A stretch of DNA of 64,000 bases, from NCBI GenBank assembly GCA_001768565.1, contig MEOE01000032.1, positions 1 to 64,000 of the forward strand, in the 5' to 3' direction. The notes below the pieces were generated by a model that saw only the letters and a list, made by a program, of their open reading frames with translations, did not search any database and was not told the origin of the DNA. A program made the position numbers and the translations under genes. Shown here piece after piece: positions 1 to 64,000 of the stretch. Every line of letters starts with the position of its first letter. Position 1 is the stretch's first letter. Source of the DNA: Bacteroidetes bacterium GWF2_33_16 (lineage in GTDB: Bacteria; Bacteroidota; Bacteroidia; Bacteroidales; UBA12077).

Positions 1-53
1 CAAAAGACTATAAGCTAAAATATAAATACGCTAAAAATAACAACATAAAAAAA

Positions 54-88
54 CCGTCTCAGATTATCTTTTGAGACGGCTTCTTTTT
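54..88 (+). terminator. Rho-independent terminator of an upstream gene
   Basis: An 8-bp stem, CCGTCTCA (54-61) with TGAGACGG (72-79), is followed by a T-rich run at 81-88. It probably ends a plus-strand transcript that begins before the window. A-rich sequence on the left side could let it work in both directions. Confidence 0.75.
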
Positions 89-219
89 GTTTTATGTTTT
101 TAATGAAAATTTAAAACAGTTAAAAATAATTATTGAGTATTTCTGTTAAATTGTTTTTATAAACAAGTAAATATTTTAAATTCGCAAGATTAATAAAATT
201 TAAACCTAATATATTTATT

Positions 220-1623
220 ATGACTGAAGCTATAAAACAAACTCTAAGAGACTCTAAAGCTGCTCGTTGGATTGCATTGGCTCTTATTTCATCAACAATG
301 TTTTTCGCATATTTCTTTGTTGATGTAGTTGCCCCACTCCAAAATTTAATGGAGACAGATTATCATTGGACTCCGGAAGTTTTTGGAATGTTGGGTGGTT
401 CTGAGTTTTTTCTAAACGTATTTGCATTATTTCTTATTCTATCAGGTGTTATTCTTGATAAAATGGGAATTCGCTTTACATTAATAACTGCCGGAATAAC
501 TATGGTTGTTGGTGCAGCTCTTAAATTCTATGCTTTAACACCGGGATTTGTTGGTACTGATTTTTCAAACTGGCTTAATTCTTTCTGGGTTAGTGTTCCT
601 TCTACTGCGAAATTAGCTTTTGTTGGATTTGCAATATTTGGTGTTGGTGTTGAAATGGCTGGTATAACAGTTTCTAAAACTATTGTTAAATGGTTTAAAG
701 GAAAAGAAATGGCTTTGGCTATGGGTTTGGAAATGGCAGTTGCACGTTTAGGCGTTTTTGCTGTTTTTCGTTTAACTCCTATTTTTGCTGAGAACGGAGG
801 TGCTTCAAATTCAGTATTCTGGGGTCTTGCTTTCTTGTGTATTGGCTTCCTAACTTTTTTCATTTATACCTTTATGGATGCCAAACTTGACAAGCAAATT
901 GGTGCAGATGGAAAGCTCATTACTCCTGAAGAAGAATTTAAAGTAAGCGATCTTAAGAAAATATTTACTAATCCTGGATTTCTTGCAATAGCCGGTTTGT
1001 GTGTGTTATTTTATTCCGCAGTATTCCCATTTCAGAAATTTGCTACTGATATGTTGGCATCAAAACTAAGCGTGGATATCAAAACTGCTGCAGCTTATTT
1101 CTCCTATTTCCCAATTGGGGCAATGGTTTTGACTCCTTTTATTGGTTTTTTCCTTGATAAAAAAGGTCTTGGTGCTACTATGATGTTATATGGTGCAATT
1201 CTTTTAACTATATCGCATTTAATCTTTGCATTAGTTCCTGCTGATATATTCAATGTTCCTATTGCTATTATAACTATTGTAATTCTTGGTACTGCATTTT
1301 CTTTAGTGCCTGCTTCAATGTGGCCATCGGTTCCAAAAATTGTTGATGAACGTTATCTTGGTTCTGCATATGGAAGTATTTTCTGGATACAAAATATTGG
1401 TTTAATGCTAGTTCCTGTACTTATTGGATGGTCAATTTCTGCCTCAAACCCTGGTGTTTCTGAACTTGTTGCAGCAAAAGTTGTTGGCGCTAAGTATGAT
1501 TATATGGTTCCTGAACTTATATTTGCCGGATTTGGTGTTCTTGCTATCGTATTAAGTATTGGACTTAAAATGGTAGATAAGAAAAAAGGATACGGATTAG
1601 ATATTCCAAATATTAAAGATTAA
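220..1623 (+). CDS. MFS transporter, MFSD1-like (first of tandem pair)
   Basis: This is a 467-residue inner-membrane protein with about 12 hydrophobic segments, the usual MFS size. The MFS loop motif appears as GVILDKMGIR between TM2 and TM3. The blocks FYSAVFPF, SLVPASMWP and AYGSIFWIQNIGL resemble what I recall of the MFSD1 branch, whose lysosomal member moves dipeptides; the substrate here is inference only. The next gene is a clear paralogue sharing VKWFKGK and these blocks. A terminator separates the two genes, so each may have its own transcript. The start is the ATG at 220. It could instead be an organic-anion or nitrate/nitrite-type MFS protein. Confidence 0.85.
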   Translation: MTEAIKQTLRDSKAARWIALALISSTMFFAYFFVDVVAPLQNLMETDYHWTPEVFGMLGGSEFFLNVFALFLILSGVILDKMGIRFTLITAGITMVVGAALKFYALTPGFVGTDFSNWLNSFWVSVPSTAKLAFVGFAIFGVGVEMAGITVSKTIVKWFKGKEMALAMGLEMAVARLGVFAVFRLTPIFAENGGASNSVFWGLAFLCIGFLTFFIYTFMDAKLDKQIGADGKLITPEEEFKVSDLKKIFTNPGFLAIAGLCVLFYSAVFPFQKFATDMLASKLSVDIKTAAAYFSYFPIGAMVLTPFIGFFLDKKGLGATMMLYGAILLTISHLIFALVPADIFNVPIAIITIVILGTAFSLVPASMWPSVPKIVDERYLGSAYGSIFWIQNIGLMLVPVLIGWSISASNPGVSELVAAKVVGAKYDYMVPELIFAGFGVLAIVLSIGLKMVDKKKGYGLDIPNIKD

Positions 1624-1641
1624 AATCTTTTGTTAATATTT

Positions 1642-1690
1642 ATAGGCTGTTCATCCTCATAGTTAAAGGGATAACAGCCTATTTTATTTT
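1642..1690 (+). terminator. Rho-independent terminator between the two MFS genes
   Basis: The inverted repeat ATAGGCTGTT (1642-1651) / AACAGCCTAT (1673-1682) has a 21-nt loop and is followed by a T-rich tract. It lies 18 bp after the first transporter's stop codon. Confidence 0.75.
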
Positions 1691-1720
1691 TATTTGTATT
1701 AATGAGGTTTAACATACATT

Positions 1721-3082
1721 ATGGAAAAACTAAAGAAAAGCATTATCGAATCACCCTATATGCGTTGGGGTATATTAATATTAGTAGGTTTAATCCTTTC
1801 TGTTAATTATTATTTTTACGATGCTTTTTCTACTTTAAAAGTATTGCTTAAACAAGAATTTAACTTTTCGAATACTCAATATGGGTTATTTGTAGCCTTC
1901 TATTCTATTCCAAATACTTTCCTGTTTATGGCAGTAATAGGTGGAATTATTCTCGATAAATTGGGTATTCGCCGAACTGGATTCATGTTTATATTCTTTA
2001 TGGCATTTGGTGCAGTGCTTACAGCCTATGGAGCATCAAAATATTATCAGGATGGCGGCCTTGGGCATCAATTTATGAGTTCATTTTTAGTAGGCTACTC
2101 ACCTGAACTTAAAATGATGCTTTTAGGGAGATTCTTTTTTGGATTAGGAGCCGAAACAAGCATTGTTGTAGTTAGTAAAATTCTGGTTAAATGGTTTAAA
2201 GGAAAAGACCTTGCTTTAGCATTTGGACTTAAAGTGGGCTTTGGTCGCTTAGGTACTTTTGCAGCATTAAATACATCACCCGTATTAGCTGGTAATGGCG
2301 AAGGATTAAATACAGCAATCTGGTTTGCAGCTATTTTAGTTTGTATTGGATTGCTTGCTTTTATGGTGTATATCCTATTCGATTTAAAAATTGATAGAAA
2401 AATTGAAAAAATAAGTCTTTTAACTGAAAAGGATAAGTTCAAAATGACCGATATAAGTGGATTGCTCACAAACCGATCTTATATTTTTATTGCATTGCTT
2501 TGTGTTACATTCTATTCGGCGGTTTTTCCGTTTGTAGCATTTGCTCCAGATTTTTTTGCAAATAAGTTTGGAATGACACCAATCCAAAGTGGACAAATTA
2601 CCTCCTTGCTGCCACTTGGAACCATGATTTTTACACCTCTTTTTGGATTTTTTATTGATCGTGTTGGTAAAAGTGCGAGTGTTATGATGTTTGGTTCATT
2701 TGTGCTGCTGATCGTTCATCTAAGTTTTGCGCTTACACATGTTTCTCCTTATGTTCCAATGGTTCTTCTTGGTGTTGCATTTTCATTGGTTCCCGCAGCA
2801 ATGTGGCCATCGATGGTAAAACTGGTTCCCGAAAAACAAATTGGTACTGCTTATGGATTAATGTATTCAATTCAAAATCTCGGTCTCTGGGGATTCCCCA
2901 TTTTGGCAGGATTTATTTTAGATGCCACAAACCCTGGCGATCCAGCTAAGTTGAATTATACCTATACAATTCTATTATTTGCTTTTCTGGGATTTCTTGG
3001 TGTGTTTTTTGGATTTCTCTTAAAATACAACGATAAAAAATATAACCTAGGAATAGATAAAGCCCTGAATAAATTAGAATAA
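1721..3082 (+). CDS. MFS transporter, MFSD1-like (second of tandem pair)
   Basis: This is a 453-residue protein with about 12 membrane segments, clearly homologous along its length to the preceding gene. Shared blocks include GGIILDKLGIRRTG (loop 2-3), LVKWFKGK, FYSAVFPFVAFAPDFF, SLVPAAMWPSM and GTAYGLMYSIQNLGL. The pair looks like an old tandem duplication, because the loops and N-termini have diverged. The substrate is unknown; a dipeptide or small organic solute is an inference from MFSD1-like blocks. It is convergent with purA and ends at a strong bidirectional terminator. Confidence 0.85.
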   Translation: MEKLKKSIIESPYMRWGILILVGLILSVNYYFYDAFSTLKVLLKQEFNFSNTQYGLFVAFYSIPNTFLFMAVIGGIILDKLGIRRTGFMFIFFMAFGAVLTAYGASKYYQDGGLGHQFMSSFLVGYSPELKMMLLGRFFFGLGAETSIVVVSKILVKWFKGKDLALAFGLKVGFGRLGTFAALNTSPVLAGNGEGLNTAIWFAAILVCIGLLAFMVYILFDLKIDRKIEKISLLTEKDKFKMTDISGLLTNRSYIFIALLCVTFYSAVFPFVAFAPDFFANKFGMTPIQSGQITSLLPLGTMIFTPLFGFFIDRVGKSASVMMFGSFVLLIVHLSFALTHVSPYVPMVLLGVAFSLVPAAMWPSMVKLVPEKQIGTAYGLMYSIQNLGLWGFPILAGFILDATNPGDPAKLNYTYTILLFAFLGFLGVFFGFLLKYNDKKYNLGIDKALNKLE

Positions 3083-3084
3083 TG

Positions 3085-3126
3085 AAAAACCCGATGAAAA
3101 GTTGAAGAACTTTTCATCGGGTTTTT
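3085..3126. terminator. Bidirectional terminator between MFS gene and purA
   Basis: A perfect 19-bp inverted repeat (3085-3103 and 3108-3126) surrounds a GAAG loop. It contains CCCGATGAAAAG and begins and ends in A5/T5 runs, so it can terminate both convergent genes. Confidence 0.9.
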
Positions 3127-3151
3127 ATTATCAGTTTTGCTTTTAGCTTTT

Positions 3152-4414
3152 TTAATTCAAAATAGTTTGTTCCCTATCTGGACCAACTGATATTATTGTG
3201 ATAGGCACTTTTACTTCCATTTCAATGTACTTTAAATACTCAATAAACTCTTTTGGTAGTTCACTAAAGTTCTTGCATTTTGTAATATCTTTTTCCCATC
3301 CTTTCATTTCCTTATAAACAGGTACGAGAGGTTCGTTTATTTCATAAGGCATATAATCAATAGGTTTGCCATTAAGCATATAATGAGTACAAACCTTAAT
3401 AGTTTTAAAATTCGAAAGTACATCGGCTTTAGTAACAATCAAATTTGATACGCCATTAATCATTACCGAATATTTAAGTGCCGGAATATCTAGCCAGCCA
3501 CATCGTCTCGGACGACCGGTAGTAGCTCCAAATTCGTGTCCTTGTTGTCGCATTTGTTCTCCAACTTCATCTTCTAACTCAGTAGGGAAGGGGCCACTTC
3601 CAACACGGGTGCAGTATGCTTTAAAAACACCAAATACTTTACCGATTTTAGTTGGAGCAATACCCAAGCCGGTACATGCTCCCGCGCAAATAGTATTTGA
3701 TGAAGTAACAAATGGGTATGATCCGAAATCGATATCAAGTAATGTTCCTTGTGCACCTTCAGCAAGAATTGTTTTACCTTGTAAAAGATAATTGTTTATC
3801 TCGTGCTCACTTTCGATTAGTTTAAATGCTTTTAATGTTTCAATACCATCGAACCAGCTAGCTTCATATTCTTCCAGATTATAGTCGTAATCGTATTGTT
3901 TAAGTATTTCTTTATGCTTATTTGTCAGATTAGTATATTTCTCTTTAAAACTGGGACTAGTTGTATCTCCTACACGAATTCCATTACGTCCTGTTTTGTC
4001 CATATAGGTAGGTCCGATACCCTTTAATGTTGATCCGATTTTTGTTTTTCCTTTCGATGCCTCAGAAGCTGCATCCAAAATACGGTGCGATGGAAGAATT
4101 AAATGAGCTCGTTTCGATATAAAAAGGTTCTTTTTAATATTTACTCCCATATTTTCCAACGCAACGATCTCTTTTTTAAATATTACAGGATCAATAACAA
4201 CTCCATTACCTATAATATTAATAGACTCGGGTCTGAATACTCCAGATGGAATAGTATGTAAAACGTGTTTTATATTATTAAATTCTAATGTGTGACCTGC
4301 ATTTGGTCCACCCTGGAATCGGCATATAACATTATAATCTGGAGCCAACACATCTACAATTTTTCCTTTACCTTCGTCACCCCACTGAAGTCCAAGCAAT
4401 ATGTCTAATTTCAT
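3152..4414 (-). CDS. purA: Adenylosuccinate synthase
   Basis: The enzyme joins IMP and aspartate using GTP to give adenylosuccinate, the first committed step of AMP synthesis in the cytosol. Its 420 residues match the family length. The GTP-binding/catalytic loop is WGDEGKGK (residues 11-18, with Asp13). GGPNAGHT places catalytic His41, and the GTTTGRPRRCGWLD block follows in the C-terminal half. It lies downstream of relA and a Fur-family gene on the same strand, but the hairpin at 4471-4496 suggests partly separate transcription. Start is ATG at 4414. Confidence 0.97.
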   Translation of the reverse strand: MKLDILLGLQWGDEGKGKIVDVLAPDYNVICRFQGGPNAGHTLEFNNIKHVLHTIPSGVFRPESINIIGNGVVIDPVIFKKEIVALENMGVNIKKNLFISKRAHLILPSHRILDAASEASKGKTKIGSTLKGIGPTYMDKTGRNGIRVGDTTSPSFKEKYTNLTNKHKEILKQYDYDYNLEEYEASWFDGIETLKAFKLIESEHEINNYLLQGKTILAEGAQGTLLDIDFGSYPFVTSSNTICAGACTGLGIAPTKIGKVFGVFKAYCTRVGSGPFPTELEDEVGEQMRQQGHEFGATTGRPRRCGWLDIPALKYSVMINGVSNLIVTKADVLSNFKTIKVCTHYMLNGKPIDYMPYEINEPLVPVYKEMKGWEKDITKCKNFSELPKEFIEYLKYIEMEVKVPITIISVGPDREQTILN

Positions 4415-4465
4415 TTTAATATAGGTTTAAAATTGATTTGCAATTTACAAAACAAAAGCTTAAAA

Positions 4466-4496
4466 TTAAAAAATCCCAGTCGATTGACAGGGATTT
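4466..4496 (-). terminator. Rho-independent terminator after the Fur-family gene
   Basis: On the minus strand, AAATCCC (4471-4477) pairs with GGGATTT (4490-4496). An inner GTC/GAC pairing brackets a GATT loop, and an A-run (T-run on the transcript) lies at 4468-4473. It sits 24 bp after the Fur-family stop and before purA. Confidence 0.7.
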
Positions 4497-4520
4497 AATC
4501 TAAATATTTTTAAATAGTTT

Positions 4521-4988
4521 TCAACTATTGTCAACATGCTTCTTGGCACTACATTCGCTGCATGTACCATAAAAATACAATGAATGATAATTAATATTGA
4601 AATTTAACATTTGTGATGCTGTTTGTTGAATATCAAGAATTCGTGGGTCGCAAAATTCAAGCACTTTTCCACATTCCTGACATATTAAATGATCATGTTG
4701 TTTGCAATTATGTGCTTTTTCAAACTGGGCAATGTTTTTGCCAAACTGATGTTTAATAACTAGATTACTTTCAAGCAGTAAATCGATTGTATTGTAGAGA
4801 GTCGCCCTGCTTACTCTGTAGTTTTTATTTTTCATTGAGATGTATAACGACTCAATATCGAAATGATTCTCGCGTGAATAAATTTCTTCGAGTATGGCAT
4901 ATCGCTCAGGTGTTTTGCGATGACCACGTCGTTCGAGATATTCTGTGAAAATCTTTTTAACTGTTTCTTTTGTTTCAGTACAAAGCAT
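4521..4988 (-). CDS. Fur-family transcriptional regulator
   Basis: This is a 155-residue metal-responsive repressor (Fur/PerR/Zur family). The N-terminal winged helix includes [17 protein letters not shown] and [16 protein letters not shown]. The C-terminal half has the HDH metal-site segment and two CxxC pairs (CQEC and CSEC) expected to hold a structural zinc. Which metal or peroxide it senses cannot be told. The reading frame can be extended to a TTG at 4994, but the ATG at 4988 is preferred. It lies 71 bp after relA and ahead of purA, a gene order I recall as common in Bacteroidota. Confidence 0.92.
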
Positions 4989-5059
4989 ATACAATCAATA
5001 AATGTAATCGTATAAAAATAGAAATAAATTTCGTTATTTAGAATTATTTTAAAGAAAAA

Positions 5060-7303
5060 TTAATTAGTGATATCTTCCACGCGCTTAACTGATTCAACTC
5101 CCTTAATTTTACTCATATTCAAGATAAGATTGTTTAGGTCGGCAACACTGTAAACATATAAATCAAGACTTCCTTCGAAGATGCCATCATGTGTTTCAAT
5201 GTAGATTTTACGAATATTCACATTGAGCTCATCAGAAATTACTGCTGTAATATCGGCAGCAATTCCAACTCTGTCGATGCCATTCAGGCTCAATTTTGCA
5301 AGAAAAGATAGCATTTTTTGGGAGGTCCACTTTACTGGTACAATGCAATTTCCTTCGCTCGACATAATTTTTATGGCGTTTGGACATTTGGATTTATGAA
5401 TAACAATAAAGTCGTTATTTGGATTTTTATATCCAAGTACATCATCTCCGGGAATAGGATTACAACATTTCGCGATTTTATAGGAAATGTTCATGTCGTC
5501 GCGAATAACCAGGGTGTCGGTTGTTGTTTCTTTAGGTGCAGGTGCTTTTTTCTCTTTTGAGGATCCTGATTTTAGTATTTGTAAGCCCCAGTAACGAACA
5601 AACTTGCTTTTTGTATTTTTCTTTAGTATTTTAACTAAATCATCGAGTTGAATAATGCCGCTTCCTATCTTACTGTATAATTCATCCTTTGATAATACAT
5701 CATATTCGGGTAGTATTTTTCGGAAAACTCTTGAGCTTGGCTGAATATTAAGTTCTTTGAGTTTGGTTTCGAGTATTTCCTTGCCTTTTTCAATTCGGTT
5801 CTTTGTTTCTGCTTTTATGGCATTTGTAATGCCAAGTTTAGCTTTTGCTGTTTTAACATTTTCTAGCCATTCTTTTTGTATTCGTTGTTTACTCGATGTT
5901 ATAATTTCAACTTGATCACCACTTAGTAAAATATGGTTTAATGGAACGAGTTTGTGGTTTACCTTAGCCCCTATAGCCTTATTGCCAATTTCGCTGTGTA
6001 TCTCATAAGCAAAATCGAGTGTTGTAGAGTTTTTTGGCAGGGTAATCAAATCTCCTTTGGGAGTAAAAATCATAATTTCTGAGGCGAACAGGTTCATTTT
6101 GAATTCATCCAGAAATTCGAGAGCATTTGAATTTGGATTCTCGAGCATTTCTCTGATTTTCTTTATCCACTTATCTAGTTCACCCTCGCTGTTTTTTTCT
6201 CCTTTATATTTCCAATGTGCAGCATAACCACGCTCGGCAATCTCATCCATACGGCGAGAACGAATCTGAACCTCAACCCATTTACCATTCGGACCCATAA
6301 CTGTTGTATGTAAGGCTTCGTATCCATTTGCCTTTGGTGAGCTAATCCAGTCGCGTATTCTATCGGGTTTTGGAGTGTAAATATCTGTAATTAATGAATA
6401 AATTTGCCAGCATTGGGTTTTTTCCATTTCTCTGTTTAGAGAATCAAAAACAATTCGTATAGCCATTAAGTCATAAACTTCTTCGAAAGGAATATTTTTA
6501 GTCTGCATCTTTGTCCAGATACTGAAAATTGATTTTGGCCTGCCGTTAATATCAAAATTTATATTATTCTTTTCGAGTTTTTCAATTATTGGTAACGAGA
6601 ATCGATTAATCTCCTGTTGACGTTTTTTCTCGTTATCTTTTATTTTATTGGCAATTTCCTGAAAAATCTTTGGATGTCGGTATTTTAAACTTAAATCTTC
6701 GAGTTCTGTTTTTATTGCATATAATCCTAGTCTGTGAGCAAGAGGGGCATATAAATAGATTGTTTCGCCTGCAATTTTCATTTGCTTGTTGGGAGGCATT
6801 GCATCGAGTGTTCGCATATTGTGCAATCGATCAGCTAACTTTATCAGAATTACACGAACATCGTCTGAAAGTGTCATCAGCATTTTTCTGAAATTCTCGG
6901 CTTGCAATGACGATTGCTGATCGAACATCCCCGAAATCTTTGTTAGTCCATCGATTATCGATGCTACTTTATCACCAAACATATGGCGGATATCTTCAAG
7001 AGTATAATCTGTATCTTCGACTACATCGTGCAAGAGTGCACAAACTATACCAATAGTTCCCAATCCGATTTCTGCCGTAACTATTTTGGCTACAGCAATA
7101 GGATGTAAAATATAAGGTTCTCCTGATTTTCTGCGTGTTCCTCTATGCGATTCGTGTGCTAGGTTAAAAGCTTTACGTATTAATACCTCATCTCCGGGCT
7201 TTACATGTTTCGATGTATTTGCCATAAGATCTTCAAAAAGGCTAAAAATAAACTCTTCTTCCTTTTTTAACTCTAATTCAGTTTGAGGTATAATAGGTTT
7301 CAT
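5060..7303 (-). CDS. Bifunctional (p)ppGpp synthetase/hydrolase, RelA/SpoT family
   Basis: This long RSH protein (747 residues) makes and degrades the alarmone (p)ppGpp. The N-terminal HD hydrolase keeps His53, His67, His92-Asp93 (LHDVVEDTD) and LADRLHNMRTL, so hydrolysis is probably intact. The synthetase domain has RIRD at 315-318, the counterpart of the RxKD motif in bifunctional enzymes, then NGYEALHT. TGS (about 395-455) and C-terminal ACT (about 675-747) domains follow. As it is the only RSH here and carries an intact HD site, it is best called a SpoT-like bifunctional enzyme. It starts 50 bp after the CHU_C gene; a TAAATTTG box at 7328-7321 could give it its own promoter. Confidence 0.95.
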   Translation of the reverse strand: MKPIIPQTELELKKEEEFIFSLFEDLMANTSKHVKPGDEVLIRKAFNLAHESHRGTRRKSGEPYILHPIAVAKIVTAEIGLGTIGIVCALLHDVVEDTDYTLEDIRHMFGDKVASIIDGLTKISGMFDQQSSLQAENFRKMLMTLSDDVRVILIKLADRLHNMRTLDAMPPNKQMKIAGETIYLYAPLAHRLGLYAIKTELEDLSLKYRHPKIFQEIANKIKDNEKKRQQEINRFSLPIIEKLEKNNINFDINGRPKSIFSIWTKMQTKNIPFEEVYDLMAIRIVFDSLNREMEKTQCWQIYSLITDIYTPKPDRIRDWISSPKANGYEALHTTVMGPNGKWVEVQIRSRRMDEIAERGYAAHWKYKGEKNSEGELDKWIKKIREMLENPNSNALEFLDEFKMNLFASEIMIFTPKGDLITLPKNSTTLDFAYEIHSEIGNKAIGAKVNHKLVPLNHILLSGDQVEIITSSKQRIQKEWLENVKTAKAKLGITNAIKAETKNRIEKGKEILETKLKELNIQPSSRVFRKILPEYDVLSKDELYSKIGSGIIQLDDLVKILKKNTKSKFVRYWGLQILKSGSSKEKKAPAPKETTTDTLVIRDDMNISYKIAKCCNPIPGDDVLGYKNPNNDFIVIHKSKCPNAIKIMSSEGNCIVPVKWTSQKMLSFLAKLSLNGIDRVGIAADITAVISDELNVNIRKIYIETHDGIFEGSLDLYVYSVADLNNLILNMSKIKGVESVKRVEDITN

Positions 7304-7320
7304 CTGTAAAAAATAAACTA

Positions 7321-7328
7321 CAAATTTA
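7321..7328 (-). promoter_or_regulatory. Possible -7 box for relA/spoT
   Basis: On the minus strand this reads TAAATTTG, matching the Bacteroidota -7 consensus TAnnTTTG. It is 17 bp before the ATG in the 50-bp gap upstream of the RSH gene. No clear -33 TTTG is seen, so support is weak. Confidence 0.3.
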
Positions 7329-7353
7329 ATGAAAGTAAACGAATGTATACTTA

Positions 7354-8859
7354 TTACGGATAGATAACAGTAATGTTTCCTCTTTTTTCGATGGTTTGGT
7401 TATTTTCAGTAACTATTTTCAAATAATAAATATATGCCCCGGATGGAACTGGGTTTCCGTTTAATGACCGGCCATCCCAAAATTTTTGCGGATCTGTTGA
7501 TTCGAATACTACATTTGACCAGCGATTATAAATAAGTAAGGTATAACTATTGGGTAAAAAAGTAAACTCGGGCTTAAAAGTATCGTTTTTGCTGTCTCCA
7601 TTGGGTGTAAATGCATCAGCAATAAATACTTTAGGTTCAATTGCAGCACAATCAATATTTGAGTTGTTAGGCAAATATTGACCAGGAGTTTCCCATCCAA
7701 TTATGAAATAGCAAATTGTACCCCCAGCATTTGTACCTGACAGATTTTCAATATTATCGGAGTAAGTTAATTCATTAGGAAGCGTTGCTATTTCCAAAGG
7801 ATTTTGTCCCTTAACTAACCTGTATATTTTATAATAACAAAAGGCTGATGAACTTTCGTTAAATGCATTCCAGGTAAGGGTGTTTATTTTATCTTCGTTT
7901 TTCGCTTTTAACAGAATTGTATTTATTGTATCTGATTCTTTTACAGGTGTATTGCAATTATTTAAGGCAGCCAATTTATAGTAATATATTTTTTTCTCAG
8001 TATTCGCATCAAGGTCGTTCATCGCAATTGTTTTCTGAGTTGATTGAAAAGACTGTATTGTATCAAATGGACCGGAGATACTTGTTGAGCGAAGTAAATT
8101 GTATTTGGTAAGCTCTGAATTTGGATCAACTATGAATTCAAGCTGCACAACATCGCCACTAACCGATGCCTTTTGTGCTTTAATATAGCCTGGTGGTTGC
8201 GACATCTCAGAATAAAAAGAAACTGTATTCGACGTTGACTTTGAATCGGGAGCATGCTCAGGTATGGCCGCTATATAAAAAGTGTAATTGGTATTAGGGT
8301 TTACCTTATAAGCAAAGTTTCTTTCTTTGGTTGAATCAACAAAATTAAAATTTCCGGAATTTTCCTTAGTCCAGATTTCGTAATTTGAGAAATTAACAAT
8401 TTCAGTTTGGGGAAAATTTGTATGACTATTGGTCCAATTTAAATTGATTGTTGCTGAACAACTGTCATAAATGTAACTTAAGATATTTGTTGGAAAACCA
8501 TGAGACATTATAGAATTTTGATTATTACTATCAATTGTTTTAAGTTTATATAACATAGGATAATTGCTGTTTGCACCATATTCAATAAAGAAGGTTTTAG
8601 AGGTATCTGTTTCTGTATGTATTACCAAATACTCAGGATATTTTGGATCTGTTGAAACAAGTTTTTTTATCTGAATGTCTCCTAAGTCTGTTAATTCCCA
8701 CTTAATTAAAATATCGTTTGTTCCAGGTATAATACTTAATTCTTTAAAGAGAGGAGGTTTAAGAGTATCTGTATTAACCACCTGACAGTAGGTATAATGG
8801 CTAAATAAACTGTAAATCAATGTTGCAATAACAAGGGAAATAATTCTATTTGAATTCAT
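7354..8859 (-). CDS. Secreted protein with gliding-motility/CHU_C C-terminal domain
   Basis: This 501-residue exported protein has a signal peptide (start MNSNRIISLVIATLIYSLF). The middle has two or more fibronectin-III-like segments. Residues about 411-501 form a CHU_C / gliding-motility-associated C-terminal domain, with FTPNGDSKNDTF, IYNRWSNVVF and WDG...VPSGAYIYYLK. Such domains are typical of Bacteroidota cell-surface proteins exported by type IX secretion; surface location is therefore an inference. The frame runs back to 8919, but the ATG at 8859 directly precedes the signal peptide. Its binding target is unknown. It lies 50 bp upstream of relA/spoT on the same strand, probably by chance. 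Confidence 0.88.
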   Translation of the reverse strand: MNSNRIISLVIATLIYSLFSHYTYCQVVNTDTLKPPLFKELSIIPGTNDILIKWELTDLGDIQIKKLVSTDPKYPEYLVIHTETDTSKTFFIEYGANSNYPMLYKLKTIDSNNQNSIMSHGFPTNILSYIYDSCSATINLNWTNSHTNFPQTEIVNFSNYEIWTKENSGNFNFVDSTKERNFAYKVNPNTNYTFYIAAIPEHAPDSKSTSNTVSFYSEMSQPPGYIKAQKASVSGDVVQLEFIVDPNSELTKYNLLRSTSISGPFDTIQSFQSTQKTIAMNDLDANTEKKIYYYKLAALNNCNTPVKESDTINTILLKAKNEDKINTLTWNAFNESSSAFCYYKIYRLVKGQNPLEIATLPNELTYSDNIENLSGTNAGGTICYFIIGWETPGQYLPNNSNIDCAAIEPKVFIADAFTPNGDSKNDTFKPEFTFLPNSYTLLIYNRWSNVVFESTDPQKFWDGRSLNGNPVPSGAYIYYLKIVTENNQTIEKRGNITVIYP

Positions 8860-8878
8860 ATGAATCTCTAAATATTTA

Positions 8879-8886
8879 CAAATATA
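8879..8886 (-). promoter_or_regulatory. Possible -7 box for the CHU_C-domain gene
   Basis: On the minus strand this is TATATTTG, an exact TAnnTTTG match 19 bp ahead of the preferred ATG at 8859. It supports that start over the one at 8919, which would lie upstream of the promoter. No good -33 TTTG is seen. Confidence 0.4.
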
Positions 8887-8941
8887 ACAAAACCATTTGT
8901 TTTGAATAAATCCCTGCACATGAGTTTTAAACTATATACTA

Positions 8942-9036
8942 AACGACAGTATTGAAGTTATTATTTTAATCTTTGGAGCTTTGTTTTAATCAATTAAAAC
9001 AATAATTGGAGTGCTAATAATATACTGTCGGCGTTT
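8942..9036. repeat. Nested imperfect palindrome in the divergent intergenic gap
   Basis: The 292-bp gap 8860-9151 holds nested inverted repeats. The outer arms are CGACAGTAT (8944-8952) and ATACTGTCG (9022-9030), extended by AAA/TTT with a small bulge. TATTATT pairs with AATAATA next, and the core is TTGTTTTAAT (8981-8990) / ATTAAAACAA (8993-9002). The whole could fold into one long hairpin of about 95 nt. It lies between divergent genes, so it is not a simple terminator. It may be a small non-autonomous element or a regulatory structure. Confidence 0.55.
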
Positions 9037-9040
9037 TGAA

Positions 9041-9069
9041 TTTGTCTGTAAATCAGTATTTTATATTTG
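9041..9069 (+). promoter_or_regulatory. Bacteroidota-type sigma-A promoter for the 9152 gene
   Basis: TTTG (9041-9044) and TATATTTG (9062-9069) are separated by 17 bp, matching the -33 TTTG / -7 TAnnTTTG pattern. Transcription would start near 9076, about 75 nt before the ATG at 9152. Confidence 0.55.
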
Positions 9070-9151
9070 ACAAACATGGGTTAAACCTTGATAATTATAT
9101 ATAATTCAACTTTTTTTCTTACCTTAACCTGCATTTTAATTCATAAAAATC

Positions 9152-10156
9152 ATGGAAATAACATCGAAAAGCAGGTCGGTTTTTACAATATTGTTTTTAC
9201 GTATTGCAATAACCATTTTAGTTTTAAATAGCATTTTAGCTATTATAAATATCCGCGATGCAATAAGTATTCAAGAAAAAAGCGATGAGGCATTAAGAAA
9301 TAAGATTAAGGAAGAAATTATAAGCTTAAGCGATTTTCAAACATCTGCATTAAAAACATTCGAGAAATCTTTTTATGATTTACAGAAAACTGTGCTCGAA
9401 AAACTAACTACAATGAGTCCTATGGTTGATTTAAAATCGGTAAATCTTATTGATCAATTAAATACATTAGGATTAGATACTGTATTTCACGATTTGTATA
9501 TTATTGATGAGTATGTAATTGTAAATACTACCTATTCTCCTGATTGGGGTCTCGATTTTACTGTTTTTGGAGCCGAGCGAACAACTTTACTAGACAGAAT
9601 ACAGAAATCAAGAGCTTTTTTTGCAGAAAAGTTTCAGTTCGAATCATCTACTAAAAGATTGCGCTCTTATTCATATCAGGCAACAAAAGATGGTAAATAT
9701 ATTATCGAGATAGGTAGTTATTCAGAAGTTGCTGATAGAATTATGGATATGTTCCGTAACCGACTTAAGAAAATTGCCGAACAAAATGAAAATATTGTAT
9801 CGGTGAATTATTGGTTTGGAAATGCCGAATACCAGTTTGCCCTTATTGATGAACCCTTGAACAGATATATTCCTGACAGTATTCAGGAAAACATTTTCAA
9901 ATTAAAGCAAGATATGATTACTGATTTTAATGCACGCGACATAAGGCTAAATCTTGAGTTCATGTATATTCAACAAGATCCATCAACCAGACTACCCGAT
10001 TTTGCACTGTCTGTTATTACCGATAATTCAAATAAAAAAGATGCTATCTCAAAGATTATTAAACGACAATTATTTTTTACTGCAATATTCTTAATCCTTA
10101 TTATTGGAATTATATACTTATCAACAAGATCTATTAAAAAAAGAGAATTGCAATAG
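9152..10156 (+). CDS. Bitopic membrane protein of unknown family, paired with MscS
   Basis: I do not recognise this 334-residue protein with certainty. A membrane segment at about 12-33 and another at about 309-328 enclose a periplasmic domain of roughly 270 residues, with a short basic cytoplasmic tail (STRSIKKREL). The layout of a long early helix followed by a mixed alpha/beta domain resembles Cache-type extracytoplasmic sensors, but no kinase, HAMP or cyclase output domain follows. The MscS-family gene starts 24 bp downstream on the same strand, so the two are almost certainly cotranscribed. A partner or sensor role for the channel is inference from position. Confidence 0.75.
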   Translation: MEITSKSRSVFTILFLRIAITILVLNSILAIINIRDAISIQEKSDEALRNKIKEEIISLSDFQTSALKTFEKSFYDLQKTVLEKLTTMSPMVDLKSVNLIDQLNTLGLDTVFHDLYIIDEYVIVNTTYSPDWGLDFTVFGAERTTLLDRIQKSRAFFAEKFQFESSTKRLRSYSYQATKDGKYIIEIGSYSEVADRIMDMFRNRLKKIAEQNENIVSVNYWFGNAEYQFALIDEPLNRYIPDSIQENIFKLKQDMITDFNARDIRLNLEFMYIQQDPSTRLPDFALSVITDNSNKKDAISKIIKRQLFFTAIFLILIIGIIYLSTRSIKKRELQ

Positions 10157-10180
10157 CGATTGGCATGTAATAGTACAATT

Positions 10181-10993
10181 ATGAAAAATTTCTTCGATAT
10201 TACCATTTTTAGTATTGGTGATTACTCTGTAAATCTATATGCCTTACTAATCCTATTAATAATAATAGTTTCGACAATTTTCTTGCAAATAGTTCTCAAA
10301 AAAGGAATTTATCGGATCCAAAATGTTGAAATATCGAAGAAATACTTAATTTATAAGCTTCTACAGTATTTTATATGGGTTGTAGTTTTTCTTGTTGCTC
10401 TACAGGTAATGGGTGTAAACATATCTGTATTATTGGCCGGTTCGGCTGCACTTTTAATTGGTTTAGGATTGGGTATGCAAAATATATTTTCCGATTTTGT
10501 TTCGGGAATAATACTGCTATTAAGTGGAACCATAAAGGTTAATGATGTTATTGAAGTAAAAGATATGATTTGCAAAGTGCAGGAAATTAATTTCAGAACA
10601 ACAACTGTTATTGGCCGAGATGAAAATTACATTATATTACCCAATTCGGAGCTTACACAAAACAGTTTAATAAACTGGACACATAGTAATGTATCATCAC
10701 GATTTAAAATTACTGTTGGTATCGATTACTCTTCCGATATAGATTTGGTTACTAGGGTTTTAATTGAGTCTGCCAAAAAGCACCCAGCCATTTTGCAAGA
10801 ACCCGAACCATTTGTCAGATTCGAAGATTATGGTGATTCCTCGCTTCAGTTTTCTGTGTTTTTTTGGTCGAATGAAGTTTTTAGAAGCGAAAAAACAAAA
10901 AGTGATATTCGTTTTGAAATATTTAAAGCATTTAAAGAAAACAATATTATTATCCCATTCCCTCAGAGGGTTGTACATATGAATAATTCATAA
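10181..10993 (+). CDS. MscS-family mechanosensitive ion channel
   Basis: This 270-residue small-conductance mechanosensitive channel protein would release solutes across the inner membrane on osmotic downshock. Two or three membrane segments lead into the pore helix with a Gly/Ala-rich stretch (AGSAALLIGLGLGMQNIFSDF). The beta domain follows (VNDVIEVKD, TTTVIGRDENYIILPNS) and then the alpha/beta C-terminus. The frame can be extended to a TTG at 10160, but the ATG at 10181 fits better. It sits 24 bp after a bitopic periplasmic-domain protein, probably in one transcript. Confidence 0.93.
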   Translation: MKNFFDITIFSIGDYSVNLYALLILLIIIVSTIFLQIVLKKGIYRIQNVEISKKYLIYKLLQYFIWVVVFLVALQVMGVNISVLLAGSAALLIGLGLGMQNIFSDFVSGIILLLSGTIKVNDVIEVKDMICKVQEINFRTTTVIGRDENYIILPNSELTQNSLINWTHSNVSSRFKITVGIDYSSDIDLVTRVLIESAKKHPAILQEPEPFVRFEDYGDSSLQFSVFFWSNEVFRSEKTKSDIRFEIFKAFKENNIIIPFPQRVVHMNNS

Positions 10994-11065
10994 TTATTAT
11001 TTTTCATCTAAGCATAACTCAGAATATTATTCAGCATTATGTTTCCTAAATCTTGTTCATATAAA

Positions 11066-11073
11066 TATATTTG
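11066..11073 (+). promoter_or_regulatory. Possible -7 box for the 11111 MFS gene
   Basis: TATATTTG is an exact TAnnTTTG match 37 bp before the ATG. Only a weak TTTC is found at the -33 distance. Confidence 0.4.
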
Positions 11074-11110
11074 CACTTATCAGTGTTTTTTAAAGTAATT
11101 ATAGCATTAT

Positions 11111-12364
11111 ATGCCACAAGATTTTACCAAAGATATTCAATATTACAAGTTTTGCCTTTATGGGTTTTTAAAAGATCTCCGATTTTTTGAGCCATTTTTA
11201 ATTTTGTTCTTTCTCGAAAAAGGATTTACTTTTCTACAAATTGGAACGTTGTATGCTGTTAGGGAAATTCTTATTAATCTTATGGAAATCCCTACCGGTG
11301 TGGCAGCCGATATTATAGGAAGAAGACGTTCTCTAATCTTATCTTTCTTATTTTATATTTTTTCTTTTATCATATTCTTTGTTTCGAAGCAGTACTATGC
11401 TTTTATAATCGCTATGCTTTTTTATGCAACCGGGGATGCATTCAGAACGGGTACCCACAAAGCCATGATTTTTGAATATCTTAAAATTAAAGGATGGAAA
11501 GATCAAAGAGTCCATTATTATGGACATACACGCTCTTGGTCGCAAATGGGAGCTGCCGTTTCGGCCTTAATTGCTGGTGTTATCGTTTTTTATTCCGGAA
11601 GTTTTCAGTACATATTCATTTATTCCACTATTCCATATTTTCTAGATTTATTACTTGTTTGGAGTTATCCAAAAATTCTTGATGGAGATATGTCGGCAAT
11701 AAAGGTAGATGGAATAAGAAAACGAACGAAAAGTGTAGTTAGAGAATTTTTAATTTCGTTTGGGAATATGCATGTTATTAAAGCTATTGCTAATTTATCG
11801 GTACATAGTGGTTTTCATAAGGCCATAAAAGATTATTTGCAGCCTGTTATACAAACATTTGCATTTTCTCTTCCAATACTTGTTGGTATTGCCGAAAAAA
11901 AACGATCGGCATTAATTATCGGTATTATCTATTTTGTGGTTTATATATTAACCTCATATGCAGCAAGAAAAGCAGGAAAAACTACTGATAAATTAAATTC
12001 TATTCAAAAAGCTTTAAACGTTACAATGATATTGGGATATCTTATGGCATTTGCCAGTGGATTGTTTTTTCATTATTCATTTTTTATAGTTTCAATTGTA
12101 CTTTATATTGGGATCTTTATAATCGAAAATCTTCGAAATCCAATAGGTGTTGCTTATGTAAGCGAATTATACAAACAAGATATACTGGCTACAGCACTTT
12201 CGGCAAATTCACAGGCTAAAAGTCTTTTTGCAGCCATAATTGCTCCAATACTTGGGTATTTAGCCGATACATTAGGTGTTGGAATGGGTCTGGCAGTGTT
12301 GGCTTTTGTTTTAATACTTTCCTCTCCACTATATTTAGCAAAACGAAAAACAGAAGTAATTTAA
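11111..12364 (+). CDS. MFS transporter
   Basis: This is a 417-residue, 12-segment inner-membrane protein. MFS motif A is clear as GVAADIIGRRRSLILS after TM2. It is not close to the MFS pair at the window start: it lacks their FYSAVFPF and MWP blocks. It resembles drug- or solute-efflux members of MFS_1, but nothing fixes a substrate. It is convergent with tsaD (35-bp gap with no clear hairpin). The start is the ATG at 11111, supported by a TAnnTTTG box upstream. Confidence 0.85.
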   Translation: MPQDFTKDIQYYKFCLYGFLKDLRFFEPFLILFFLEKGFTFLQIGTLYAVREILINLMEIPTGVAADIIGRRRSLILSFLFYIFSFIIFFVSKQYYAFIIAMLFYATGDAFRTGTHKAMIFEYLKIKGWKDQRVHYYGHTRSWSQMGAAVSALIAGVIVFYSGSFQYIFIYSTIPYFLDLLLVWSYPKILDGDMSAIKVDGIRKRTKSVVREFLISFGNMHVIKAIANLSVHSGFHKAIKDYLQPVIQTFAFSLPILVGIAEKKRSALIIGIIYFVVYILTSYAARKAGKTTDKLNSIQKALNVTMILGYLMAFASGLFFHYSFFIVSIVLYIGIFIIENLRNPIGVAYVSELYKQDILATALSANSQAKSLFAAIIAPILGYLADTLGVGMGLAVLAFVLILSSPLYLAKRKTEVI

Positions 12365-12399
12365 CGTGTTGTCTTATAATGCCTTGGAATTCAATTGTC

Positions 12400-13419
12400 T
12401 TAATATTGAAATCTTGCCAGTGGAGCAATATCCTGAGATGCGAAATCTTTATTTAAATATTTATAGTAACCTGTAATTGCAATCATAGCAGCATTGTCGG
12501 TTGTAAATTTAAACTCGGGAATAAAAGTATTCCAGTTGTACTTTTTTGCTGTTTCTAATATAGCATTTCTTAGTCCTGAATTTGCAGATACTCCGCCTGC
12601 AATAGCAATATTTTTTATTCCGGTTTTTTTGCTTGCAGCAATTAACTTATCCATTAAAATTTCAACAATTGTATGCTGAATACTAGCACACAAATCATTC
12701 ATGTTTTCTTTTATAAAATCGGGATTTTCTTTTATGCTGTCGCGAATAAAATAAAGAAATGATGTTTTTAATCCACTAAAACTATAATCGAATTCCTTTA
12801 TTCTTGGTTTATTAAATGTAAATGCATTCTTATTACCTTGTTGTGCATTTTTGTCGATTAATGGGCCGCCGGGATATGGCAAGCCAATTACTTTAGCGCA
12901 TTTATCAAAAGCTTCACCACCTGCATCGTCGATTGTTTGGCCAATAATTTCCATATCGAGAAAGTCTTTAATAAGTACTATTTGCGTATGGCCACCAGAA
13001 ACAAGTAAACATAAAAATGGAAATTCAGGCAGGCGATTATCTGCTTTGTATTGTTTAATAAAATGAACCAAAATGTGAGCCTGTAAATGATTTACTTCTA
13101 CAAGGGGAATATTTAGTGCTAGTGCAAATGATTTTGAAAAAGATGTTCCTACAAGTAACGAACCCAGTAATCCTGGCCCTCGTGTAAAGGCTACAGCACT
13201 TATTTCTTCTTTCGTAATCCCTGCTTTTTTTATTGCCTGATCGACCACAGGAATAATATTCTGCTGATGAGCTCTCGATGCCAATTCAGGTACAACACCT
13301 CCATATGCTTTATGTACATCCTGATTCGCAATAATATTCGAGAGTAAATATCCATCCTGAATAATTGCGGCAGAAGTATCATCACACGAAGACTCAATAC
13401 CTAATATTGTAACACTCAT
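12400..13419 (-). CDS. tsaD: tRNA N6-adenosine threonylcarbamoyltransferase TsaD
   Basis: TsaD transfers the threonylcarbamoyl group to A37 of ANN-decoding tRNAs (t6A), working with TsaB and TsaE in the cytosol. The 339 residues start with the ASKHA signature ILGIESSCDDTSAA. Metal-binding His111 and His115 lie in VNHLQAH, and the nucleotide-site blocks LLVSGGHT and GGVSANSGLR are intact. It is divergent from tamB with a 61-bp gap. Confidence 0.97.
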   Translation of the reverse strand: MSVTILGIESSCDDTSAAIIQDGYLLSNIIANQDVHKAYGGVVPELASRAHQQNIIPVVDQAIKKAGITKEEISAVAFTRGPGLLGSLLVGTSFSKSFALALNIPLVEVNHLQAHILVHFIKQYKADNRLPEFPFLCLLVSGGHTQIVLIKDFLDMEIIGQTIDDAGGEAFDKCAKVIGLPYPGGPLIDKNAQQGNKNAFTFNKPRIKEFDYSFSGLKTSFLYFIRDSIKENPDFIKENMNDLCASIQHTIVEILMDKLIAASKKTGIKNIAIAGGVSANSGLRNAILETAKKYNWNTFIPEFKFTTDNAAMIAITGYYKYLNKDFASQDIAPLARFQY

Positions 13420-13480
13420 TTATTGCCCTAATTTAAAGGTTTATATATTTTTTTTTATTTCTTTTGCGTTAGTATAAATA

Positions 13481-16400
13481 ATGCACAAAACTATTAAAAA
13501 AATATCTAAAATATCGATTATTTTTATTCTGGTGTTAATTATAATACCTGTTTCCGCATATTTTATTTTGCAAAGCTCCCGTGTACAAACATATCTGGTT
13601 CGTATAATTACAAATAAGATATCAGAAAATCTGGATGCAAAGTTTTCTATCGAATCGGTTAATTATAGTTTTTTTAACCGGGTAATTCTCAATAACGTAT
13701 ATATTCAAGACCAATATAATGATACCTTGTTGTTTTCTGAAAAGCTTACCATAAGCATAAATGGAATTAATCGCGATTCAAAAGAAATAGATATTAATAA
13801 GGTTGATCTTTATCATACCAGGTTTTATTTGTATAAAGACTCCACGGCAGCAATCAATATTAAGTTTATTACCGACCAGTTTAAAAGCAAGGATACCACA
13901 AAAACAGACAACCCAAAATGGAAGTTAGATATAAGAAATATTGAAATGAGGGAATCAATTTTCAAGTATCATACAAATAGAAGTCGTAAGAAAACTCCTG
14001 GAGTTGATTTCAATAACATGGTTTGTTACATTAAGCACTTAGATATTAGAGATTTGGGAATAGATAATGGAGTAGTTTCGTTTTTAATCAGGAGGTTGGT
14101 ATTTATCGAAAGATCAGGTTTTGATGTATATAGCATGAAAGCTCATATGAGTATTGGTGATGATCATATGAAGTTTAGAAATATTACAATTAGAACGGCT
14201 AATTCATATATTATGGCCGATTCAGTCTCGTTTCGCCATAACGATTATGATGATTATAAAGATTTTAATGGTTTAATAAAACTCGATATTGCCTTTAAAG
14301 AATCAAATGTTAGTTTGATGGATATTGGTTTTTTCGCAACTAAACTAAAAGATATTCAATTAAATGTGGGATTATCTGGATATTTTTATGGGCGGATAAG
14401 TTCCCTAAAAGGTAAAAATGTACGCTTGCAGGTTGGTAAACAAACCGAATTACTTACAGATTTTAACTTTAATGGATTACCCAACATTGATCAGACTTTT
14501 ATTTTTATTGATTTTAAGAAACTTACGACCTTTGCATCCGATTTTGAAATTATTAATCGCTTTAATAAACCTAATAAACAGATAAGTTTTCCATCATACT
14601 TAAATAGGCTGGGGAAGATGAGTTACGAAGGTAATTTTACTGGTTTCGTAGAAGATTTTGTTACGTATGGTAGATTTGTTTCAGCTCTTGGAAATGCATC
14701 AACAGATATTTCGCTTAAGCCTTTAGAAGGTAAAAATCTTGCAATAAATGGGAAACTTAAAACATCTGGTTTTGATCTTGGACAATTATTTAATAGTACT
14801 GATAATATTGGGAAAATAAGTTTTAACGCTCAGATAAATGGAACAATTGGCAAAAATAAAACTATTGCAACCAGAACTGAAGGTATTATAAACAGCATTG
14901 AAATAAATAATTATACTTATCAGAATGTAATAATCGATGGTTTTCTTACCGAGAAGAAATATGATGGTTTTTTGAGTATAACTGACCCAAATATTGAACT
15001 TGATTTTAGCGGGGGGATTGATTTCTCACAACAGATACCTGTATTTAATTTTTCTGCAAGTGTTCCAAAAGCTAATCTTTTTGGGTTAAATATTGATAAA
15101 AAGGATACTACTGCCTTATTATCTTTTGATGTAGATGCCAATTTTATTGGTAATAATATTGATAATGCTATTGGTGAAATTAACTTTAGAAAAACTGAAT
15201 ATAGCAAATCTGATGATACTATTAAGTTTGAAACACTACAACTTTCCTCTGAACAGTTTTCCGATACTCATAAAATAACGCTTAAATCTGATTATTTAGA
15301 TGCATTATTATATGGAACTTACAAATCAAAAACACTTGTTAAGTCAATAAAAGGTCTCTTTTATAACTATCTGCCTTCTCTGATTCAATCAAAAGAAGAC
15401 ACACTAAGAATAGATTATCCAAATAACTTTAAAGTTGATGTACATCTGAAAAATACTACAATGCTAAGTAAATTGTTTTTACCCGATATTTATTTCGCCG
15501 ACAATTCTAATCTGGAATTTAAATATGGAGCTCATGAAAGTCGTTTTTTTCTTACTGCATCAACTACTGAACTTAAGTATAAACAGCATACTTTTAGTGA
15601 TTTAAGTATAGTTACTTTCTCAGATGATTCGCTTTTTACCGCCATTACAAAAATTAGGAAAGCAGTATTTAATAATTATTTTATACTCGAAGACCTTCGC
15701 ACAACATCATTAACAAGCAACGACGAAATAAACGTAAGATTTGACTGGAACAACAAGGATACTGTTGAGTATCAGGGCAAAATATTAGCATCAGCCAAAA
15801 TAAGGAAGGAAAATCCGAGTCAAAAACCATCCTTTGATATTGTTGTTTTACCCTCCGATATTGTTATTAAAGATTCGTTATGGAGAATGAATCGTGCACT
15901 TATTCACATTGATACAACATCAATAAAAATCAATGATTTTATTATAAATCATAACGATCAATTCTTTAAAATTAAAGGACTGATTTCTGAAAACAAAAAC
16001 GACTCTCTTTTCATTGATTTTGGAAATCTAAATCTTGCTCACATAAATGTAATAACTAAAGATATAGGCTTAAATTTTAATGGTTTTATTAATGGGAATG
16101 CCAGTTTTTCTAATATGTATGAAAGTCCATTATTTAGCTCAAATATTATTGTAGATAACTTAATGCTTAACGACGAATTAATTGGAAATACATTTATTGT
16201 TAGTCGTTGGAAAAAAGAAAAAAGGGCAATAAACCTGAGTGCTTTTACGAATCTTGCCGATATTCGAAATTTGGTTGTTGAAGGAGAATACTTGCCCGAG
16301 AATCATAATCTTGATTTTACAATTTCATTAAATAAGTTTAATGCAAGTATATTAAATTCATTCCTAAAGAGCTTTGCCTCAAATATAAAGGGAAAAGTTA

Positions 16401-17932
16401 GTGGCGATGTTTCATTAAAAGGGACGTTTAAAAATCCTGAATTTAATGGGTTGTTAACAATGGAAAAGGGAGCTCTTACAATTGATTATTTAAAAACTAG
16501 ATACAGCTTTTCATCTGATGTGGGAATTAAAAATAACTCAATTATTTTTGATAACATTTCGGTTTCTGATCCACAAAAAAATAAAGCATTAACAAATGGT
16601 TCAATAACATTTGGTGCAAAGAAAAGAATAGATTATAATTTTACTATCAGACCCAATAATTTCTTAGCACTAAATACTTCAGGCAAAGACAACGAGATGT
16701 TTTATGGTATAGCTTACATGACAGGTGTTATTACTATTAATGGCGGCAGAGGAATTATTGCCATAGATATTTCTGGTAAAACCGAGAAGAATACCAAACT
16801 AAATATTCCAATCTCAAAATCTGATAGAATCGAAGAGTCAGGATTTATTACATTTGTCAATACCGAGAATAAAGTTAATGTTGTGCAGCAAGACAATTTA
16901 ATTTATAATTTATCTGGTTTTCGATTGAATTTCGATTTGCAGGTTACTCAAGATGCCGAAACGCAGTTAATCTTTGATTCTACAATTGGCGATTTAATTC
17001 GTGCCAAGGGTGATGGCGATCTTAAGCTCGAAATTGATAAAAATGGAAATTTTAATATGTTTGGTGATTATAATATGGAAGAAGGAGATTACTTATTTAC
17101 ATTAGGAAATATTCTAAATAAAAAGTTTGATATCGAACGAGGAGGAAGAATTACCTGGAATGGGAGTCCCTATAATGCAATTATTGATATTGAAGCAATT
17201 TATAATCTCCGTGCTCCTTTAACTAACTTGTTTCCATTAGATTCATCTGATTATTACCGAAAGAGAATTCCAGTTGAATGCCAAATTTTCATGAGTCAAA
17301 GCCTTAAAAATCCAGACGTTAAATTTAATATTGAATTACCAACCTCCGATGAAGAAACAAAAAATAGAGTGAGAACCGTTATTAATACACAAGAAAAGCT
17401 TAATAAGCAGTTTTTATCACTATTGTTTATCAACAACTTTATTTACGATGAACCCGACCAAACAAATTTTGGAATTGCCGAATATGGCGCAGGCTCAGCT
17501 ACTACTACCACTACAGAGCTTTTATCAAATCAATTAAGCCATTGGTTGTCGCAGATTAGCGATGAATGGGATATTGGTATTAATTATCGTCCAGGCGACG
17601 AAATTAGTAAAGATCAGGTTGACGTGGCATTGTCAACCCAATTGCTGAACGACAGAGTTCTTTTAAATGGAAATGTAGGTTATGGAGGTCAAGCTGAACA
17701 AGCTAGTAATATTGTTGGTGATGTTAATTTAGAAGTTAAGCTAAACAAAAGTGGAAAACTTAGAGTAAAAGCATTTAATAAAGCGAATGATAAGTTAATT
17801 TACGAGGAATCTCCATATACTCAGGGCGTTGGTATTTTTTATCGGGAAGAGTTTAATACTTTTTCTGGACTAATGCGTCGTTTCTGGAATAAGCTTACAG
17901 GTAAAAAAGAAGACGAAATAACTCCTAAATAG
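13481..17932 (+). CDS. tamB: TamB-like translocation/assembly module protein (DUF490)
   Basis: This very large (1483 residues) envelope protein has an N-terminal membrane anchor at about 10-31 and a long periplasmic body of AsmA/TamB-like beta repeats. The C-terminal DUF490 region (about 1040-1440) includes GDGDLKLEIDKNGNFNMFG and GGRITWNGSPYNAIIDIEA. In Proteobacteria TamB works with TamA in outer-membrane protein assembly, and the wider family is linked to phospholipid transfer between membranes. In Bacteroidota it often stands beside tsaD, as here. No TamA/BamA homologue lies in this window. The exbB promoter begins 38 bp after its stop. Confidence 0.93.
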   Translation: MHKTIKKISKISIIFILVLIIIPVSAYFILQSSRVQTYLVRIITNKISENLDAKFSIESVNYSFFNRVILNNVYIQDQYNDTLLFSEKLTISINGINRDSKEIDINKVDLYHTRFYLYKDSTAAINIKFITDQFKSKDTTKTDNPKWKLDIRNIEMRESIFKYHTNRSRKKTPGVDFNNMVCYIKHLDIRDLGIDNGVVSFLIRRLVFIERSGFDVYSMKAHMSIGDDHMKFRNITIRTANSYIMADSVSFRHNDYDDYKDFNGLIKLDIAFKESNVSLMDIGFFATKLKDIQLNVGLSGYFYGRISSLKGKNVRLQVGKQTELLTDFNFNGLPNIDQTFIFIDFKKLTTFASDFEIINRFNKPNKQISFPSYLNRLGKMSYEGNFTGFVEDFVTYGRFVSALGNASTDISLKPLEGKNLAINGKLKTSGFDLGQLFNSTDNIGKISFNAQINGTIGKNKTIATRTEGIINSIEINNYTYQNVIIDGFLTEKKYDGFLSITDPNIELDFSGGIDFSQQIPVFNFSASVPKANLFGLNIDKKDTTALLSFDVDANFIGNNIDNAIGEINFRKTEYSKSDDTIKFETLQLSSEQFSDTHKITLKSDYLDALLYGTYKSKTLVKSIKGLFYNYLPSLIQSKEDTLRIDYPNNFKVDVHLKNTTMLSKLFLPDIYFADNSNLEFKYGAHESRFFLTASTTELKYKQHTFSDLSIVTFSDDSLFTAITKIRKAVFNNYFILEDLRTTSLTSNDEINVRFDWNNKDTVEYQGKILASAKIRKENPSQKPSFDIVVLPSDIVIKDSLWRMNRALIHIDTTSIKINDFIINHNDQFFKIKGLISENKNDSLFIDFGNLNLAHINVITKDIGLNFNGFINGNASFSNMYESPLFSSNIIVDNLMLNDELIGNTFIVSRWKKEKRAINLSAFTNLADIRNLVVEGEYLPENHNLDFTISLNKFNASILNSFLKSFASNIKGKVSGDVSLKGTFKNPEFNGLLTMEKGALTIDYLKTRYSFSSDVGIKNNSIIFDNISVSDPQKNKALTNGSITFGAKKRIDYNFTIRPNNFLALNTSGKDNEMFYGIAYMTGVITINGGRGIIAIDISGKTEKNTKLNIPISKSDRIEESGFITFVNTENKVNVVQQDNLIYNLSGFRLNFDLQVTQDAETQLIFDSTIGDLIRAKGDGDLKLEIDKNGNFNMFGDYNMEEGDYLFTLGNILNKKFDIERGGRITWNGSPYNAIIDIEAIYNLRAPLTNLFPLDSSDYYRKRIPVECQIFMSQSLKNPDVKFNIELPTSDEETKNRVRTVINTQEKLNKQFLSLLFINNFIYDEPDQTNFGIAEYGAGSATTTTTELLSNQLSHWLSQISDEWDIGINYRPGDEISKDQVDVALSTQLLNDRVLLNGNVGYGGQAEQASNIVGDVNLEVKLNKSGKLRVKAFNKANDKLIYEESPYTQGVGIFYREEFNTFSGLMRRFWNKLTGKKEDEITPK

Positions 17933-17970
17933 CTTTTTAAATGAGTACAAAAATTTTAACTTGCGAAATA

Positions 17971-17987
17971 TTGGCACGTCAATTGCG
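17971..17987 (+). promoter_or_regulatory. Sigma-54 (RpoN) promoter upstream of exbB
   Basis: TTGGCACG-TCAA-TTGC (17971-17986) matches the sigma-54 consensus TTGGCACGnnnnTTGC. GG (17973-17974) and GC (17985-17986) are separated by exactly 10 nt. The predicted start of transcription is near 17998, about 23 nt before the exbB ATG at 18021. Sigma-54 promoters need an AAA+ activator; none is encoded in this window. Confidence 0.8.
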
Positions 17988-18020
17988 TTTAATAAATATC
18001 AAAATCTTAATACATTACAT

Positions 18021-18719
18021 ATGAATAATATACTATTTATTCTCTTACAAATTGATTTAGCTGAAGATCTTACAAATCCCGCTTTAACTGGCGAATTAAA
18101 ATTATCGTTTTGGGAAATGGCCATGAAAGGCGGTTGGATTATGATTCCTATTGTTCTTCTCTCGTTTGTTGCCGTTTATATCTTTTTTGAGCGATTTTTT
18201 GCAATTAAAAAAGCTTCTCAAACAGATATTAATTTTATGAATAAAATCAAGGATTATATTCATGATGATAAAATTGAATCAGCCTTAGCGCTATGTCAAT
18301 CGACTAATAGCCCAGTTTCACGAATGATAGAAAAAGGATTGCAACGCATCGGACGTCCATTAAATGATATTAATGCAGCGATTGAAAATGTTGGAAATCT
18401 TGAGATTACAAAACTCGAAACAAACCTGCCAACCTTAGCTACTGTTTCCGGAGCTGCTCCAATGATAGGCTTTTTAGGAACGGTTATGGGTATGATTCAG
18501 GCTTTCTATTCAATGTCGATGGCTGGAAATAATATTGATGTAAGTCGTTTGGCCGATGGTATTTATACTGCAATGGTAACCACTGTTGCCGGACTTATTG
18601 TTGGTATTTTGGCATACTTAGCTTATAATATTTTGGTTGCTAAAGTCGAAAAAGTAGTTTTTCAACTCGAAGCAAATACATCAGAATTTATGGACTTGTT
18701 GAATGAGCCAGTTGAATAA
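18021..18719 (+). CDS. exbB: ExbB/TolQ-type proton channel subunit
   Basis: This 232-residue MotA/TolQ/ExbB-family protein forms, with ExbD, the proton-driven motor that energises TonB. Three membrane segments are seen: GGWIMIPIVLLSFVAVYIFF, then one beginning with the TLATVSGAAPMIGFLGTV signature, then TTVAGLIVGILAYLAYNIL. The frame extends back to a TTG at 17961, but that would overlap the sigma-54 promoter. The ATG at 18021 is the true start. It is followed by exbD (18-bp gap) and a TonB gene. Confidence 0.94.
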   Translation: MNNILFILLQIDLAEDLTNPALTGELKLSFWEMAMKGGWIMIPIVLLSFVAVYIFFERFFAIKKASQTDINFMNKIKDYIHDDKIESALALCQSTNSPVSRMIEKGLQRIGRPLNDINAAIENVGNLEITKLETNLPTLATVSGAAPMIGFLGTVMGMIQAFYSMSMAGNNIDVSRLADGIYTAMVTTVAGLIVGILAYLAYNILVAKVEKVVFQLEANTSEFMDLLNEPVE

Positions 18720-18737
18720 ATTATAAAAATTTAAACC

Positions 18738-19136
18738 ATGGCCCTAAGAAGAAGAAATAAAGTAAATGCGTCATTTAGCATGGCATCCATGACAGATATT
18801 GTATTTTTATTACTTATCTTTTTTATGGTAACATCTACTTTGATTGCTCCAAATGCATTAAAATTATTGTTGCCCCGAAGTTCGCATCAAACACCTGCAA
18901 ATGCAGTTACAACAGTATCTATAACTGCAGTACTTGATTATTATATTGAAACAACACCTGTATCGATAGAAGATATTGAAGGGATTTTAAAAAATCGATT
19001 TATCTCAGAAAATATAACTGAACCTACTATATCATTACATACTGATAGATCTGTACCTGTCGAAAATGTTGTTAAAATAATGAATATAGCAAAAGATAAT
19101 AAATGGAAGTTAATACTTGCAACAACAGCAAATTAA
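18738..19136 (+). CDS. exbD: ExbD/TolR-type biopolymer transport protein
   Basis: This 132-residue protein has one N-terminal membrane helix carrying the conserved Asp (ASMTDIVFLLLIFFMVTS) and a periplasmic domain. With ExbB it makes the proton-motive-force motor. It sits in exbB-exbD-tonB order, with only 3 bp to the TonB gene. Confidence 0.94.
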   Translation: MALRRRNKVNASFSMASMTDIVFLLLIFFMVTSTLIAPNALKLLLPRSSHQTPANAVTTVSITAVLDYYIETTPVSIEDIEGILKNRFISENITEPTISLHTDRSVPVENVVKIMNIAKDNKWKLILATTAN

Positions 19137-19139
19137 ATT

Positions 19140-19967
19140 ATGTCGATTTTTAATACTAAATATAAAAGAACAGGACTTGCCGGAACAATCGTTTTTCACT
19201 CGATTATTCTTGTTCTTATAGTATTATTTGGTTACACAACACCACTTCCATTGCCATCAGAGGAAGGTATTCTTATTAACTTTGGTGATGAGGATCAGGG
19301 GATGGGACAAGAGGAACCTCAATTTTCTGAAACAACAGAGCAGCAAGCAGCCAATCAGGAATCACAAGAGCCCGCACAAGAATCTGTTTCAGAAGAAACC
19401 GACGAAGGGAATCTAACACAAGATTTTGAAGAAGCTCCTGTTGTTAAAAAAGAAACAAAGAAAACAGAAAAAAAAGAAGTTAAAATAGAGCCAAAAACTG
19501 AACCTAAACCAGAAGAAAAAACTGAAGTGGTAAAGGAGCAGCAAGTTGATGCTCGTGCATTATTTCCTGGCAGGAACCCAAATACAACATCTACAACTGG
19601 CGAAGGTGTAACCGGTTTTGAGGGAAATCAAGGCTCGAAAACCGGATCTATTGACTCAGATAACCATAGTGGCGGGAATAGTACTGGCGGTAAAGGGTAT
19701 GATTTTAGTCTGGCAGGCAGAAATCCCGAATCTATTCCTAAACCAGAATATAACTACCAGAAAGATGGAAAAGTTGTTGTGGAAATTACTGTCGACAAAT
19801 TAGGCAAGGTTACTGATGCTGTGCCTGGTGCAAAGGGTAGTACAACTTTAGATGCAAATCTTTTAGCCGCCGCAAAAAAAGCTGCTCTCTTGGCTAAGTT
19901 CGATAGAAAACCAGATGCTCCTGCATACCAAAAAGGTACAATTACCTATTACTTTAAATTACAGTAA
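19140..19967 (+). CDS. tonB: TonB-family energy transducer
   Basis: This 275-residue protein has an N-terminal membrane helix (about 14-33), then a long Glu/Pro/Lys-rich linker (about 40-145, such as KIEPKTEPKPEEKTEV) that would span the periplasm. A Gly/Ser/Asn-rich stretch and a C-terminal TonB domain (about 200-275, VVVEITVDKLGKVTDAVPG) follow. It would pass ExbB-ExbD energy to outer-membrane receptors. It is the last gene of the putative sigma-54 transcript. Its stop codon abuts the palindromic element at 19969. Confidence 0.9.
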   Translation: MSIFNTKYKRTGLAGTIVFHSIILVLIVLFGYTTPLPLPSEEGILINFGDEDQGMGQEEPQFSETTEQQAANQESQEPAQESVSEETDEGNLTQDFEEAPVVKKETKKTEKKEVKIEPKTEPKPEEKTEVVKEQQVDARALFPGRNPNTTSTTGEGVTGFEGNQGSKTGSIDSDNHSGGNSTGGKGYDFSLAGRNPESIPKPEYNYQKDGKVVVEITVDKLGKVTDAVPGAKGSTTLDANLLAAAKKAALLAKFDRKPDAPAYQKGTITYYFKLQ

Positions 19968-19968
19968 A

Positions 19969-20144
19969 AAAATGATGAGGCTGTGTCAAAAGCCTCTTTC
20001 TTCATATTCAGGCTTCGACAAGCCTGACTGCCGTCAGGCAGGCTCAGCCTGACCATTGATTATTTGCTCGTTGTCATTTTGTCCCGAAAGCTTTCGGGAG
20101 TCGAAAAATAAACAATAATCCTTCTTTTGATACAGCCTCATTTT
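19969..20144. repeat. MITE-like palindromic element with terminal inverted repeats
   Basis: The ends are inverted repeats: AAAATGATGAGGCTGTGTCA (19969-19988, then AAAG) and CTTTTGATACAGCCTCATTT (20124-20143, then T). They differ by one 3-nt gap and one transition. Inside are stacked hairpins: CAGGCTT/AAGCCTG (20009-20026), CTGCC/GGCAG (20028-20041), CAGGCT/AGCCTG (20039-20051) and the perfect palindrome TCCCGAAAGCTTTCGGGA (20082-20099). It is more GC-rich than its surroundings and lies exactly between two convergent genes. It may be a MITE/REP-type mobile repeat and would also terminate both genes. Confidence 0.7.
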
Positions 20145-20907
20145 AAAAAATCAGATCAAATAGACCTAGCAATTTTAAAGCCGATCCTATTATAGCAATC
20201 AAAAGAACAATACGTACAAATTTTGGTCCCCAGCTTACTGCTACATGAGCTCCAATGTATGCCCCAATCATACTGCCAATAGCAAGTATAAAACCCAATA
20301 AATAATCAACTTGTTTATTAATTATAAATACAGCAAGTGCAAAAACAGTAAATGACATTGTAATAAATACTTTTATAGCATTCGCTTTAACTATGTCGTA
20401 ACCTGCACCAAGCACAAGGCCTCCAAGTAAAAAGAAACCAACACCTGCCTGAATAAAACCACCATATAACCCAATAAAAAAGAAAATAATTATTTGAATT
20501 ATCGATGGTTTTTCGTGTACTTTTCCAACTTGTCCTTTAATCCAAACTTCAGGTTTATATAAGATTACAAAAAACATAACAATTAGTAATACTGCTATAA
20601 AATACTCCATTATTTCGTCAGTAAGATTTACCGCCCATACCGATCCGGCAATAGAGCCTATAATACTTGGTATAATAAGCCATTTAGTAGTTTTTAAATC
20701 GAGTACCTTTTGTTTTTTGAAACTCCCTGAGGCAACTACTCCTTGAAGAAGTATTCCAATACGATTAGTGCCATTTGCAACGTTGGCTGGCAAACCCAAA
20801 AACATCAATAATGGAAGTGTAAGTAATGAACCGCTTCCTGCTAGTGTATTAATAAAACCGGCTAAAATACCAACACCAATAATTGCAAGTATAATGTACC
20901 ATTCCAT
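20143..20907 (-). CDS. TSUP (TauE/SafE) family membrane permease
   Basis: This 254-residue inner-membrane protein has about eight hydrophobic segments. The first half carries AGFINTLAGSGSLLTLPLLMF and the second GGFIQAGVGFFLLGG, the repeated signature of the sulfite-exporter TauE/SafE family. Members carry sulfite, sulfoacetate or other sulfur/organic anions; no neighbour indicates which. Its stop codon lies inside the right inverted repeat of the palindromic element. Confidence 0.88.
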   Translation of the reverse strand: MEWYIILAIIGVGILAGFINTLAGSGSLLTLPLLMFLGLPANVANGTNRIGILLQGVVASGSFKKQKVLDLKTTKWLIIPSIIGSIAGSVWAVNLTDEIMEYFIAVLLIVMFFVILYKPEVWIKGQVGKVHEKPSIIQIIIFFFIGLYGGFIQAGVGFFLLGGLVLGAGYDIVKANAIKVFITMSFTVFALAVFIINKQVDYLLGFILAIGSMIGAYIGAHVAVSWGPKFVRIVLLIAIIGSALKLLGLFDLIF

Positions 20908-20945
20908 ATGTTGTGTTTTAGTAAATTTAAAACGAAAAAATTAGT

Positions 20946-20975
20946 ATAAAAAAAGCTGTCACCGAGGACAGCTTT
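20946..20975 (-). terminator. Rho-independent terminator after glyA
   Basis: AAAGCTGTC (20952-20960) pairs with GACAGCTTT (20967-20975), with an A-run at 20948-20954 that gives a T-run on the minus-strand transcript. It lies 19 bp after the glyA stop. Confidence 0.85.
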
Positions 20976-20993
20976 AAAATTATATTATAATGA

Positions 20994-22274
20994 TTAATAA
21001 GCAAATAATGGATATTTACTCATCATCTCAACCACATTTTTTCCTACATTCTCAATCACATTTTCATCAGTTATATTACCAATTACTTCATCAACAAATC
21101 CTACTATTGCTCCGATTTTATCTTCTTTAATTCCACGTGTTGTAATAGCAGCAGTTCCAACTCTAAAACCTGATGTTTGAAATGGAGAACGTGAATCAAA
21201 AGGAACCATGTTTTTATTTATAGTAATATGAGCTTTTACCAATGTATTTTCAACTTGTTTTCCAGTTATTTCAGGGAATTTAGTTCGTAAATCGATTAAC
21301 ATTGAGTGGTTATCGGTACCATCTGATACCACTTTATAACCTCGTTTAATAAATTCCTGAGCCATAACAGCTGCATTCTTTTTAACTTGCATCTGATATT
21401 CTTTAAATTCTGGAGCAAGTGCTTCGCCAAAAGCAACTGCTTTGGCCGCAATAACATGTTCCAGCGGGCCACCTTGAATTCCTGGAAATACACTAGAATC
21501 AAGCAATGCCGACATTTTCTTGATTTCGCCTTTTGGAGTTGTTTTGCCCCATGGATTATCAAAATCTTTACCTATTAGAATAATACCACCACGTGGACCG
21601 CGTAATGTTTTATGTGTAGTAGAAGTTACAATGTGTGCATATTTAACTGGGTTATCTAAAACCCCTGCTGCAATTAAACCAGCGGGGTGAGCCATATCAA
21701 ACATAAAAATTGCACCAACTTTATCAGCAATTTCACGCATACGTTTGTAATCCCATTCGCGTGAATATGCAGATGCTCCACCTATAATCATCTTTGGTTT
21801 TTCACGTAAAGCAACTTCTTCCATCATATCGTAATCAACACGGCCAGTTTCTTGTTTAACGCCATAAGAAACTGCTCTGTACCAAATACCAGACATATTT
21901 ACTGGTGACCCATGCGATAGGTGGCCGCCATGTGATAAATCTAATCCGAGAAAAGTATCACCAGGTTGGAGAACTGCCATAAATACGGCCATATTTGCCT
22001 GAGCACCTGAGTGTGGCTGAACGTTTGCCCACTCAGCATTATATAATTGTTTTAATCGATCAATAGCAATTTGCTCCGATTGATCAACTATTTCGCAACC
22101 ACCGTAATATCTTTTACCGGGATAACCTTCGGCATATTTATTGGTCATTACTGAGCCCATAGCTTCCAATACCTGTTCGCTTACAAAATTTTCTGATGCA
22201 ATAAGTTCAATTCCGTTTATTTGTCTTTCTTTCTCTTTTTTAATTAAATCAAAGATTTGCGAATCTCTTTTCAT
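20994..22274 (-). CDS. glyA: Serine hydroxymethyltransferase
   Basis: This PLP enzyme converts serine and tetrahydrofolate to glycine and 5,10-methylene-tetrahydrofolate, the main one-carbon source. The 426 residues match the family. The PLP-binding Lys222 is in [13 protein letters not shown], and [18 protein letters not shown] and QPHSGAQAN are present. It is followed by its own terminator, so it appears monocistronic. The upstream gap (22275-22434) has two TAATTTTG-like boxes on the minus strand but no obvious riboswitch. Confidence 0.97.
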
Positions 22275-22434
22275 GATGATATAGTTTTAATAAGTTTTCA
22301 AAATTAATTGCCCAAAATTATGGATTAATAACATTATTAAAAAATTTAAAAGCATATTATAAAACAACATGCATTTAAACAGGTATTTAAAAATAATATA
22401 TAATTGTTTGTAAGTAAGGGACGAAATATCAATA

Positions 22435-22851
22435 CTAATTAAGATGCTTCTGAATTGTATTTAATAAGAAGCCAATATCGAAAGGTTTTGCAATAAATTC
22501 GTCGCAGCCTGCAGTAAGACAATCCGCCTTACCTTGATAATGAGCATAGGCTGTAAGTGCTATAACAGGTATTGTTGGATTAAGTTCTTTAATTCTTTTT
22601 GTGGCTTCATAGCCATTCATTTTGGGCATTCGAATATCCATAATTACCAAATCGAATGGATTCTTTTTGTATTTGAAAAACTCCATAGCTTCGTAACCAT
22701 CATTGGCCCTTGTAATTTCTACAGAATAGGATGAAAGGATTTCGTTAACAAGAAAAAAACTAACATCATCATCGTCAACTACTAGGATTTTTTGCCCTGC
22801 AAATGTAGTTTGCTTTAAACCTTCTTTAAAATTTGATTTTGTCTTTAACAC
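22435..22851 (-). CDS. Single-domain response regulator (CheY-like), GTG start
   Basis: This 138-residue protein is a stand-alone receiver domain. The acidic pocket is in ILVVDDDDV (Asp26-28), the phospho-acceptor is Asp72 (VIMDIRMPKMNG), and Thr100 and Lys122 complete the active site. It has no output domain and no kinase beside it, so it probably acts in a phosphorelay or by protein binding. The only usable start is the GTG at 22851, giving a 21-residue leader. Its nearest relative in the window is the C-terminal receiver of the hybrid kinase at 55760, but they are far apart. Confidence 0.88.
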   Translation of the reverse strand: MLKTKSNFKEGLKQTTFAGQKILVVDDDDVSFFLVNEILSSYSVEITRANDGYEAMEFFKYKKNPFDLVIMDIRMPKMNGYEATKRIKELNPTIPVIALTAYAHYQGKADCLTAGCDEFIAKPFDIGFLLNTIQKHLN

Positions 22852-22993
22852 TTTCTATAAAATAAAAATCAATTTTAAAAATAATTACTCTTATTTCCAA
22901 TAGATTAGTGATTTATTTTAATTTTTAATCCATTAATTTTATTAACAATTCTTGAGAGTTAATAGGAACGCAATTTTGACATTGTTTACTATT

Positions 22994-24763
22994 TTATTCT
23001 TCAGAAATTTCGAGTAATAAATTTCGATAAGTAGAAAATAGTTTTGATTTAGAAACCATTCCAATATATTTGGCCTTATCTATTACAGGTAGGTTCCAAG
23101 CGCCAGTTTTTTCAAATTTAGAAATAACCTCTTTCATTGTGTCATTAAACCCAATATATTCAGGTGGTATAATCATTAAATTGCTTACCTGGGTCTTGTC
23201 ATACATTTCTTTGTCGAACATTATTTCGCGAATATGATCCATTAAAATTATCCCGTTTAGAATTCCATCATCATCAATAACAGGAAAAATGTTTCTTTGT
23301 GATTTTGAAATAATTTTTACCAGATCTCCTAATGACGAATCAACATGCACGGTTGTAAAATCTGTTTCAATTACAGATTTTAATTTCATAAAGGTTAATA
23401 CAGCTTTGTCTTTATGATGCGTAATTAGTTCACCTCGTTGAGCTAGCTGAACTGTAAATATTGAATTTGGATCAAAAATTTTTACTGTAAGAAAAGAAAT
23501 TGTTGTGGTTAGCATTAATGGTACTATTAACTCATAACCATCAGTTGTTTCAGCTATTAAAAACAAACCGGTTAATGGTGCATGTAAAACTCCACTCAAA
23601 ACTCCAGCCATTCCTACTAAAGCAAAATTACTCTCAGAAATATTGAGTCCAAATAAATTTAACGTATGAGAAAATAGCATGCCAATAATTGCGCCGGTAA
23701 ATAGCGAGGGTGCAAATATACCGCCAACGCCTCCAATATGTATTGTTACAGAAGTTGCAACAGCTTTTAATAATAACAAGGAAATAAAGAAAAAATAGAA
23801 AAACCACTGATAATTCACTAATCTTAAATTTAGATTAGTTTCCATTATTGATGTGTAATTTTCTCTAAATATGGCTTTTATTATCTGATATCCTTCTCCG
23901 TATAATGGGGGAAATAAGAAAATTAAAAATCCAAGAACTAATCCTCCCAAAAGTAATCTTCTAAAATCGGGTAATTTGCTTGCAAGTTTCTCTATTTTAA
24001 AATACATCTTTGAGAAATAAACTGAAATGAGCCCGGTTAAAATTCCAAGAAGCAAATAGAATATAGTATGTTTTACTTCGTAATGATCTTTTAAAATGAA
24101 TTCAAAAAGAATTTCATCCTGAAAAAATACATTGGTTACAATTGCTCCGCTAACCGATGCGATTAATAGAGGAATTAACGAAAATCGTGTTAAGTCGATT
24201 AGTAATACCTCAATAGCAAACACAATGGCTGCTAATGGAGTATGAAATATCGCCGATATAGCTCCTGCGGCTCCACAAGCCAATAACAAGGTTACTTCTT
24301 TATAACTTAGTTTTAATAATTGTCCAACATTTGAGCCTATTGACGAACCTGATGAAATAATTGGCGATTCTAATCCTATTGAACCACCAAACCCAGCGGT
24401 AAGAATACCTCCAAAAATAGATGAAAATATTTTGTGAGCTTGCATAATACTGTTACGCTTTGATATAGCATAAAGTATTGCTGCTATATTGTGTTTTACA
24501 GTATCACGTAATATATATTTAAGGAAAACAAAAGTTAATGTAATACCAATAATCGGATAAACAAATACAAGCAGGTTATACTCGTCGAAGCTCTTGTTTT
24601 TAAGCAAAATCTCGTGAAGATAAAATACAGATGTTTTTAAAATCAGCGCAACAAAACCACCAGCTATTCCAACAATAGAACTTAGGATTAAAAGAAAATT
24701 GCGCTGACTAATTTTTTGTTCGCGCCAAAGTAGAAATTTGAGCAATAACGATTTTCTTGCCAT
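22994..24763 (-). CDS. ClC-family chloride channel/transporter with CBS pair (second in tandem)
   Basis: This 589-residue protein has a ClC membrane domain (about 20-430) and a C-terminal CBS pair (about 455-585). The gating glutamate lies in GLESPII and the selectivity motif is GGIFAPSLF. The helix-D anion motif GSGIP is replaced by KHNIA. At the position of the internal proton glutamate (EcClC Glu203) the sequence FAIEV has Val, as in animal ClC channels, so chloride/proton exchange is doubtful. It lies 71 bp after a paralogue on the same strand. Confidence 0.93.
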   Translation of the reverse strand: MARKSLLLKFLLWREQKISQRNFLLILSSIVGIAGGFVALILKTSVFYLHEILLKNKSFDEYNLLVFVYPIIGITLTFVFLKYILRDTVKHNIAAILYAISKRNSIMQAHKIFSSIFGGILTAGFGGSIGLESPIISSGSSIGSNVGQLLKLSYKEVTLLLACGAAGAISAIFHTPLAAIVFAIEVLLIDLTRFSLIPLLIASVSGAIVTNVFFQDEILFEFILKDHYEVKHTIFYLLLGILTGLISVYFSKMYFKIEKLASKLPDFRRLLLGGLVLGFLIFLFPPLYGEGYQIIKAIFRENYTSIMETNLNLRLVNYQWFFYFFFISLLLLKAVATSVTIHIGGVGGIFAPSLFTGAIIGMLFSHTLNLFGLNISESNFALVGMAGVLSGVLHAPLTGLFLIAETTDGYELIVPLMLTTTISFLTVKIFDPNSIFTVQLAQRGELITHHKDKAVLTFMKLKSVIETDFTTVHVDSSLGDLVKIISKSQRNIFPVIDDDGILNGIILMDHIREIMFDKEMYDKTQVSNLMIIPPEYIGFNDTMKEVISKFEKTGAWNLPVIDKAKYIGMVSKSKLFSTYRNLLLEISEE

Positions 24764-24834
24764 TTTTTGATTAAGCTAAGTTAAATCTCTGCTCAATAAA
24801 TTTACGATTTTTTTTAATACAAGTAAAGAAGGTA

Positions 24835-26607
24835 TTAATATTCTGAAACTTGCACTAACATATCGCGATATGAATTAAATATTTTTGACTTTGAAACAAA
24901 TCCGAAATACTTACCATCTTTAATAACAGGCAAATTCCAGGCTCCTGAGGATGTAAATTTCTTCATAACCAAATCCATTGAATCTGTAACATAAACTATC
25001 TCTGGAGGAGTATTCATCAAATCAAAAACCAGCGTATCGTTATATTTTTCCCTTTCAAACATTATTTCTCTAATATTATCAAGAAGTACAATGCCTATTA
25101 ATTCATCTTTTTCGCTAACAACCGGAAAAATATTTCTTTTGGATTTTGAGATTACTTGAATTAAATCGCCCATTGTATCATAAGGATGCACAATAGAAAA
25201 ATCATTCTCTATTACCTTTTCAAGTTTCATCAATGTAAGCACAACCTCATCTTTATGATGTGTAAGAAGTTCGCCTCTTTCGGCTAACCGTTGAGTGTAA
25301 ATCGAATGTTTTGTAAATAACAGAATGGTTAGATATGATATAGTTGAAGTAATAATTAGGGGGATAAATAAAGCATAACCACCTGTTATTTCTGCTATAA
25401 GAAAAATTGCAGTAAGTGGAGCATGCATAACGCCAGCCATTAATCCAGCCATTCCTGCAAGGGCGAAATTACTTTGTGGTAGATTTATAATTCCTGAGGA
25501 ATTAATTAATATCGACCACCAATAACCAATTACACCCCCAACAAATAAGGTAGGACCAAAAATGCCTCCAACGCCTCCACTTCCAGTTGTAAAAGCCATT
25601 GCTACTACCTTTAATAAAACGATAATGCCGAAATAAATAAGTAAATAATAGTTGTTTTGAGCAGCAAAAGAAAATAAATGACTTTTGGGTATCCCATCAA
25701 GTGTTCCATTTAACAACGATTGCAATGTAGGAGTTCCCTCTCCATAGAGAGATGGAAATATAAAAATTAAAATAGCAAGTATAAAACCTCCAAAAAATAT
25801 CTTTAGGGAGGTGTTTTTAATCTTTTTTAAAAAGGATTCTAGCTTTAGGGTTGTTTTTGTAAAATAAAAAGATACCAATCCACATAATATTCCAAACATT
25901 ATATAAAAAGGAATATTGCTCAAATCAAAGGGCTGAATACTAGTAACAGAGAAAGTAACACCCTCACCCATGAGAAAATATGCAATAGTAGCACCTGTTA
26001 CTGAAGATATTAACAAAGGAACAATGGATGTAAGTGTTAAATCAAGCATTATTACTTCAAGTGTAAATACTAACCCAGCAATTGGAGCTTTAAAAATACC
26101 ACCTATTGCTCCGGCTGCACCACATGCTATAAGAACAGCCACCGATTTAAAATGAAGCCTGAAAAAATGTCCAAGGGTGGAGCCTATAGATGCTCCTGTA
26201 AGTACTATTGGTGCTTCAACTCCTACAGACCCACCAAAACCAATTGTTAGCGTACTGGCAATAATTGATGAGTAATTATTGTGCGATTTTATGCGTCCAT
26301 CGTTTTTTGATAAAGCATATAAGATTCGTGATACACCATGTCCTATTTTATCTTTAACAAAATACTTGACATATAATACAGTTAGAGTTATACCAACTAT
26401 AGGAAATATAAGATATAAATAATTAAATCCTGATTCGAATTGATTGGATAAAAAATAATGTGTGCTATGTACAGTGTTTTTTAAAATAACAGCAGCTAAC
26501 CCACTAAGAATACCAATAACAAAACTGAGTATTATTACCAGTTGTCTCTCGCTTACATGTTTATTTCTCCAGATTAAAACCTGTCTGGGAAATTTATTAA
26601 TATTCAT
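24835..26607 (-). CDS. ClC-family chloride channel/transporter with CBS pair (first in tandem)
   Basis: This 590-residue ClC protein has a membrane domain (about 20-430) and a CBS pair (about 455-588). It is clearly paralogous to the next gene (shared GELLTHHKDE, LVPL-like segments and RNIFPV). The gating glutamate is in GVEAPIV and the filter motif is GGIFGPTLF. Helix D reads GHGVS in place of GSGIP, and TLEVI places Val at the internal proton-glutamate position, as in the sister protein. The two may form a heterodimer or serve different conditions; that is inference. Confidence 0.93.
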   Translation of the reverse strand: MNINKFPRQVLIWRNKHVSERQLVIILSFVIGILSGLAAVILKNTVHSTHYFLSNQFESGFNYLYLIFPIVGITLTVLYVKYFVKDKIGHGVSRILYALSKNDGRIKSHNNYSSIIASTLTIGFGGSVGVEAPIVLTGASIGSTLGHFFRLHFKSVAVLIACGAAGAIGGIFKAPIAGLVFTLEVIMLDLTLTSIVPLLISSVTGATIAYFLMGEGVTFSVTSIQPFDLSNIPFYIMFGILCGLVSFYFTKTTLKLESFLKKIKNTSLKIFFGGFILAILIFIFPSLYGEGTPTLQSLLNGTLDGIPKSHLFSFAAQNNYYLLIYFGIIVLLKVVAMAFTTGSGGVGGIFGPTLFVGGVIGYWWSILINSSGIINLPQSNFALAGMAGLMAGVMHAPLTAIFLIAEITGGYALFIPLIITSTISYLTILLFTKHSIYTQRLAERGELLTHHKDEVVLTLMKLEKVIENDFSIVHPYDTMGDLIQVISKSKRNIFPVVSEKDELIGIVLLDNIREIMFEREKYNDTLVFDLMNTPPEIVYVTDSMDLVMKKFTSSGAWNLPVIKDGKYFGFVSKSKIFNSYRDMLVQVSEY

Positions 26608-26729
26608 AAATTAAAATTTTAATACACTATTATTTCTAATAGAAAATATAAAAGAAATAAATTTTTCTTTAATAACCTGCCTAATTTAATAGATTTTAAA
26701 AACAATAAGTAATATTGATGGTTTATTTA

Positions 26730-26737
26730 TAAGTTTG
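26730..26737 (+). promoter_or_regulatory. Possible -7 box for the M16 peptidase operon
   Basis: TAAGTTTG matches TAnnTTTG and lies 27 bp before the ATG at 26765. No TTTG is seen at the -33 distance. Confidence 0.4.
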
Positions 26738-26764
26738 CGAAAATACATCGATTAAATTAAAAAA

Positions 26765-28000
26765 ATGATAAAATTCGACCGGTTTATTCTGGAAAATGGT
26801 TTAAAAGTTATTGTTCATAACGATACTTCCACTACGATGGTGGCTGTGAATATATTATATAATGTTGGAGCTCGTGATGAAAGCCCTGATATGACAGGTT
26901 TTGCACATTTGTTTGAGCACTTGATGTTTGAAGGAAGTAAGAATATTCCTTCATTCGACACACCATTACAATTAGCTGGTGGTGAGAATAATGCATACAC
27001 AACAAATGATATAACCAATTATTATATAACCATTCCTAAAGAGAATCTTGAAACAGCATTTTGGCTAGAGTCAGACCGTATGCTTAGTCTTGGATTTTCT
27101 CAAAAGAAGCTTGATATTCAGAAAAGCGTAGTTATTGAAGAATATAACCAACGATATCTTAATCAACCTTATGGAGATGCACATTTGTATTTACGACCTT
27201 TAGCATATAAAGTGCATCCTTACCAATGGGCAACAATAGGAAAAGATATTTCGCACATTCAAAATGCAAACTTAGAGAATGTAAAAGATTTTTTTGAACA
27301 TCATTATGCACCTAATAGTGCAATTCTCTCGGTAGCTGGAAATATTACTAAAGAAGAAATAGAATCACTTGCAATTAAATGGTTCGGACCAATTAAAAGA
27401 AAAGAAATTGCTGAACGGAACTTGCCTAAAGAACCAAAACAAACATCAAAACGCACATTGAAACTTGAGCGAAATGTTCCGTTTGATGCTATTTACAAAG
27501 CATTTCATATGAGCTCAAGGCATAATTCTGATTATAATGTTGCCGATTTAATTTCAGATTTATTGTCGAACGGAAAATCTTCAAGACTTTATCAGCAGTT
27601 AGTGAAAGAAAAGCAATTTTTTAGCAGTATCGATGCATACATTACAGGCGATATTGATGAAGGTCTTTTTATTATCTCCGGTAATATTATGAAAGGTATT
27701 TCTATTGATACAGCCGAAGCTGCAATTGAGAATGAACTTAAGAAAATATATACCGATAAGATTGATGATTATGAATTAAATAAAGTGAAAAATAAATTCG
27801 AATCGGTGCATCAATTTGGACAACTTAGTGCCATGAACAAAGCTATGGATTTGGCTTATCAGGAGCTATTGGGAGATGCAAATCTTATAAACCATGAAGT
27901 TGAAAATTACAGGAATGTTTCTGCCAATGACATAAAACGAGTTGCATCTCAACTATTTGATGCAAATAATTGCTCAACTCTTTATTACATTGCTAAATAA
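26765..28000 (+). CDS. M16-family zinc metallopeptidase, catalytic subunit
   Basis: This 411-residue protein has the inverted zinc motif HLFEH (residues 48-52), and the downstream zinc-ligand glutamate probably lies in SVVIEEYNQR. It lacks a signal peptide, so it appears cytoplasmic. The next gene encodes an M16 homologue without HxxEH, the arrangement of heterodimeric M16B peptidases, where one subunit brings the zinc site and the other substrate-binding residues. Substrates are probably peptides. The genes are 16 bp apart. Confidence 0.93.
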   Translation: MIKFDRFILENGLKVIVHNDTSTTMVAVNILYNVGARDESPDMTGFAHLFEHLMFEGSKNIPSFDTPLQLAGGENNAYTTNDITNYYITIPKENLETAFWLESDRMLSLGFSQKKLDIQKSVVIEEYNQRYLNQPYGDAHLYLRPLAYKVHPYQWATIGKDISHIQNANLENVKDFFEHHYAPNSAILSVAGNITKEEIESLAIKWFGPIKRKEIAERNLPKEPKQTSKRTLKLERNVPFDAIYKAFHMSSRHNSDYNVADLISDLLSNGKSSRLYQQLVKEKQFFSSIDAYITGDIDEGLFIISGNIMKGISIDTAEAAIENELKKIYTDKIDDYELNKVKNKFESVHQFGQLSAMNKAMDLAYQELLGDANLINHEVENYRNVSANDIKRVASQLFDANNCSTLYYIAK

Positions 28001-28016
28001 TATTATTGAAGATTAC

Positions 28017-29297
28017 ATGATACTTAACCGAAAAACACAACCATTATTTCAGCAAATAAATTCAATTAAACTTATTGAGCCTGAAAAGATTTACCTCGAC
28101 AATTCTATTCCATTATATGCAATTAATGCAGGTACGCAAGATGTACTAAAAATAGATATATCGTTCGATGCCGGAGTGTGGTATCAATCAAAACCTTTGA
28201 TAGCTTCTACAGTAAATGAAATGCTTTCTGAAGGCACCAAGAATCTTACCTCAAAAGATATAGCCGAAAAACTAGATTATTACGGAGCTTTCATTCAGCC
28301 TGAACCATCGAAAGATAACGCTACCATTTCATTGTATACATTAACAAAGTATTTGCCCGAAACCATTGCTGTTTTTGCCGAAATTATAAAAAATCCAACT
28401 TTTCCTGAGCATGAGCTTAAAACCTTTATAGGTAAAAAGAAACAAGCATTCCAGGTTGAAATGGAAAAAGTTTCGAACTTAGCCCGACGACAGTTTAATA
28501 GGCAATTATTTGGTTGTGCTCATCCATATGGAGAAAGTCCTGAAATTGAAGATTATGATGCTGTTCTTCGATCTGATCTTATTCAATTTCATAAGCAATA
28601 TTATCATCCTGAAAATTGCAAAATAATTTTAGCTGGAAAAGTCGACAATGATGTTATAAAGCTTGTTAACTCTTATTTTGGTAGTAAGGATTGGTCATCA
28701 ATTAAAAAAACAGAAGCGAAAAGGATTGAATTGGTAAAACCTGAATCAACTATAGAGTTTATTAAAAAAGAAGATGCCACTCAGTCAGCAATAAGGATTG
28801 GTAAACTTACTATTAATAAAACACATTCAGACTTTCCTAAGCTTGAAGTAGTTAATACTATTCTTGGTGGTTATTTTGGATCACGATTAATGAAAGTAAT
28901 CCGAGAAGAGAAGGGTTATACCTATGGAATAGGATCGTATCTAGTGTCGTTAAAAAATGCGGGATTTTTTGTTATTTCGACAGAAGTAGGAACGGATGTA
29001 ACAAAACCTGCAACCCAGGATATTTTGAAAGAAATAAAGAGGTTGCGCGAAGGTTTAGTTACCGACGATGAATTGAAAATAGCAAAAAATTTTATGTTGG
29101 GTGATATGATGAGAGCATTTGATGGACCATTTGAGCAAGCTCAAAGTTATAAATCAATTATTGAACTGGGTATTGAAAACGATTTTTTCGATAGAACTCT
29201 GGAGGCGATAAAATCAATTACTCCACAGGAAATACATCAGTTGGTAAATGATTATTTTAACGAAAATGATATGGTGCAAACGATTGCAGGAAATTAG
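28017..29297 (+). CDS. M16-family peptidase, non-catalytic partner subunit
   Basis: This 426-residue M16 homologue lacks the HxxEH zinc motif: the region reads EMLSEGTKNL instead. It keeps the C-terminal-half signature (REEKGYTYGIGSY) that contributes Arg/Tyr to substrate binding in the active partner. It most likely forms a heterodimer with the preceding gene product. The frame extends upstream to a TTG at 27942 overlapping the previous gene, but the ATG at 28017 just after that stop is preferred. Confidence 0.92.
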   Translation: MILNRKTQPLFQQINSIKLIEPEKIYLDNSIPLYAINAGTQDVLKIDISFDAGVWYQSKPLIASTVNEMLSEGTKNLTSKDIAEKLDYYGAFIQPEPSKDNATISLYTLTKYLPETIAVFAEIIKNPTFPEHELKTFIGKKKQAFQVEMEKVSNLARRQFNRQLFGCAHPYGESPEIEDYDAVLRSDLIQFHKQYYHPENCKIILAGKVDNDVIKLVNSYFGSKDWSSIKKTEAKRIELVKPESTIEFIKKEDATQSAIRIGKLTINKTHSDFPKLEVVNTILGGYFGSRLMKVIREEKGYTYGIGSYLVSLKNAGFFVISTEVGTDVTKPATQDILKEIKRLREGLVTDDELKIAKNFMLGDMMRAFDGPFEQAQSYKSIIELGIENDFFDRTLEAIKSITPQEIHQLVNDYFNENDMVQTIAGN

Positions 29298-29380
29298 TTT
29301 TATGATTATAAAAACTACTGTAATTAGAGATAAATTTCTTATTTTAGAATTTTAATATACAAAACATAAAAAAGAGAATT

Positions 29381-30247
29381 ATGTACGACAGCAAAAAGCA
29401 CAGCTTATACAAACAGATGGAAGTTGAATCGGTTATTTCCAATGTTTTTTCTACATATTTTAGAAATTTCCTTCCATTATTTATTATCAGTTTCGTAGGA
29501 GTTTTCATTGTTCAGTTATTCATATATAGCACTGGATTTTATGATGTTCTAAATGACTTTGATCCAGCAATTGTTGAAGGGAATTTGGGGTTTTTTATGA
29601 AACTCATTTTGAAAATGATGTTAATAATGATTGTAGTTTATGGAATCTTAAATGCTTTTTTAATTAATTACTTATTTGTTAAAGATATTGATTCAAATGT
29701 ATCTTTTACTTCTATTTTAGGCGATTCTCTTCGAAAATTTTCTGTTCATATGGTATTCTTTATGATTCTTACTATGATTATTATTATGGTAGGAATGATT
29801 TTTGGCGTAATAGTTTTTGTTGTTGGGATGTTACTTGCAGCATTGTATTTGGGTTCTGTTTTAATTAGCGGATGCTCTGTAGTTGTTGTTGAACAGAAAA
29901 ATGCATTCGATGCAATTGGCCGCTCATTTAGTCTTTCTCATAAAGACTTCTGGCAATCATTAGGATCCTTCGTATTATTCGTACTTATAATGATCTTAAT
30001 ATCAATTGTTCTTAGTGCTGTTGTTGCAATACCTGTTGTAATAATGTTTTTCGATAAACTTGGTGAAACAGGTAGTATCTTCGAAGCATTTAATTTAAAA
30101 TTATATGATATTGGAATTTGGTCGGCAATAATAAACTCATTTGTTTCAGCGCTTATATATCCTCTTTATGCCATTTTTTCATTGGTTTTATATTTAAAAC
30201 TTAAGTATATTGAAGATAGGAGGGCTAATATTGATGTTGTTGAATAG
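29381..30247 (+). CDS. Multi-spanning membrane protein of unknown function
   Basis: I cannot assign a function. The 288-residue protein begins with a soluble stretch (MYDSKKHSLYKQMEVESVI) and then has about six hydrophobic segments, with repeated short motifs such as ISGCSVVVVEQKNAFDAIGRS. The segment FDAIGRSFSLSHKDFWQSLG resembles the amphipathic linker in glycerophosphoryl-diester-phosphodiesterase membrane domain or DUF975-like proteins, a weak impression only. It follows the M16 pair by 83 bp and precedes yaaA on the same strand. Confidence 0.75.
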   Translation: MYDSKKHSLYKQMEVESVISNVFSTYFRNFLPLFIISFVGVFIVQLFIYSTGFYDVLNDFDPAIVEGNLGFFMKLILKMMLIMIVVYGILNAFLINYLFVKDIDSNVSFTSILGDSLRKFSVHMVFFMILTMIIIMVGMIFGVIVFVVGMLLAALYLGSVLISGCSVVVVEQKNAFDAIGRSFSLSHKDFWQSLGSFVLFVLIMILISIVLSAVVAIPVVIMFFDKLGETGSIFEAFNLKLYDIGIWSAIINSFVSALIYPLYAIFSLVLYLKLKYIEDRRANIDVVE

Positions 30248-30321
30248 TATAATATGCTAATTATTAAGGCTGTAAGACTAATTGATATATTGTAATAATT
30301 TATAAATTAAAATTAATATAA

Positions 30322-31086
30322 ATGATTCATATATTATCGCCAGCAAAAACCCTTGATTATAAAAATACAATTCAAACCAAAAGGTTTAGCTTGCCCGATT
30401 TATTAAATGAATCAAGAATATTGATTGAGGAGCTTAAAAAACTCAATCCAAAAGACCTTGAAAAATTAATGAGCATTAACAGCGAATTAGCTGTATTAAA
30501 TTTCGAACGAAATTTGTCATGGCGACAGCCATTTACTATAGATAATGCCAAGCAGGCACTTGCAGTTTTTAAAGGACAGGTATTTATAGGACTAGATGCC
30601 AACACACTTTCAGAAGAGGATTTGATATTTGCACAGGAAAGTCTACGCATTTTGTCAGGATTTTATGGTGTTCTTCGACCATTGGACTTAATTCAACCCT
30701 ATCGTCTTGAGATGGGTACTAATCTTGCAAATCCAAGAGGAAAAAATCTATATCAATTTTGGGGCACAAAACTTACTGAGATTATAAATACTGAATTAGA
30801 AAAGCAAAAGCAAAAAGTGCTTATCAATCTTGCGTCGAACGAATATTTTAAAGCAATAAATCCAAAACAAATTAAAGGCAAGATAATTACTCCCGTTTTT
30901 AAAGAATCAAAAGGGAATGAGTATAAGCAGGTAACTATTTATGCTAAAACTGCACGTGGATATATGAGTCGGTTTATTATTCAAAACCAAATAGAAAATC
31001 CAGAAGATATAAAAGCATTCGATATTGGTGGTTATTTATATCACTCTGATTTATCATCAGAAAACGAGTGGGTTTTTACGCGATAA
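30322..31086 (+). CDS. yaaA: Peroxide stress protein YaaA (UPF0246)
   Basis: This 254-residue YaaA/DUF328 protein starts with the family signature MIHILSPAKTLDY. The second half has GFYGVLRPLDLIQPYRLEMG, NLASNEYFKAI and the C-terminal KTARGYMSRFII. In E. coli YaaA limits intracellular iron during peroxide stress and binds DNA with a helix-hairpin-helix-like motif. It is probably cytoplasmic. It is convergent with the LVIVD gene, with a 25-bp gap. Confidence 0.95.
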   Translation: MIHILSPAKTLDYKNTIQTKRFSLPDLLNESRILIEELKKLNPKDLEKLMSINSELAVLNFERNLSWRQPFTIDNAKQALAVFKGQVFIGLDANTLSEEDLIFAQESLRILSGFYGVLRPLDLIQPYRLEMGTNLANPRGKNLYQFWGTKLTEIINTELEKQKQKVLINLASNEYFKAINPKQIKGKIITPVFKESKGNEYKQVTIYAKTARGYMSRFIIQNQIENPEDIKAFDIGGYLYHSDLSSENEWVFTR

Positions 31087-31111
31087 GTATTTTGTTTATT
31101 GAACTACTAGC

Positions 31112-32113
31112 TTATTCAACCTGAAAAACCATAATTCCATAATCCCGGCTATTTGTTGTAAATGAAGCAAATAGGGTTGAGCCTTTTATTGTGATACTTT
31201 GAAATTTTTTGTCTTTCTCAACATGCTCGAAAATTTTCTCAGGTTTTTCGGGTTCCTTAATATCATATACTTCAATCGATTTTGAACAAACTACGTAAAG
31301 ATAATTTCTGTCAATAGCTAAATCAATTGCTTTGCCATTGGTTTTAATATTTCCTACTTCATGTGGGTAAAGAGGCAAATTAAGGTTTAAAATCGATAAT
31401 CCGCGGAAATCATTTGCCACGTATCCAGTAGTTGCTCTAACCAAGATTTTATTAGCAGGTGCATCATACATGAAATCTTTTGGAAATTCAGCTTGCTTAA
31501 AACCGGTAATTGGTTCTTTAAATTTAAAGGTTTTTAATCCTCTATCGCCACCCGAAATCATAATATATGGTGACAGTATTTGTATGTTTTTTACCGAAAA
31601 GTCTTTTACATTATTTCTCGAAACCATTGTAATATTACTTAAATCGCTAAAATCAATAATTTCGAGACCTAACGATTTGTAACCCAAACAAGCAAAATTT
31701 TCAAAAATTTCTACACAGTAAACTTCCTGATGTCTGTAATAAGTGCCAATACTGTATATGGTTTCGGGATCAGTAATATCAAGAATTTTTAATCCAAGGT
31801 CGCCATATGAAAGATAAGCTCTGTTATCAATAACTTTTATTCCATAGGCATTACCAAATACTTTTTTGCCATAACGTTTTTCATATTCCTCGTATTTCGA
31901 AAACTTATTAATATTATTTATATCAGAAATATTAAGTATTTGAAGTTCTTCGTTGCCTAATGGCAGAAACAATAAAGTATCTTTTATATCAAAATTCGAT
32001 AAGTCGATATCTTTACTACTTGATTCGTATACAGATACAGGATAAATATATTGTGCATTTAATAGATTAACAGTGATTGTATTTATAATAAAAATAAGAA
32101 GCAGTTTTCTCAT
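31112..32113 (-). CDS. LVIVD-repeat beta-propeller protein, exported
   Basis: This 333-residue protein has a signal peptide (MRKLLLIFIINTITVNLLNA). It then carries repeated LVIVD-type motifs, for example GLKILDITDPETI, GLEIIDFSDLSNI, GLSILNLNLPLYP and SIEVYDIKEPEKP, each about 40-45 residues apart. Such repeats are predicted to form a beta-propeller on the cell surface or in the periplasm. No catalytic residues or sorting domain were seen, and the function is unknown. It lies downstream of the RlmI-like gene but 62 bp away, so operon membership is uncertain. Confidence 0.85.
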   Translation of the reverse strand: MRKLLLIFIINTITVNLLNAQYIYPVSVYESSSKDIDLSNFDIKDTLLFLPLGNEELQILNISDINNINKFSKYEEYEKRYGKKVFGNAYGIKVIDNRAYLSYGDLGLKILDITDPETIYSIGTYYRHQEVYCVEIFENFACLGYKSLGLEIIDFSDLSNITMVSRNNVKDFSVKNIQILSPYIMISGGDRGLKTFKFKEPITGFKQAEFPKDFMYDAPANKILVRATTGYVANDFRGLSILNLNLPLYPHEVGNIKTNGKAIDLAIDRNYLYVVCSKSIEVYDIKEPEKPEKIFEHVEKDKKFQSITIKGSTLFASFTTNSRDYGIMVFQVE

Positions 32114-32175
32114 AGCAAAGATTTATTTTTGATTTTTATTATGCAAAACTAAGCAAATAACTAAATTGGAATTAC

Positions 32176-33360
32176 TTATTCGACATAAATTACCAGTCCT
32201 TTTAAATACTCACCTTCAGGATGATACATGCTAACCGGATGATCGCCCGGTTGTGTTAGTTGATGGAGAATACGAACATTTCGTCCGGTATTGGCAGCTG
32301 CGGCAAAAACACTCTTTCGAAATTCTTCTTTACTTACTACTTGCGAGCACGAAAATGTAAATATTATACCTCCGGGTTTTATTTTTTCAATTGCTTGCGC
32401 ATTTAATCTTTTATATCCCTGTAATGCATTTTTTAAGGCATTGGTATGTTTAGCAAAGGCTGGTGGGTCAAGTATTATCAAATCATATTTTTGATCAATA
32501 GAATGTAAATATTCGAAAGCGTCAACAGCAAAACTTTCGTGAATATTATTTTTGCCAAAATTAAGCTCTATGTTTTCATTTGTAAGATTAATAGCTATTT
32601 GCGAGCTATCTACTGAATGCACAATTTTTGCCCCACCTCTCATAGCATAAACAGAAAAACCTCCAGTATATCCAAATACATTTAATACCGATCGGTTCTT
32701 TGCATATTCTGATAAAAGTTTTCTGTTTTCGCGTTGATCAATAAAGAAACCTGTTTTTTGGCCTTCTTCCCAGCTTATTTTAAATTTATTGCCATATTCA
32801 AGCACAATATCCTCAGATAAAGAGCCATTTAAGTAGCCATTTTTAGGATGAATATCTGATTTAAATGGAATTGTAGATTCGCTTTTATCATATACGGCAA
32901 GTAGTGTTTTTCCATAAATATTTTGTAGAGCTTTTACCACTTGATCTTTAGATAAGTACATTCCAATTGAATGCATTTGAGTAACAGCTGTTCCATTATA
33001 AAAATCAATTATAAGTCCGGGTAAGCCATCACCTTCGCCATGTATTAAGCGATATACATTATTGTTTTTATTTTCAGCAAGGCCGAGCATTTTTCTCAAT
33101 GCAAAAGCACTCTCAATTTTTTTATTCCAGAACTCCTGATCAATATCGATTTTATCAAATGAAAGCACTCTTATTGCAATTGATCCTATCTGGTAATGTC
33201 CGATAGCCAGAAACTCATTGTTGGAACTATAAACCTCCACCAGCTCGCCTTCGGATAATTGCTGCGTATTTGACTTAATTGCTCCTGAAAATATCCAGGG
33301 ATGATATCTTTTTGATGATTGCTCTTTCCCTGGTTTTAATATTATTTTGGGGTAATTCAT
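32176..33360 (-). CDS. RlmI-like rRNA cytosine-C5 methyltransferase
   Basis: This 394-residue class I SAM-dependent methyltransferase has an N-terminal PUA-type RNA-binding domain (about 1-75). The catalytic fold carries the SAM site NVFGYTGGFSVYAMRGGA, the motif ILDPPAF and a Cys motif FTFSCSQ. E. coli RlmI makes m5C1962 in 23S rRNA. The same activity is likely but not proven, because RlmK/YccW relatives look alike. It is the last gene of a DUF5063-exonuclease-methyltransferase run, with 33 bp between it and the exonuclease. Confidence 0.9.
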   Translation of the reverse strand: MNYPKIILKPGKEQSSKRYHPWIFSGAIKSNTQQLSEGELVEVYSSNNEFLAIGHYQIGSIAIRVLSFDKIDIDQEFWNKKIESAFALRKMLGLAENKNNNVYRLIHGEGDGLPGLIIDFYNGTAVTQMHSIGMYLSKDQVVKALQNIYGKTLLAVYDKSESTIPFKSDIHPKNGYLNGSLSEDIVLEYGNKFKISWEEGQKTGFFIDQRENRKLLSEYAKNRSVLNVFGYTGGFSVYAMRGGAKIVHSVDSSQIAINLTNENIELNFGKNNIHESFAVDAFEYLHSIDQKYDLIILDPPAFAKHTNALKNALQGYKRLNAQAIEKIKPGGIIFTFSCSQVVSKEEFRKSVFAAAANTGRNVRILHQLTQPGDHPVSMYHPEGEYLKGLVIYVE

Positions 33361-33393
33361 AGTTTTTAATCTAAAATAATGAAATGTAATAGG

Positions 33394-33969
33394 TTACAAT
33401 AGGTTGTTAAGTCTTTTATAAATCTGCAAACAAGCCCATGCATCTGTTGCAGCATAAATCTGTTGTGCTTCTGTAAGTTCTGGCCTATCCCAATTAGTCA
33501 CCTGCTGCGATTTTGAAATTCGTTGCTGAAAAACAATTGCCATTATCTTTTTCAGACTTTTACTTTCTATACCAAAAGCCTTTACATAGTTCTGTAAATC
33601 GATAAAAGTTTCTGGCTTAAATTTATTTAGTCGTTTTAGTATGGCAAGATCATCCTTAAGCGCGAGACCAATTTTCTTTATATCCTGATTTTCAAAAATC
33701 TCAATAAGTTGGTTGGGTAAACCTATAATATTAAGCCTAAAAAGAAAGGCCTGGCTCGATGTGGAAAGTTGTAAAAGCGAAACAGAGTTTATTACTCCTT
33801 TTTTAAAAGATGGACGTGTTTCGGTATCAATACCTATTATTGGCTGGTCTTTTAATAATGGAAAATAATATTCGACTTTTTTTTGTGTATCTACAAGAAA
33901 AACCTTTCCTGGAAACTGTGTTAGAGGGTAATCTTTTATTTCCTCGTTAGTGATATCTTTAGCAAACAT
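33394..33969 (-). CDS. DEDD-family 3'-5' exonuclease (RNase D-like)
   Basis: This 191-residue stand-alone 3'-5' exonuclease domain has all three motifs: Exo I GIDTETRP (Asp/Glu), Exo II with DLQNYVKAFG, and Exo III IYAATDAWACLQIY (Tyr plus Asp). It lacks the HRDC domains of RNase D and the polymerase domain of Pol I, as in the short Bacteroidota family. It lies 2 bp from DUF5063 and 33 bp from the RlmI-like gene, which points to an RNA-processing role. Confidence 0.92.
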   Translation of the reverse strand: MFAKDITNEEIKDYPLTQFPGKVFLVDTQKKVEYYFPLLKDQPIIGIDTETRPSFKKGVINSVSLLQLSTSSQAFLFRLNIIGLPNQLIEIFENQDIKKIGLALKDDLAILKRLNKFKPETFIDLQNYVKAFGIESKSLKKIMAIVFQQRISKSQQVTNWDRPELTEAQQIYAATDAWACLQIYKRLNNLL

Positions 33970-33971
33970 TT

Positions 33972-34598
33972 CTAGTCCATTTTATTTAAATCAGATTGTC
34001 TTTTTGTAATAAACCAATCCGATGTATCTCTTTCTTCTTCATCACTATTATCTTCATCATTTTCAGAATCTAAAATATCGGGATTAAGTAAAATGGTATG
34101 TATAGCTTTTATTGCATTTATAGCTTTTTGTCCCCAGTATTCATTAAAGTTTGATTGGCATTCACCCAGAGCATCTTTCATTATATCTTCGGTTCCCATA
34201 TTCATAAGGCTTACGAAATTCTTGATATCCTGGTAAACATCAGTAATATCTTCTGAAATACTCATCGATACAATTTCTATTTTACCTGTTTTGTCTGATT
34301 TTTGGGTATCGTAATACTCGTCAAGAATTCCAAGCTTTTTCTGAATCGCATCGTGAATTAAGTACCAATCTTCTTCGGTTACAAAAGTCTCGATCTCTTC
34401 ATTTAATTCATAATCAGGTTTCGGTAATAAGGATCCTTTTAAATACAATAGAGAAAGTATTTTTCGCGATTTATCCAATAAATCGAAAGTTGATAACGAA
34501 GGAGTCTTTTCAATAAACAGGCAATATTCTGCAGCAATGGTTAAAAACTCTGTAATTCCTTGTGAATAAAGAAAACTATTTTCTGATTCGTTTTGCAT
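33972..34598 (-). CDS. DUF5063 domain protein
   Basis: This 208-residue, largely alpha-helical acidic protein has a cluster of Asp/Glu residues near its C-terminus (SENDEDNSDEEERD). The fold I associate with it is DUF5063, a family common in Bacteroidota with no known reaction. Its stop is 2 bp from the exonuclease start, so translation is probably coupled. A TACCTTTG -7 box lies just upstream, which makes this the first gene of the unit. A function linked to RNA or tRNA metabolism is inference from neighbours. Confidence 0.8.
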   Translation of the reverse strand: MQNESENSFLYSQGITEFLTIAAEYCLFIEKTPSLSTFDLLDKSRKILSLLYLKGSLLPKPDYELNEEIETFVTEEDWYLIHDAIQKKLGILDEYYDTQKSDKTGKIEIVSMSISEDITDVYQDIKNFVSLMNMGTEDIMKDALGECQSNFNEYWGQKAINAIKAIHTILLNPDILDSENDEDNSDEEERDTSDWFITKRQSDLNKMD

Positions 34599-34621
34599 CC
34601 TTTGGTATTAAAATTCAGGGG

Positions 34622-34629
34622 CAAAGGTA
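34622..34629 (-). promoter_or_regulatory. -7 promoter box for the DUF5063-exonuclease-RlmI unit
   Basis: On the minus strand this reads TACCTTTG, an exact TAnnTTTG match 24 bp ahead of the DUF5063 ATG. No clear -33 TTTG is seen. Confidence 0.45.
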
Positions 34630-34732
34630 TAAAAAAAGTCGGTAATGTTCGGAGCATATAAATAATCATTGTAATATTGAAGGTGTGTTAGGCTCAAGAT
34701 AAAGTACAATGGCTAAAGGGAATTTATCTGTA

Positions 34733-36640
34733 TTAACTTTTTATCCAGAACAATTTATCCTGTTCGTTTTTTGAGATTTTCTCATTATCAAGTAACCACT
34801 GAATAACACGTATAACTTTATCTTTATTGTATTTCGAGTGACCAACTAATAGGTCAATATCCATTTCCTGTTTTTGGAGAGCATCTTTTAGTTCTTCTAA
34901 TATTAAGTCAAATTCGTATTTGCTGAGGTCTAGTTCATTACGACGGGTACAAACATCACATATTCCACATCGGTCTGGTTCTTTATCTCCAAAATAACTG
35001 AGGAGCATTTGACTTCGGCATTTATTGGTTGATGCGGCATATTGAACTATAGCTTTTAGTTTCTCGAAATAACGTTGTTTCCTGAATTCATAGTTTTCGC
35101 GCGATATATGTAATGATTTGTCGTCAAGTCGTTCTTCGACATAGAATATAAGTGGATTTTTTTTCTGAGGTATATAATCAATAATACCTACCGATTTTAA
35201 TCTGCTCAAATATTTAAATACAATATCGATTTCAACTTTAGCTTTTTTTGCAAGCGAAAATTCATCTATGTTAACATATTCGGAAAAAACGCCTGTGTAG
35301 GAGCGTAGAACAAGTTTTATAAATCCATCAAATTGTGCATTAGCTACCTGAAATTTATATAAATCGTCGCGATTAGTTTTAAAGTGGATTTTCGATGGGT
35401 TATTAAATTCATCAGTTAGCTCAATGTATCCTTCGCGCTGCAAAAAGCTTAAGCTACTTATAATTTTAATAAGATTGAAATTGTAATTTTTAGCAAAATC
35501 CGACATTATAAAGTCATAGGAGATATTTTTTCCCCCACCGTATGGTATTTTAAAATAATTACCCAGAGCTTGATAAACCTCTTTTATTTCTTTTATCTCT
35601 GGAAAGTTAGTATCAATTCTTTGTTCTGCTTTTACCTTATCAGAGTTGTTGTATAATAGTACAGCAGTAGCTTTTTTCTCATCACGTCCTGCTCTGCCTG
35701 CTTCTTGAAAATAAGCTTCGATGCTATCTGGCAAATCAATATGTATAACAAAACGAACATCGGGTTTGTCAATACCCATTCCAAAAGCATTCGTCGCTAC
35801 CATAACCCTTTTAGTGCCATTCTTCCAATCGTTTTGTTTTGTGCTTCGAACTTCGTGTTTTAGCCCAGCATGATAGTAATCGGCTGAGATTTTATTTTTC
35901 TGAAGAAAGACTGCTATTTCTTTTGTTTTTTTACGGTTACGTACATATATAATTCCACTACCTTTTACTTTATTAATGGTTTCAAGTAGATATTTCATTT
36001 TATCTTCAACCTGTCGAACAAGGTAAACCAGGTTTTTTCGTTCAAAGCTCTTTTGGAATAAGTTAGGAAATTCAAAATTTAGTTTCTGTTGAATATCCTT
36101 AACAACTTTAGGTGTTGCAGTAGCAGTTAGCGCAAGAACCGGAACGTCAGGAATAAGATTTCGGAACTCTGCAATTTTTAAGTAGGATGGTCTGAAATCA
36201 TAACCCCATTCTGATATACAGTGAGCTTCGTCAATGGCCAACAGGTTTACCTGCATATGCTTAATTCTAATTTGAAAAATATCCGTATCTAATCGTTCTG
36301 GAGAAACATATAAAAATTTAACGGTTCCATAGATACAATTTTCGAGTGCAATGTCAATCTCGTTTTTTGACATTCCCGAGTTAATCGAGATAGCATTTAT
36401 TCCCCTGCTTTTAAGGTTTTCTACCTGATCTTTCATTAGTGCAATTAATGGAGTAACCACTATACATATACCTTCTTTGGCCATTGCCGGTACCTGAAAT
36501 GTTATTGATTTTCCTCCACCTGTTGGCATTAGCGCAAGAGTATCCTTACCCGACATTACCGAGTTAATGATATCTTCCTGGAGAGGTCTGAATTTTGAGT
36601 ATCCCCAGTATTTAACCAATATTTGTTCGTACTGGTTCAT
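34733..36640 (-). CDS. recQ: RecQ-family ATP-dependent DNA helicase
   Basis: This 635-residue 3'-5' helicase of RecF-type recombination and repair has Walker A in MPTGGGKSITFQ (Lys44), DEAH in LLAIDEAHCISEWGYDFRP, and motif VI QEAGRAGRD. The RQC zinc-binding cysteines are present in SQMLLSYFGDKEPDRCGICD. The C-terminal end is short and I see no HRDC domain, as in a minority of bacterial RecQ proteins. It is divergent from guaB. Confidence 0.95.
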   Translation of the reverse strand: MNQYEQILVKYWGYSKFRPLQEDIINSVMSGKDTLALMPTGGGKSITFQVPAMAKEGICIVVTPLIALMKDQVENLKSRGINAISINSGMSKNEIDIALENCIYGTVKFLYVSPERLDTDIFQIRIKHMQVNLLAIDEAHCISEWGYDFRPSYLKIAEFRNLIPDVPVLALTATATPKVVKDIQQKLNFEFPNLFQKSFERKNLVYLVRQVEDKMKYLLETINKVKGSGIIYVRNRKKTKEIAVFLQKNKISADYYHAGLKHEVRSTKQNDWKNGTKRVMVATNAFGMGIDKPDVRFVIHIDLPDSIEAYFQEAGRAGRDEKKATAVLLYNNSDKVKAEQRIDTNFPEIKEIKEVYQALGNYFKIPYGGGKNISYDFIMSDFAKNYNFNLIKIISSLSFLQREGYIELTDEFNNPSKIHFKTNRDDLYKFQVANAQFDGFIKLVLRSYTGVFSEYVNIDEFSLAKKAKVEIDIVFKYLSRLKSVGIIDYIPQKKNPLIFYVEERLDDKSLHISRENYEFRKQRYFEKLKAIVQYAASTNKCRSQMLLSYFGDKEPDRCGICDVCTRRNELDLSKYEFDLILEELKDALQKQEMDIDLLVGHSKYNKDKVIRVIQWLLDNEKISKNEQDKLFWIKS

Positions 36641-36745
36641 TTACCTTTTTTATATGTAATTTTACGCAGGTTAAAAATCGTTAAAAAAATCGATTCTTTT
36701 GATATTATGAAAATTTAAACCCAATAATTTACCAAAAATTTGTAA

Positions 36746-38260
<1,515 letters not shown>

Positions 38261-38289
38261 TACATTTTTTAAGATAAAAACTACTTGTG

Positions 38290-40227
38290 ATGAATAAATT
38301 TGTTTTACTTATTGTTACTTTTTTCTCGTTCTATCAATTGTTTGCCCAGCAAGCAGACAGCGATTTATTATTAACCATTGATGGAAAAAAAATCCCTAAA
38401 GAGGAATTTATAAGATTATATACTAAGAATAAAACAAATATTACGACAGGAGAAGTAACTTCTGTCCCTGATTATCTTGAGTTGTTTATTAATTTTCAAT
38501 TAAAAGTTCTTGAAGCTGAAAAACTTGGGTATGATACATTGTCAAGTTTTATTAATGAGCTTAAAGGTTATCGTGAACAATTGGCCCGGCCATATTTAAT
38601 TGATAAGGAATCAAATGATCTAATTATTAAAGAAGCATACGAGAGAATGTTACTGGAGGTAAGGGCAAGTCATATACTTGTTGAAGTGTTTCCCGATGCT
38701 TTACCCGATGATACATTATTTGCCTATGACAAAGCGTTGGCTATTCGCACTCGTATTATTAATGGAGAACCTTTCGAATATGTTGCAAAAGGAGCTTCTG
38801 ATGACAAATCTGTTAAATATAATGGAGGTGATTTAGGCTATTTTACCGTTTTTGAGATGGTTTATCCATTCGAAAATGCTGTTTATCAAATGAATATTGG
38901 TGATATTTCTATGCCTGTTAGAACACAATTTGGTTATCATATTATTAAAAAAACAGATTCACGTAAATCCAATGGACAGGTTAAAGTTGCCCATATTATG
39001 CTATTAACACCGCAAGGTATAGTTCCTTCTGATGAACAAAGAAAAAAAGAGCAGATAAATGAATTGTATCATCGATTGAAAAAAGGTGAGGATTTTATAG
39101 AGCTGGCAAAACAATTTTCAGAGGACCGTGGGTCATCTAGAAACGGAGGCGATTTGCCATGGTTTGGTGTGGGAAGAATGGTGCCTGAATTTGAGAAGGC
39201 TGCTTTTGAATTAAAATTAAATGGTGATATTTCTTTGCCTGTTAAAACAAGTTTTGGATGGCATATTATTAAACGTATCGATAGAAAAGAAATTGGCACA
39301 TTTGCCGAGATGGAAGCAGAATTAAAATTTAAAGCGGGCAAAGATCAGCGTATTGAAATAGCCAGAACTGCACTTATTAATAAGTTGAAAAATGAAAATG
39401 GTTTTAAAATCAAATCATCAAATATCCCTTATTATTATGACATTAACGATAACAAACTTTTAATAACTCAAAAATATCTTGATCCAAACTATAAACATAA
39501 CGATACATTGATTATTTATCAGAATAAAGTAGTTCGCGAAAAAGATTTTATTACTTACTTACATAGATTTGTAGATCAGAGCGAATTAAGACCCGATATT
39601 TATAAAAAAGCATTTGACCAATTTATTGAAAATATTATTTTAGATACAGAAAATCAGAATCTAGAGAAAAAATATCCTGAATTTAAATATACTATCAAAG
39701 AATATCATGATGGTATTTTGTATTTCGAAATAACTGATGATCAGGTGTGGTCAAGAGCAACAGGCGACTCGGTTGGTATTAGTAAATATTATAATGAGCA
39801 CAAAGAGAATTATTTGTGGGATGAAAAATTTGATGGTTCTGTTTATTATTGCTCAAATGAGAAAGTATTTAAAAAAGTTTCTAAATTAGTTAATAAGTAT
39901 AACTTTGGAACAAAAGTTAAAAACGATGATTTACTCAAAAAGTTTAACTCTGAAAATAATGAACAATTAAAAATTGTTACAAGCGTTTTTGGTAAGGGCG
40001 AAAATGAAAATATTGATTTTTATGCATGGAAACTTGGCCAATCTGGAAATAACAACTATGTTTTGGTAAAAGGTAAGTTAATACCTAAACAACAAAAAAC
40101 GCTCGATGAGGCAAAAGGGCAAGTTATATCAGATTATCAAACTTTTATAGAGAGTGAGTGGACAAATGAACTTAGAAATAAGTATAAAGTTGAAATTAAT
40201 CAGAGTATTTTATCTAAAATAAAATAA
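38290..40227 (+). CDS. Periplasmic peptidyl-prolyl isomerase with two parvulin domains
   Basis: This 645-residue exported protein has a signal peptide ending at FAQQ. It carries two PpiC/parvulin domains, one at about 115-225 (VRASHILVE, FGYHIIKKTD) and one at about 230-335 (VKVAHIMLL, FGWHIIKRID). A long C-terminal region resembles a SurA-type N/C chaperone core. It probably helps fold outer-membrane proteins in the periplasm. The frame begins with a GTG at 38287, but the ATG at 38290 directly precedes the signal peptide. It is first of three consecutive SurA-like genes. Confidence 0.9.
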   Translation: MNKFVLLIVTFFSFYQLFAQQADSDLLLTIDGKKIPKEEFIRLYTKNKTNITTGEVTSVPDYLELFINFQLKVLEAEKLGYDTLSSFINELKGYREQLARPYLIDKESNDLIIKEAYERMLLEVRASHILVEVFPDALPDDTLFAYDKALAIRTRIINGEPFEYVAKGASDDKSVKYNGGDLGYFTVFEMVYPFENAVYQMNIGDISMPVRTQFGYHIIKKTDSRKSNGQVKVAHIMLLTPQGIVPSDEQRKKEQINELYHRLKKGEDFIELAKQFSEDRGSSRNGGDLPWFGVGRMVPEFEKAAFELKLNGDISLPVKTSFGWHIIKRIDRKEIGTFAEMEAELKFKAGKDQRIEIARTALINKLKNENGFKIKSSNIPYYYDINDNKLLITQKYLDPNYKHNDTLIIYQNKVVREKDFITYLHRFVDQSELRPDIYKKAFDQFIENIILDTENQNLEKKYPEFKYTIKEYHDGILYFEITDDQVWSRATGDSVGISKYYNEHKENYLWDEKFDGSVYYCSNEKVFKKVSKLVNKYNFGTKVKNDDLLKKFNSENNEQLKIVTSVFGKGENENIDFYAWKLGQSGNNNYVLVKGKLIPKQQKTLDEAKGQVISDYQTFIESEWTNELRNKYKVEINQSILSKIK

Positions 40228-40239
40228 GCAGAACTATTA

Positions 40240-41088
40240 ATGAAGTTAATTATTGCAATAATTATAGTTTTAGTTCTTACTGGCACATCGTGTTCTGATA
40301 ACAAAACTGCAAATCAGGATAAAACTGTGGCCAAGGTTTTTGACAAATACCTATATATTAGTGATCTGGAGGGTGTTTTTCCGCAAAATATTTCAAAGGA
40401 CGATAGTATAACAATTGCAAGAAATTATATTAATACCTGGGTTAAAAAACAATTAATGCTTCGAAAAGCTGAAATAAATCTATCAGACGAAAATAAAGAT
40501 ATTCAAAAAGAAATAGATGATTACAGATCATCATTGTTGATATTCAGATATAAACAAGAACTTATACGACAAAAGATTGATACTGTAGTAACCGATTCAG
40601 AGATAAGAAATTATTACAATGAGTTTTCAGGTAATTTTATCCTAAACCAAAATATTCTTAAATCAACTTTTATTAAGGTTTCAAAGCAAGCCCCTGATTT
40701 ACCAAGATTAAAACAATGGTTCCGATCCGATGACCCCGATAATTTGTTGAAAATTGATGAGTATTGTTATCAATATGCTAGTAAATACCACTCATTTAAT
40801 AACGAATGGATTTTCTTTAGTGATTTGCAAAAAGAAGTTCCATTAAAGACGGATCTTGAAGACCAGATTATAAAATATCAGAAATATGTTGAGGTTGATG
40901 ATTCTCTTTTCATTTATCTTGTAAAAATAAATGAATATGCATTAAAAAGTAATGTGCAGCCTTTAGAATATGCACAGCTAAAAATAAAAAGCATAATATT
41001 AAACAAAAGGAAATTTTCTTTTTTGGAAGAAATTGAAAACGATATATTCAATGATGCTTTAGATAGAAACGAATTTGTAATTTATTAA
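40240..41088 (+). CDS. SurA-like lipoprotein without parvulin domain
   Basis: This 282-residue predicted lipoprotein has a lipobox (VLTGTSCSD) about 18 residues in. It resembles the SurA N-terminal chaperone domain (helices with KVFDKYLYISDLEGVFP), but no parvulin core with a His/Gly-rich active site is visible. It is therefore a non-catalytic chaperone candidate, not an isomerase. It lies 12 bp after the double-parvulin gene and 11 bp before surA, so all three are probably translated together. Confidence 0.82.
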   Translation: MKLIIAIIIVLVLTGTSCSDNKTANQDKTVAKVFDKYLYISDLEGVFPQNISKDDSITIARNYINTWVKKQLMLRKAEINLSDENKDIQKEIDDYRSSLLIFRYKQELIRQKIDTVVTDSEIRNYYNEFSGNFILNQNILKSTFIKVSKQAPDLPRLKQWFRSDDPDNLLKIDEYCYQYASKYHSFNNEWIFFSDLQKEVPLKTDLEDQIIKYQKYVEVDDSLFIYLVKINEYALKSNVQPLEYAQLKIKSIILNKRKFSFLEEIENDIFNDALDRNEFVIY

Positions 41089-41099
41089 ATACTATAAAA

Positions 41100-42452
41100 A
41101 TGATTCAAAAAATTAATAACACACTTTGTATTTTATTGTTTTTCTTTATTTCTGTGATCACATTTGGCCAGAATAAACTTATGATCGATCAGGTAGTTGC
41201 CGTTGTGGGCGATAAAATAATATTGCAATCTGATATTGAAAATCAAGTACTTCAATTAATGGCACAGGGATATAAACCTCAGGGCGATGCTAAATGCGAA
41301 ATTCTTGAAGAATTGCTAGCGCAAAAATTGCTTTTAACACAAGCTGAATTAGATAGCTTGGAGGTTGGAATGAATCGTGTTGAGTCTGAGCTCGAAAGAC
41401 GATTAACTTATTTTATTCGACAGATTGGATCAGAAAAGAAACTTGAAGAGTATTATAATAAATCCATTTTAGAGATAAAAGAAGACTTTAGACCACTTAT
41501 TCGCGAACAGCTTCTTACTCAAATGATGCAATCCGAAATAGTAGCAGGACTTTCAATAACACCAAAAGAAGTGAGTCGTTTCTTTAAGAATATTGACCCT
41601 GATAGCATACCTATGGTAAATGCACAATATGAGATTCAGCAAATTGTAATTCATCCAATGGCAAGCGAGGATTCTCGTGCTGCTGCAAGGGAAAAATTGC
41701 TGGGATTACGTCAGAGAATTCAGGATGGTGAACGTTTCTCAACTTTGGCTGTACTGTATTCAGAAGATCCAGGATCAGCCCGTAAAGGTGGTGAACTTGG
41801 TTTTAGAACAAAAGATGAATTAGATCCGGAATTTGCGAAAGCAGCGTTTTCACTAAAAGATGATGGCGTATCACGAATTGTAGAATCAGCTTTTGGATTT
41901 CATTTAATTCAGTTAGTTGCTAAAGAAGGAAATCAAGCAAATGTTCGACATATCCTTGTTAAACCAAAGGTTGATATTGATGTAAAAATCAAGGCAATGA
42001 GTAAATTGGATAGTATTGCCACACTCATACGATTAGATAGTTTAAAATTTGGTCACGCTGCAGCGAAATTCTCTGAAGACGAACAATCAAAATTTAATGA
42101 TGGTATAATGGTAAATCCAACAAATTCATCAACTAAGTTGGAACTTGATGAGCTACCTCAGGAAATGTATACTGCTGTTCAAAAATTAAAAATCGGTGAA
42201 ATCTCAAGTCCTTTCGAATCAACCGATGATAAAGGTGATGTGGTGTACAAAATAATAAAGGTAAAACGAATAATAGATGCTCACAAAGCTAGTATAAAAG
42301 ACGATTTTGAAAGCATTGAACAAATGGCTCTTTCAATAAAACAACAGAGTATTATCAAGGACTGGATCGATGAACATAAAAAGAAAACATATATTCATAT
42401 TGACGAATCAATTATTCATTGTGATTTTTTAAAACAAGGTTGGATTAAATAA
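41100..42452 (+). CDS. surA: SurA-type periplasmic peptidyl-prolyl isomerase
   Basis: This 450-residue exported protein has a signal peptide ending near FGQ and a SurA N-terminal domain (MIDQVVAVVGDKIILQSDIE), the classic SurA start. A complete parvulin domain (about 175-285, YEIQQIVIHP, FGFHLIQL) and a second parvulin-like segment (VRHILVKP) follow. It would guide outer-membrane barrels such as LptD and porins. It is followed by an OstA-like gene 29 bp away, matching the SurA-LptD/OstA partnership known in other bacteria. Confidence 0.93.
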   Translation: MIQKINNTLCILLFFFISVITFGQNKLMIDQVVAVVGDKIILQSDIENQVLQLMAQGYKPQGDAKCEILEELLAQKLLLTQAELDSLEVGMNRVESELERRLTYFIRQIGSEKKLEEYYNKSILEIKEDFRPLIREQLLTQMMQSEIVAGLSITPKEVSRFFKNIDPDSIPMVNAQYEIQQIVIHPMASEDSRAAAREKLLGLRQRIQDGERFSTLAVLYSEDPGSARKGGELGFRTKDELDPEFAKAAFSLKDDGVSRIVESAFGFHLIQLVAKEGNQANVRHILVKPKVDIDVKIKAMSKLDSIATLIRLDSLKFGHAAAKFSEDEQSKFNDGIMVNPTNSSTKLELDELPQEMYTAVQKLKIGEISSPFESTDDKGDVVYKIIKVKRIIDAHKASIKDDFESIEQMALSIKQQSIIKDWIDEHKKKTYIHIDESIIHCDFLKQGWIK

Positions 42453-42481
42453 TCAATCTTATATTGAACTAAGATCTTTTC

Positions 42482-44002
42482 ATGCTAAGTAAGTTAAAGA
42501 TTATATATAGCATTCTCCTTTTGGGAATGCTTTGTTTTCAATCTCATTTGTTGGCTCAAAAAAAGGAACAGATTCAGATTATTAATTCAAATTCTCTCGA
42601 AGGAGGGAAGCAGTTATCTATAAGACGATTTCTTGGGAACGTTATATTCCAGCATAACAAAGCCACTATTTATTGCGATAGCGCTCATCTTTTTGTAAAT
42701 GAAAATGTTTTTCATGCCTTTAGCAAAGTTCATGTAAGTAGAGGCGATACGGTACATTTGTATGGCGATTTTATGCGTTATGATGGAAATACAAACATTG
42801 GCAAGGTTCGCCACAATGTTAGTTTAAAAGATAAAGAAACTACTCTTTATACAGATTCTCTCGATTTTAATAATTATACAGATGTTGCCTGGTATATTAA
42901 TGGAGGTCGAATTATTAATAGCGATAAAGAATTAACTAGCGAGATTGGTTATTACTATTTTAGCGAAAACCTTTTCTTTTTTAAAGATAGCGTAGTAGCA
43001 ACATCTCCTGATTATACAATTTTAAGCGATACTCTTAAGTATAATACTAAAACTGAGATTGCATATTTTGTTGGACCAACAAATATTTATAGCAAAGAAG
43101 AACATTTATATGCCGAAAATGGATGGCATAATACAAAAACAAAAATTTTTCAGTTTAATAAAAATGCTATTTATCAAAATAAAGAAAAGATATTAAAAGG
43201 AGATAGTCTATTTTATGATGATATTGCTGGTGTAGGCAAAGCATTTCGAAATATTTCCCTCATCGATACTACAGAAAACATGATTCTTATGGGTCATAAA
43301 GCTTTTTATCAGAAAGAGCCGGAGAGTTTTTTAATTACCGATAGTGCATTACTAATACAAGTAACCGACAAAATTGATTCTTTATTTCTTCATGCAGATA
43401 CATTACGCTCTAATTATGATTCCTCCGGATTATTCAGAGTTCTGAAAGCATATTATAAAGTAAAAATATTTAGAGATGATTTTCAGGGGCGATGTGATTC
43501 AATGGCATACTCGTTTAACGACTCTGTAATTCGAATGTATCGCGAACCTATTATATGGTCTGAAGGTAGTCAGCTTACCGCCAATTTTGTTGAAATACAT
43601 ACTAAAAACAGGAAAATGGATAAGTTTTATCTTAACGAAGAAGCTTTTATCGTTTCACAGGAAGAGGTAGATACTGCCCGGTTTAATCAGATAAGAGGGA
43701 AGGAAATGATAGGTTATATTCGAAACAATAAGCTTTTTAAGGTGGATGTTTTTGGTAACGGACAAACCATTTACTTTACAAAAGACGAAAAAGAAAATGA
43801 AATTGTTGGTGTTAATATTGCTGAAAGTAGCGATATAATAATTTATATGAATAATAATAGACCCGACAAAATAAATATGATTAAACAGCCTGCCGGAACA
43901 TTATACCCATTAGAAGAACTAATAGAAACAAAATTAAAAGGATTTCAGTGGTTTGAACACTTAAGGCCAAAAGAAAAGAATGAGATATTTAAACAGCATT
44001 AA
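42482..44002 (+). CDS. OstA-like organic-solvent-tolerance/LPS-export protein
   Basis: This 506-residue protein has a signal peptide (LLLGMLCFQSHLLA) and then repeated OstA/LptA-type beta-jellyroll units with segments such as YCDSAHLF, FYDDIAGVGKAF and YTDSLDF. It matches the OstA-like family typical of Bacteroidota, where it is thought to act with the LPS-transport bridge; that role is inference here. It ends 30 bp from the convergent DUF2795-like gene, separated by a strong terminator. Confidence 0.88.
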   Translation: MLSKLKIIYSILLLGMLCFQSHLLAQKKEQIQIINSNSLEGGKQLSIRRFLGNVIFQHNKATIYCDSAHLFVNENVFHAFSKVHVSRGDTVHLYGDFMRYDGNTNIGKVRHNVSLKDKETTLYTDSLDFNNYTDVAWYINGGRIINSDKELTSEIGYYYFSENLFFFKDSVVATSPDYTILSDTLKYNTKTEIAYFVGPTNIYSKEEHLYAENGWHNTKTKIFQFNKNAIYQNKEKILKGDSLFYDDIAGVGKAFRNISLIDTTENMILMGHKAFYQKEPESFLITDSALLIQVTDKIDSLFLHADTLRSNYDSSGLFRVLKAYYKVKIFRDDFQGRCDSMAYSFNDSVIRMYREPIIWSEGSQLTANFVEIHTKNRKMDKFYLNEEAFIVSQEEVDTARFNQIRGKEMIGYIRNNKLFKVDVFGNGQTIYFTKDEKENEIVGVNIAESSDIIIYMNNNRPDKINMIKQPAGTLYPLEELIETKLKGFQWFEHLRPKEKNEIFKQH

Positions 44003-44004
44003 AT

Positions 44005-44026
44005 AAAAAAGGGGGCATAGCCCCCC
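44005..44026. terminator. Terminator between OstA-like and DUF2795-like genes
   Basis: GGGGGC (44011-44016) pairs with GCCCCC (44020-44025) around ATA. On the minus strand the stem is followed by a T6 run (A-run at 44005-44010), a very strong intrinsic terminator for the DUF2795-like gene. On the plus strand the T tract is weaker. Confidence 0.9.
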
Positions 44027-44031
44027 AGATT

Positions 44032-44253
44032 TTAATATTCGTCTTCATTAAAGAAGAAATCATCTTTACTTGGATAGTCTGGCCAAATATCTTCGATACT
44101 TTCATAAATTTCTCCTTCGTCTTCAATTTCCTGAAGATTTTCAATAACTTCCAATGGTGCGCCCGATCGGATTGCAAAATCGATAAGTTCTTCTTTTGAT
44201 GCCGGCCATGGAGCATCTTCCAGTTTTGAGGCTAATTCTAGTGTCCAATACAT
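44032..44253 (-). CDS. Small acidic DUF2795-like protein
   Basis: This 73-residue protein is highly acidic (Asp/Glu cluster near the C-terminus). The core segment LEDAPWPASKEELIDFAIRSGAP resembles the DUF2795 helical fold, in which the Pro-Ala-Ser-Lys-Glu-Glu-Leu motif is typical. It has no cysteines, no signal peptide and no known activity. It has its own promoter (44289-44318) and terminator, so it is expressed separately from the PduO-type gene 73 bp upstream. Confidence 0.8.
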   Translation of the reverse strand: MYWTLELASKLEDAPWPASKEELIDFAIRSGAPLEVIENLQEIEDEGEIYESIEDIWPDYPSKDDFFFNEDEY

Positions 44254-44288
44254 ATATAATTATTTTTAATTATACCCTTAAAATTTTG

Positions 44289-44318
44289 CAAATATAGAAA
44301 TAATATTAAATAAGCAAA
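44289..44318 (-). promoter_or_regulatory. Bacteroidota-type sigma-A promoter for the DUF2795-like gene
   Basis: On the minus strand, TTTG (44318-44315) and TATATTTG (44296-44289) are separated by 18 bp, matching the -33/-7 consensus. Transcription would start near 44282, about 29 nt before the ATG at 44253. Confidence 0.6.
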
Positions 44319-44326
44319 TTATTTTT

Positions 44327-44881
44327 TTAAATTCGTGGTTTCCAAGGCGTCTCATTTGCCTTCAAATCTACTGATAATTTGCGCGATAACACAAATAAAT
44401 AATCTGATAATCGATTTAAATACTGAATAACTTTTTCGCTGTTTTTAAATTGGGTTTTTACTTTTAAAGAATATCTTTCAGCACGTCGGCATACATTTCG
44501 GGCAATATGACAGTAAGAAACTGTAGTATGACCACCTGGCAAAATAAATGATTTTAATGGTTCCAGATTTTTTTCCATAGCATCGATCTCTTTTTCGAGC
44601 ACTTCAATATCACTGGTAAAAAGTTCTGGGATTTTAACTTTGCAATTTTCACAATCTGTTGCTATTATTGAAGCACAAGTCATAAGTCGATCCTGTATCT
44701 CAATTAGAGTATTTTTAGTATGCTCATCAATATTTTGATCCCGGATTAATCCGATATAGGATATTAGTTCATCTATTGTGCCGTAAGCCTCAATTCTCTC
44801 ATGGTATTTAGGAACTCTTGTTCCTCCAATTAGCGATGTTTCTCCCTTATCGCCTGTTTTGGTATAAATTTTCATGTCCAT
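44327..44881 (-). CDS. PduO-type cob(I)alamin adenosyltransferase
   Basis: This 184-residue enzyme adenosylates cob(I)alamin with ATP to make coenzyme B12. The N-terminal ATP motif KIYTKTGDKGETSLIGG, the conserved Arg/Glu core RRAERYS and NRLSDYLFVLSR identify the PduO/MMAB family. It probably serves cobalamin salvage or supplies methylmalonyl-CoA mutase; no B12 genes lie nearby. The ATG at 44875 (MKIYTK) is an alternative start 2 codons in. It follows the LolD-type ATPase on the same strand with a 44-bp gap. Confidence 0.94.
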   Translation of the reverse strand: MDMKIYTKTGDKGETSLIGGTRVPKYHERIEAYGTIDELISYIGLIRDQNIDEHTKNTLIEIQDRLMTCASIIATDCENCKVKIPELFTSDIEVLEKEIDAMEKNLEPLKSFILPGGHTTVSYCHIARNVCRRAERYSLKVKTQFKNSEKVIQYLNRLSDYLFVLSRKLSVDLKANETPWKPRI

Positions 44882-44925
44882 TAATTCGTCGTTTATTGAT
44901 GAAACGCAATTCCATGATAATTGTT

Positions 44926-45639
44926 TTAATCGATTTTTGTAACTAGTGATGGGTTTAGATTTTTTTCATCCGATTCGATCATACCATCTTTAAGCCTTAT
45001 AATCCTATGTGCATGTTTTGCTACATCTTCCTCGTGAGTAACTATAATAATAGTATTTCCTCTTTTATGTATTTCGTCAAATAGGTTTAATATATCCATT
45101 GATGTTTTAGAATCAAGGTTACCTGTAGGCTCATCTGCCAGAATAATTGAAGGGGAATTCACCATTGCTCTTGCAACGGCAACTCTCTGGCGTTGTCCCC
45201 CCGAAAGTTCATTTGGTTTATGAGTCATTCGGTCTTCCAAACCTACACTTACTAATACCTCTTCAGCTCTTTTTAAACGGTCTATTTTATTAGTTCCTGC
45301 ATAGATTAAAGGCAATGTAACATTTTCGAGTGCAGTATATCGAGGTAATAAGTTAAATGTTTGAAATACAAATCCAATCTCTTTATTTCTTATTTCGGCT
45401 AATTGATCATCTCCATGATTACTTACATCATTATTATTGAGAATATATGTTCCTCCTGATGGAGTATCTAAGCAACCGATAATATTCATTAATGTTGATT
45501 TTCCCGATCCCGAAGGCCCCATAATAGCAACATATTCGTTTCTCTGAATATTTAATGAAACTGATCTTAGTGCTCTGATGGTTTCTGTTCCAACATAATA
45601 GTTTTTTACAAGTTGGCTAATTTCAATTACTTTATTCAT
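44926..45639 (-). CDS. ABC transporter ATPase, LolD/MacB type
   Basis: This 237-residue ABC ATP-binding subunit has Walker [10 protein letters not shown], the Q-loop in [12 protein letters not shown], signature [14 protein letters not shown], Walker [13 protein letters not shown] and the H-loop His in [10 protein letters not shown]. The sequence fits the LolD/MacB/FtsE-like class of mechanotransmission or lipoprotein-release ATPases. No permease gene is next to it, so its partner must lie elsewhere. It is downstream of the methyltransferase gene on the same strand. Confidence 0.93.
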
Positions 45640-45710
45640 TACAAAGTACTTATGGTTTTTTAACGAATTACGAAAATAATCAATTTTAAATGCTTTTGTT
45701 TATAAATCAT

Positions 45711-46505
45711 CTAAAATTTAATAACATAATGTTGATAAGACAATTCGGAACGAAAAAATATAATTCCCATTCTGAATATATCTATACTGACTCTTACTTT
45801 TGGGTTTCGTTTAATCTCGTTCCATGCAGTTTCCATTTCTTGTGACCAATGAATATCATCAAAAATAAAAACAGAATCGTTATGAGCTTTATCTATACAA
45901 GCATAGAAGTATTTTAAAGTTGGTTCTTTTTTATGATTTCCATCGAAAAAAACAAAATCCAGCTTGTTAATCTCCAATAGGATTTTATCAAGCACGGTAT
46001 CAAAATCTTCGTTTATAAATTGAATATTAGAGAGATCTAATCTCTTTGTTATTTCTTGAGCTTTGTCAAGTTTGCTTTTGGAGGCATCAACAGTGGTAAA
46101 TTTTGAATTGGGTGCTGCCGATCCAATGTATGAAGTGCTTATTCCAACCGAAGTGCCTAGTTCTAGTATAGTTGTAGGGTTAACAAATTGTACAAGGTCA
46201 AATAATAACTTGCCATACCTTTGAGGTACTCCGGATTGTTTTATTATATTACCAAGGCGAAGGTTGTTTTTCACTTTAAATTTCGATCCCGCACCTAAAT
46301 CATTAAAAACAATAAGCTCATCCGACTTTTTATAAAACTTATTAGCAGAGATTGTTTTTTTTAATGTAGCACCTACTTCTTTTTTATTAAATACGTCTTT
46401 AATCAATTTGAAAATAAATGGAGAATGAATTCCATGTCCCTTCTTATGCTTTGATAAAAGCACGTACTTGGAATATTTCAAAGCATAATTAATTCGTGAA
46501 ATCAT
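45711..46505 (-). CDS. Class I SAM-dependent methyltransferase
   Basis: This 264-residue protein has a Rossmann SAM-binding site TILELGTSVGISTSYIGSAA, followed by FTTVDASK and FVFFDGNHKKEPTLKYF, the pattern of O-methyltransferase family 3 members. A conserved N-terminal HKKGHGIHSPFIFKLI block precedes it, which I recall in a Bacteroidota-specific group. The frame runs up to 46595, giving a 30-residue Lys/Arg/Asn-rich extension. A TATCTTTG -7 box inside that stretch supports the ATG at 46505. The substrate is unknown. Confidence 0.85.
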   Translation of the reverse strand: MISRINYALKYSKYVLLSKHKKGHGIHSPFIFKLIKDVFNKKEVGATLKKTISANKFYKKSDELIVFNDLGAGSKFKVKNNLRLGNIIKQSGVPQRYGKLLFDLVQFVNPTTILELGTSVGISTSYIGSAAPNSKFTTVDASKSKLDKAQEITKRLDLSNIQFINEDFDTVLDKILLEINKLDFVFFDGNHKKEPTLKYFYACIDKAHNDSVFIFDDIHWSQEMETAWNEIKRNPKVRVSIDIFRMGIIFFRSELSYQHYVIKF

Positions 46506-46541
46506 AAGTCGAAATTTCAAAAAAATCTTAATATTGTGAAA

Positions 46542-46549
46542 CAAAGATA
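46542..46549 (-). promoter_or_regulatory. -7 box for the SAM methyltransferase gene
   Basis: On the minus strand this is TATCTTTG, an exact TAnnTTTG match. It lies 37 bp upstream of the ATG at 46505 but inside the coding frame if 46595 were the start, so it decides between the two. No -33 TTTG is seen. Confidence 0.45.
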
Positions 46550-46621
46550 AATTTATACGACGATTTATTTTTTTGTTTTTACGATTTTTAGGCATTTTAA
46601 ATTTTATAGGTACTTCATTTT

Positions 46622-48727
46622 ATGTCCGATTATTTACAACAGGAAATTAAATTTTTATCGGGAGTTGGTCCAAAAAGAGCAGAATTGCTTAATAAGGAGC
46701 TACAAGTGTATACTTTCGAAGATCTGTTGTACTATTTTCCATATAAATATATCGACAAGTCAAAATTGTATACCATAAGTGAACTAAATACCGAATTGCC
46801 ATATATTCAGATTCAGGGTAAGATTATTGGATTTCAGACTATTGGTGGTGGTAATAAAAAACGATTAGTTGCACAGTTTGCTGATAATACCGGAAAAATG
46901 GAGTTAATATGGTTTAAAGGATTGGCTTATATTCAAAAAAGCCTTCAGATGAATCATGAATACATTGTTTTTGGTAAGCCTGCATATTTTAGTGGAAAGT
47001 ACAGTATTATACATCCGGAGGTTGAAAGCGCTGCAAAAAATGAGAATGCAATTCAGGCAAGCTTGCAAGCACATTATAATACATCGGAAAAACTTAAAAA
47101 CAATTTTCTTACATCTCGGGCTATCTCAAAATTGATAAATAATTTAATGATTTCGTTGGTTGGTAAGATTGATGAGACTTTACCCTATGAATTAATGAAA
47201 AAATATAAATTAATTTCATTGGGCGAAGCTTTGTTTAATATCCATTTTCCCCAAAGTACTGAATTGCTAAAAAATGCCACTTATAGACTTAAGTTCGAAG
47301 AGCTTTTTTATATCCAGTTAAATATTTTGCAACGAAAAACTATTCGTACACATAAATCAAATGGTTTGGTCTTTTCGAAAGTAGGTGATTATCTAAATCT
47401 TTTTTATAAAAATAATCTCCCTTTCGAACTAACTGATGCACAAAAAAGAGTTTTAAAAGAGATTAGAAAAGATATTGGATCGGGTAAACAAATGAACCGA
47501 TTACTACAAGGTGATGTTGGAAGTGGTAAAACATTGGTGGCAATGATGAGCATGCTTATTGCCCTCGATAATGGATATCAGGCATGTATCATGGCTCCTA
47601 CTGAAATACTGGCAAATCAGCATTTCGAAACGATTAAGAATTTTCTAAAAGACCTGCCAGTTACAATTAGTTTGCTTTCTGGATCAACAAAAACGTCAGC
47701 AAGAAGGGAGATACACAAAGATTTAATTAGTGGACAATTGCAAATTTTAATTGGAACACATGCACTAATTGAAGATGCTGTAAAATTTAAAAACGTTGGA
47801 CTTGTTGTAATTGATGAGCAGCATAAGTTTGGCGTTGCACAACGTGCAAAGCTCTGGAAGAAGAATTTGCATCCTCCACATATTCTGGTTATGACTGCAA
47901 CTCCTATTCCCCGTACACTGGCAATGACTATTTATGGCGATCTTGACGTATCTGTGATTGATGAGCTACCACCAGGTCGTAAACCCATTCAAACTATTCA
48001 TTTGTATGATTCGAAGCGATTACGCATGTTCGGATTTATTAGTCAACAAATCGAAGAAGGACGACAAATTTATATTGTTTACCCTTTGATTAAAGAATCT
48101 GAAAAGATGGATTATAAAGACCTTGAAGATGGTTACGAAAGTATTAGTCGTGCATTTCCTCCTCCAAAATATGCTGTAAGTATTGTTCACGGTCAAATGA
48201 AACCTGAAGAAAAGGAAGCTGCAATGAATCTTTTTGTAAGAGGACAAACACATATTATGGTTGCAACAACTGTTATAGAAGTTGGTGTTAATGTTCAAAA
48301 TGCATCGGTAATGGTTATTGAAAGTGCAGAGCGATTCGGATTATCACAATTACATCAGTTGCGTGGAAGGGTTGGGAGAGGTGCCGATCAGTCGTATTGT
48401 ATTTTAATGAGCTCATACAAACTCTCGAACGAAGCAAGAAAACGTATCGAGATTATGACGTCGACTAATGATGGTTTCGAAATTGCAGATGCAGATCTTA
48501 AACTTCGTGGTCCGGGCGATATGGAAGGTACACAACAAAGTGGATTGGCATTCGATCTTAAAATTGCGAATCTAGCTCACGATGGTCAACTAATTCAGTA
48601 TGTAAGGAATATTGCTGAAGAGATTTTGGATAGTGATCCGATGCTTGAAAAACAGGAAAATCAGATTCTGGCAAAAAAATTAAAAAAGATTTTGCACAAA
48701 AAGGTCGACTTTAGCGTTATTAGTTAA
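46622..48727 (+). CDS. recG: ATP-dependent DNA helicase RecG
   Basis: This 701-residue branch-migration helicase reverses stalled replication forks. The N-terminal wedge/OB domain precedes the helicase core with Walker A QGDVGSGKT, the RecG-type DEQH motif VIDEQHKFGVAQR, MTATPIPRTLAMT, and LHQLRGRVGRG. The C-terminal TRG-like segment is DLKLRGPGDMEGTQQSG. It is divergent from the methyltransferase gene and followed by a DUF3108 gene 24 bp later. Confidence 0.97.
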   Translation: MSDYLQQEIKFLSGVGPKRAELLNKELQVYTFEDLLYYFPYKYIDKSKLYTISELNTELPYIQIQGKIIGFQTIGGGNKKRLVAQFADNTGKMELIWFKGLAYIQKSLQMNHEYIVFGKPAYFSGKYSIIHPEVESAAKNENAIQASLQAHYNTSEKLKNNFLTSRAISKLINNLMISLVGKIDETLPYELMKKYKLISLGEALFNIHFPQSTELLKNATYRLKFEELFYIQLNILQRKTIRTHKSNGLVFSKVGDYLNLFYKNNLPFELTDAQKRVLKEIRKDIGSGKQMNRLLQGDVGSGKTLVAMMSMLIALDNGYQACIMAPTEILANQHFETIKNFLKDLPVTISLLSGSTKTSARREIHKDLISGQLQILIGTHALIEDAVKFKNVGLVVIDEQHKFGVAQRAKLWKKNLHPPHILVMTATPIPRTLAMTIYGDLDVSVIDELPPGRKPIQTIHLYDSKRLRMFGFISQQIEEGRQIYIVYPLIKESEKMDYKDLEDGYESISRAFPPPKYAVSIVHGQMKPEEKEAAMNLFVRGQTHIMVATTVIEVGVNVQNASVMVIESAERFGLSQLHQLRGRVGRGADQSYCILMSSYKLSNEARKRIEIMTSTNDGFEIADADLKLRGPGDMEGTQQSGLAFDLKIANLAHDGQLIQYVRNIAEEILDSDPMLEKQENQILAKKLKKILHKKVDFSVIS

Positions 48728-48751
48728 TCACTAAAAAGTAATAAGTATAAA

Positions 48752-49576
48752 ATGTACAACTATTTTTCTCTGGTATTCCTTTTGCTTTTTGCTACTTTTT
48801 CGGTAGCACAGAAAAATTCAAATTTTGAAAAAGAAAATTATGTTTTCAAAGCAGGCGAAAATCTTGATTATGTTATAACATATAGTTGGTTTCTGGGATG
48901 GACAGATGTTGGTGCTGTTAAATTTGAAGTGAAGCCGGATAAAATGTTCAATAAAAATGTACTTATGCTGCGTGGTACTGGAATAACTTTCTCTTTTTAT
49001 GACTGGTTTTATAAAGTTCGCGATGTTTATACATCATGGGTTGATCCAGAAACACTTTTACCAGTATATTTTCATCGCGATGTAAATGAGGATGGATATA
49101 TTATTGACCATAAGTATACATTTGATTTTGGTAAAAAAGTAGCTTATCTCGAATCAAAAAAGACACGTAAGCCATTAAGATACGATACCATTCCTATTCC
49201 AACTCGCATACACGATGTAATATCGGTTATTTACCAGGCACGAAATATTGATTTTTCTAAATACAAGATTGATGAAAAAATACCTTTTCAAATACTTCTT
49301 GATGGTGAAATACATAATGTTTATGTTCGACTTAAAGGGAAAGAAGTTAAGAAAGTTCGTGGTGTTGGTAAATTCAACTGTATAAAATTTACTGGTTCAC
49401 TTGTTGCAGGTGATGTTTTTAAAGGTGGCGAAGATCTTACAATATGGGTTTCCGACGACCAAAATCGTATTCCTGTATGGATTGAAAGCCCCATAATTGT
49501 AGGAACAATAAAAGCACGTTTAGTGAAATATGATGGATTGAAATATCCCTTAAAATCACTTATTACAAAATATTAG
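48752..49576 (+). CDS. DUF3108 exported protein
   Basis: This 274-residue protein has a signal peptide (LVFLLLFATFSVAQ) and a DUF3108 domain through most of its length, with segments such as GENLDYVITYSWFLGWTDVGA and GGEDLTIWVSDDQNRIPVWIES. It is predicted to be a periplasmic or outer-membrane-associated beta-rich protein; the family has no proven function. It follows recG by 24 bp and may share its transcript. Confidence 0.88.
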   Translation: MYNYFSLVFLLLFATFSVAQKNSNFEKENYVFKAGENLDYVITYSWFLGWTDVGAVKFEVKPDKMFNKNVLMLRGTGITFSFYDWFYKVRDVYTSWVDPETLLPVYFHRDVNEDGYIIDHKYTFDFGKKVAYLESKKTRKPLRYDTIPIPTRIHDVISVIYQARNIDFSKYKIDEKIPFQILLDGEIHNVYVRLKGKEVKKVRGVGKFNCIKFTGSLVAGDVFKGGEDLTIWVSDDQNRIPVWIESPIIVGTIKARLVKYDGLKYPLKSLITKY

Positions 49577-49600
49577 AATTTATTTATACCTGAAATTCTA
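49574..49600. terminator. Weak hairpin between convergent genes
   Basis: TAGAATTT (49574-49581) pairs with AAATTCTA (49593-49600) around an 11-nt loop. The stem is AT-rich and no long T tract follows, so termination is uncertain. Confidence 0.35.
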
Positions 49601-49607
49601 AATAAAT

Positions 49608-49982
49608 CTATTTCAACGATTCATCATCGTACCAGCCATTGTTTGTCAATTCAATAATATAGGTATCATTCCAAAAGAACGAATGATGAGTTGCTGTAAA
49701 TGTTTCATAACCAGCCATGTCTGAAATTATTTTAATGTCATACACACTGTCATCTTTAATATTAATAGTAAATGTTTTACTCTCACCTGGTTTAATATTG
49801 CTGCTGATTTTATTTGTTTCACCTGGTCCAACTGTACCAAAATAAACTCCTGTAATATTGTTTGATGTAGAAGTGTTTTCAATTTTTAACTTAGCTTCCT
49901 GTTCAAATAATTCAGGTTTGTCTCTTTCGCATGATGTAAAAAGAATAATTCCAATTAGAACTGAAGTAAAAATATTCCTCAT
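49608..49982 (-). CDS. Small predicted lipoprotein
   Basis: This 124-residue protein has a signal sequence with a lipobox-like ILFTSC (Cys about residue 19). The mature part is a compact beta-rich domain with segments like YFGTVGPGETNKI and FTINIKDDSVYDIKI. I recognise no family. It is convergent with the DUF3108 gene and transcribed alone. The gap 49983-50234 before the rnf operon is AT-rich with only the -7-like box noted below. Confidence 0.7.
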   Translation of the reverse strand: MRNIFTSVLIGIILFTSCERDKPELFEQEAKLKIENTSTSNNITGVYFGTVGPGETNKISSNIKPGESKTFTINIKDDSVYDIKIISDMAGYETFTATHHSFFWNDTYIIELTNNGWYDDESLK

Positions 49983-50193
49983 TTTATTATTTTTTTTGAT
50001 TATAAGTTATTTAATCCAGGGATTTTGCTTTTCCTGTATCTAAATTCTATTCTTTAAAAATATCCAGAAAAATAAATATTTTTCTTTATTGTAGGTTCTT
50101 TTAATAATTTTTTTTTCTTATTTAAAATCAAAATAAATAAGTGTTATCACTTTAAAAACTGACAAAAAGCAATTCTTAATTTCGAAATACCAT

Positions 50194-50201
50194 TAATTTT
50201 G
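50194..50201 (+). promoter_or_regulatory. Possible -7 box for the rseC-rnf operon
   Basis: TAATTTTG matches TAnnTTTG and lies 34 bp before the ATG of the RseC-like gene. No clear -33 TTTG is found. Confidence 0.35.
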
Positions 50202-50234
50202 TAAACAATTTTAAAAAATTGATAGTACACAAGG

Positions 50235-50657
50235 ATGTCAGTTCCAAAATCAATTGAACATAAAGGACTTATTGAATCAATTCAGGGTAATAAAATTAGT
50301 GTTAGTTTTATTGCTCTTTCGGGTTGTGCTTCTTGCCATGCAAAGGGACTTTGCACTACATCTGATATGCAAGAAAAATCTATTGAGGTTTTTGATGTTT
50401 CCAATCAATACAAAGTAGGTGAAGAGGTTAATGTTATTTTAAAGCAATCGCTTGGATTTAAAGCTGTATGGTTAGGTTATGTTCTTCCCTTTGTACTTGT
50501 ATTAATACTTTTAATAGTTCTTACAGAATTAACTGGTAATGAGGCTATTTCAGGTTTGGGAGCGCTGTCAATATTGGTTCCTTACTACCTTTTATTGATT
50601 TTTTTTAGAAAAAAACTACAGAAAACATTTTCATTTATCATACAAAAATTAGATTAA
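50235..50657 (+). CDS. rseC: RseC/MucC-like SoxR-reducing protein
   Basis: This 140-residue membrane protein has an N-terminal cysteine-rich motif CASCHAKGLC (Cys31, 34, 40) and two membrane segments (about 78-98 and 104-124). RseC/RsxC-associated proteins of this family stand at the head of rnf operons and are tied to SoxR reduction or redox maintenance. Here it is the first gene of rseC-rnfBCDGEA, 12 bp before rnfB. Confidence 0.9.
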   Translation: MSVPKSIEHKGLIESIQGNKISVSFIALSGCASCHAKGLCTTSDMQEKSIEVFDVSNQYKVGEEVNVILKQSLGFKAVWLGYVLPFVLVLILLIVLTELTGNEAISGLGALSILVPYYLLLIFFRKKLQKTFSFIIQKLD

Positions 50658-50668
50658 TTAATTAAAAT

Positions 50669-51556
50669 ATGAGTACAACTATTTTGTTAACTATTATCTC
50701 TTTAAGTGCGATTGGCTCTATTGCTGCAATAATTCTTTATTTTGTAGCACAAAAATTCAAAGTTTTTGAAGATCCACGCATAGGTATGGTCGAGGAAGCT
50801 CTTCCTGCTGCAAATTGCGGAGGTTGTGGATATCCCGGTTGTCGTGGATTTGCCGAAGCTTTAGTGAGAGCAGATGATATTTCTCCTTTATTTTGCCCAG
50901 TAGGAGGAAACGATGTTATGACGACTGTTGCTAAGATACTTGGGAAAGAAGTTGAAGCAAAAGAACCACTCGTAGCTGTTATTAGATGCTCAGGATCATT
51001 TGCTAAGAGGCCAAGAACCAATGAATACGATGGTGCTACAACTTGCATAATATCATCGAATCTGTATTCGGGCGATACTGGATGCCAGTATGGATGCCTT
51101 GGAATGGGTGATTGTGTTACTGTTTGTAAGTTTGATGCTATTTATATGGATAAAGAAACAGGTCTGCCCGTTGTAATTGATGATAAATGTACAGCTTGTG
51201 GAGCCTGTGTTAAGGCATGTCCAAACATAATAATTGAACTACGCAAAAAGAATAAAAAAGATCGAAAAATATTTGTTTCGTGTGTAAATAAAGATAAAGG
51301 TGGTATTGCAAAGAAATCTTGCGAAGTGGCTTGTATTGGTTGCAGTAAATGTGTAAAAGTTTGTCCTTACGAAGCAATTACTTTAGAGAACTTCCTTGCA
51401 TATATCGATCCAAACAAATGTAAACTGTGTAGAAAATGTGTTGAAGAATGTCCTACAAATGCGATCCTGGAAATAAATTTTCCTCCACGGAAACAAAAGG
51501 ACGAATCGATAGAAGGAACGGAACAAGTGAAATCAAGCGAAAAAGAAAACGAATAA
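50669..51556 (+). CDS. rnfB: RnfB, ferredoxin-like Fe-S subunit of the Rnf complex
   Basis: This 295-residue protein has an N-terminal anchor (about 5-27) and a Fe-S cluster site Cys50, 53, 58, 76 (NCGGCGYPGC). Four further four-cysteine sets follow: 139/143/149/153, 174/177/180/184, 222/225/228/232 and 251/254/257/261. That predicts five [4Fe-4S] clusters, more than the three of E. coli RsxB. The complex passes electrons between ferredoxin and NAD+ coupled to ion pumping. Confidence 0.95.
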   Translation: MSTTILLTIISLSAIGSIAAIILYFVAQKFKVFEDPRIGMVEEALPAANCGGCGYPGCRGFAEALVRADDISPLFCPVGGNDVMTTVAKILGKEVEAKEPLVAVIRCSGSFAKRPRTNEYDGATTCIISSNLYSGDTGCQYGCLGMGDCVTVCKFDAIYMDKETGLPVVIDDKCTACGACVKACPNIIIELRKKNKKDRKIFVSCVNKDKGGIAKKSCEVACIGCSKCVKVCPYEAITLENFLAYIDPNKCKLCRKCVEECPTNAILEINFPPRKQKDESIEGTEQVKSSEKENE

Positions 51557-51581
51557 TAATATAATAAACAGGAGGGTTAAA

Positions 51582-52913
51582 GTGTTAAAAACATTTGCAA
51601 AAGGCGGCGTTCACCCTGCAGAATGTAAGTATTCTGAAGATAGTGCAATAGTTAATTTGCCGCTCCCTAAAACAGTAAATATACCAATTGCACAGCATAT
51701 TGGTGCTCCTTCAAAAGCTATTGTTGCTAAAGGTGACAAAGTTAAGGTTGGAGATAAAATAGCCGAAAGTACAGGATTTGTCTCGGCGAATATTCACTCT
51801 TCCGTTTCGGGAACGGTTGCTAAAATTGACGATATTCTAGATTCAACAGGTTATAAGCGTCCTTGTATTGTTATTGATGTAGAAGGTGATGATTGGAACG
51901 AAACCATTGATCGCTCAACCGAACTTAAAAAGGAAATAAGCTTAACCGACAAGGAGATTATTGCGAAAATTAATGCTTCAGGTATTGTAGGTTTAGGTGG
52001 GGCTACGTTCCCATCACATGTTAAACTATCCATTCCTGATGGCAAAAAAATAAATGTTCTCATAATTAATGGTGTTGAGTGCGAGCCTTATCTTACATCT
52101 GACCATCGGTTAATGTTGGAAAAGGCAGAAGAAATGCTTGTGGGTATTCAAATCCTTATGAAAGCTTTAAGTGTAAACAGAGCAATGATTGGGATTGAAA
52201 ATAACAAACCCGATGCTATCGCTCATTTAACTGCCTTGGTAAAGAATTATCCGGGAATCGAAGTTCATCCCTTAAAAGTACAATATCCTCAAGGAGGTGA
52301 AAAACAGTTAATCAAAGCACTAATAAACCGTGAAGTTCCATCTGGTGGATTACCTCTCGATGTAGGAGCTGTGGTGCACAATGTAGGTACTGCATTTGCA
52401 GTTTACGAAGCTGTACAGAAGAATAAACCATTATTCGAACGAGTTGTAACTGTAACCGGCCAGTTAATAAGTAAACCATCTAATTTTATGGTTCGTATAG
52501 GTACTCCGGTTTCTCAACTTATTGAGGCTGCAGGTGGTTTGCCTGAAGATACTGGAAAAGTTATAAATGGCGGACCTATGATGGGTAAAGCTGTTAACTC
52601 TATTGAAGTGCCTGTTACAAAAGGAACATCGGGCATTTTAATTATGTCGAAAGATGCAGCAAAACGCAAAAAAGAATCAACTTGTATTCGTTGTGCAAAA
52701 TGTGTTTCTGTTTGCCCTCAAGGACTAGAACCTTATCTTTTAATTAAGCAAACACAATTGGAGAAAAATGATAAACTGGAGCAAAGTGGAGTAATGGATT
52801 GTATCGAATGTGGATCTTGCAGCTATACTTGTCCGGCAGGTTTACCATTGCTTGATTATATCCGTTTAGGAAAATCCAGAGTAAGTCGAATTATTAGATC
52901 AAGAAAACAATAA
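51582..52913 (+). CDS. rnfC: RnfC, NADH-binding subunit of the Rnf complex
   Basis: This 443-residue cytoplasmic-face subunit has a Gly-rich nucleotide region (GIVGLGGATFPSH) and GVECEPYLTSDHRLML, which binds flavin/NADH. Two C-terminal cluster motifs CIRCAKCVSVCP and CIECGSCSYTCP hold [4Fe-4S] clusters. It begins with GTG at 51582, preceded by AGGAGGG at 51571-51575 region, a Shine-Dalgarno stronger than is usual in this window. It overlaps rnfD by one base. Confidence 0.95.
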   Translation: MLKTFAKGGVHPAECKYSEDSAIVNLPLPKTVNIPIAQHIGAPSKAIVAKGDKVKVGDKIAESTGFVSANIHSSVSGTVAKIDDILDSTGYKRPCIVIDVEGDDWNETIDRSTELKKEISLTDKEIIAKINASGIVGLGGATFPSHVKLSIPDGKKINVLIINGVECEPYLTSDHRLMLEKAEEMLVGIQILMKALSVNRAMIGIENNKPDAIAHLTALVKNYPGIEVHPLKVQYPQGGEKQLIKALINREVPSGGLPLDVGAVVHNVGTAFAVYEAVQKNKPLFERVVTVTGQLISKPSNFMVRIGTPVSQLIEAAGGLPEDTGKVINGGPMMGKAVNSIEVPVTKGTSGILIMSKDAAKRKKESTCIRCAKCVSVCPQGLEPYLLIKQTQLEKNDKLEQSGVMDCIECGSCSYTCPAGLPLLDYIRLGKSRVSRIIRSRKQ

Positions 52914-53914
52914 TGAATAGATTAATAACAGTATCACCGTCTCCTCACGTTTATGAGGACACTACGGTAAAACGGCTGATGTTTGATGTGGTTATAGCCA
53001 TGTTGCCTGCATTGGCAATGTCGATCTACTTCTTCGGAATGGGAGCGATAATTGTAACATTAGTAGCCGTTGTTTCATGCCTTATGTTCGAATGGCTAAT
53101 ACAAAAATTCCTTTTAAAGCAGGAGCCAACAATTACAGATGGTTCAGCCTTAGTTACTGGAATCTTACTCGCATTTAATGTACCATCGAATTTGCCGATT
53201 GGAATTATTATACTTGGTAGTTTGGTTGCTATTGGAGTTGGTAAAATGTCGTTTGGAGGTTTAGGAAACAACCCATTCAACCCTGCACTTGTGGGTCGTG
53301 TGTTTTTATTGATTTCTTTCCCTGTGAAAATGACAAGCTGGCCAGTACCTGGTGGTTTTAATACTGGTTATGCAGATGCAGTTACTGGGGCAACGCCTCT
53401 TGCAATTGTTAAAGAGGGTCTTGGCAAAGGAGATCAATTATCAGATTTAATGGCTCAAGTACCTAGTCATATGGAGCTTTTTTATGGACACATGGGAGGT
53501 TCGATGGGTGAGATTGCTGCAGTGGCAATACTTCTAGGCTTTGCATATTTACTGTTCCGTAAAGTTATTACATGGCATATTCCTGTTTCAATTTTGCTTA
53601 CTATAGCTCTTTTTACTGGAATTATGTGGATGGTTAATCCCCAAACAAATGCCGATCCATTATTCCATTTATTAACTGGTGGTGTAATGTTAGGTGCTGT
53701 TTTTATGGCTACTGATTACGTTACTTCGCCAATGACAATTAAAGGAATGTGGATATTTGGTATAGGAATAGGTGTACTTACAGTTTTAATCCGTGTTTTT
53801 GGAGCTTATCCCGAAGGTGTTTCATTTGCTATTCTTATTATGAATGCATTTGTACCCTTAATTAATGCATATGTTAAACCAAAAAGATTTGGAGAGGCAA
53901 ACAATGGCAAGTAA
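52913..53914 (+). CDS. rnfD: RnfD, flavinylated membrane subunit
   Basis: This 333-residue membrane protein has about nine hydrophobic segments. The covalent FMN attachment motif TGAT (residues 158-161, Thr161) is in YADAVTGATPL. It forms part of the membrane electron path and ion-translocating core. Its ATG overlaps the rnfC stop codon (TAATG), and its end overlaps the rnfG start. Confidence 0.95.
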   Translation: MNRLITVSPSPHVYEDTTVKRLMFDVVIAMLPALAMSIYFFGMGAIIVTLVAVVSCLMFEWLIQKFLLKQEPTITDGSALVTGILLAFNVPSNLPIGIIILGSLVAIGVGKMSFGGLGNNPFNPALVGRVFLLISFPVKMTSWPVPGGFNTGYADAVTGATPLAIVKEGLGKGDQLSDLMAQVPSHMELFYGHMGGSMGEIAAVAILLGFAYLLFRKVITWHIPVSILLTIALFTGIMWMVNPQTNADPLFHLLTGGVMLGAVFMATDYVTSPMTIKGMWIFGIGIGVLTVLIRVFGAYPEGVSFAILIMNAFVPLINAYVKPKRFGEANNGK

Positions 53915-54485
53915 AAAAGAATCAACATTTATAAATATGTTTCTCACCTTATTTCTGGTGACATTCATTGCATCGGCAGCACTTGGATATATTTATGAAA
54001 TTACAAAAGAACCAATTGCCATAAGTAAGATGGCTAAACAAAATAATGCAATTATGCAGGTTGTTCCTGAGTATAATAATGAACCTGGTAATGAATCTTA
54101 TAAAATTGCTATTGATGGCGACTCAATTCAATTCTTTCCTGCAAAGAAAGATGGTGTTTTAGTTGGCACAGCAATTAGTACATTTACAAACAAAGGTTTT
54201 GGTGGAAATGTTCGATTAATGGTTGGACTATTACCTGATGGAACGATCAATAATATAGCTGTATTGGAACACAAGGAAACTCCGGGATTGGGTGACAAAA
54301 TGGATAAGAAGAAATCGCCATGGAGTATTCAGTTTAATGGTAAAAATCCCGCAGATTTTAAATTAATCGTTAAAAAAGATGGTGGAGATGTTGATGCAAT
54401 TACTGCTTCAACAATTAGTTCGAGAGCATTCTGCGATGCAGTTAACCGTGCTTATAAAGCATACATGGAAGGAGGTCAAAAATGA
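53904..54485 (+). CDS. rnfG: RnfG, FMN-carrying periplasmic-domain subunit
   Basis: This 193-residue protein has one N-terminal membrane helix and an FMN-binding domain. The flavinylation site is in DAITASTISSRAF (Thr170). The frame extends upstream to 53865, but the ATG at 53904 is preceded by GGAGAGG and overlaps rnfD by 11 bp, so it is chosen. The stop overlaps the rnfE start (ATGA). Confidence 0.94.
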   Translation: MASKKESTFINMFLTLFLVTFIASAALGYIYEITKEPIAISKMAKQNNAIMQVVPEYNNEPGNESYKIAIDGDSIQFFPAKKDGVLVGTAISTFTNKGFGGNVRLMVGLLPDGTINNIAVLEHKETPGLGDKMDKKKSPWSIQFNGKNPADFKLIVKKDGGDVDAITASTISSRAFCDAVNRAYKAYMEGGQK

Positions 54486-55069
54486 ACCAATTAAAAAACT
54501 TTACTAAAGGATTCTTTAAAGAAAATCCGGTTTTGGTATTATTGTTAGGTATGTGTCCAACTTTAGGAGTTTCTACTTCAGCAATAAACGGTCTCGGAAT
54601 GGGATTAGCTACAACCTTTGTATTAACTATGTCAAACCTTGTTGTATCTTCAGTTAAATCTCAAATTCCTGATAAAGTTAGAATCCCTGCATTTATCGTA
54701 ATTATTGCATCATTTGTTACAATAGTTGAATTAGTTATGCAAGCATATATTCCAGCTTTATTCGAGCAATTAGGTTTATTTATTCCTTTGATTGTAGTAA
54801 ACTGTATAGTTTTAGGAAGAGCAGAAGCTTTTGCTTCAAAGAACAATGTTTTATCCTCTGTTATTGATGGATTAGGTATGGGTCTTGGTTTTGCTATGGC
54901 GCTTACAATTTTAGGAGGTGTTCGTGAGATGTTAGGTAATGGATCATTTTTCGGGATGAAATTTATTGCAGGTGATGGAATCCTTGTATTTGTTTTGGCT
55001 CCGGGAGCATTTCTTGCATTAGCCTATCTAATTGTTTTGGTAAATAAAATTAATAAGAAAACTGCTTAA
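54482..55069 (+). CDS. rnfE: RnfE, integral membrane subunit
   Basis: This 195-residue protein has about six membrane segments with the RnfA/RnfE/NqrD/NqrE family motifs [21 protein letters not shown] and [16 protein letters not shown]. Its two halves and those of RnfA pack inverted in the membrane to form the ion-path core. It overlaps rnfG by 4 bp and precedes rnfA by 11 bp. Confidence 0.95.
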
Positions 55070-55080
55070 AAATTCTGGTT

Positions 55081-55653
55081 ATGGAATATATAATAATTAT
55101 TATATCGGCAATATTCGTTAATAACGTTGTTTTAGCGCAATTTTTGGGTATTTGCCCTTTTCTAGGTGTTTCGAGTAAGGTAGAAACATCTATTGGAATG
55201 GCTGGTGCGGTTACATTTGTTATTGTAATTGCAACAATGGTTACATATTTACTTCAAAAATATGTTTTAGTTGCTTTTGGAATTCAATTTATGCAAACTA
55301 TAACCTTTATTCTGGTTATTGCTGCACTTGTTCAGTTAGTTGAAATTATCCTTAAAAAAGCAAGCCCTTCTTTGTATCAGGCATTAGGTATTTTCTTACC
55401 TTTAATCACTACAAATTGCGCAGTATTAGGTGTTGCAATTCTTGCTGTTCAAAAAGAGTATAATTTATTGCAAAGTGTTGTTTTTGGAACAGCTACAGCC
55501 ATTGGATTTGGCTTAGCATTAATTATTTTTGCAGGTATTCGTGAACATCTTGATATGGTAAAGATTCCAAAAAGCATGAAAGGTGTACCAATAGCTCTTG
55601 TAGTTGCAGGTATTCTTGCAATGGCTTTTATGGGATTTGCCGGACTAGTTTAA
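55081..55653 (+). CDS. rnfA: RnfA, integral membrane subunit
   Basis: This 190-residue protein has about six membrane segments and the RnfA hallmark [20 protein letters not shown], plus [15 protein letters not shown]. It pairs with RnfE in the ion-translocating core. It is the last gene of the complete rseC-rnfBCDGEA set and is followed by a terminator. Confidence 0.95.
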
Positions 55654-55674
55654 AAAGTAATTGTCAAAATATAT

Positions 55675-55700
55675 AAAGCAACCTTCGGGTTGCTTTTTTA
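55675..55700 (+). terminator. Rho-independent terminator of the rnf operon
   Basis: GCAACC (55678-55683) pairs with GGTTGC (55688-55693) around a stable TTCG tetraloop and is followed by T6. It lies 24 bp after the rnfA stop. Confidence 0.92.
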
Positions 55701-55759
55701 TTCATATTAGTTTATGGTTTAACTGTTTTTTCATATATTGGTGCGTTTAATTTAAATAT

Positions 55760-58060
55760 ATGATTAAAAAACTTCTCTTAATCATTTTATCAATTCAGCT
55801 AGGTTTGTTTTTTTCTTCTTTAGCACAAAAGAATAAAAACATTTTAATTTTAAACTCATATCATAAAGGCCTTAGCTGGACAGACCAAATAACTGAAGGA
55901 ATAACAAATGGCATAAACAAAGAGTTAAGTTCGGTAGAGTTTTTTATTGAATATATCGATAATAAACGTTTTTTTGACGATAATTATGAGATCAAATTAG
56001 TAAGTTTTCTAGGCTCAAAATACAAAGATTTTAGGCTCGATTTAATAATAGTATCAGATGATATTGCACTTGAATTTCTTCTTCAGTATAAAGATTCATT
56101 GTTTGGTAGTATACCTGTGGTTTTTTGTGGTATAAATAATTATCAACAATACCCACCGGAATACAAAGGGATTTTTGAACAGATTGATTATACTGGAAAT
56201 ATTGAGCTTATTGAAAAAATACACCCTGATTTTTCAAAGATTTATTTTATTGTTGATGATACAAAAACAGGAAATATAATATATCAGAAAGCAATAGAAC
56301 AACTCGATGAATACATAAAAAATTCTAAAGTTGAATTTGTTAGAAATTTAAGCTATAACCAATTGAATGATTTTGTTTCCAATCTGGATAAAAGCTCAAT
56401 CATATTTCTAAGTATTTATACTAAAGATTCAAAAAATGAATATCGATCATTTGAAAATACCATTATTAAATTGCGAGAATCATCAAAAGTCCCTATTTAT
56501 GGTGCTTGGGATTTTTATACAGGTCTGGGAATGCTTGGTGGTAAAGTAAATAGTGGTTATTTACAAGGGTCTTTAGCTTCAGAGATAGCAGTTAGAGTCA
56601 TCAATGGAGAATCACTTATTAATATAAAACCAGATGTGGCACCCAATATATATATCTTTGATTTTAAGGAGATGGAAAGATTTGGAGTAAAGCGAAAACA
56701 AATTCCATCAAATTCAGAAATAATAAATGCTCCTTTTTCATTTATTAAGCAAAATAAAAGTCAGTTTATATTTTTCAGTATTATATTCATTTTAATGCTG
56801 TGTATTATTATTATACTATGGGTATACTTAATATATAGAAGAAAAAAACTGTTGGCAGAAAAGAAGTATCATATGAATCTGGAATTAACAAATGAAAGAC
56901 TTCAACTTGCAATTGAAAAAGCCGAAGAAGCAAACAGATTAAAATCTGCTTTTCTGGCAAATATGTCGCATGAACTGCGTACTCCTATGAATGGTATTAT
57001 TGGGTTTTCTAAATTGCTTTATGATAATCCTGAAACTGATCTGCCAACCCGGTTAAAATTCCTAAACATTGTAAATAAGAGTGGTTATATTCTTCTAAAC
57101 CTGATAAACGATATTATCGATCTGTCAAAAATTGAAGCAAATCAGTTGAAATTGATGTATGCTAATTGCAGGTTAAACGAAATAATGGATGAGCTTTATT
57201 GTTTTTATTTATCTGAAAGAGAAAATACCGAAAAGAATGATGTTGAAATAAAAGTTTCAAAAGGAGTAGAAGATGATAATTTTGCAATTTATACAGATGG
57301 GAATAGAATTAGGCAGGTATTATTTAATTTATTAAGTAATGCTCTTAAATTTACGAAACAAGGCTCCATCGAGTTTGGATATTATTTTGAATTACCACAA
57401 ATAATATTCTTTGTAAAAGATACAGGTATTGGTTTAAGCAAGTTTGAGTGCGATATAATATTTGAACGATTCAGGCAGATTGATGATTCCTCAACACGAA
57501 GATATGGAGGTTCAGGTTTGGGCTTATCAATTTCAAAGGGTGTTGTAGAAAGTATGCATGGAAAGATATGGGTTGAATCAGAAAAAAGTCAGGGCTCTAA
57601 ATTTTATTTTTCTATACCGTATCTAATTCCAAAAGAGGATAATGTAATGAATCCTGTTATCGAAAAATCAACCAGCGTTTATAATTGGGAGAATTATACT
57701 ATTCTTATCGTTGAAGATGCCAGAATTTCTTATGAGTTGTTAGTTAAATTTCTTGAAGCTACAAAAGTGAAAATACTTCATGCATCTGATGGTGAACAAG
57801 CGGTAAATATTTGCCTTGATAATACCAAAATCGATGCAGTATTAATGGATATTCAGTTGCCGGTTATGGATGGACTGGAGGCAACCCGTTTAATCAAAAA
57901 AGAAAAACCATCATTGCCAATTATTGCCCAAACAGCTAATGCTCTTACCGATGATCAGAAAATAATATTTGCTGCAGGTTGCGATGATTATATTGCGAAA
58001 CCAATTAGTAGAAATGATCTATTAAGAAAAATTAGTGTTCAATTAGTAAATAAAAAATAA
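55760..58060 (+). CDS. Hybrid sensor histidine kinase with periplasmic ABC-type binding domain
   Basis: This 766-residue membrane kinase starts with a signal peptide/anchor, then a periplasmic ABC substrate-binding-like domain (about 27-320). A membrane helix (about 337-358), coiled linker and HisKA with phospho-acceptor His404 ([10 protein letters not shown]) follow, then the HATPase (about 505-620, N-box [18 protein letters not shown]). The C-terminal receiver has Asp697 ([12 protein letters not shown]). It binds an unknown ligand and has no response regulator beside it. It starts a new transcript after the rnf terminator. Confidence 0.93.
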
Positions 58061-58172
58061 TTTGCTATTGTAACCCAATCCAATACTCATTTGTTTATAA
58101 ATTTATTTATGTTTTATTAGTGGGTATTATTTAAAACGCTAATTTAGTTTTCCCTTAAAAATATTTAAAATA

Positions 58173-60302
58173 ATGAATGAAACGTATATAAAGAAAATTG
58201 CTGGGATTTTAAATGTAAACAATTGGCAGGTTGAAAATACTATTAAGTTGCTAGACGAAGGAGCAACTATTCCATTTATTAGTAGATACAGAAAAGAAGC
58301 TACGGGTAGTTTAGACGAAATGCAGATTGAGATAATAAAAGATCAGCTTGCTAAGCTAAAAGAATTTGATAATAGACGTGAAACTATCCTCAAAACAATT
58401 GAGGAACAAGGATTGTTGACCCCCGAATTAAAACTAAAAATTGAGAATGCTCAGACACTTACCGAGCTCGAAGATATCTATTTGCCTTATAAACCCAAGA
58501 AGAAAACCCGCGCAACAAAAGCCAGAGAAAGAGGATTGGAACCTTTGGCGAAAATAATATTAAAACAACAAGAGCTTAATATATTTTCAAAAGCTGAAGA
58601 ATATATTAACGATGAAGTTCCTACAGCTGAAGATGCATTGCAGGGAGCTCGTGATATTATTGCCGAATGGATTAATGAAAACGAACGTGCCCGAAATAGT
58701 ATTCGTCGTTTGTTTCAGCATGAAGCTACTATATTGTCAACCATGATTAAGGGAAAAGAAGAGGATGGCATAAAATACAGAGATTATTTTAACTGGGAAG
58801 AACAATTAAAAAAATGCCCATCGCACCGTTTGCTTGCAATGTACCGGGGCGAGAATGAAGGTTTTCTCAGAATTTCAATAGAACCTAATGAAGACAAAGC
58901 TATTGAAATGCTTGAAAACCAATTTGTACAAGGTGTTTATGATGTTTCTGAACAAGTTAGAATCGCGGTAAAGGATAGTTACAAAAGATTGCTTTCTCCA
59001 TCAATGGAAACAGAATTTAAAAATGCAGCCAAAGAATTAGCCGATGAGGAGGCTATAAAAGTCTTTGCCGAAAATCTACGGCAGCTTTTACTTGCTCCAC
59101 CACTGGGACAGAAAAATGTGTTAGCTATTGATCCCGGGTACCGTACAGGATGTAAGATTGTTTGTCTCGATACTCAAGGTAATTTTGTACATAACGAAAC
59201 TATTTATCCCCATCAACCACAAAACGAAACAGCCAAATCAATAAAGAAGATTGATACATTGATCGAAGCGTATAAAATTGATGCAATTGCTATTGGTAAT
59301 GGAACAGCTAGCAGAGAAACTGAAGCATTAATTAAACATATTAAATTCTCACGCGATATTAAGGTTTTTGTAGTCAGTGAAGATGGAGCATCAATATACT
59401 CTGCTTCGCCTGTTGCACGTGAAGAATTTCCGGAATATGATGTTACGGTTCGTGGATCGATCTCAATTGGACGACGATTAATGGATCCTTTGGCCGAATT
59501 GGTAAAGATTGATCCCAAATCTATTGGCGTTGGACAGTATCAGCACGATGTAGATCAAAATAAGCTAAAAGGAAAACTTGATCAGGTTGTCGAAAGTTGT
59601 GTTAATAATGTGGGTGTAAATTTAAATACTGCAAGCAAACATTTGCTTACATATATTTCTGGTTTGGGTCCACAACTGGCTAAAAACATTGTCGATTACA
59701 GAAAAGAACATGGTGCATTTAAATCGAGAAAAGAATTGCTTGATGTTAAACGTATGGGAGACAAAGCATTCCAGCAGTCAGCAGGTTTTTTAAGAATTGC
59801 AGATGCTCAAAATCCATTGGATAATAGTGCTGTGCATCCAGAAAGTTATTATGTAGTTGAGAAAATGGCGAAAGATTTAAAATGCAGTGTTTCTGATCTG
59901 GTTAAGAGTGAAGAACTTCGAAAACAAATTAAAATTGAAAATTATATTACAAAAGAAATTGGTTTGCCAACACTTAAAGATATAATTAATGAACTTGCAA
60001 AACCAGGTCGTGACCCACGACAAGGCATTAAAGTATTCGAATTTGCAGAAGGAATTCATAAAATGGAAGACTTGAGAGTTGGGATGGAATTGCCTGGTAT
60101 TGTGACCAATATAACCAATTTTGGAGCTTTTGTAGATATCGGTGTTAAACAAGATGGATTAGTTCATATTTCACAGTTAGCGAATCGGTTTGTAAAAGAT
60201 CCTAACGAGATAGTAAAACTACACCAGCATGTAAAGGTTAAAGTTTTAGAAGTCGATGCTGCAAGAAAACGGATTCAGCTTTCAATGAAAGACTTGAGTT
60301 AG
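58173..60302 (+). CDS. tex: Tex-family RNA-binding transcription accessory protein
   Basis: This 709-residue cytosolic protein has the Tex layout: helical N-terminal region, YqgF-like domain (about 315-440, DPGYRTGCKIV), two HhH motifs (about 480-560, YISGLGPQLAKNIVDYR) and a C-terminal S1 domain (about 632-705, GIVTNITNFGAFVDIGV). Tex binds nucleic acids and is linked to transcription and stress tolerance. It stands alone, with 140 bp before the NfeD gene and no hairpin seen. Confidence 0.96.
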   Translation: MNETYIKKIAGILNVNNWQVENTIKLLDEGATIPFISRYRKEATGSLDEMQIEIIKDQLAKLKEFDNRRETILKTIEEQGLLTPELKLKIENAQTLTELEDIYLPYKPKKKTRATKARERGLEPLAKIILKQQELNIFSKAEEYINDEVPTAEDALQGARDIIAEWINENERARNSIRRLFQHEATILSTMIKGKEEDGIKYRDYFNWEEQLKKCPSHRLLAMYRGENEGFLRISIEPNEDKAIEMLENQFVQGVYDVSEQVRIAVKDSYKRLLSPSMETEFKNAAKELADEEAIKVFAENLRQLLLAPPLGQKNVLAIDPGYRTGCKIVCLDTQGNFVHNETIYPHQPQNETAKSIKKIDTLIEAYKIDAIAIGNGTASRETEALIKHIKFSRDIKVFVVSEDGASIYSASPVAREEFPEYDVTVRGSISIGRRLMDPLAELVKIDPKSIGVGQYQHDVDQNKLKGKLDQVVESCVNNVGVNLNTASKHLLTYISGLGPQLAKNIVDYRKEHGAFKSRKELLDVKRMGDKAFQQSAGFLRIADAQNPLDNSAVHPESYYVVEKMAKDLKCSVSDLVKSEELRKQIKIENYITKEIGLPTLKDIINELAKPGRDPRQGIKVFEFAEGIHKMEDLRVGMELPGIVTNITNFGAFVDIGVKQDGLVHISQLANRFVKDPNEIVKLHQHVKVKVLEVDAARKRIQLSMKDLS

Positions 60303-60443
60303 TCTATTTTACTATATTCGATATTGTTTTTTGATAAGAACTATAAATAATTTTCTCAAAATTATTCTTTCAAAACGTTATTATTTGGTATATTTAAGGT
60401 TGTTTTTTAATTCTTAGTATTAACCCTAAAATAAACTAAAGCA

Positions 60444-60908
60444 ATGAGTTTAGAATTTTTATCAAATCCAGCTGTAATATGGTTCTTTATCGGACTTGTT
60501 TTGCTGCTTCTCGAAATGGCGTTGCCAGGCCTTATTGTTATGTTTTTTGGTGTTGGAGCTTGGGTAACAGCATTGATAACTGCTATATTCCATCCAGGAA
60601 TTAACACTCAAATTATTATTTTTGTAATTACTTCAGTAATTCTATTGTTATTACTACGTAAGTATCTAAAGCATAATTTCTTCGATAAAAATAAAGATAT
60701 GCAAGATGATCTCGACGAAGAGTTCATTGGTAAATTTGCTATGGCAGAAACCGATATTGAAAAGGATGCCGAAGGTAAAGTTACATTTAATGGAACTTTA
60801 TGGACTGCAATTGCCGAATCGGAAATCAAAAAAGGCGAAAAGGTCAAAATTATTGGCCGTGATAATATTACATTGAAAATTAAATCTTTAAAAAATTTGG
60901 AGGAATAA
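60444..60908 (+). CDS. NfeD-family membrane protein
   Basis: This 154-residue protein has two or three N-terminal membrane segments (about 12-70) and a C-terminal OB-fold-like domain (about 95-152). It is a short NfeD without the serine-protease domain of the long form. It is 2 bp from an SPFH/stomatin gene, the standard NfeD-stomatin pairing. The pair is thought to organise membrane microdomains. Confidence 0.9.
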   Translation: MSLEFLSNPAVIWFFIGLVLLLLEMALPGLIVMFFGVGAWVTALITAIFHPGINTQIIIFVITSVILLLLLRKYLKHNFFDKNKDMQDDLDEEFIGKFAMAETDIEKDAEGKVTFNGTLWTAIAESEIKKGEKVKIIGRDNITLKIKSLKNLEE

Positions 60909-60910
60909 TC

Positions 60911-61837
60911 ATGGGTTCAACATTTGTTTTAATAGGAATAATTGTTTTTGCTTTTATAATATTCTTATCAACGATAAAAATCGTACCTCAACGTTCTGCT
61001 TTTATTGTTGAGAGATTAGGTAAGTTTAAAACATCATTACAAGCAGGATTTCATGTAATAATACCTTTTATTGATAAAGTGAGTTACAAACATACTTTAA
61101 AAGAGCAAGCAATTGATGTGGCTTCTCAGATTTGTATTACACGAGATAATATTGCTGTTGAGGTTGATGGTATTTTGTATTTACAGGTTGTAGATCCTGC
61201 TAAAGCTTCTTATGGTATTGATGATTATCGTTTTGCTTCAATTCAGATTGCACAAACTACCATGCGTAGTATAATTGGAAAAATGGAGCTCGATAAAACT
61301 TTCGAAGAACGAGATGTAATTAATACAACTATTGTGGAGGCTGTTGACAAAGCTTCCGATCCATGGGGCGTTAAGGTCACTCGCTACGAGGTTAAAAATA
61401 TTACTCCTCCACAAAGTATTAAGGATGCAATGGAGAAGCAAATGCGTGCTGAACGTGAAAAACGTGCTACAATTGCCGAATCCGAAGGTCAAAAGCAGGC
61501 CAAAATAAATGTTGCCGAAGGTGATAAGCAAGAGTTAATTGCTCGCTCCGAAGGTGAAAAACAAAAACGTATTAATGAAGCTGAAGGTAAGGCTGCCGAA
61601 ATTGAATATGTTGCAAGTGCAACAGCAAGTGGTATTCGCCAAATTTCGGAAGCTATTGGTTCAAAAAATGGATTAGATGCCGTAAATTTAAGAATAGCAG
61701 AACAGTACCTGCTGGAATTTGGTAAACTGGCTAAACTAAATAATACAATGATTATTCCATCAAATATGGCTGATATATCAAGTATTATTGCTACAGCAAC
61801 ATCGGTATTTAAAGAAACTGATAAACCAAAAAAATAA
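60911..61837 (+). CDS. SPFH/Band-7 stomatin-like protein (QmcA/slipin type)
   Basis: This 308-residue protein has an N-terminal membrane helix, then an SPFH domain (IVPQRSAFIVERLGKFKTSL, YRFASIQIAQTTMRSIIGKM). A charged Ala/Glu-rich coiled coil (about 185-245, EREKRATIAESEGQKQ) follows. It is predicted to oligomerise at the inner membrane with NfeD. It is second in the NfeD-SPFH unit and ends at a terminator. Confidence 0.94.
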   Translation: MGSTFVLIGIIVFAFIIFLSTIKIVPQRSAFIVERLGKFKTSLQAGFHVIIPFIDKVSYKHTLKEQAIDVASQICITRDNIAVEVDGILYLQVVDPAKASYGIDDYRFASIQIAQTTMRSIIGKMELDKTFEERDVINTTIVEAVDKASDPWGVKVTRYEVKNITPPQSIKDAMEKQMRAEREKRATIAESEGQKQAKINVAEGDKQELIARSEGEKQKRINEAEGKAAEIEYVASATASGIRQISEAIGSKNGLDAVNLRIAEQYLLEFGKLAKLNNTMIIPSNMADISSIIATATSVFKETDKPKK

Positions 61838-61879
61838 AATATTGGTTTAAATTATTAGAATTCAATATTCTATAAGAAA

Positions 61880-61908
61880 GTCAGAGGTTTTTCTCTGATT
61901 TTTTTTTG
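61880..61908 (+). terminator. Rho-independent terminator after the NfeD-SPFH unit
   Basis: TCAGAG (61881-61886) pairs with CTCTGA (61893-61898) and is followed by a T9 run (61899-61907). It lies 43 bp after the SPFH stop. Confidence 0.85.
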
Positions 61909-62030
61909 TCCCAATGTAATAATCGTTTTATTTCCGTGTCATACCAAAGAAATAAATTAATGATGTATTAAACAATTCATTATTTTTTATGTCTTAATCA
62001 AACAAAAAACTAAATAAATTTTAAATAAGT

Positions 62031-64000
62031 ATGAAGCGAATATTTTTATTATTGTTTTTATCAGTTTATATATTAACTATAAATGCAGCAGAGAATGAAG
62101 GTGATGCAAGAAAAGGCGGAGTAAAGGGATTTGTATTTGATGCTGATACCAAAGTGCCCTTAGAATATGCTACTATAGCTATTAAAAACAAAACAACCAA
62201 TAAGCTGGATGGTACAATTACTGATCAAACAGGCTTTTTCAGAGTTACAGGTCTTGATTTTGGAAAATATAGTATTGAAGTAACTTTTATAGGATACGAA
62301 ACAAAAGTATTATCAGAATTTGAACTAACCGATAAAAACAATTTTGTAGATATGGGTCAGGTAAGTCTTAAATCAACATCAGAAAGTATTGATGAAGCTG
62401 TAATTGTTTCTGACCGACCAACTGTATCATATAGGATTGATAAAAAGGTTATTAATGTAAGTCAGCAGCACACATCAGCATCGGGAACAGCAGTTGAATT
62501 ACTTGAAACTATACCATCTGTTACAGTTGATATTACTGGTAATGTTGCATTACGTGGCAGTACAAGTTTTACCGTTTTAATTGATGGAAAACCAACTGTT
62601 TTAGAACCAAGCGAGGCACTTAACCAGATTCCTGCAAGTGCGATTCAGAATATAGAAATTATTACTAACCCTTCAGCCAAATTCGATCCTGATGGTTCTT
62701 CAGGTATAATAAATATCATTACCAAAAAAAATCAATTACAAGGTATAACCGGAGTAGTAAATTTAAATGGTGGTTACTTTGATAATTATGGAAGTGATTT
62801 TCTCTTTAACTATCGAAAGGAAAGATTTAATTTTTATCTGGGTGCTGATATAAGTAACCGAATGATGTTTGGTTTAACCGAAAATGAAAATAGAACAACA
62901 AAACACGACCCACTTGATTTAAATAATGATACAACTACAACTGTTATATCAAATGGTAGGTTCAATCGTGGGGGCTTAACTTACGGTATTCGCGGTGGTT
63001 TTGATGTTTCCATAAATGCTCAAAATACTTTAAGCATTGGTGGTCGATATGGATATAGAAGTATGGATAACTCTTCATTAACTGATTTTAATGTTAGTAC
63101 TAATCCTATTTCTATAAGCAATAATTATAAGAATGTTAATATTGGTAACAGGGGTGGTGATTTCTATAGTATAAATCTTGACTTTACTCACAAATTTGCA
63201 AAAAAGGGTCATGAGCTGGTTATGCAATTTATTACAGACTATAGAAACTTTGATGAAAATTCAGAAAATCAATTAGTTGATATCAATAATATTATATCAT
63301 TCGGACAAAAGAATATTGAAGAAGGACCAGAAAGAGGGTACCGTGGTAAATTAGATTATGTTTTACCTATAGGCGAAAAAGATAAATTTGAAGCGGGATA
63401 TCAGCTTAGAATTAGTAATGGGGATGAATTCAGAAAGGTTTATAATTACCAATTAGGCGATTATGTATTAATTGATACTCTTACTCATAAGGTAAATGAG
63501 GTTGATGATATTCATTCGTTATATTCAACTTATTCTGGTAACTTAAAGAATTTTGGATACCAGGTAGGTTTACGCGGAGAGTACACTTATAGGGTAATAG
63601 ATTTATTAGGCGAAAATCAAACATTTACTTTAGATCAATGGGACTTTTTTCCAACTTTCCATTTGTCATACCAATTGCCAAAAGAACAACAGGTAATGTT
63701 GAGTTATACAAGAAGAATTGAACGTCCCCATGGTTGGGATCTTGAACCTTTTTTAACTTGGAGAGACGCATACAATGTTCAACAAGGTAATCCTGCACTT
63801 AAGAATGAATATATTGATTCGTATGAGTTGAGCTACCAGGTATTGTTAGGCAAAAATACATTCTCAATTGATATATATGATCGCAAAACAAATAATAAGA
63901 TTGAACGTGTAAGAATGGCTTATCCTGAAAAAGAAAATGTTATTTTACAAACATCCGAAAATGTTGGTTTCGATAATTCATTAGGTGCTGAACTAATGTT
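62031..64000 (+). CDS. Outer-membrane beta-barrel protein with carboxypeptidase-like domain (partial)
   Basis: The open frame starts at the ATG at 62031 and runs without a stop to the window end (656 codons seen), so the C-terminus is missing. A signal peptide (MKRIFLLLFLSVYILTINAA) precedes a CarboxypepD_reg-like domain (about 30-115, GFVFDADTKVPLEYATI). A TonB-plug-like segment (about 140-230, LRGSTSFTVLIDGKP, IIT...FDPDGSSGIINIIT) and beta-strands follow (about 235 onward). It matches the outer membrane beta-barrel family related to TonB-dependent receptors. The ligand is unknown, and the receptor class would be energised by a TonB system such as the one at 18-20 kb. Confidence 0.88.
   Translation, partial: MKRIFLLLFLSVYILTINAAENEGDARKGGVKGFVFDADTKVPLEYATIAIKNKTTNKLDGTITDQTGFFRVTGLDFGKYSIEVTFIGYETKVLSEFELTDKNNFVDMGQVSLKSTSESIDEAVIVSDRPTVSYRIDKKVINVSQQHTSASGTAVELLETIPSVTVDITGNVALRGSTSFTVLIDGKPTVLEPSEALNQIPASAIQNIEIITNPSAKFDPDGSSGIINIITKKNQLQGITGVVNLNGGYFDNYGSDFLFNYRKERFNFYLGADISNRMMFGLTENENRTTKHDPLDLNNDTTTTVISNGRFNRGGLTYGIRGGFDVSINAQNTLSIGGRYGYRSMDNSSLTDFNVSTNPISISNNYKNVNIGNRGGDFYSINLDFTHKFAKKGHELVMQFITDYRNFDENSENQLVDINNIISFGQKNIEEGPERGYRGKLDYVLPIGEKDKFEAGYQLRISNGDEFRKVYNYQLGDYVLIDTLTHKVNEVDDIHSLYSTYSGNLKNFGYQVGLRGEYTYRVIDLLGENQTFTLDQWDFFPTFHLSYQLPKEQQVMLSYTRRIERPHGWDLEPFLTWRDAYNVQQGNPALKNEYIDSYELSYQVLLGKNTFSIDIYDRKTNNKIERVRMAYPEKENVILQTSENVGFDNSLGAELM

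Follow-up and report, generated by a model that had tools for sequence, protein, structure and literature searches.

A perfect sigma-54 promoter match, found in one species only, lies beside a conserved -7 box upstream of exbB-exbD-tonB

In the window analyzed here, which is the whole 64,000-nucleotide stretch of the Bacteroidetes bacterium GWF2_33_16 contig MEOE01000032.1 that was examined, a match to the sigma-54 promoter consensus stands in front of an exbB-exbD-tonB operon. A first-pass annotation took this match to imply that outer-membrane energy coupling is under activator-dependent, on/off control. Does it control the operon? The features of the locus are as follows.

13481..17932, + strand: tamB-like gene, adjoining exbB upstream on the same strand
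17957..17964, + strand: predicted -7 promoter box TAACTTGC (TAnnTTGY, SM5-like), with a start predicted at about 17969
17971..17986, + strand: sigma-54 -24/-12 consensus match TTGGCACG-TCAA-TTGC, present in this species only
17986..17991, + strand: conserved short box CGTTTA in the exbB leader, from the alignment
18021..18719, + strand: exbB-like gene (MotA/TolQ/ExbB family, 232 aa; ATG at 18021)
18738..19136, + strand: exbD/tolR-like gene (132 aa)
19140..19967, + strand: tonB-like gene (TonB C-terminal domain, 275 aa)

The match at 17971-17986 reads TTGGCACGTCAATTGC, in which GG (17973-17974) is followed by ten bases and then GC (17985-17986), and the flanks of this GG-N10-GC core are TTGGCAC and TTGC. 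It lies 34 bases from the exbB ATG and only 38 bp from the tamB stop, and transcription from it would be predicted to start at about 17998. The annotation had described a correctly spaced site about 34 bp before exbB and had seen no second one in the window. Both statements are confirmed and the second extends to the genome, since exact TGGCACG-N4-TTGC occurs once in the 64-kb window and once in the 4.33-Mb genome, in both cases at exbB. A further 18 sites in the genome have one mismatch, and a reversed control pattern gave 10 in all.

The names of the three genes hold broadly. MotA_ExbB, ExbD and TonB_Cterm domains were found within this one operon, as the annotation's naming would have it; for the exbB and exbD products, however, TolQ/TolR models outscore ExbB/ExbD models (all scores being below the equivalog cut-offs), and the nearest solved structures are TolQ/TolR chains. 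As judged from these comparisons, a Ton-like and a Tol-like motor would both be compatible with the operon. A second motor cluster, at L275 (G000:C23:24500-32500), encodes an ExbB-like protein of 271 aa, a small membrane protein and two ExbD-like proteins. After tonB, window positions 20033-20110 carry GC-rich inverted repeats (GTCAGGCAGGCTCAGCCTGAC and others nearby) that resemble a short interspersed repeat or a terminator.

The annotation had made its reading depend on the presence of an rpoN gene. The genome has one (PF04552 at G000:C23:401708-402181, E 5e-52), together with 13 sigma-54 activators (bEBPs, AAA+; strong PF00158 matches). Most of these activators have as neighbors a gene for a kinase-like protein and one for an FtsX/MacB-like permease, usually in divergent orientation, and TGGCAY-N5-TTGV lies upstream of most of the permease genes so linked. 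Such activator modules recur at L159-L169 (G000 contigs C13, C24, C6, C4, C28, C23, C18 and C20), and their activator-permease spacers contain apparently module-specific dyads upstream of TGGCAY-N5-TTGV. From the lon and htpG promoters and those of FtsX-type permeases we derived a lineage sigma-54 motif, TTGGCAY-N5-TTGV, which matches exactly at 20 places in the genome versus 7 for its reversed control. Half of them (10/20) are intergenic and face a gene, namely lon, htpG, four permeases, two secreted proteins, an ECF sigma gene and exbB; groES has a related site in which the GG and TG are kept. Because this lineage uses TGGCAY-N5-TTGV, we re-scored the exbB site with the lineage motif, which it fits. 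The proteobacterial consensus was rejected as the sole yardstick, with TTGGCAC-N5-TTGC found 10 times in 20 genus genomes versus 8 times for the reversed control.

Chance rates were calculated with a first-order model based on 232 kb of the genome's own sequence. Under this model, the whole genome should contain 0.6 copies of TGGCACG-N4-TTGC, and all of its gene-oriented upstream regions, taken together, 0.0065. For TTGGCAC-N5-TTGC, 0.027 occurrences are expected in all upstream regions versus two seen (lon and exbB), and for the looser lineage motif TTGGCAY-N5-TTGV, 0.45 are expected in oriented upstream regions versus 10 seen. On sequence alone, these excesses suggest that the exbB match is unlikely to be a product of chance, with the caveat that it was picked for being perfect, and on the same grounds it would belong with the real sigma-54 sites.

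In Flavobacterium psychrophilum, the SM4 motif comprises the sigma-54 promoters of GroESL, Lon, HtpG, DnaK and GrpE (PMC9723704). The exbB match has the same -24/-12 layout as these Bacteroidota stress-gene promoters, and lon and htpG of the present genome, which have exact TTGGCAY-N5-TTGV, are likewise similar to them. However, the stress-gene sites are conserved genus-wide and have CTGACA/TGTCAG alongside, and the exbB site has neither property. This element lies near the conserved sigma-54 sites of the stress genes lon, groES and htpG: at lon (L170, about 3049-3110) 16 of 17 promoters have it at +50, counted from the start of the site (49 in the own genome), at groES (L158, about 2870-2950) it is upstream of nearly all sites, and at htpG (L233) it stands at -16 in three of four promoters. 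CTGACA/TGTCAG may be the binding site of a receiver-less activator encoded beside an lptE-like gene (G000:C23:83668). It is absent at exbB, and positions 17700-18020 contain no activator-binding dyad of note, just short palindromes; activators can act from other positions, such as within tamB.

Conservation of the -24/-12 elements upstream of exbB had been proposed in the annotation as a test of its reading, which a lack of such conservation would refute. We compared the exbB upstream regions of 23 same-family relatives and of 80 named Bacteroidales loci, two sets that overlap, and found a sigma-54 site comparable to that of exbB in 0 of 23 and 0 of 80, respectively. A scoring matrix made from 16 sigma-54 sites of this genome (scores 15.0-24.5) gave the exbB site a score of 16.3; the best relative scored 13.1, with a match 127 bp upstream that falls within the end of the tamB coding sequence. 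Positional turnover was rejected, as the matrix scan found no sigma-54 site elsewhere before exbB in relatives. Control sites in the same genomes were conserved: the lon site is kept in 16 of the 17 relatives that have the upstream region, the groES site in 14 of 14, and the sites of htpG, a secreted-protein gene and the ECF sigma gene in all three nearest species (3/3 each). One other site is not conserved; it belongs to a permease whose copy in the relative has a different context (three genomes compared).

The nearest species suggest how the match arose. A lon tree places G012 as sister to the window genome (99/95), followed by G006 and G007, and at the aligned place these three read TTGAAACATCAATTAC, TTGAACAATCAGTAAC and TTGATTAATAGTTTAC, respectively. 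All three have GA for GG and A for the G of the -12 element. Their 24-bp upstream flank keeps 19-22 of 24 positions, and the 16-mer itself keeps just 12, 8 and 7 of 16. By parsimony, the exbB match would be a gain of about four substitutions on this species' branch, and, as these alignments indicate, it is neither ancestral nor conserved as a control element. Over 85 compared columns, this species has seven private substitutions, three of which fall within the 16-mer; all three are A to G, at consensus positions and against the AT-rich composition. This pattern is weak evidence, because any newly perfect site would show it. Nor do we take the four consensus-directed changes to prove selection, since a newly perfect site must show them.

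Directly upstream of the match, the -7 box is conserved. TAnnTTTG or TAnnTTGY occupies the aligned place in 18 of 19 genus genomes, the own genome included, and the exception, G020, reads TAACTTTA. Most of the genus has TAnnTTTG; the window species shares the form TAACTTGC with its three nearest relatives. The housekeeping sigma factor of Bacteroidota (sigma-A) has TAnnTTTG as its -7 box, and the SM5 variant of the promoter, TAnnTTGY, has been mapped in F. psychrophilum equally far from the start (PMC9723704); TonB-ExbBD of F. psychrophilum is among the 5.8% of genes that are highly expressed in all samples (PMC9723704). The box is shared between exbB of this genus and known Bacteroidota promoters of the sigma-A and SM5 types, but the start at exbB is a predicted one, and an alignment judged by eye had no clear TTTG 19-21 nt upstream of the -7 box that could serve as a -33 element. 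The sigma-54 match begins directly after the -7 box, about where the transcript of the conserved promoter would begin, and its downstream end runs into the CGTTTA box, of which the C of the -12 GC is a part.

These two conserved boxes bear on whether the operon has a promoter of its own. Since no terminator-like site was found in the 88-bp gap between exbB and tamB, which is directly upstream on the same strand, read-through from tamB is possible. However, that read-through should be the only source of transcription and both boxes the work of chance is very improbable, as the -7 and CGTTTA boxes are conserved amid otherwise diverged non-coding sequence.

The -7 box bears equally on the proposal that exbB-exbD-tonB depends on sigma-54, with an activator as its on/off switch. 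A perfect match that is unique in the genome and has a low chance expectation speaks for such dependence, but the -7 box just upstream is conserved, the sigma-54 site is not, and the genome has a second ExbB-ExbD-ExbD cluster. With the -7 box in place, a lack of sigma-54 would not silence the operon. On/off control by this factor alone is unlikely, and we give the annotation's version, in which the whole system is switched, hardly any credence. What survives of its sigma-54 reading is the machinery (rpoN and 13 bEBPs) and the fit to the lineage motif; the switch itself is not supported.

We consider it probable, from these comparisons, that exbB-exbD-tonB is transcribed mainly from the conserved -7 promoter and that the sigma-54 match is a recent addition, either a chance occurrence or a secondary promoter that has only just arisen. 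Steady transcription of the operon would come from an ordinary -7 type promoter of the Bacteroidota kind (box 17957-17964, start near 17969), to which read-through from tamB possibly adds. In this species alone, about four substitutions just downstream of the -7 box would have created the perfect -24/-12 match. The match could probably bind sigma-54 holoenzyme, and whatever transcription it gave would come as a recent extra on top of the conserved promoter; we infer that its output is little or none. Sigma-54 binding in E. coli appears to be without transcriptional output at most sites (PMC4591121). Against this explanation, the match is too good for easy chance (0.027 of its class expected), the private A-to-G changes within the 16-mer count weakly, and the operon has the -7 box in its TAnnTTGY form.

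A serious rival is that the match is a recently acquired, working sigma-54 promoter that gives an activator-dependent boost under some stress, with the -7 promoter supplying basal expression; we regard this as possible, if doubtful. It carries weight because of the quality of the match, which fits both the general consensus and the lineage motif perfectly on the right strand and at the right distance to the ATG, because F. psychrophilum remFG-sprCDBF is preceded by a documented pair of sigma-54 and TAnnTTGY promoters (PMC9723704), and because sigma-54 links to exbB or TonB have been predicted in Xylella (PMC3224663) and in Flavobacteriia (PMC12316311). It also agrees with the presence of rpoN and 13 activators and with the fact that most other intergenic motif matches are plausible sigma-54 targets. 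Against it, the site is in no relative, whereas nearly all other tested sites are common to the nearest species, no activator dyad or CTGACA/TGTCAG was found nearby, and just 38 bp are left to the tamB stop.

The two predicted links differ in kind. In Xylella fastidiosa, an RpoN site is predicted before exbB-exbD-exbD2 (XF0010, TGGTCCGGCCAGTGCA at -63; PMC3224663), likewise in front of an exbB operon, but the phylum is unrelated, the site is weaker and the likeness is one of prediction only, not of homology between regulatory regions. In Flavobacteriia, predicted sigma-54 sites are statistically enriched at COG0810 (TonB), which was stated as an unconfirmed prediction (PMC12316311). This enrichment suggests a link between sigma-54 and TonB in Bacteroidota; however, it comes from another class, and COG0810 spans many TonB-domain proteins.

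We would suggest only tentatively that a housekeeping exbB-exbD-tonB operon gained, in one species, a functional sigma-54 promoter by about four point substitutions and so joined the sigma-54 stress network. Should the site prove to work, it would offer a clear example of a sigma-54 promoter arising in a single species through a few point changes, with the sister species showing the state before. If it is idle, it is a warning to hold even a perfect, well-placed consensus against relatives before claiming a regulatory switch.

The exbB leader of other families has a feature of its own. In Marinifilaceae and Prolixibacteraceae (loci L085-L128, e.g., L099:2840-2925), a hairpin followed by a T run (GCGAGATATAAT...ATTATATCTCGTTTTTT) lies about 50 nt before exbB, with both-sided changes in 3 of 12 pairs, and may be the terminator of the upstream gene or an attenuator.
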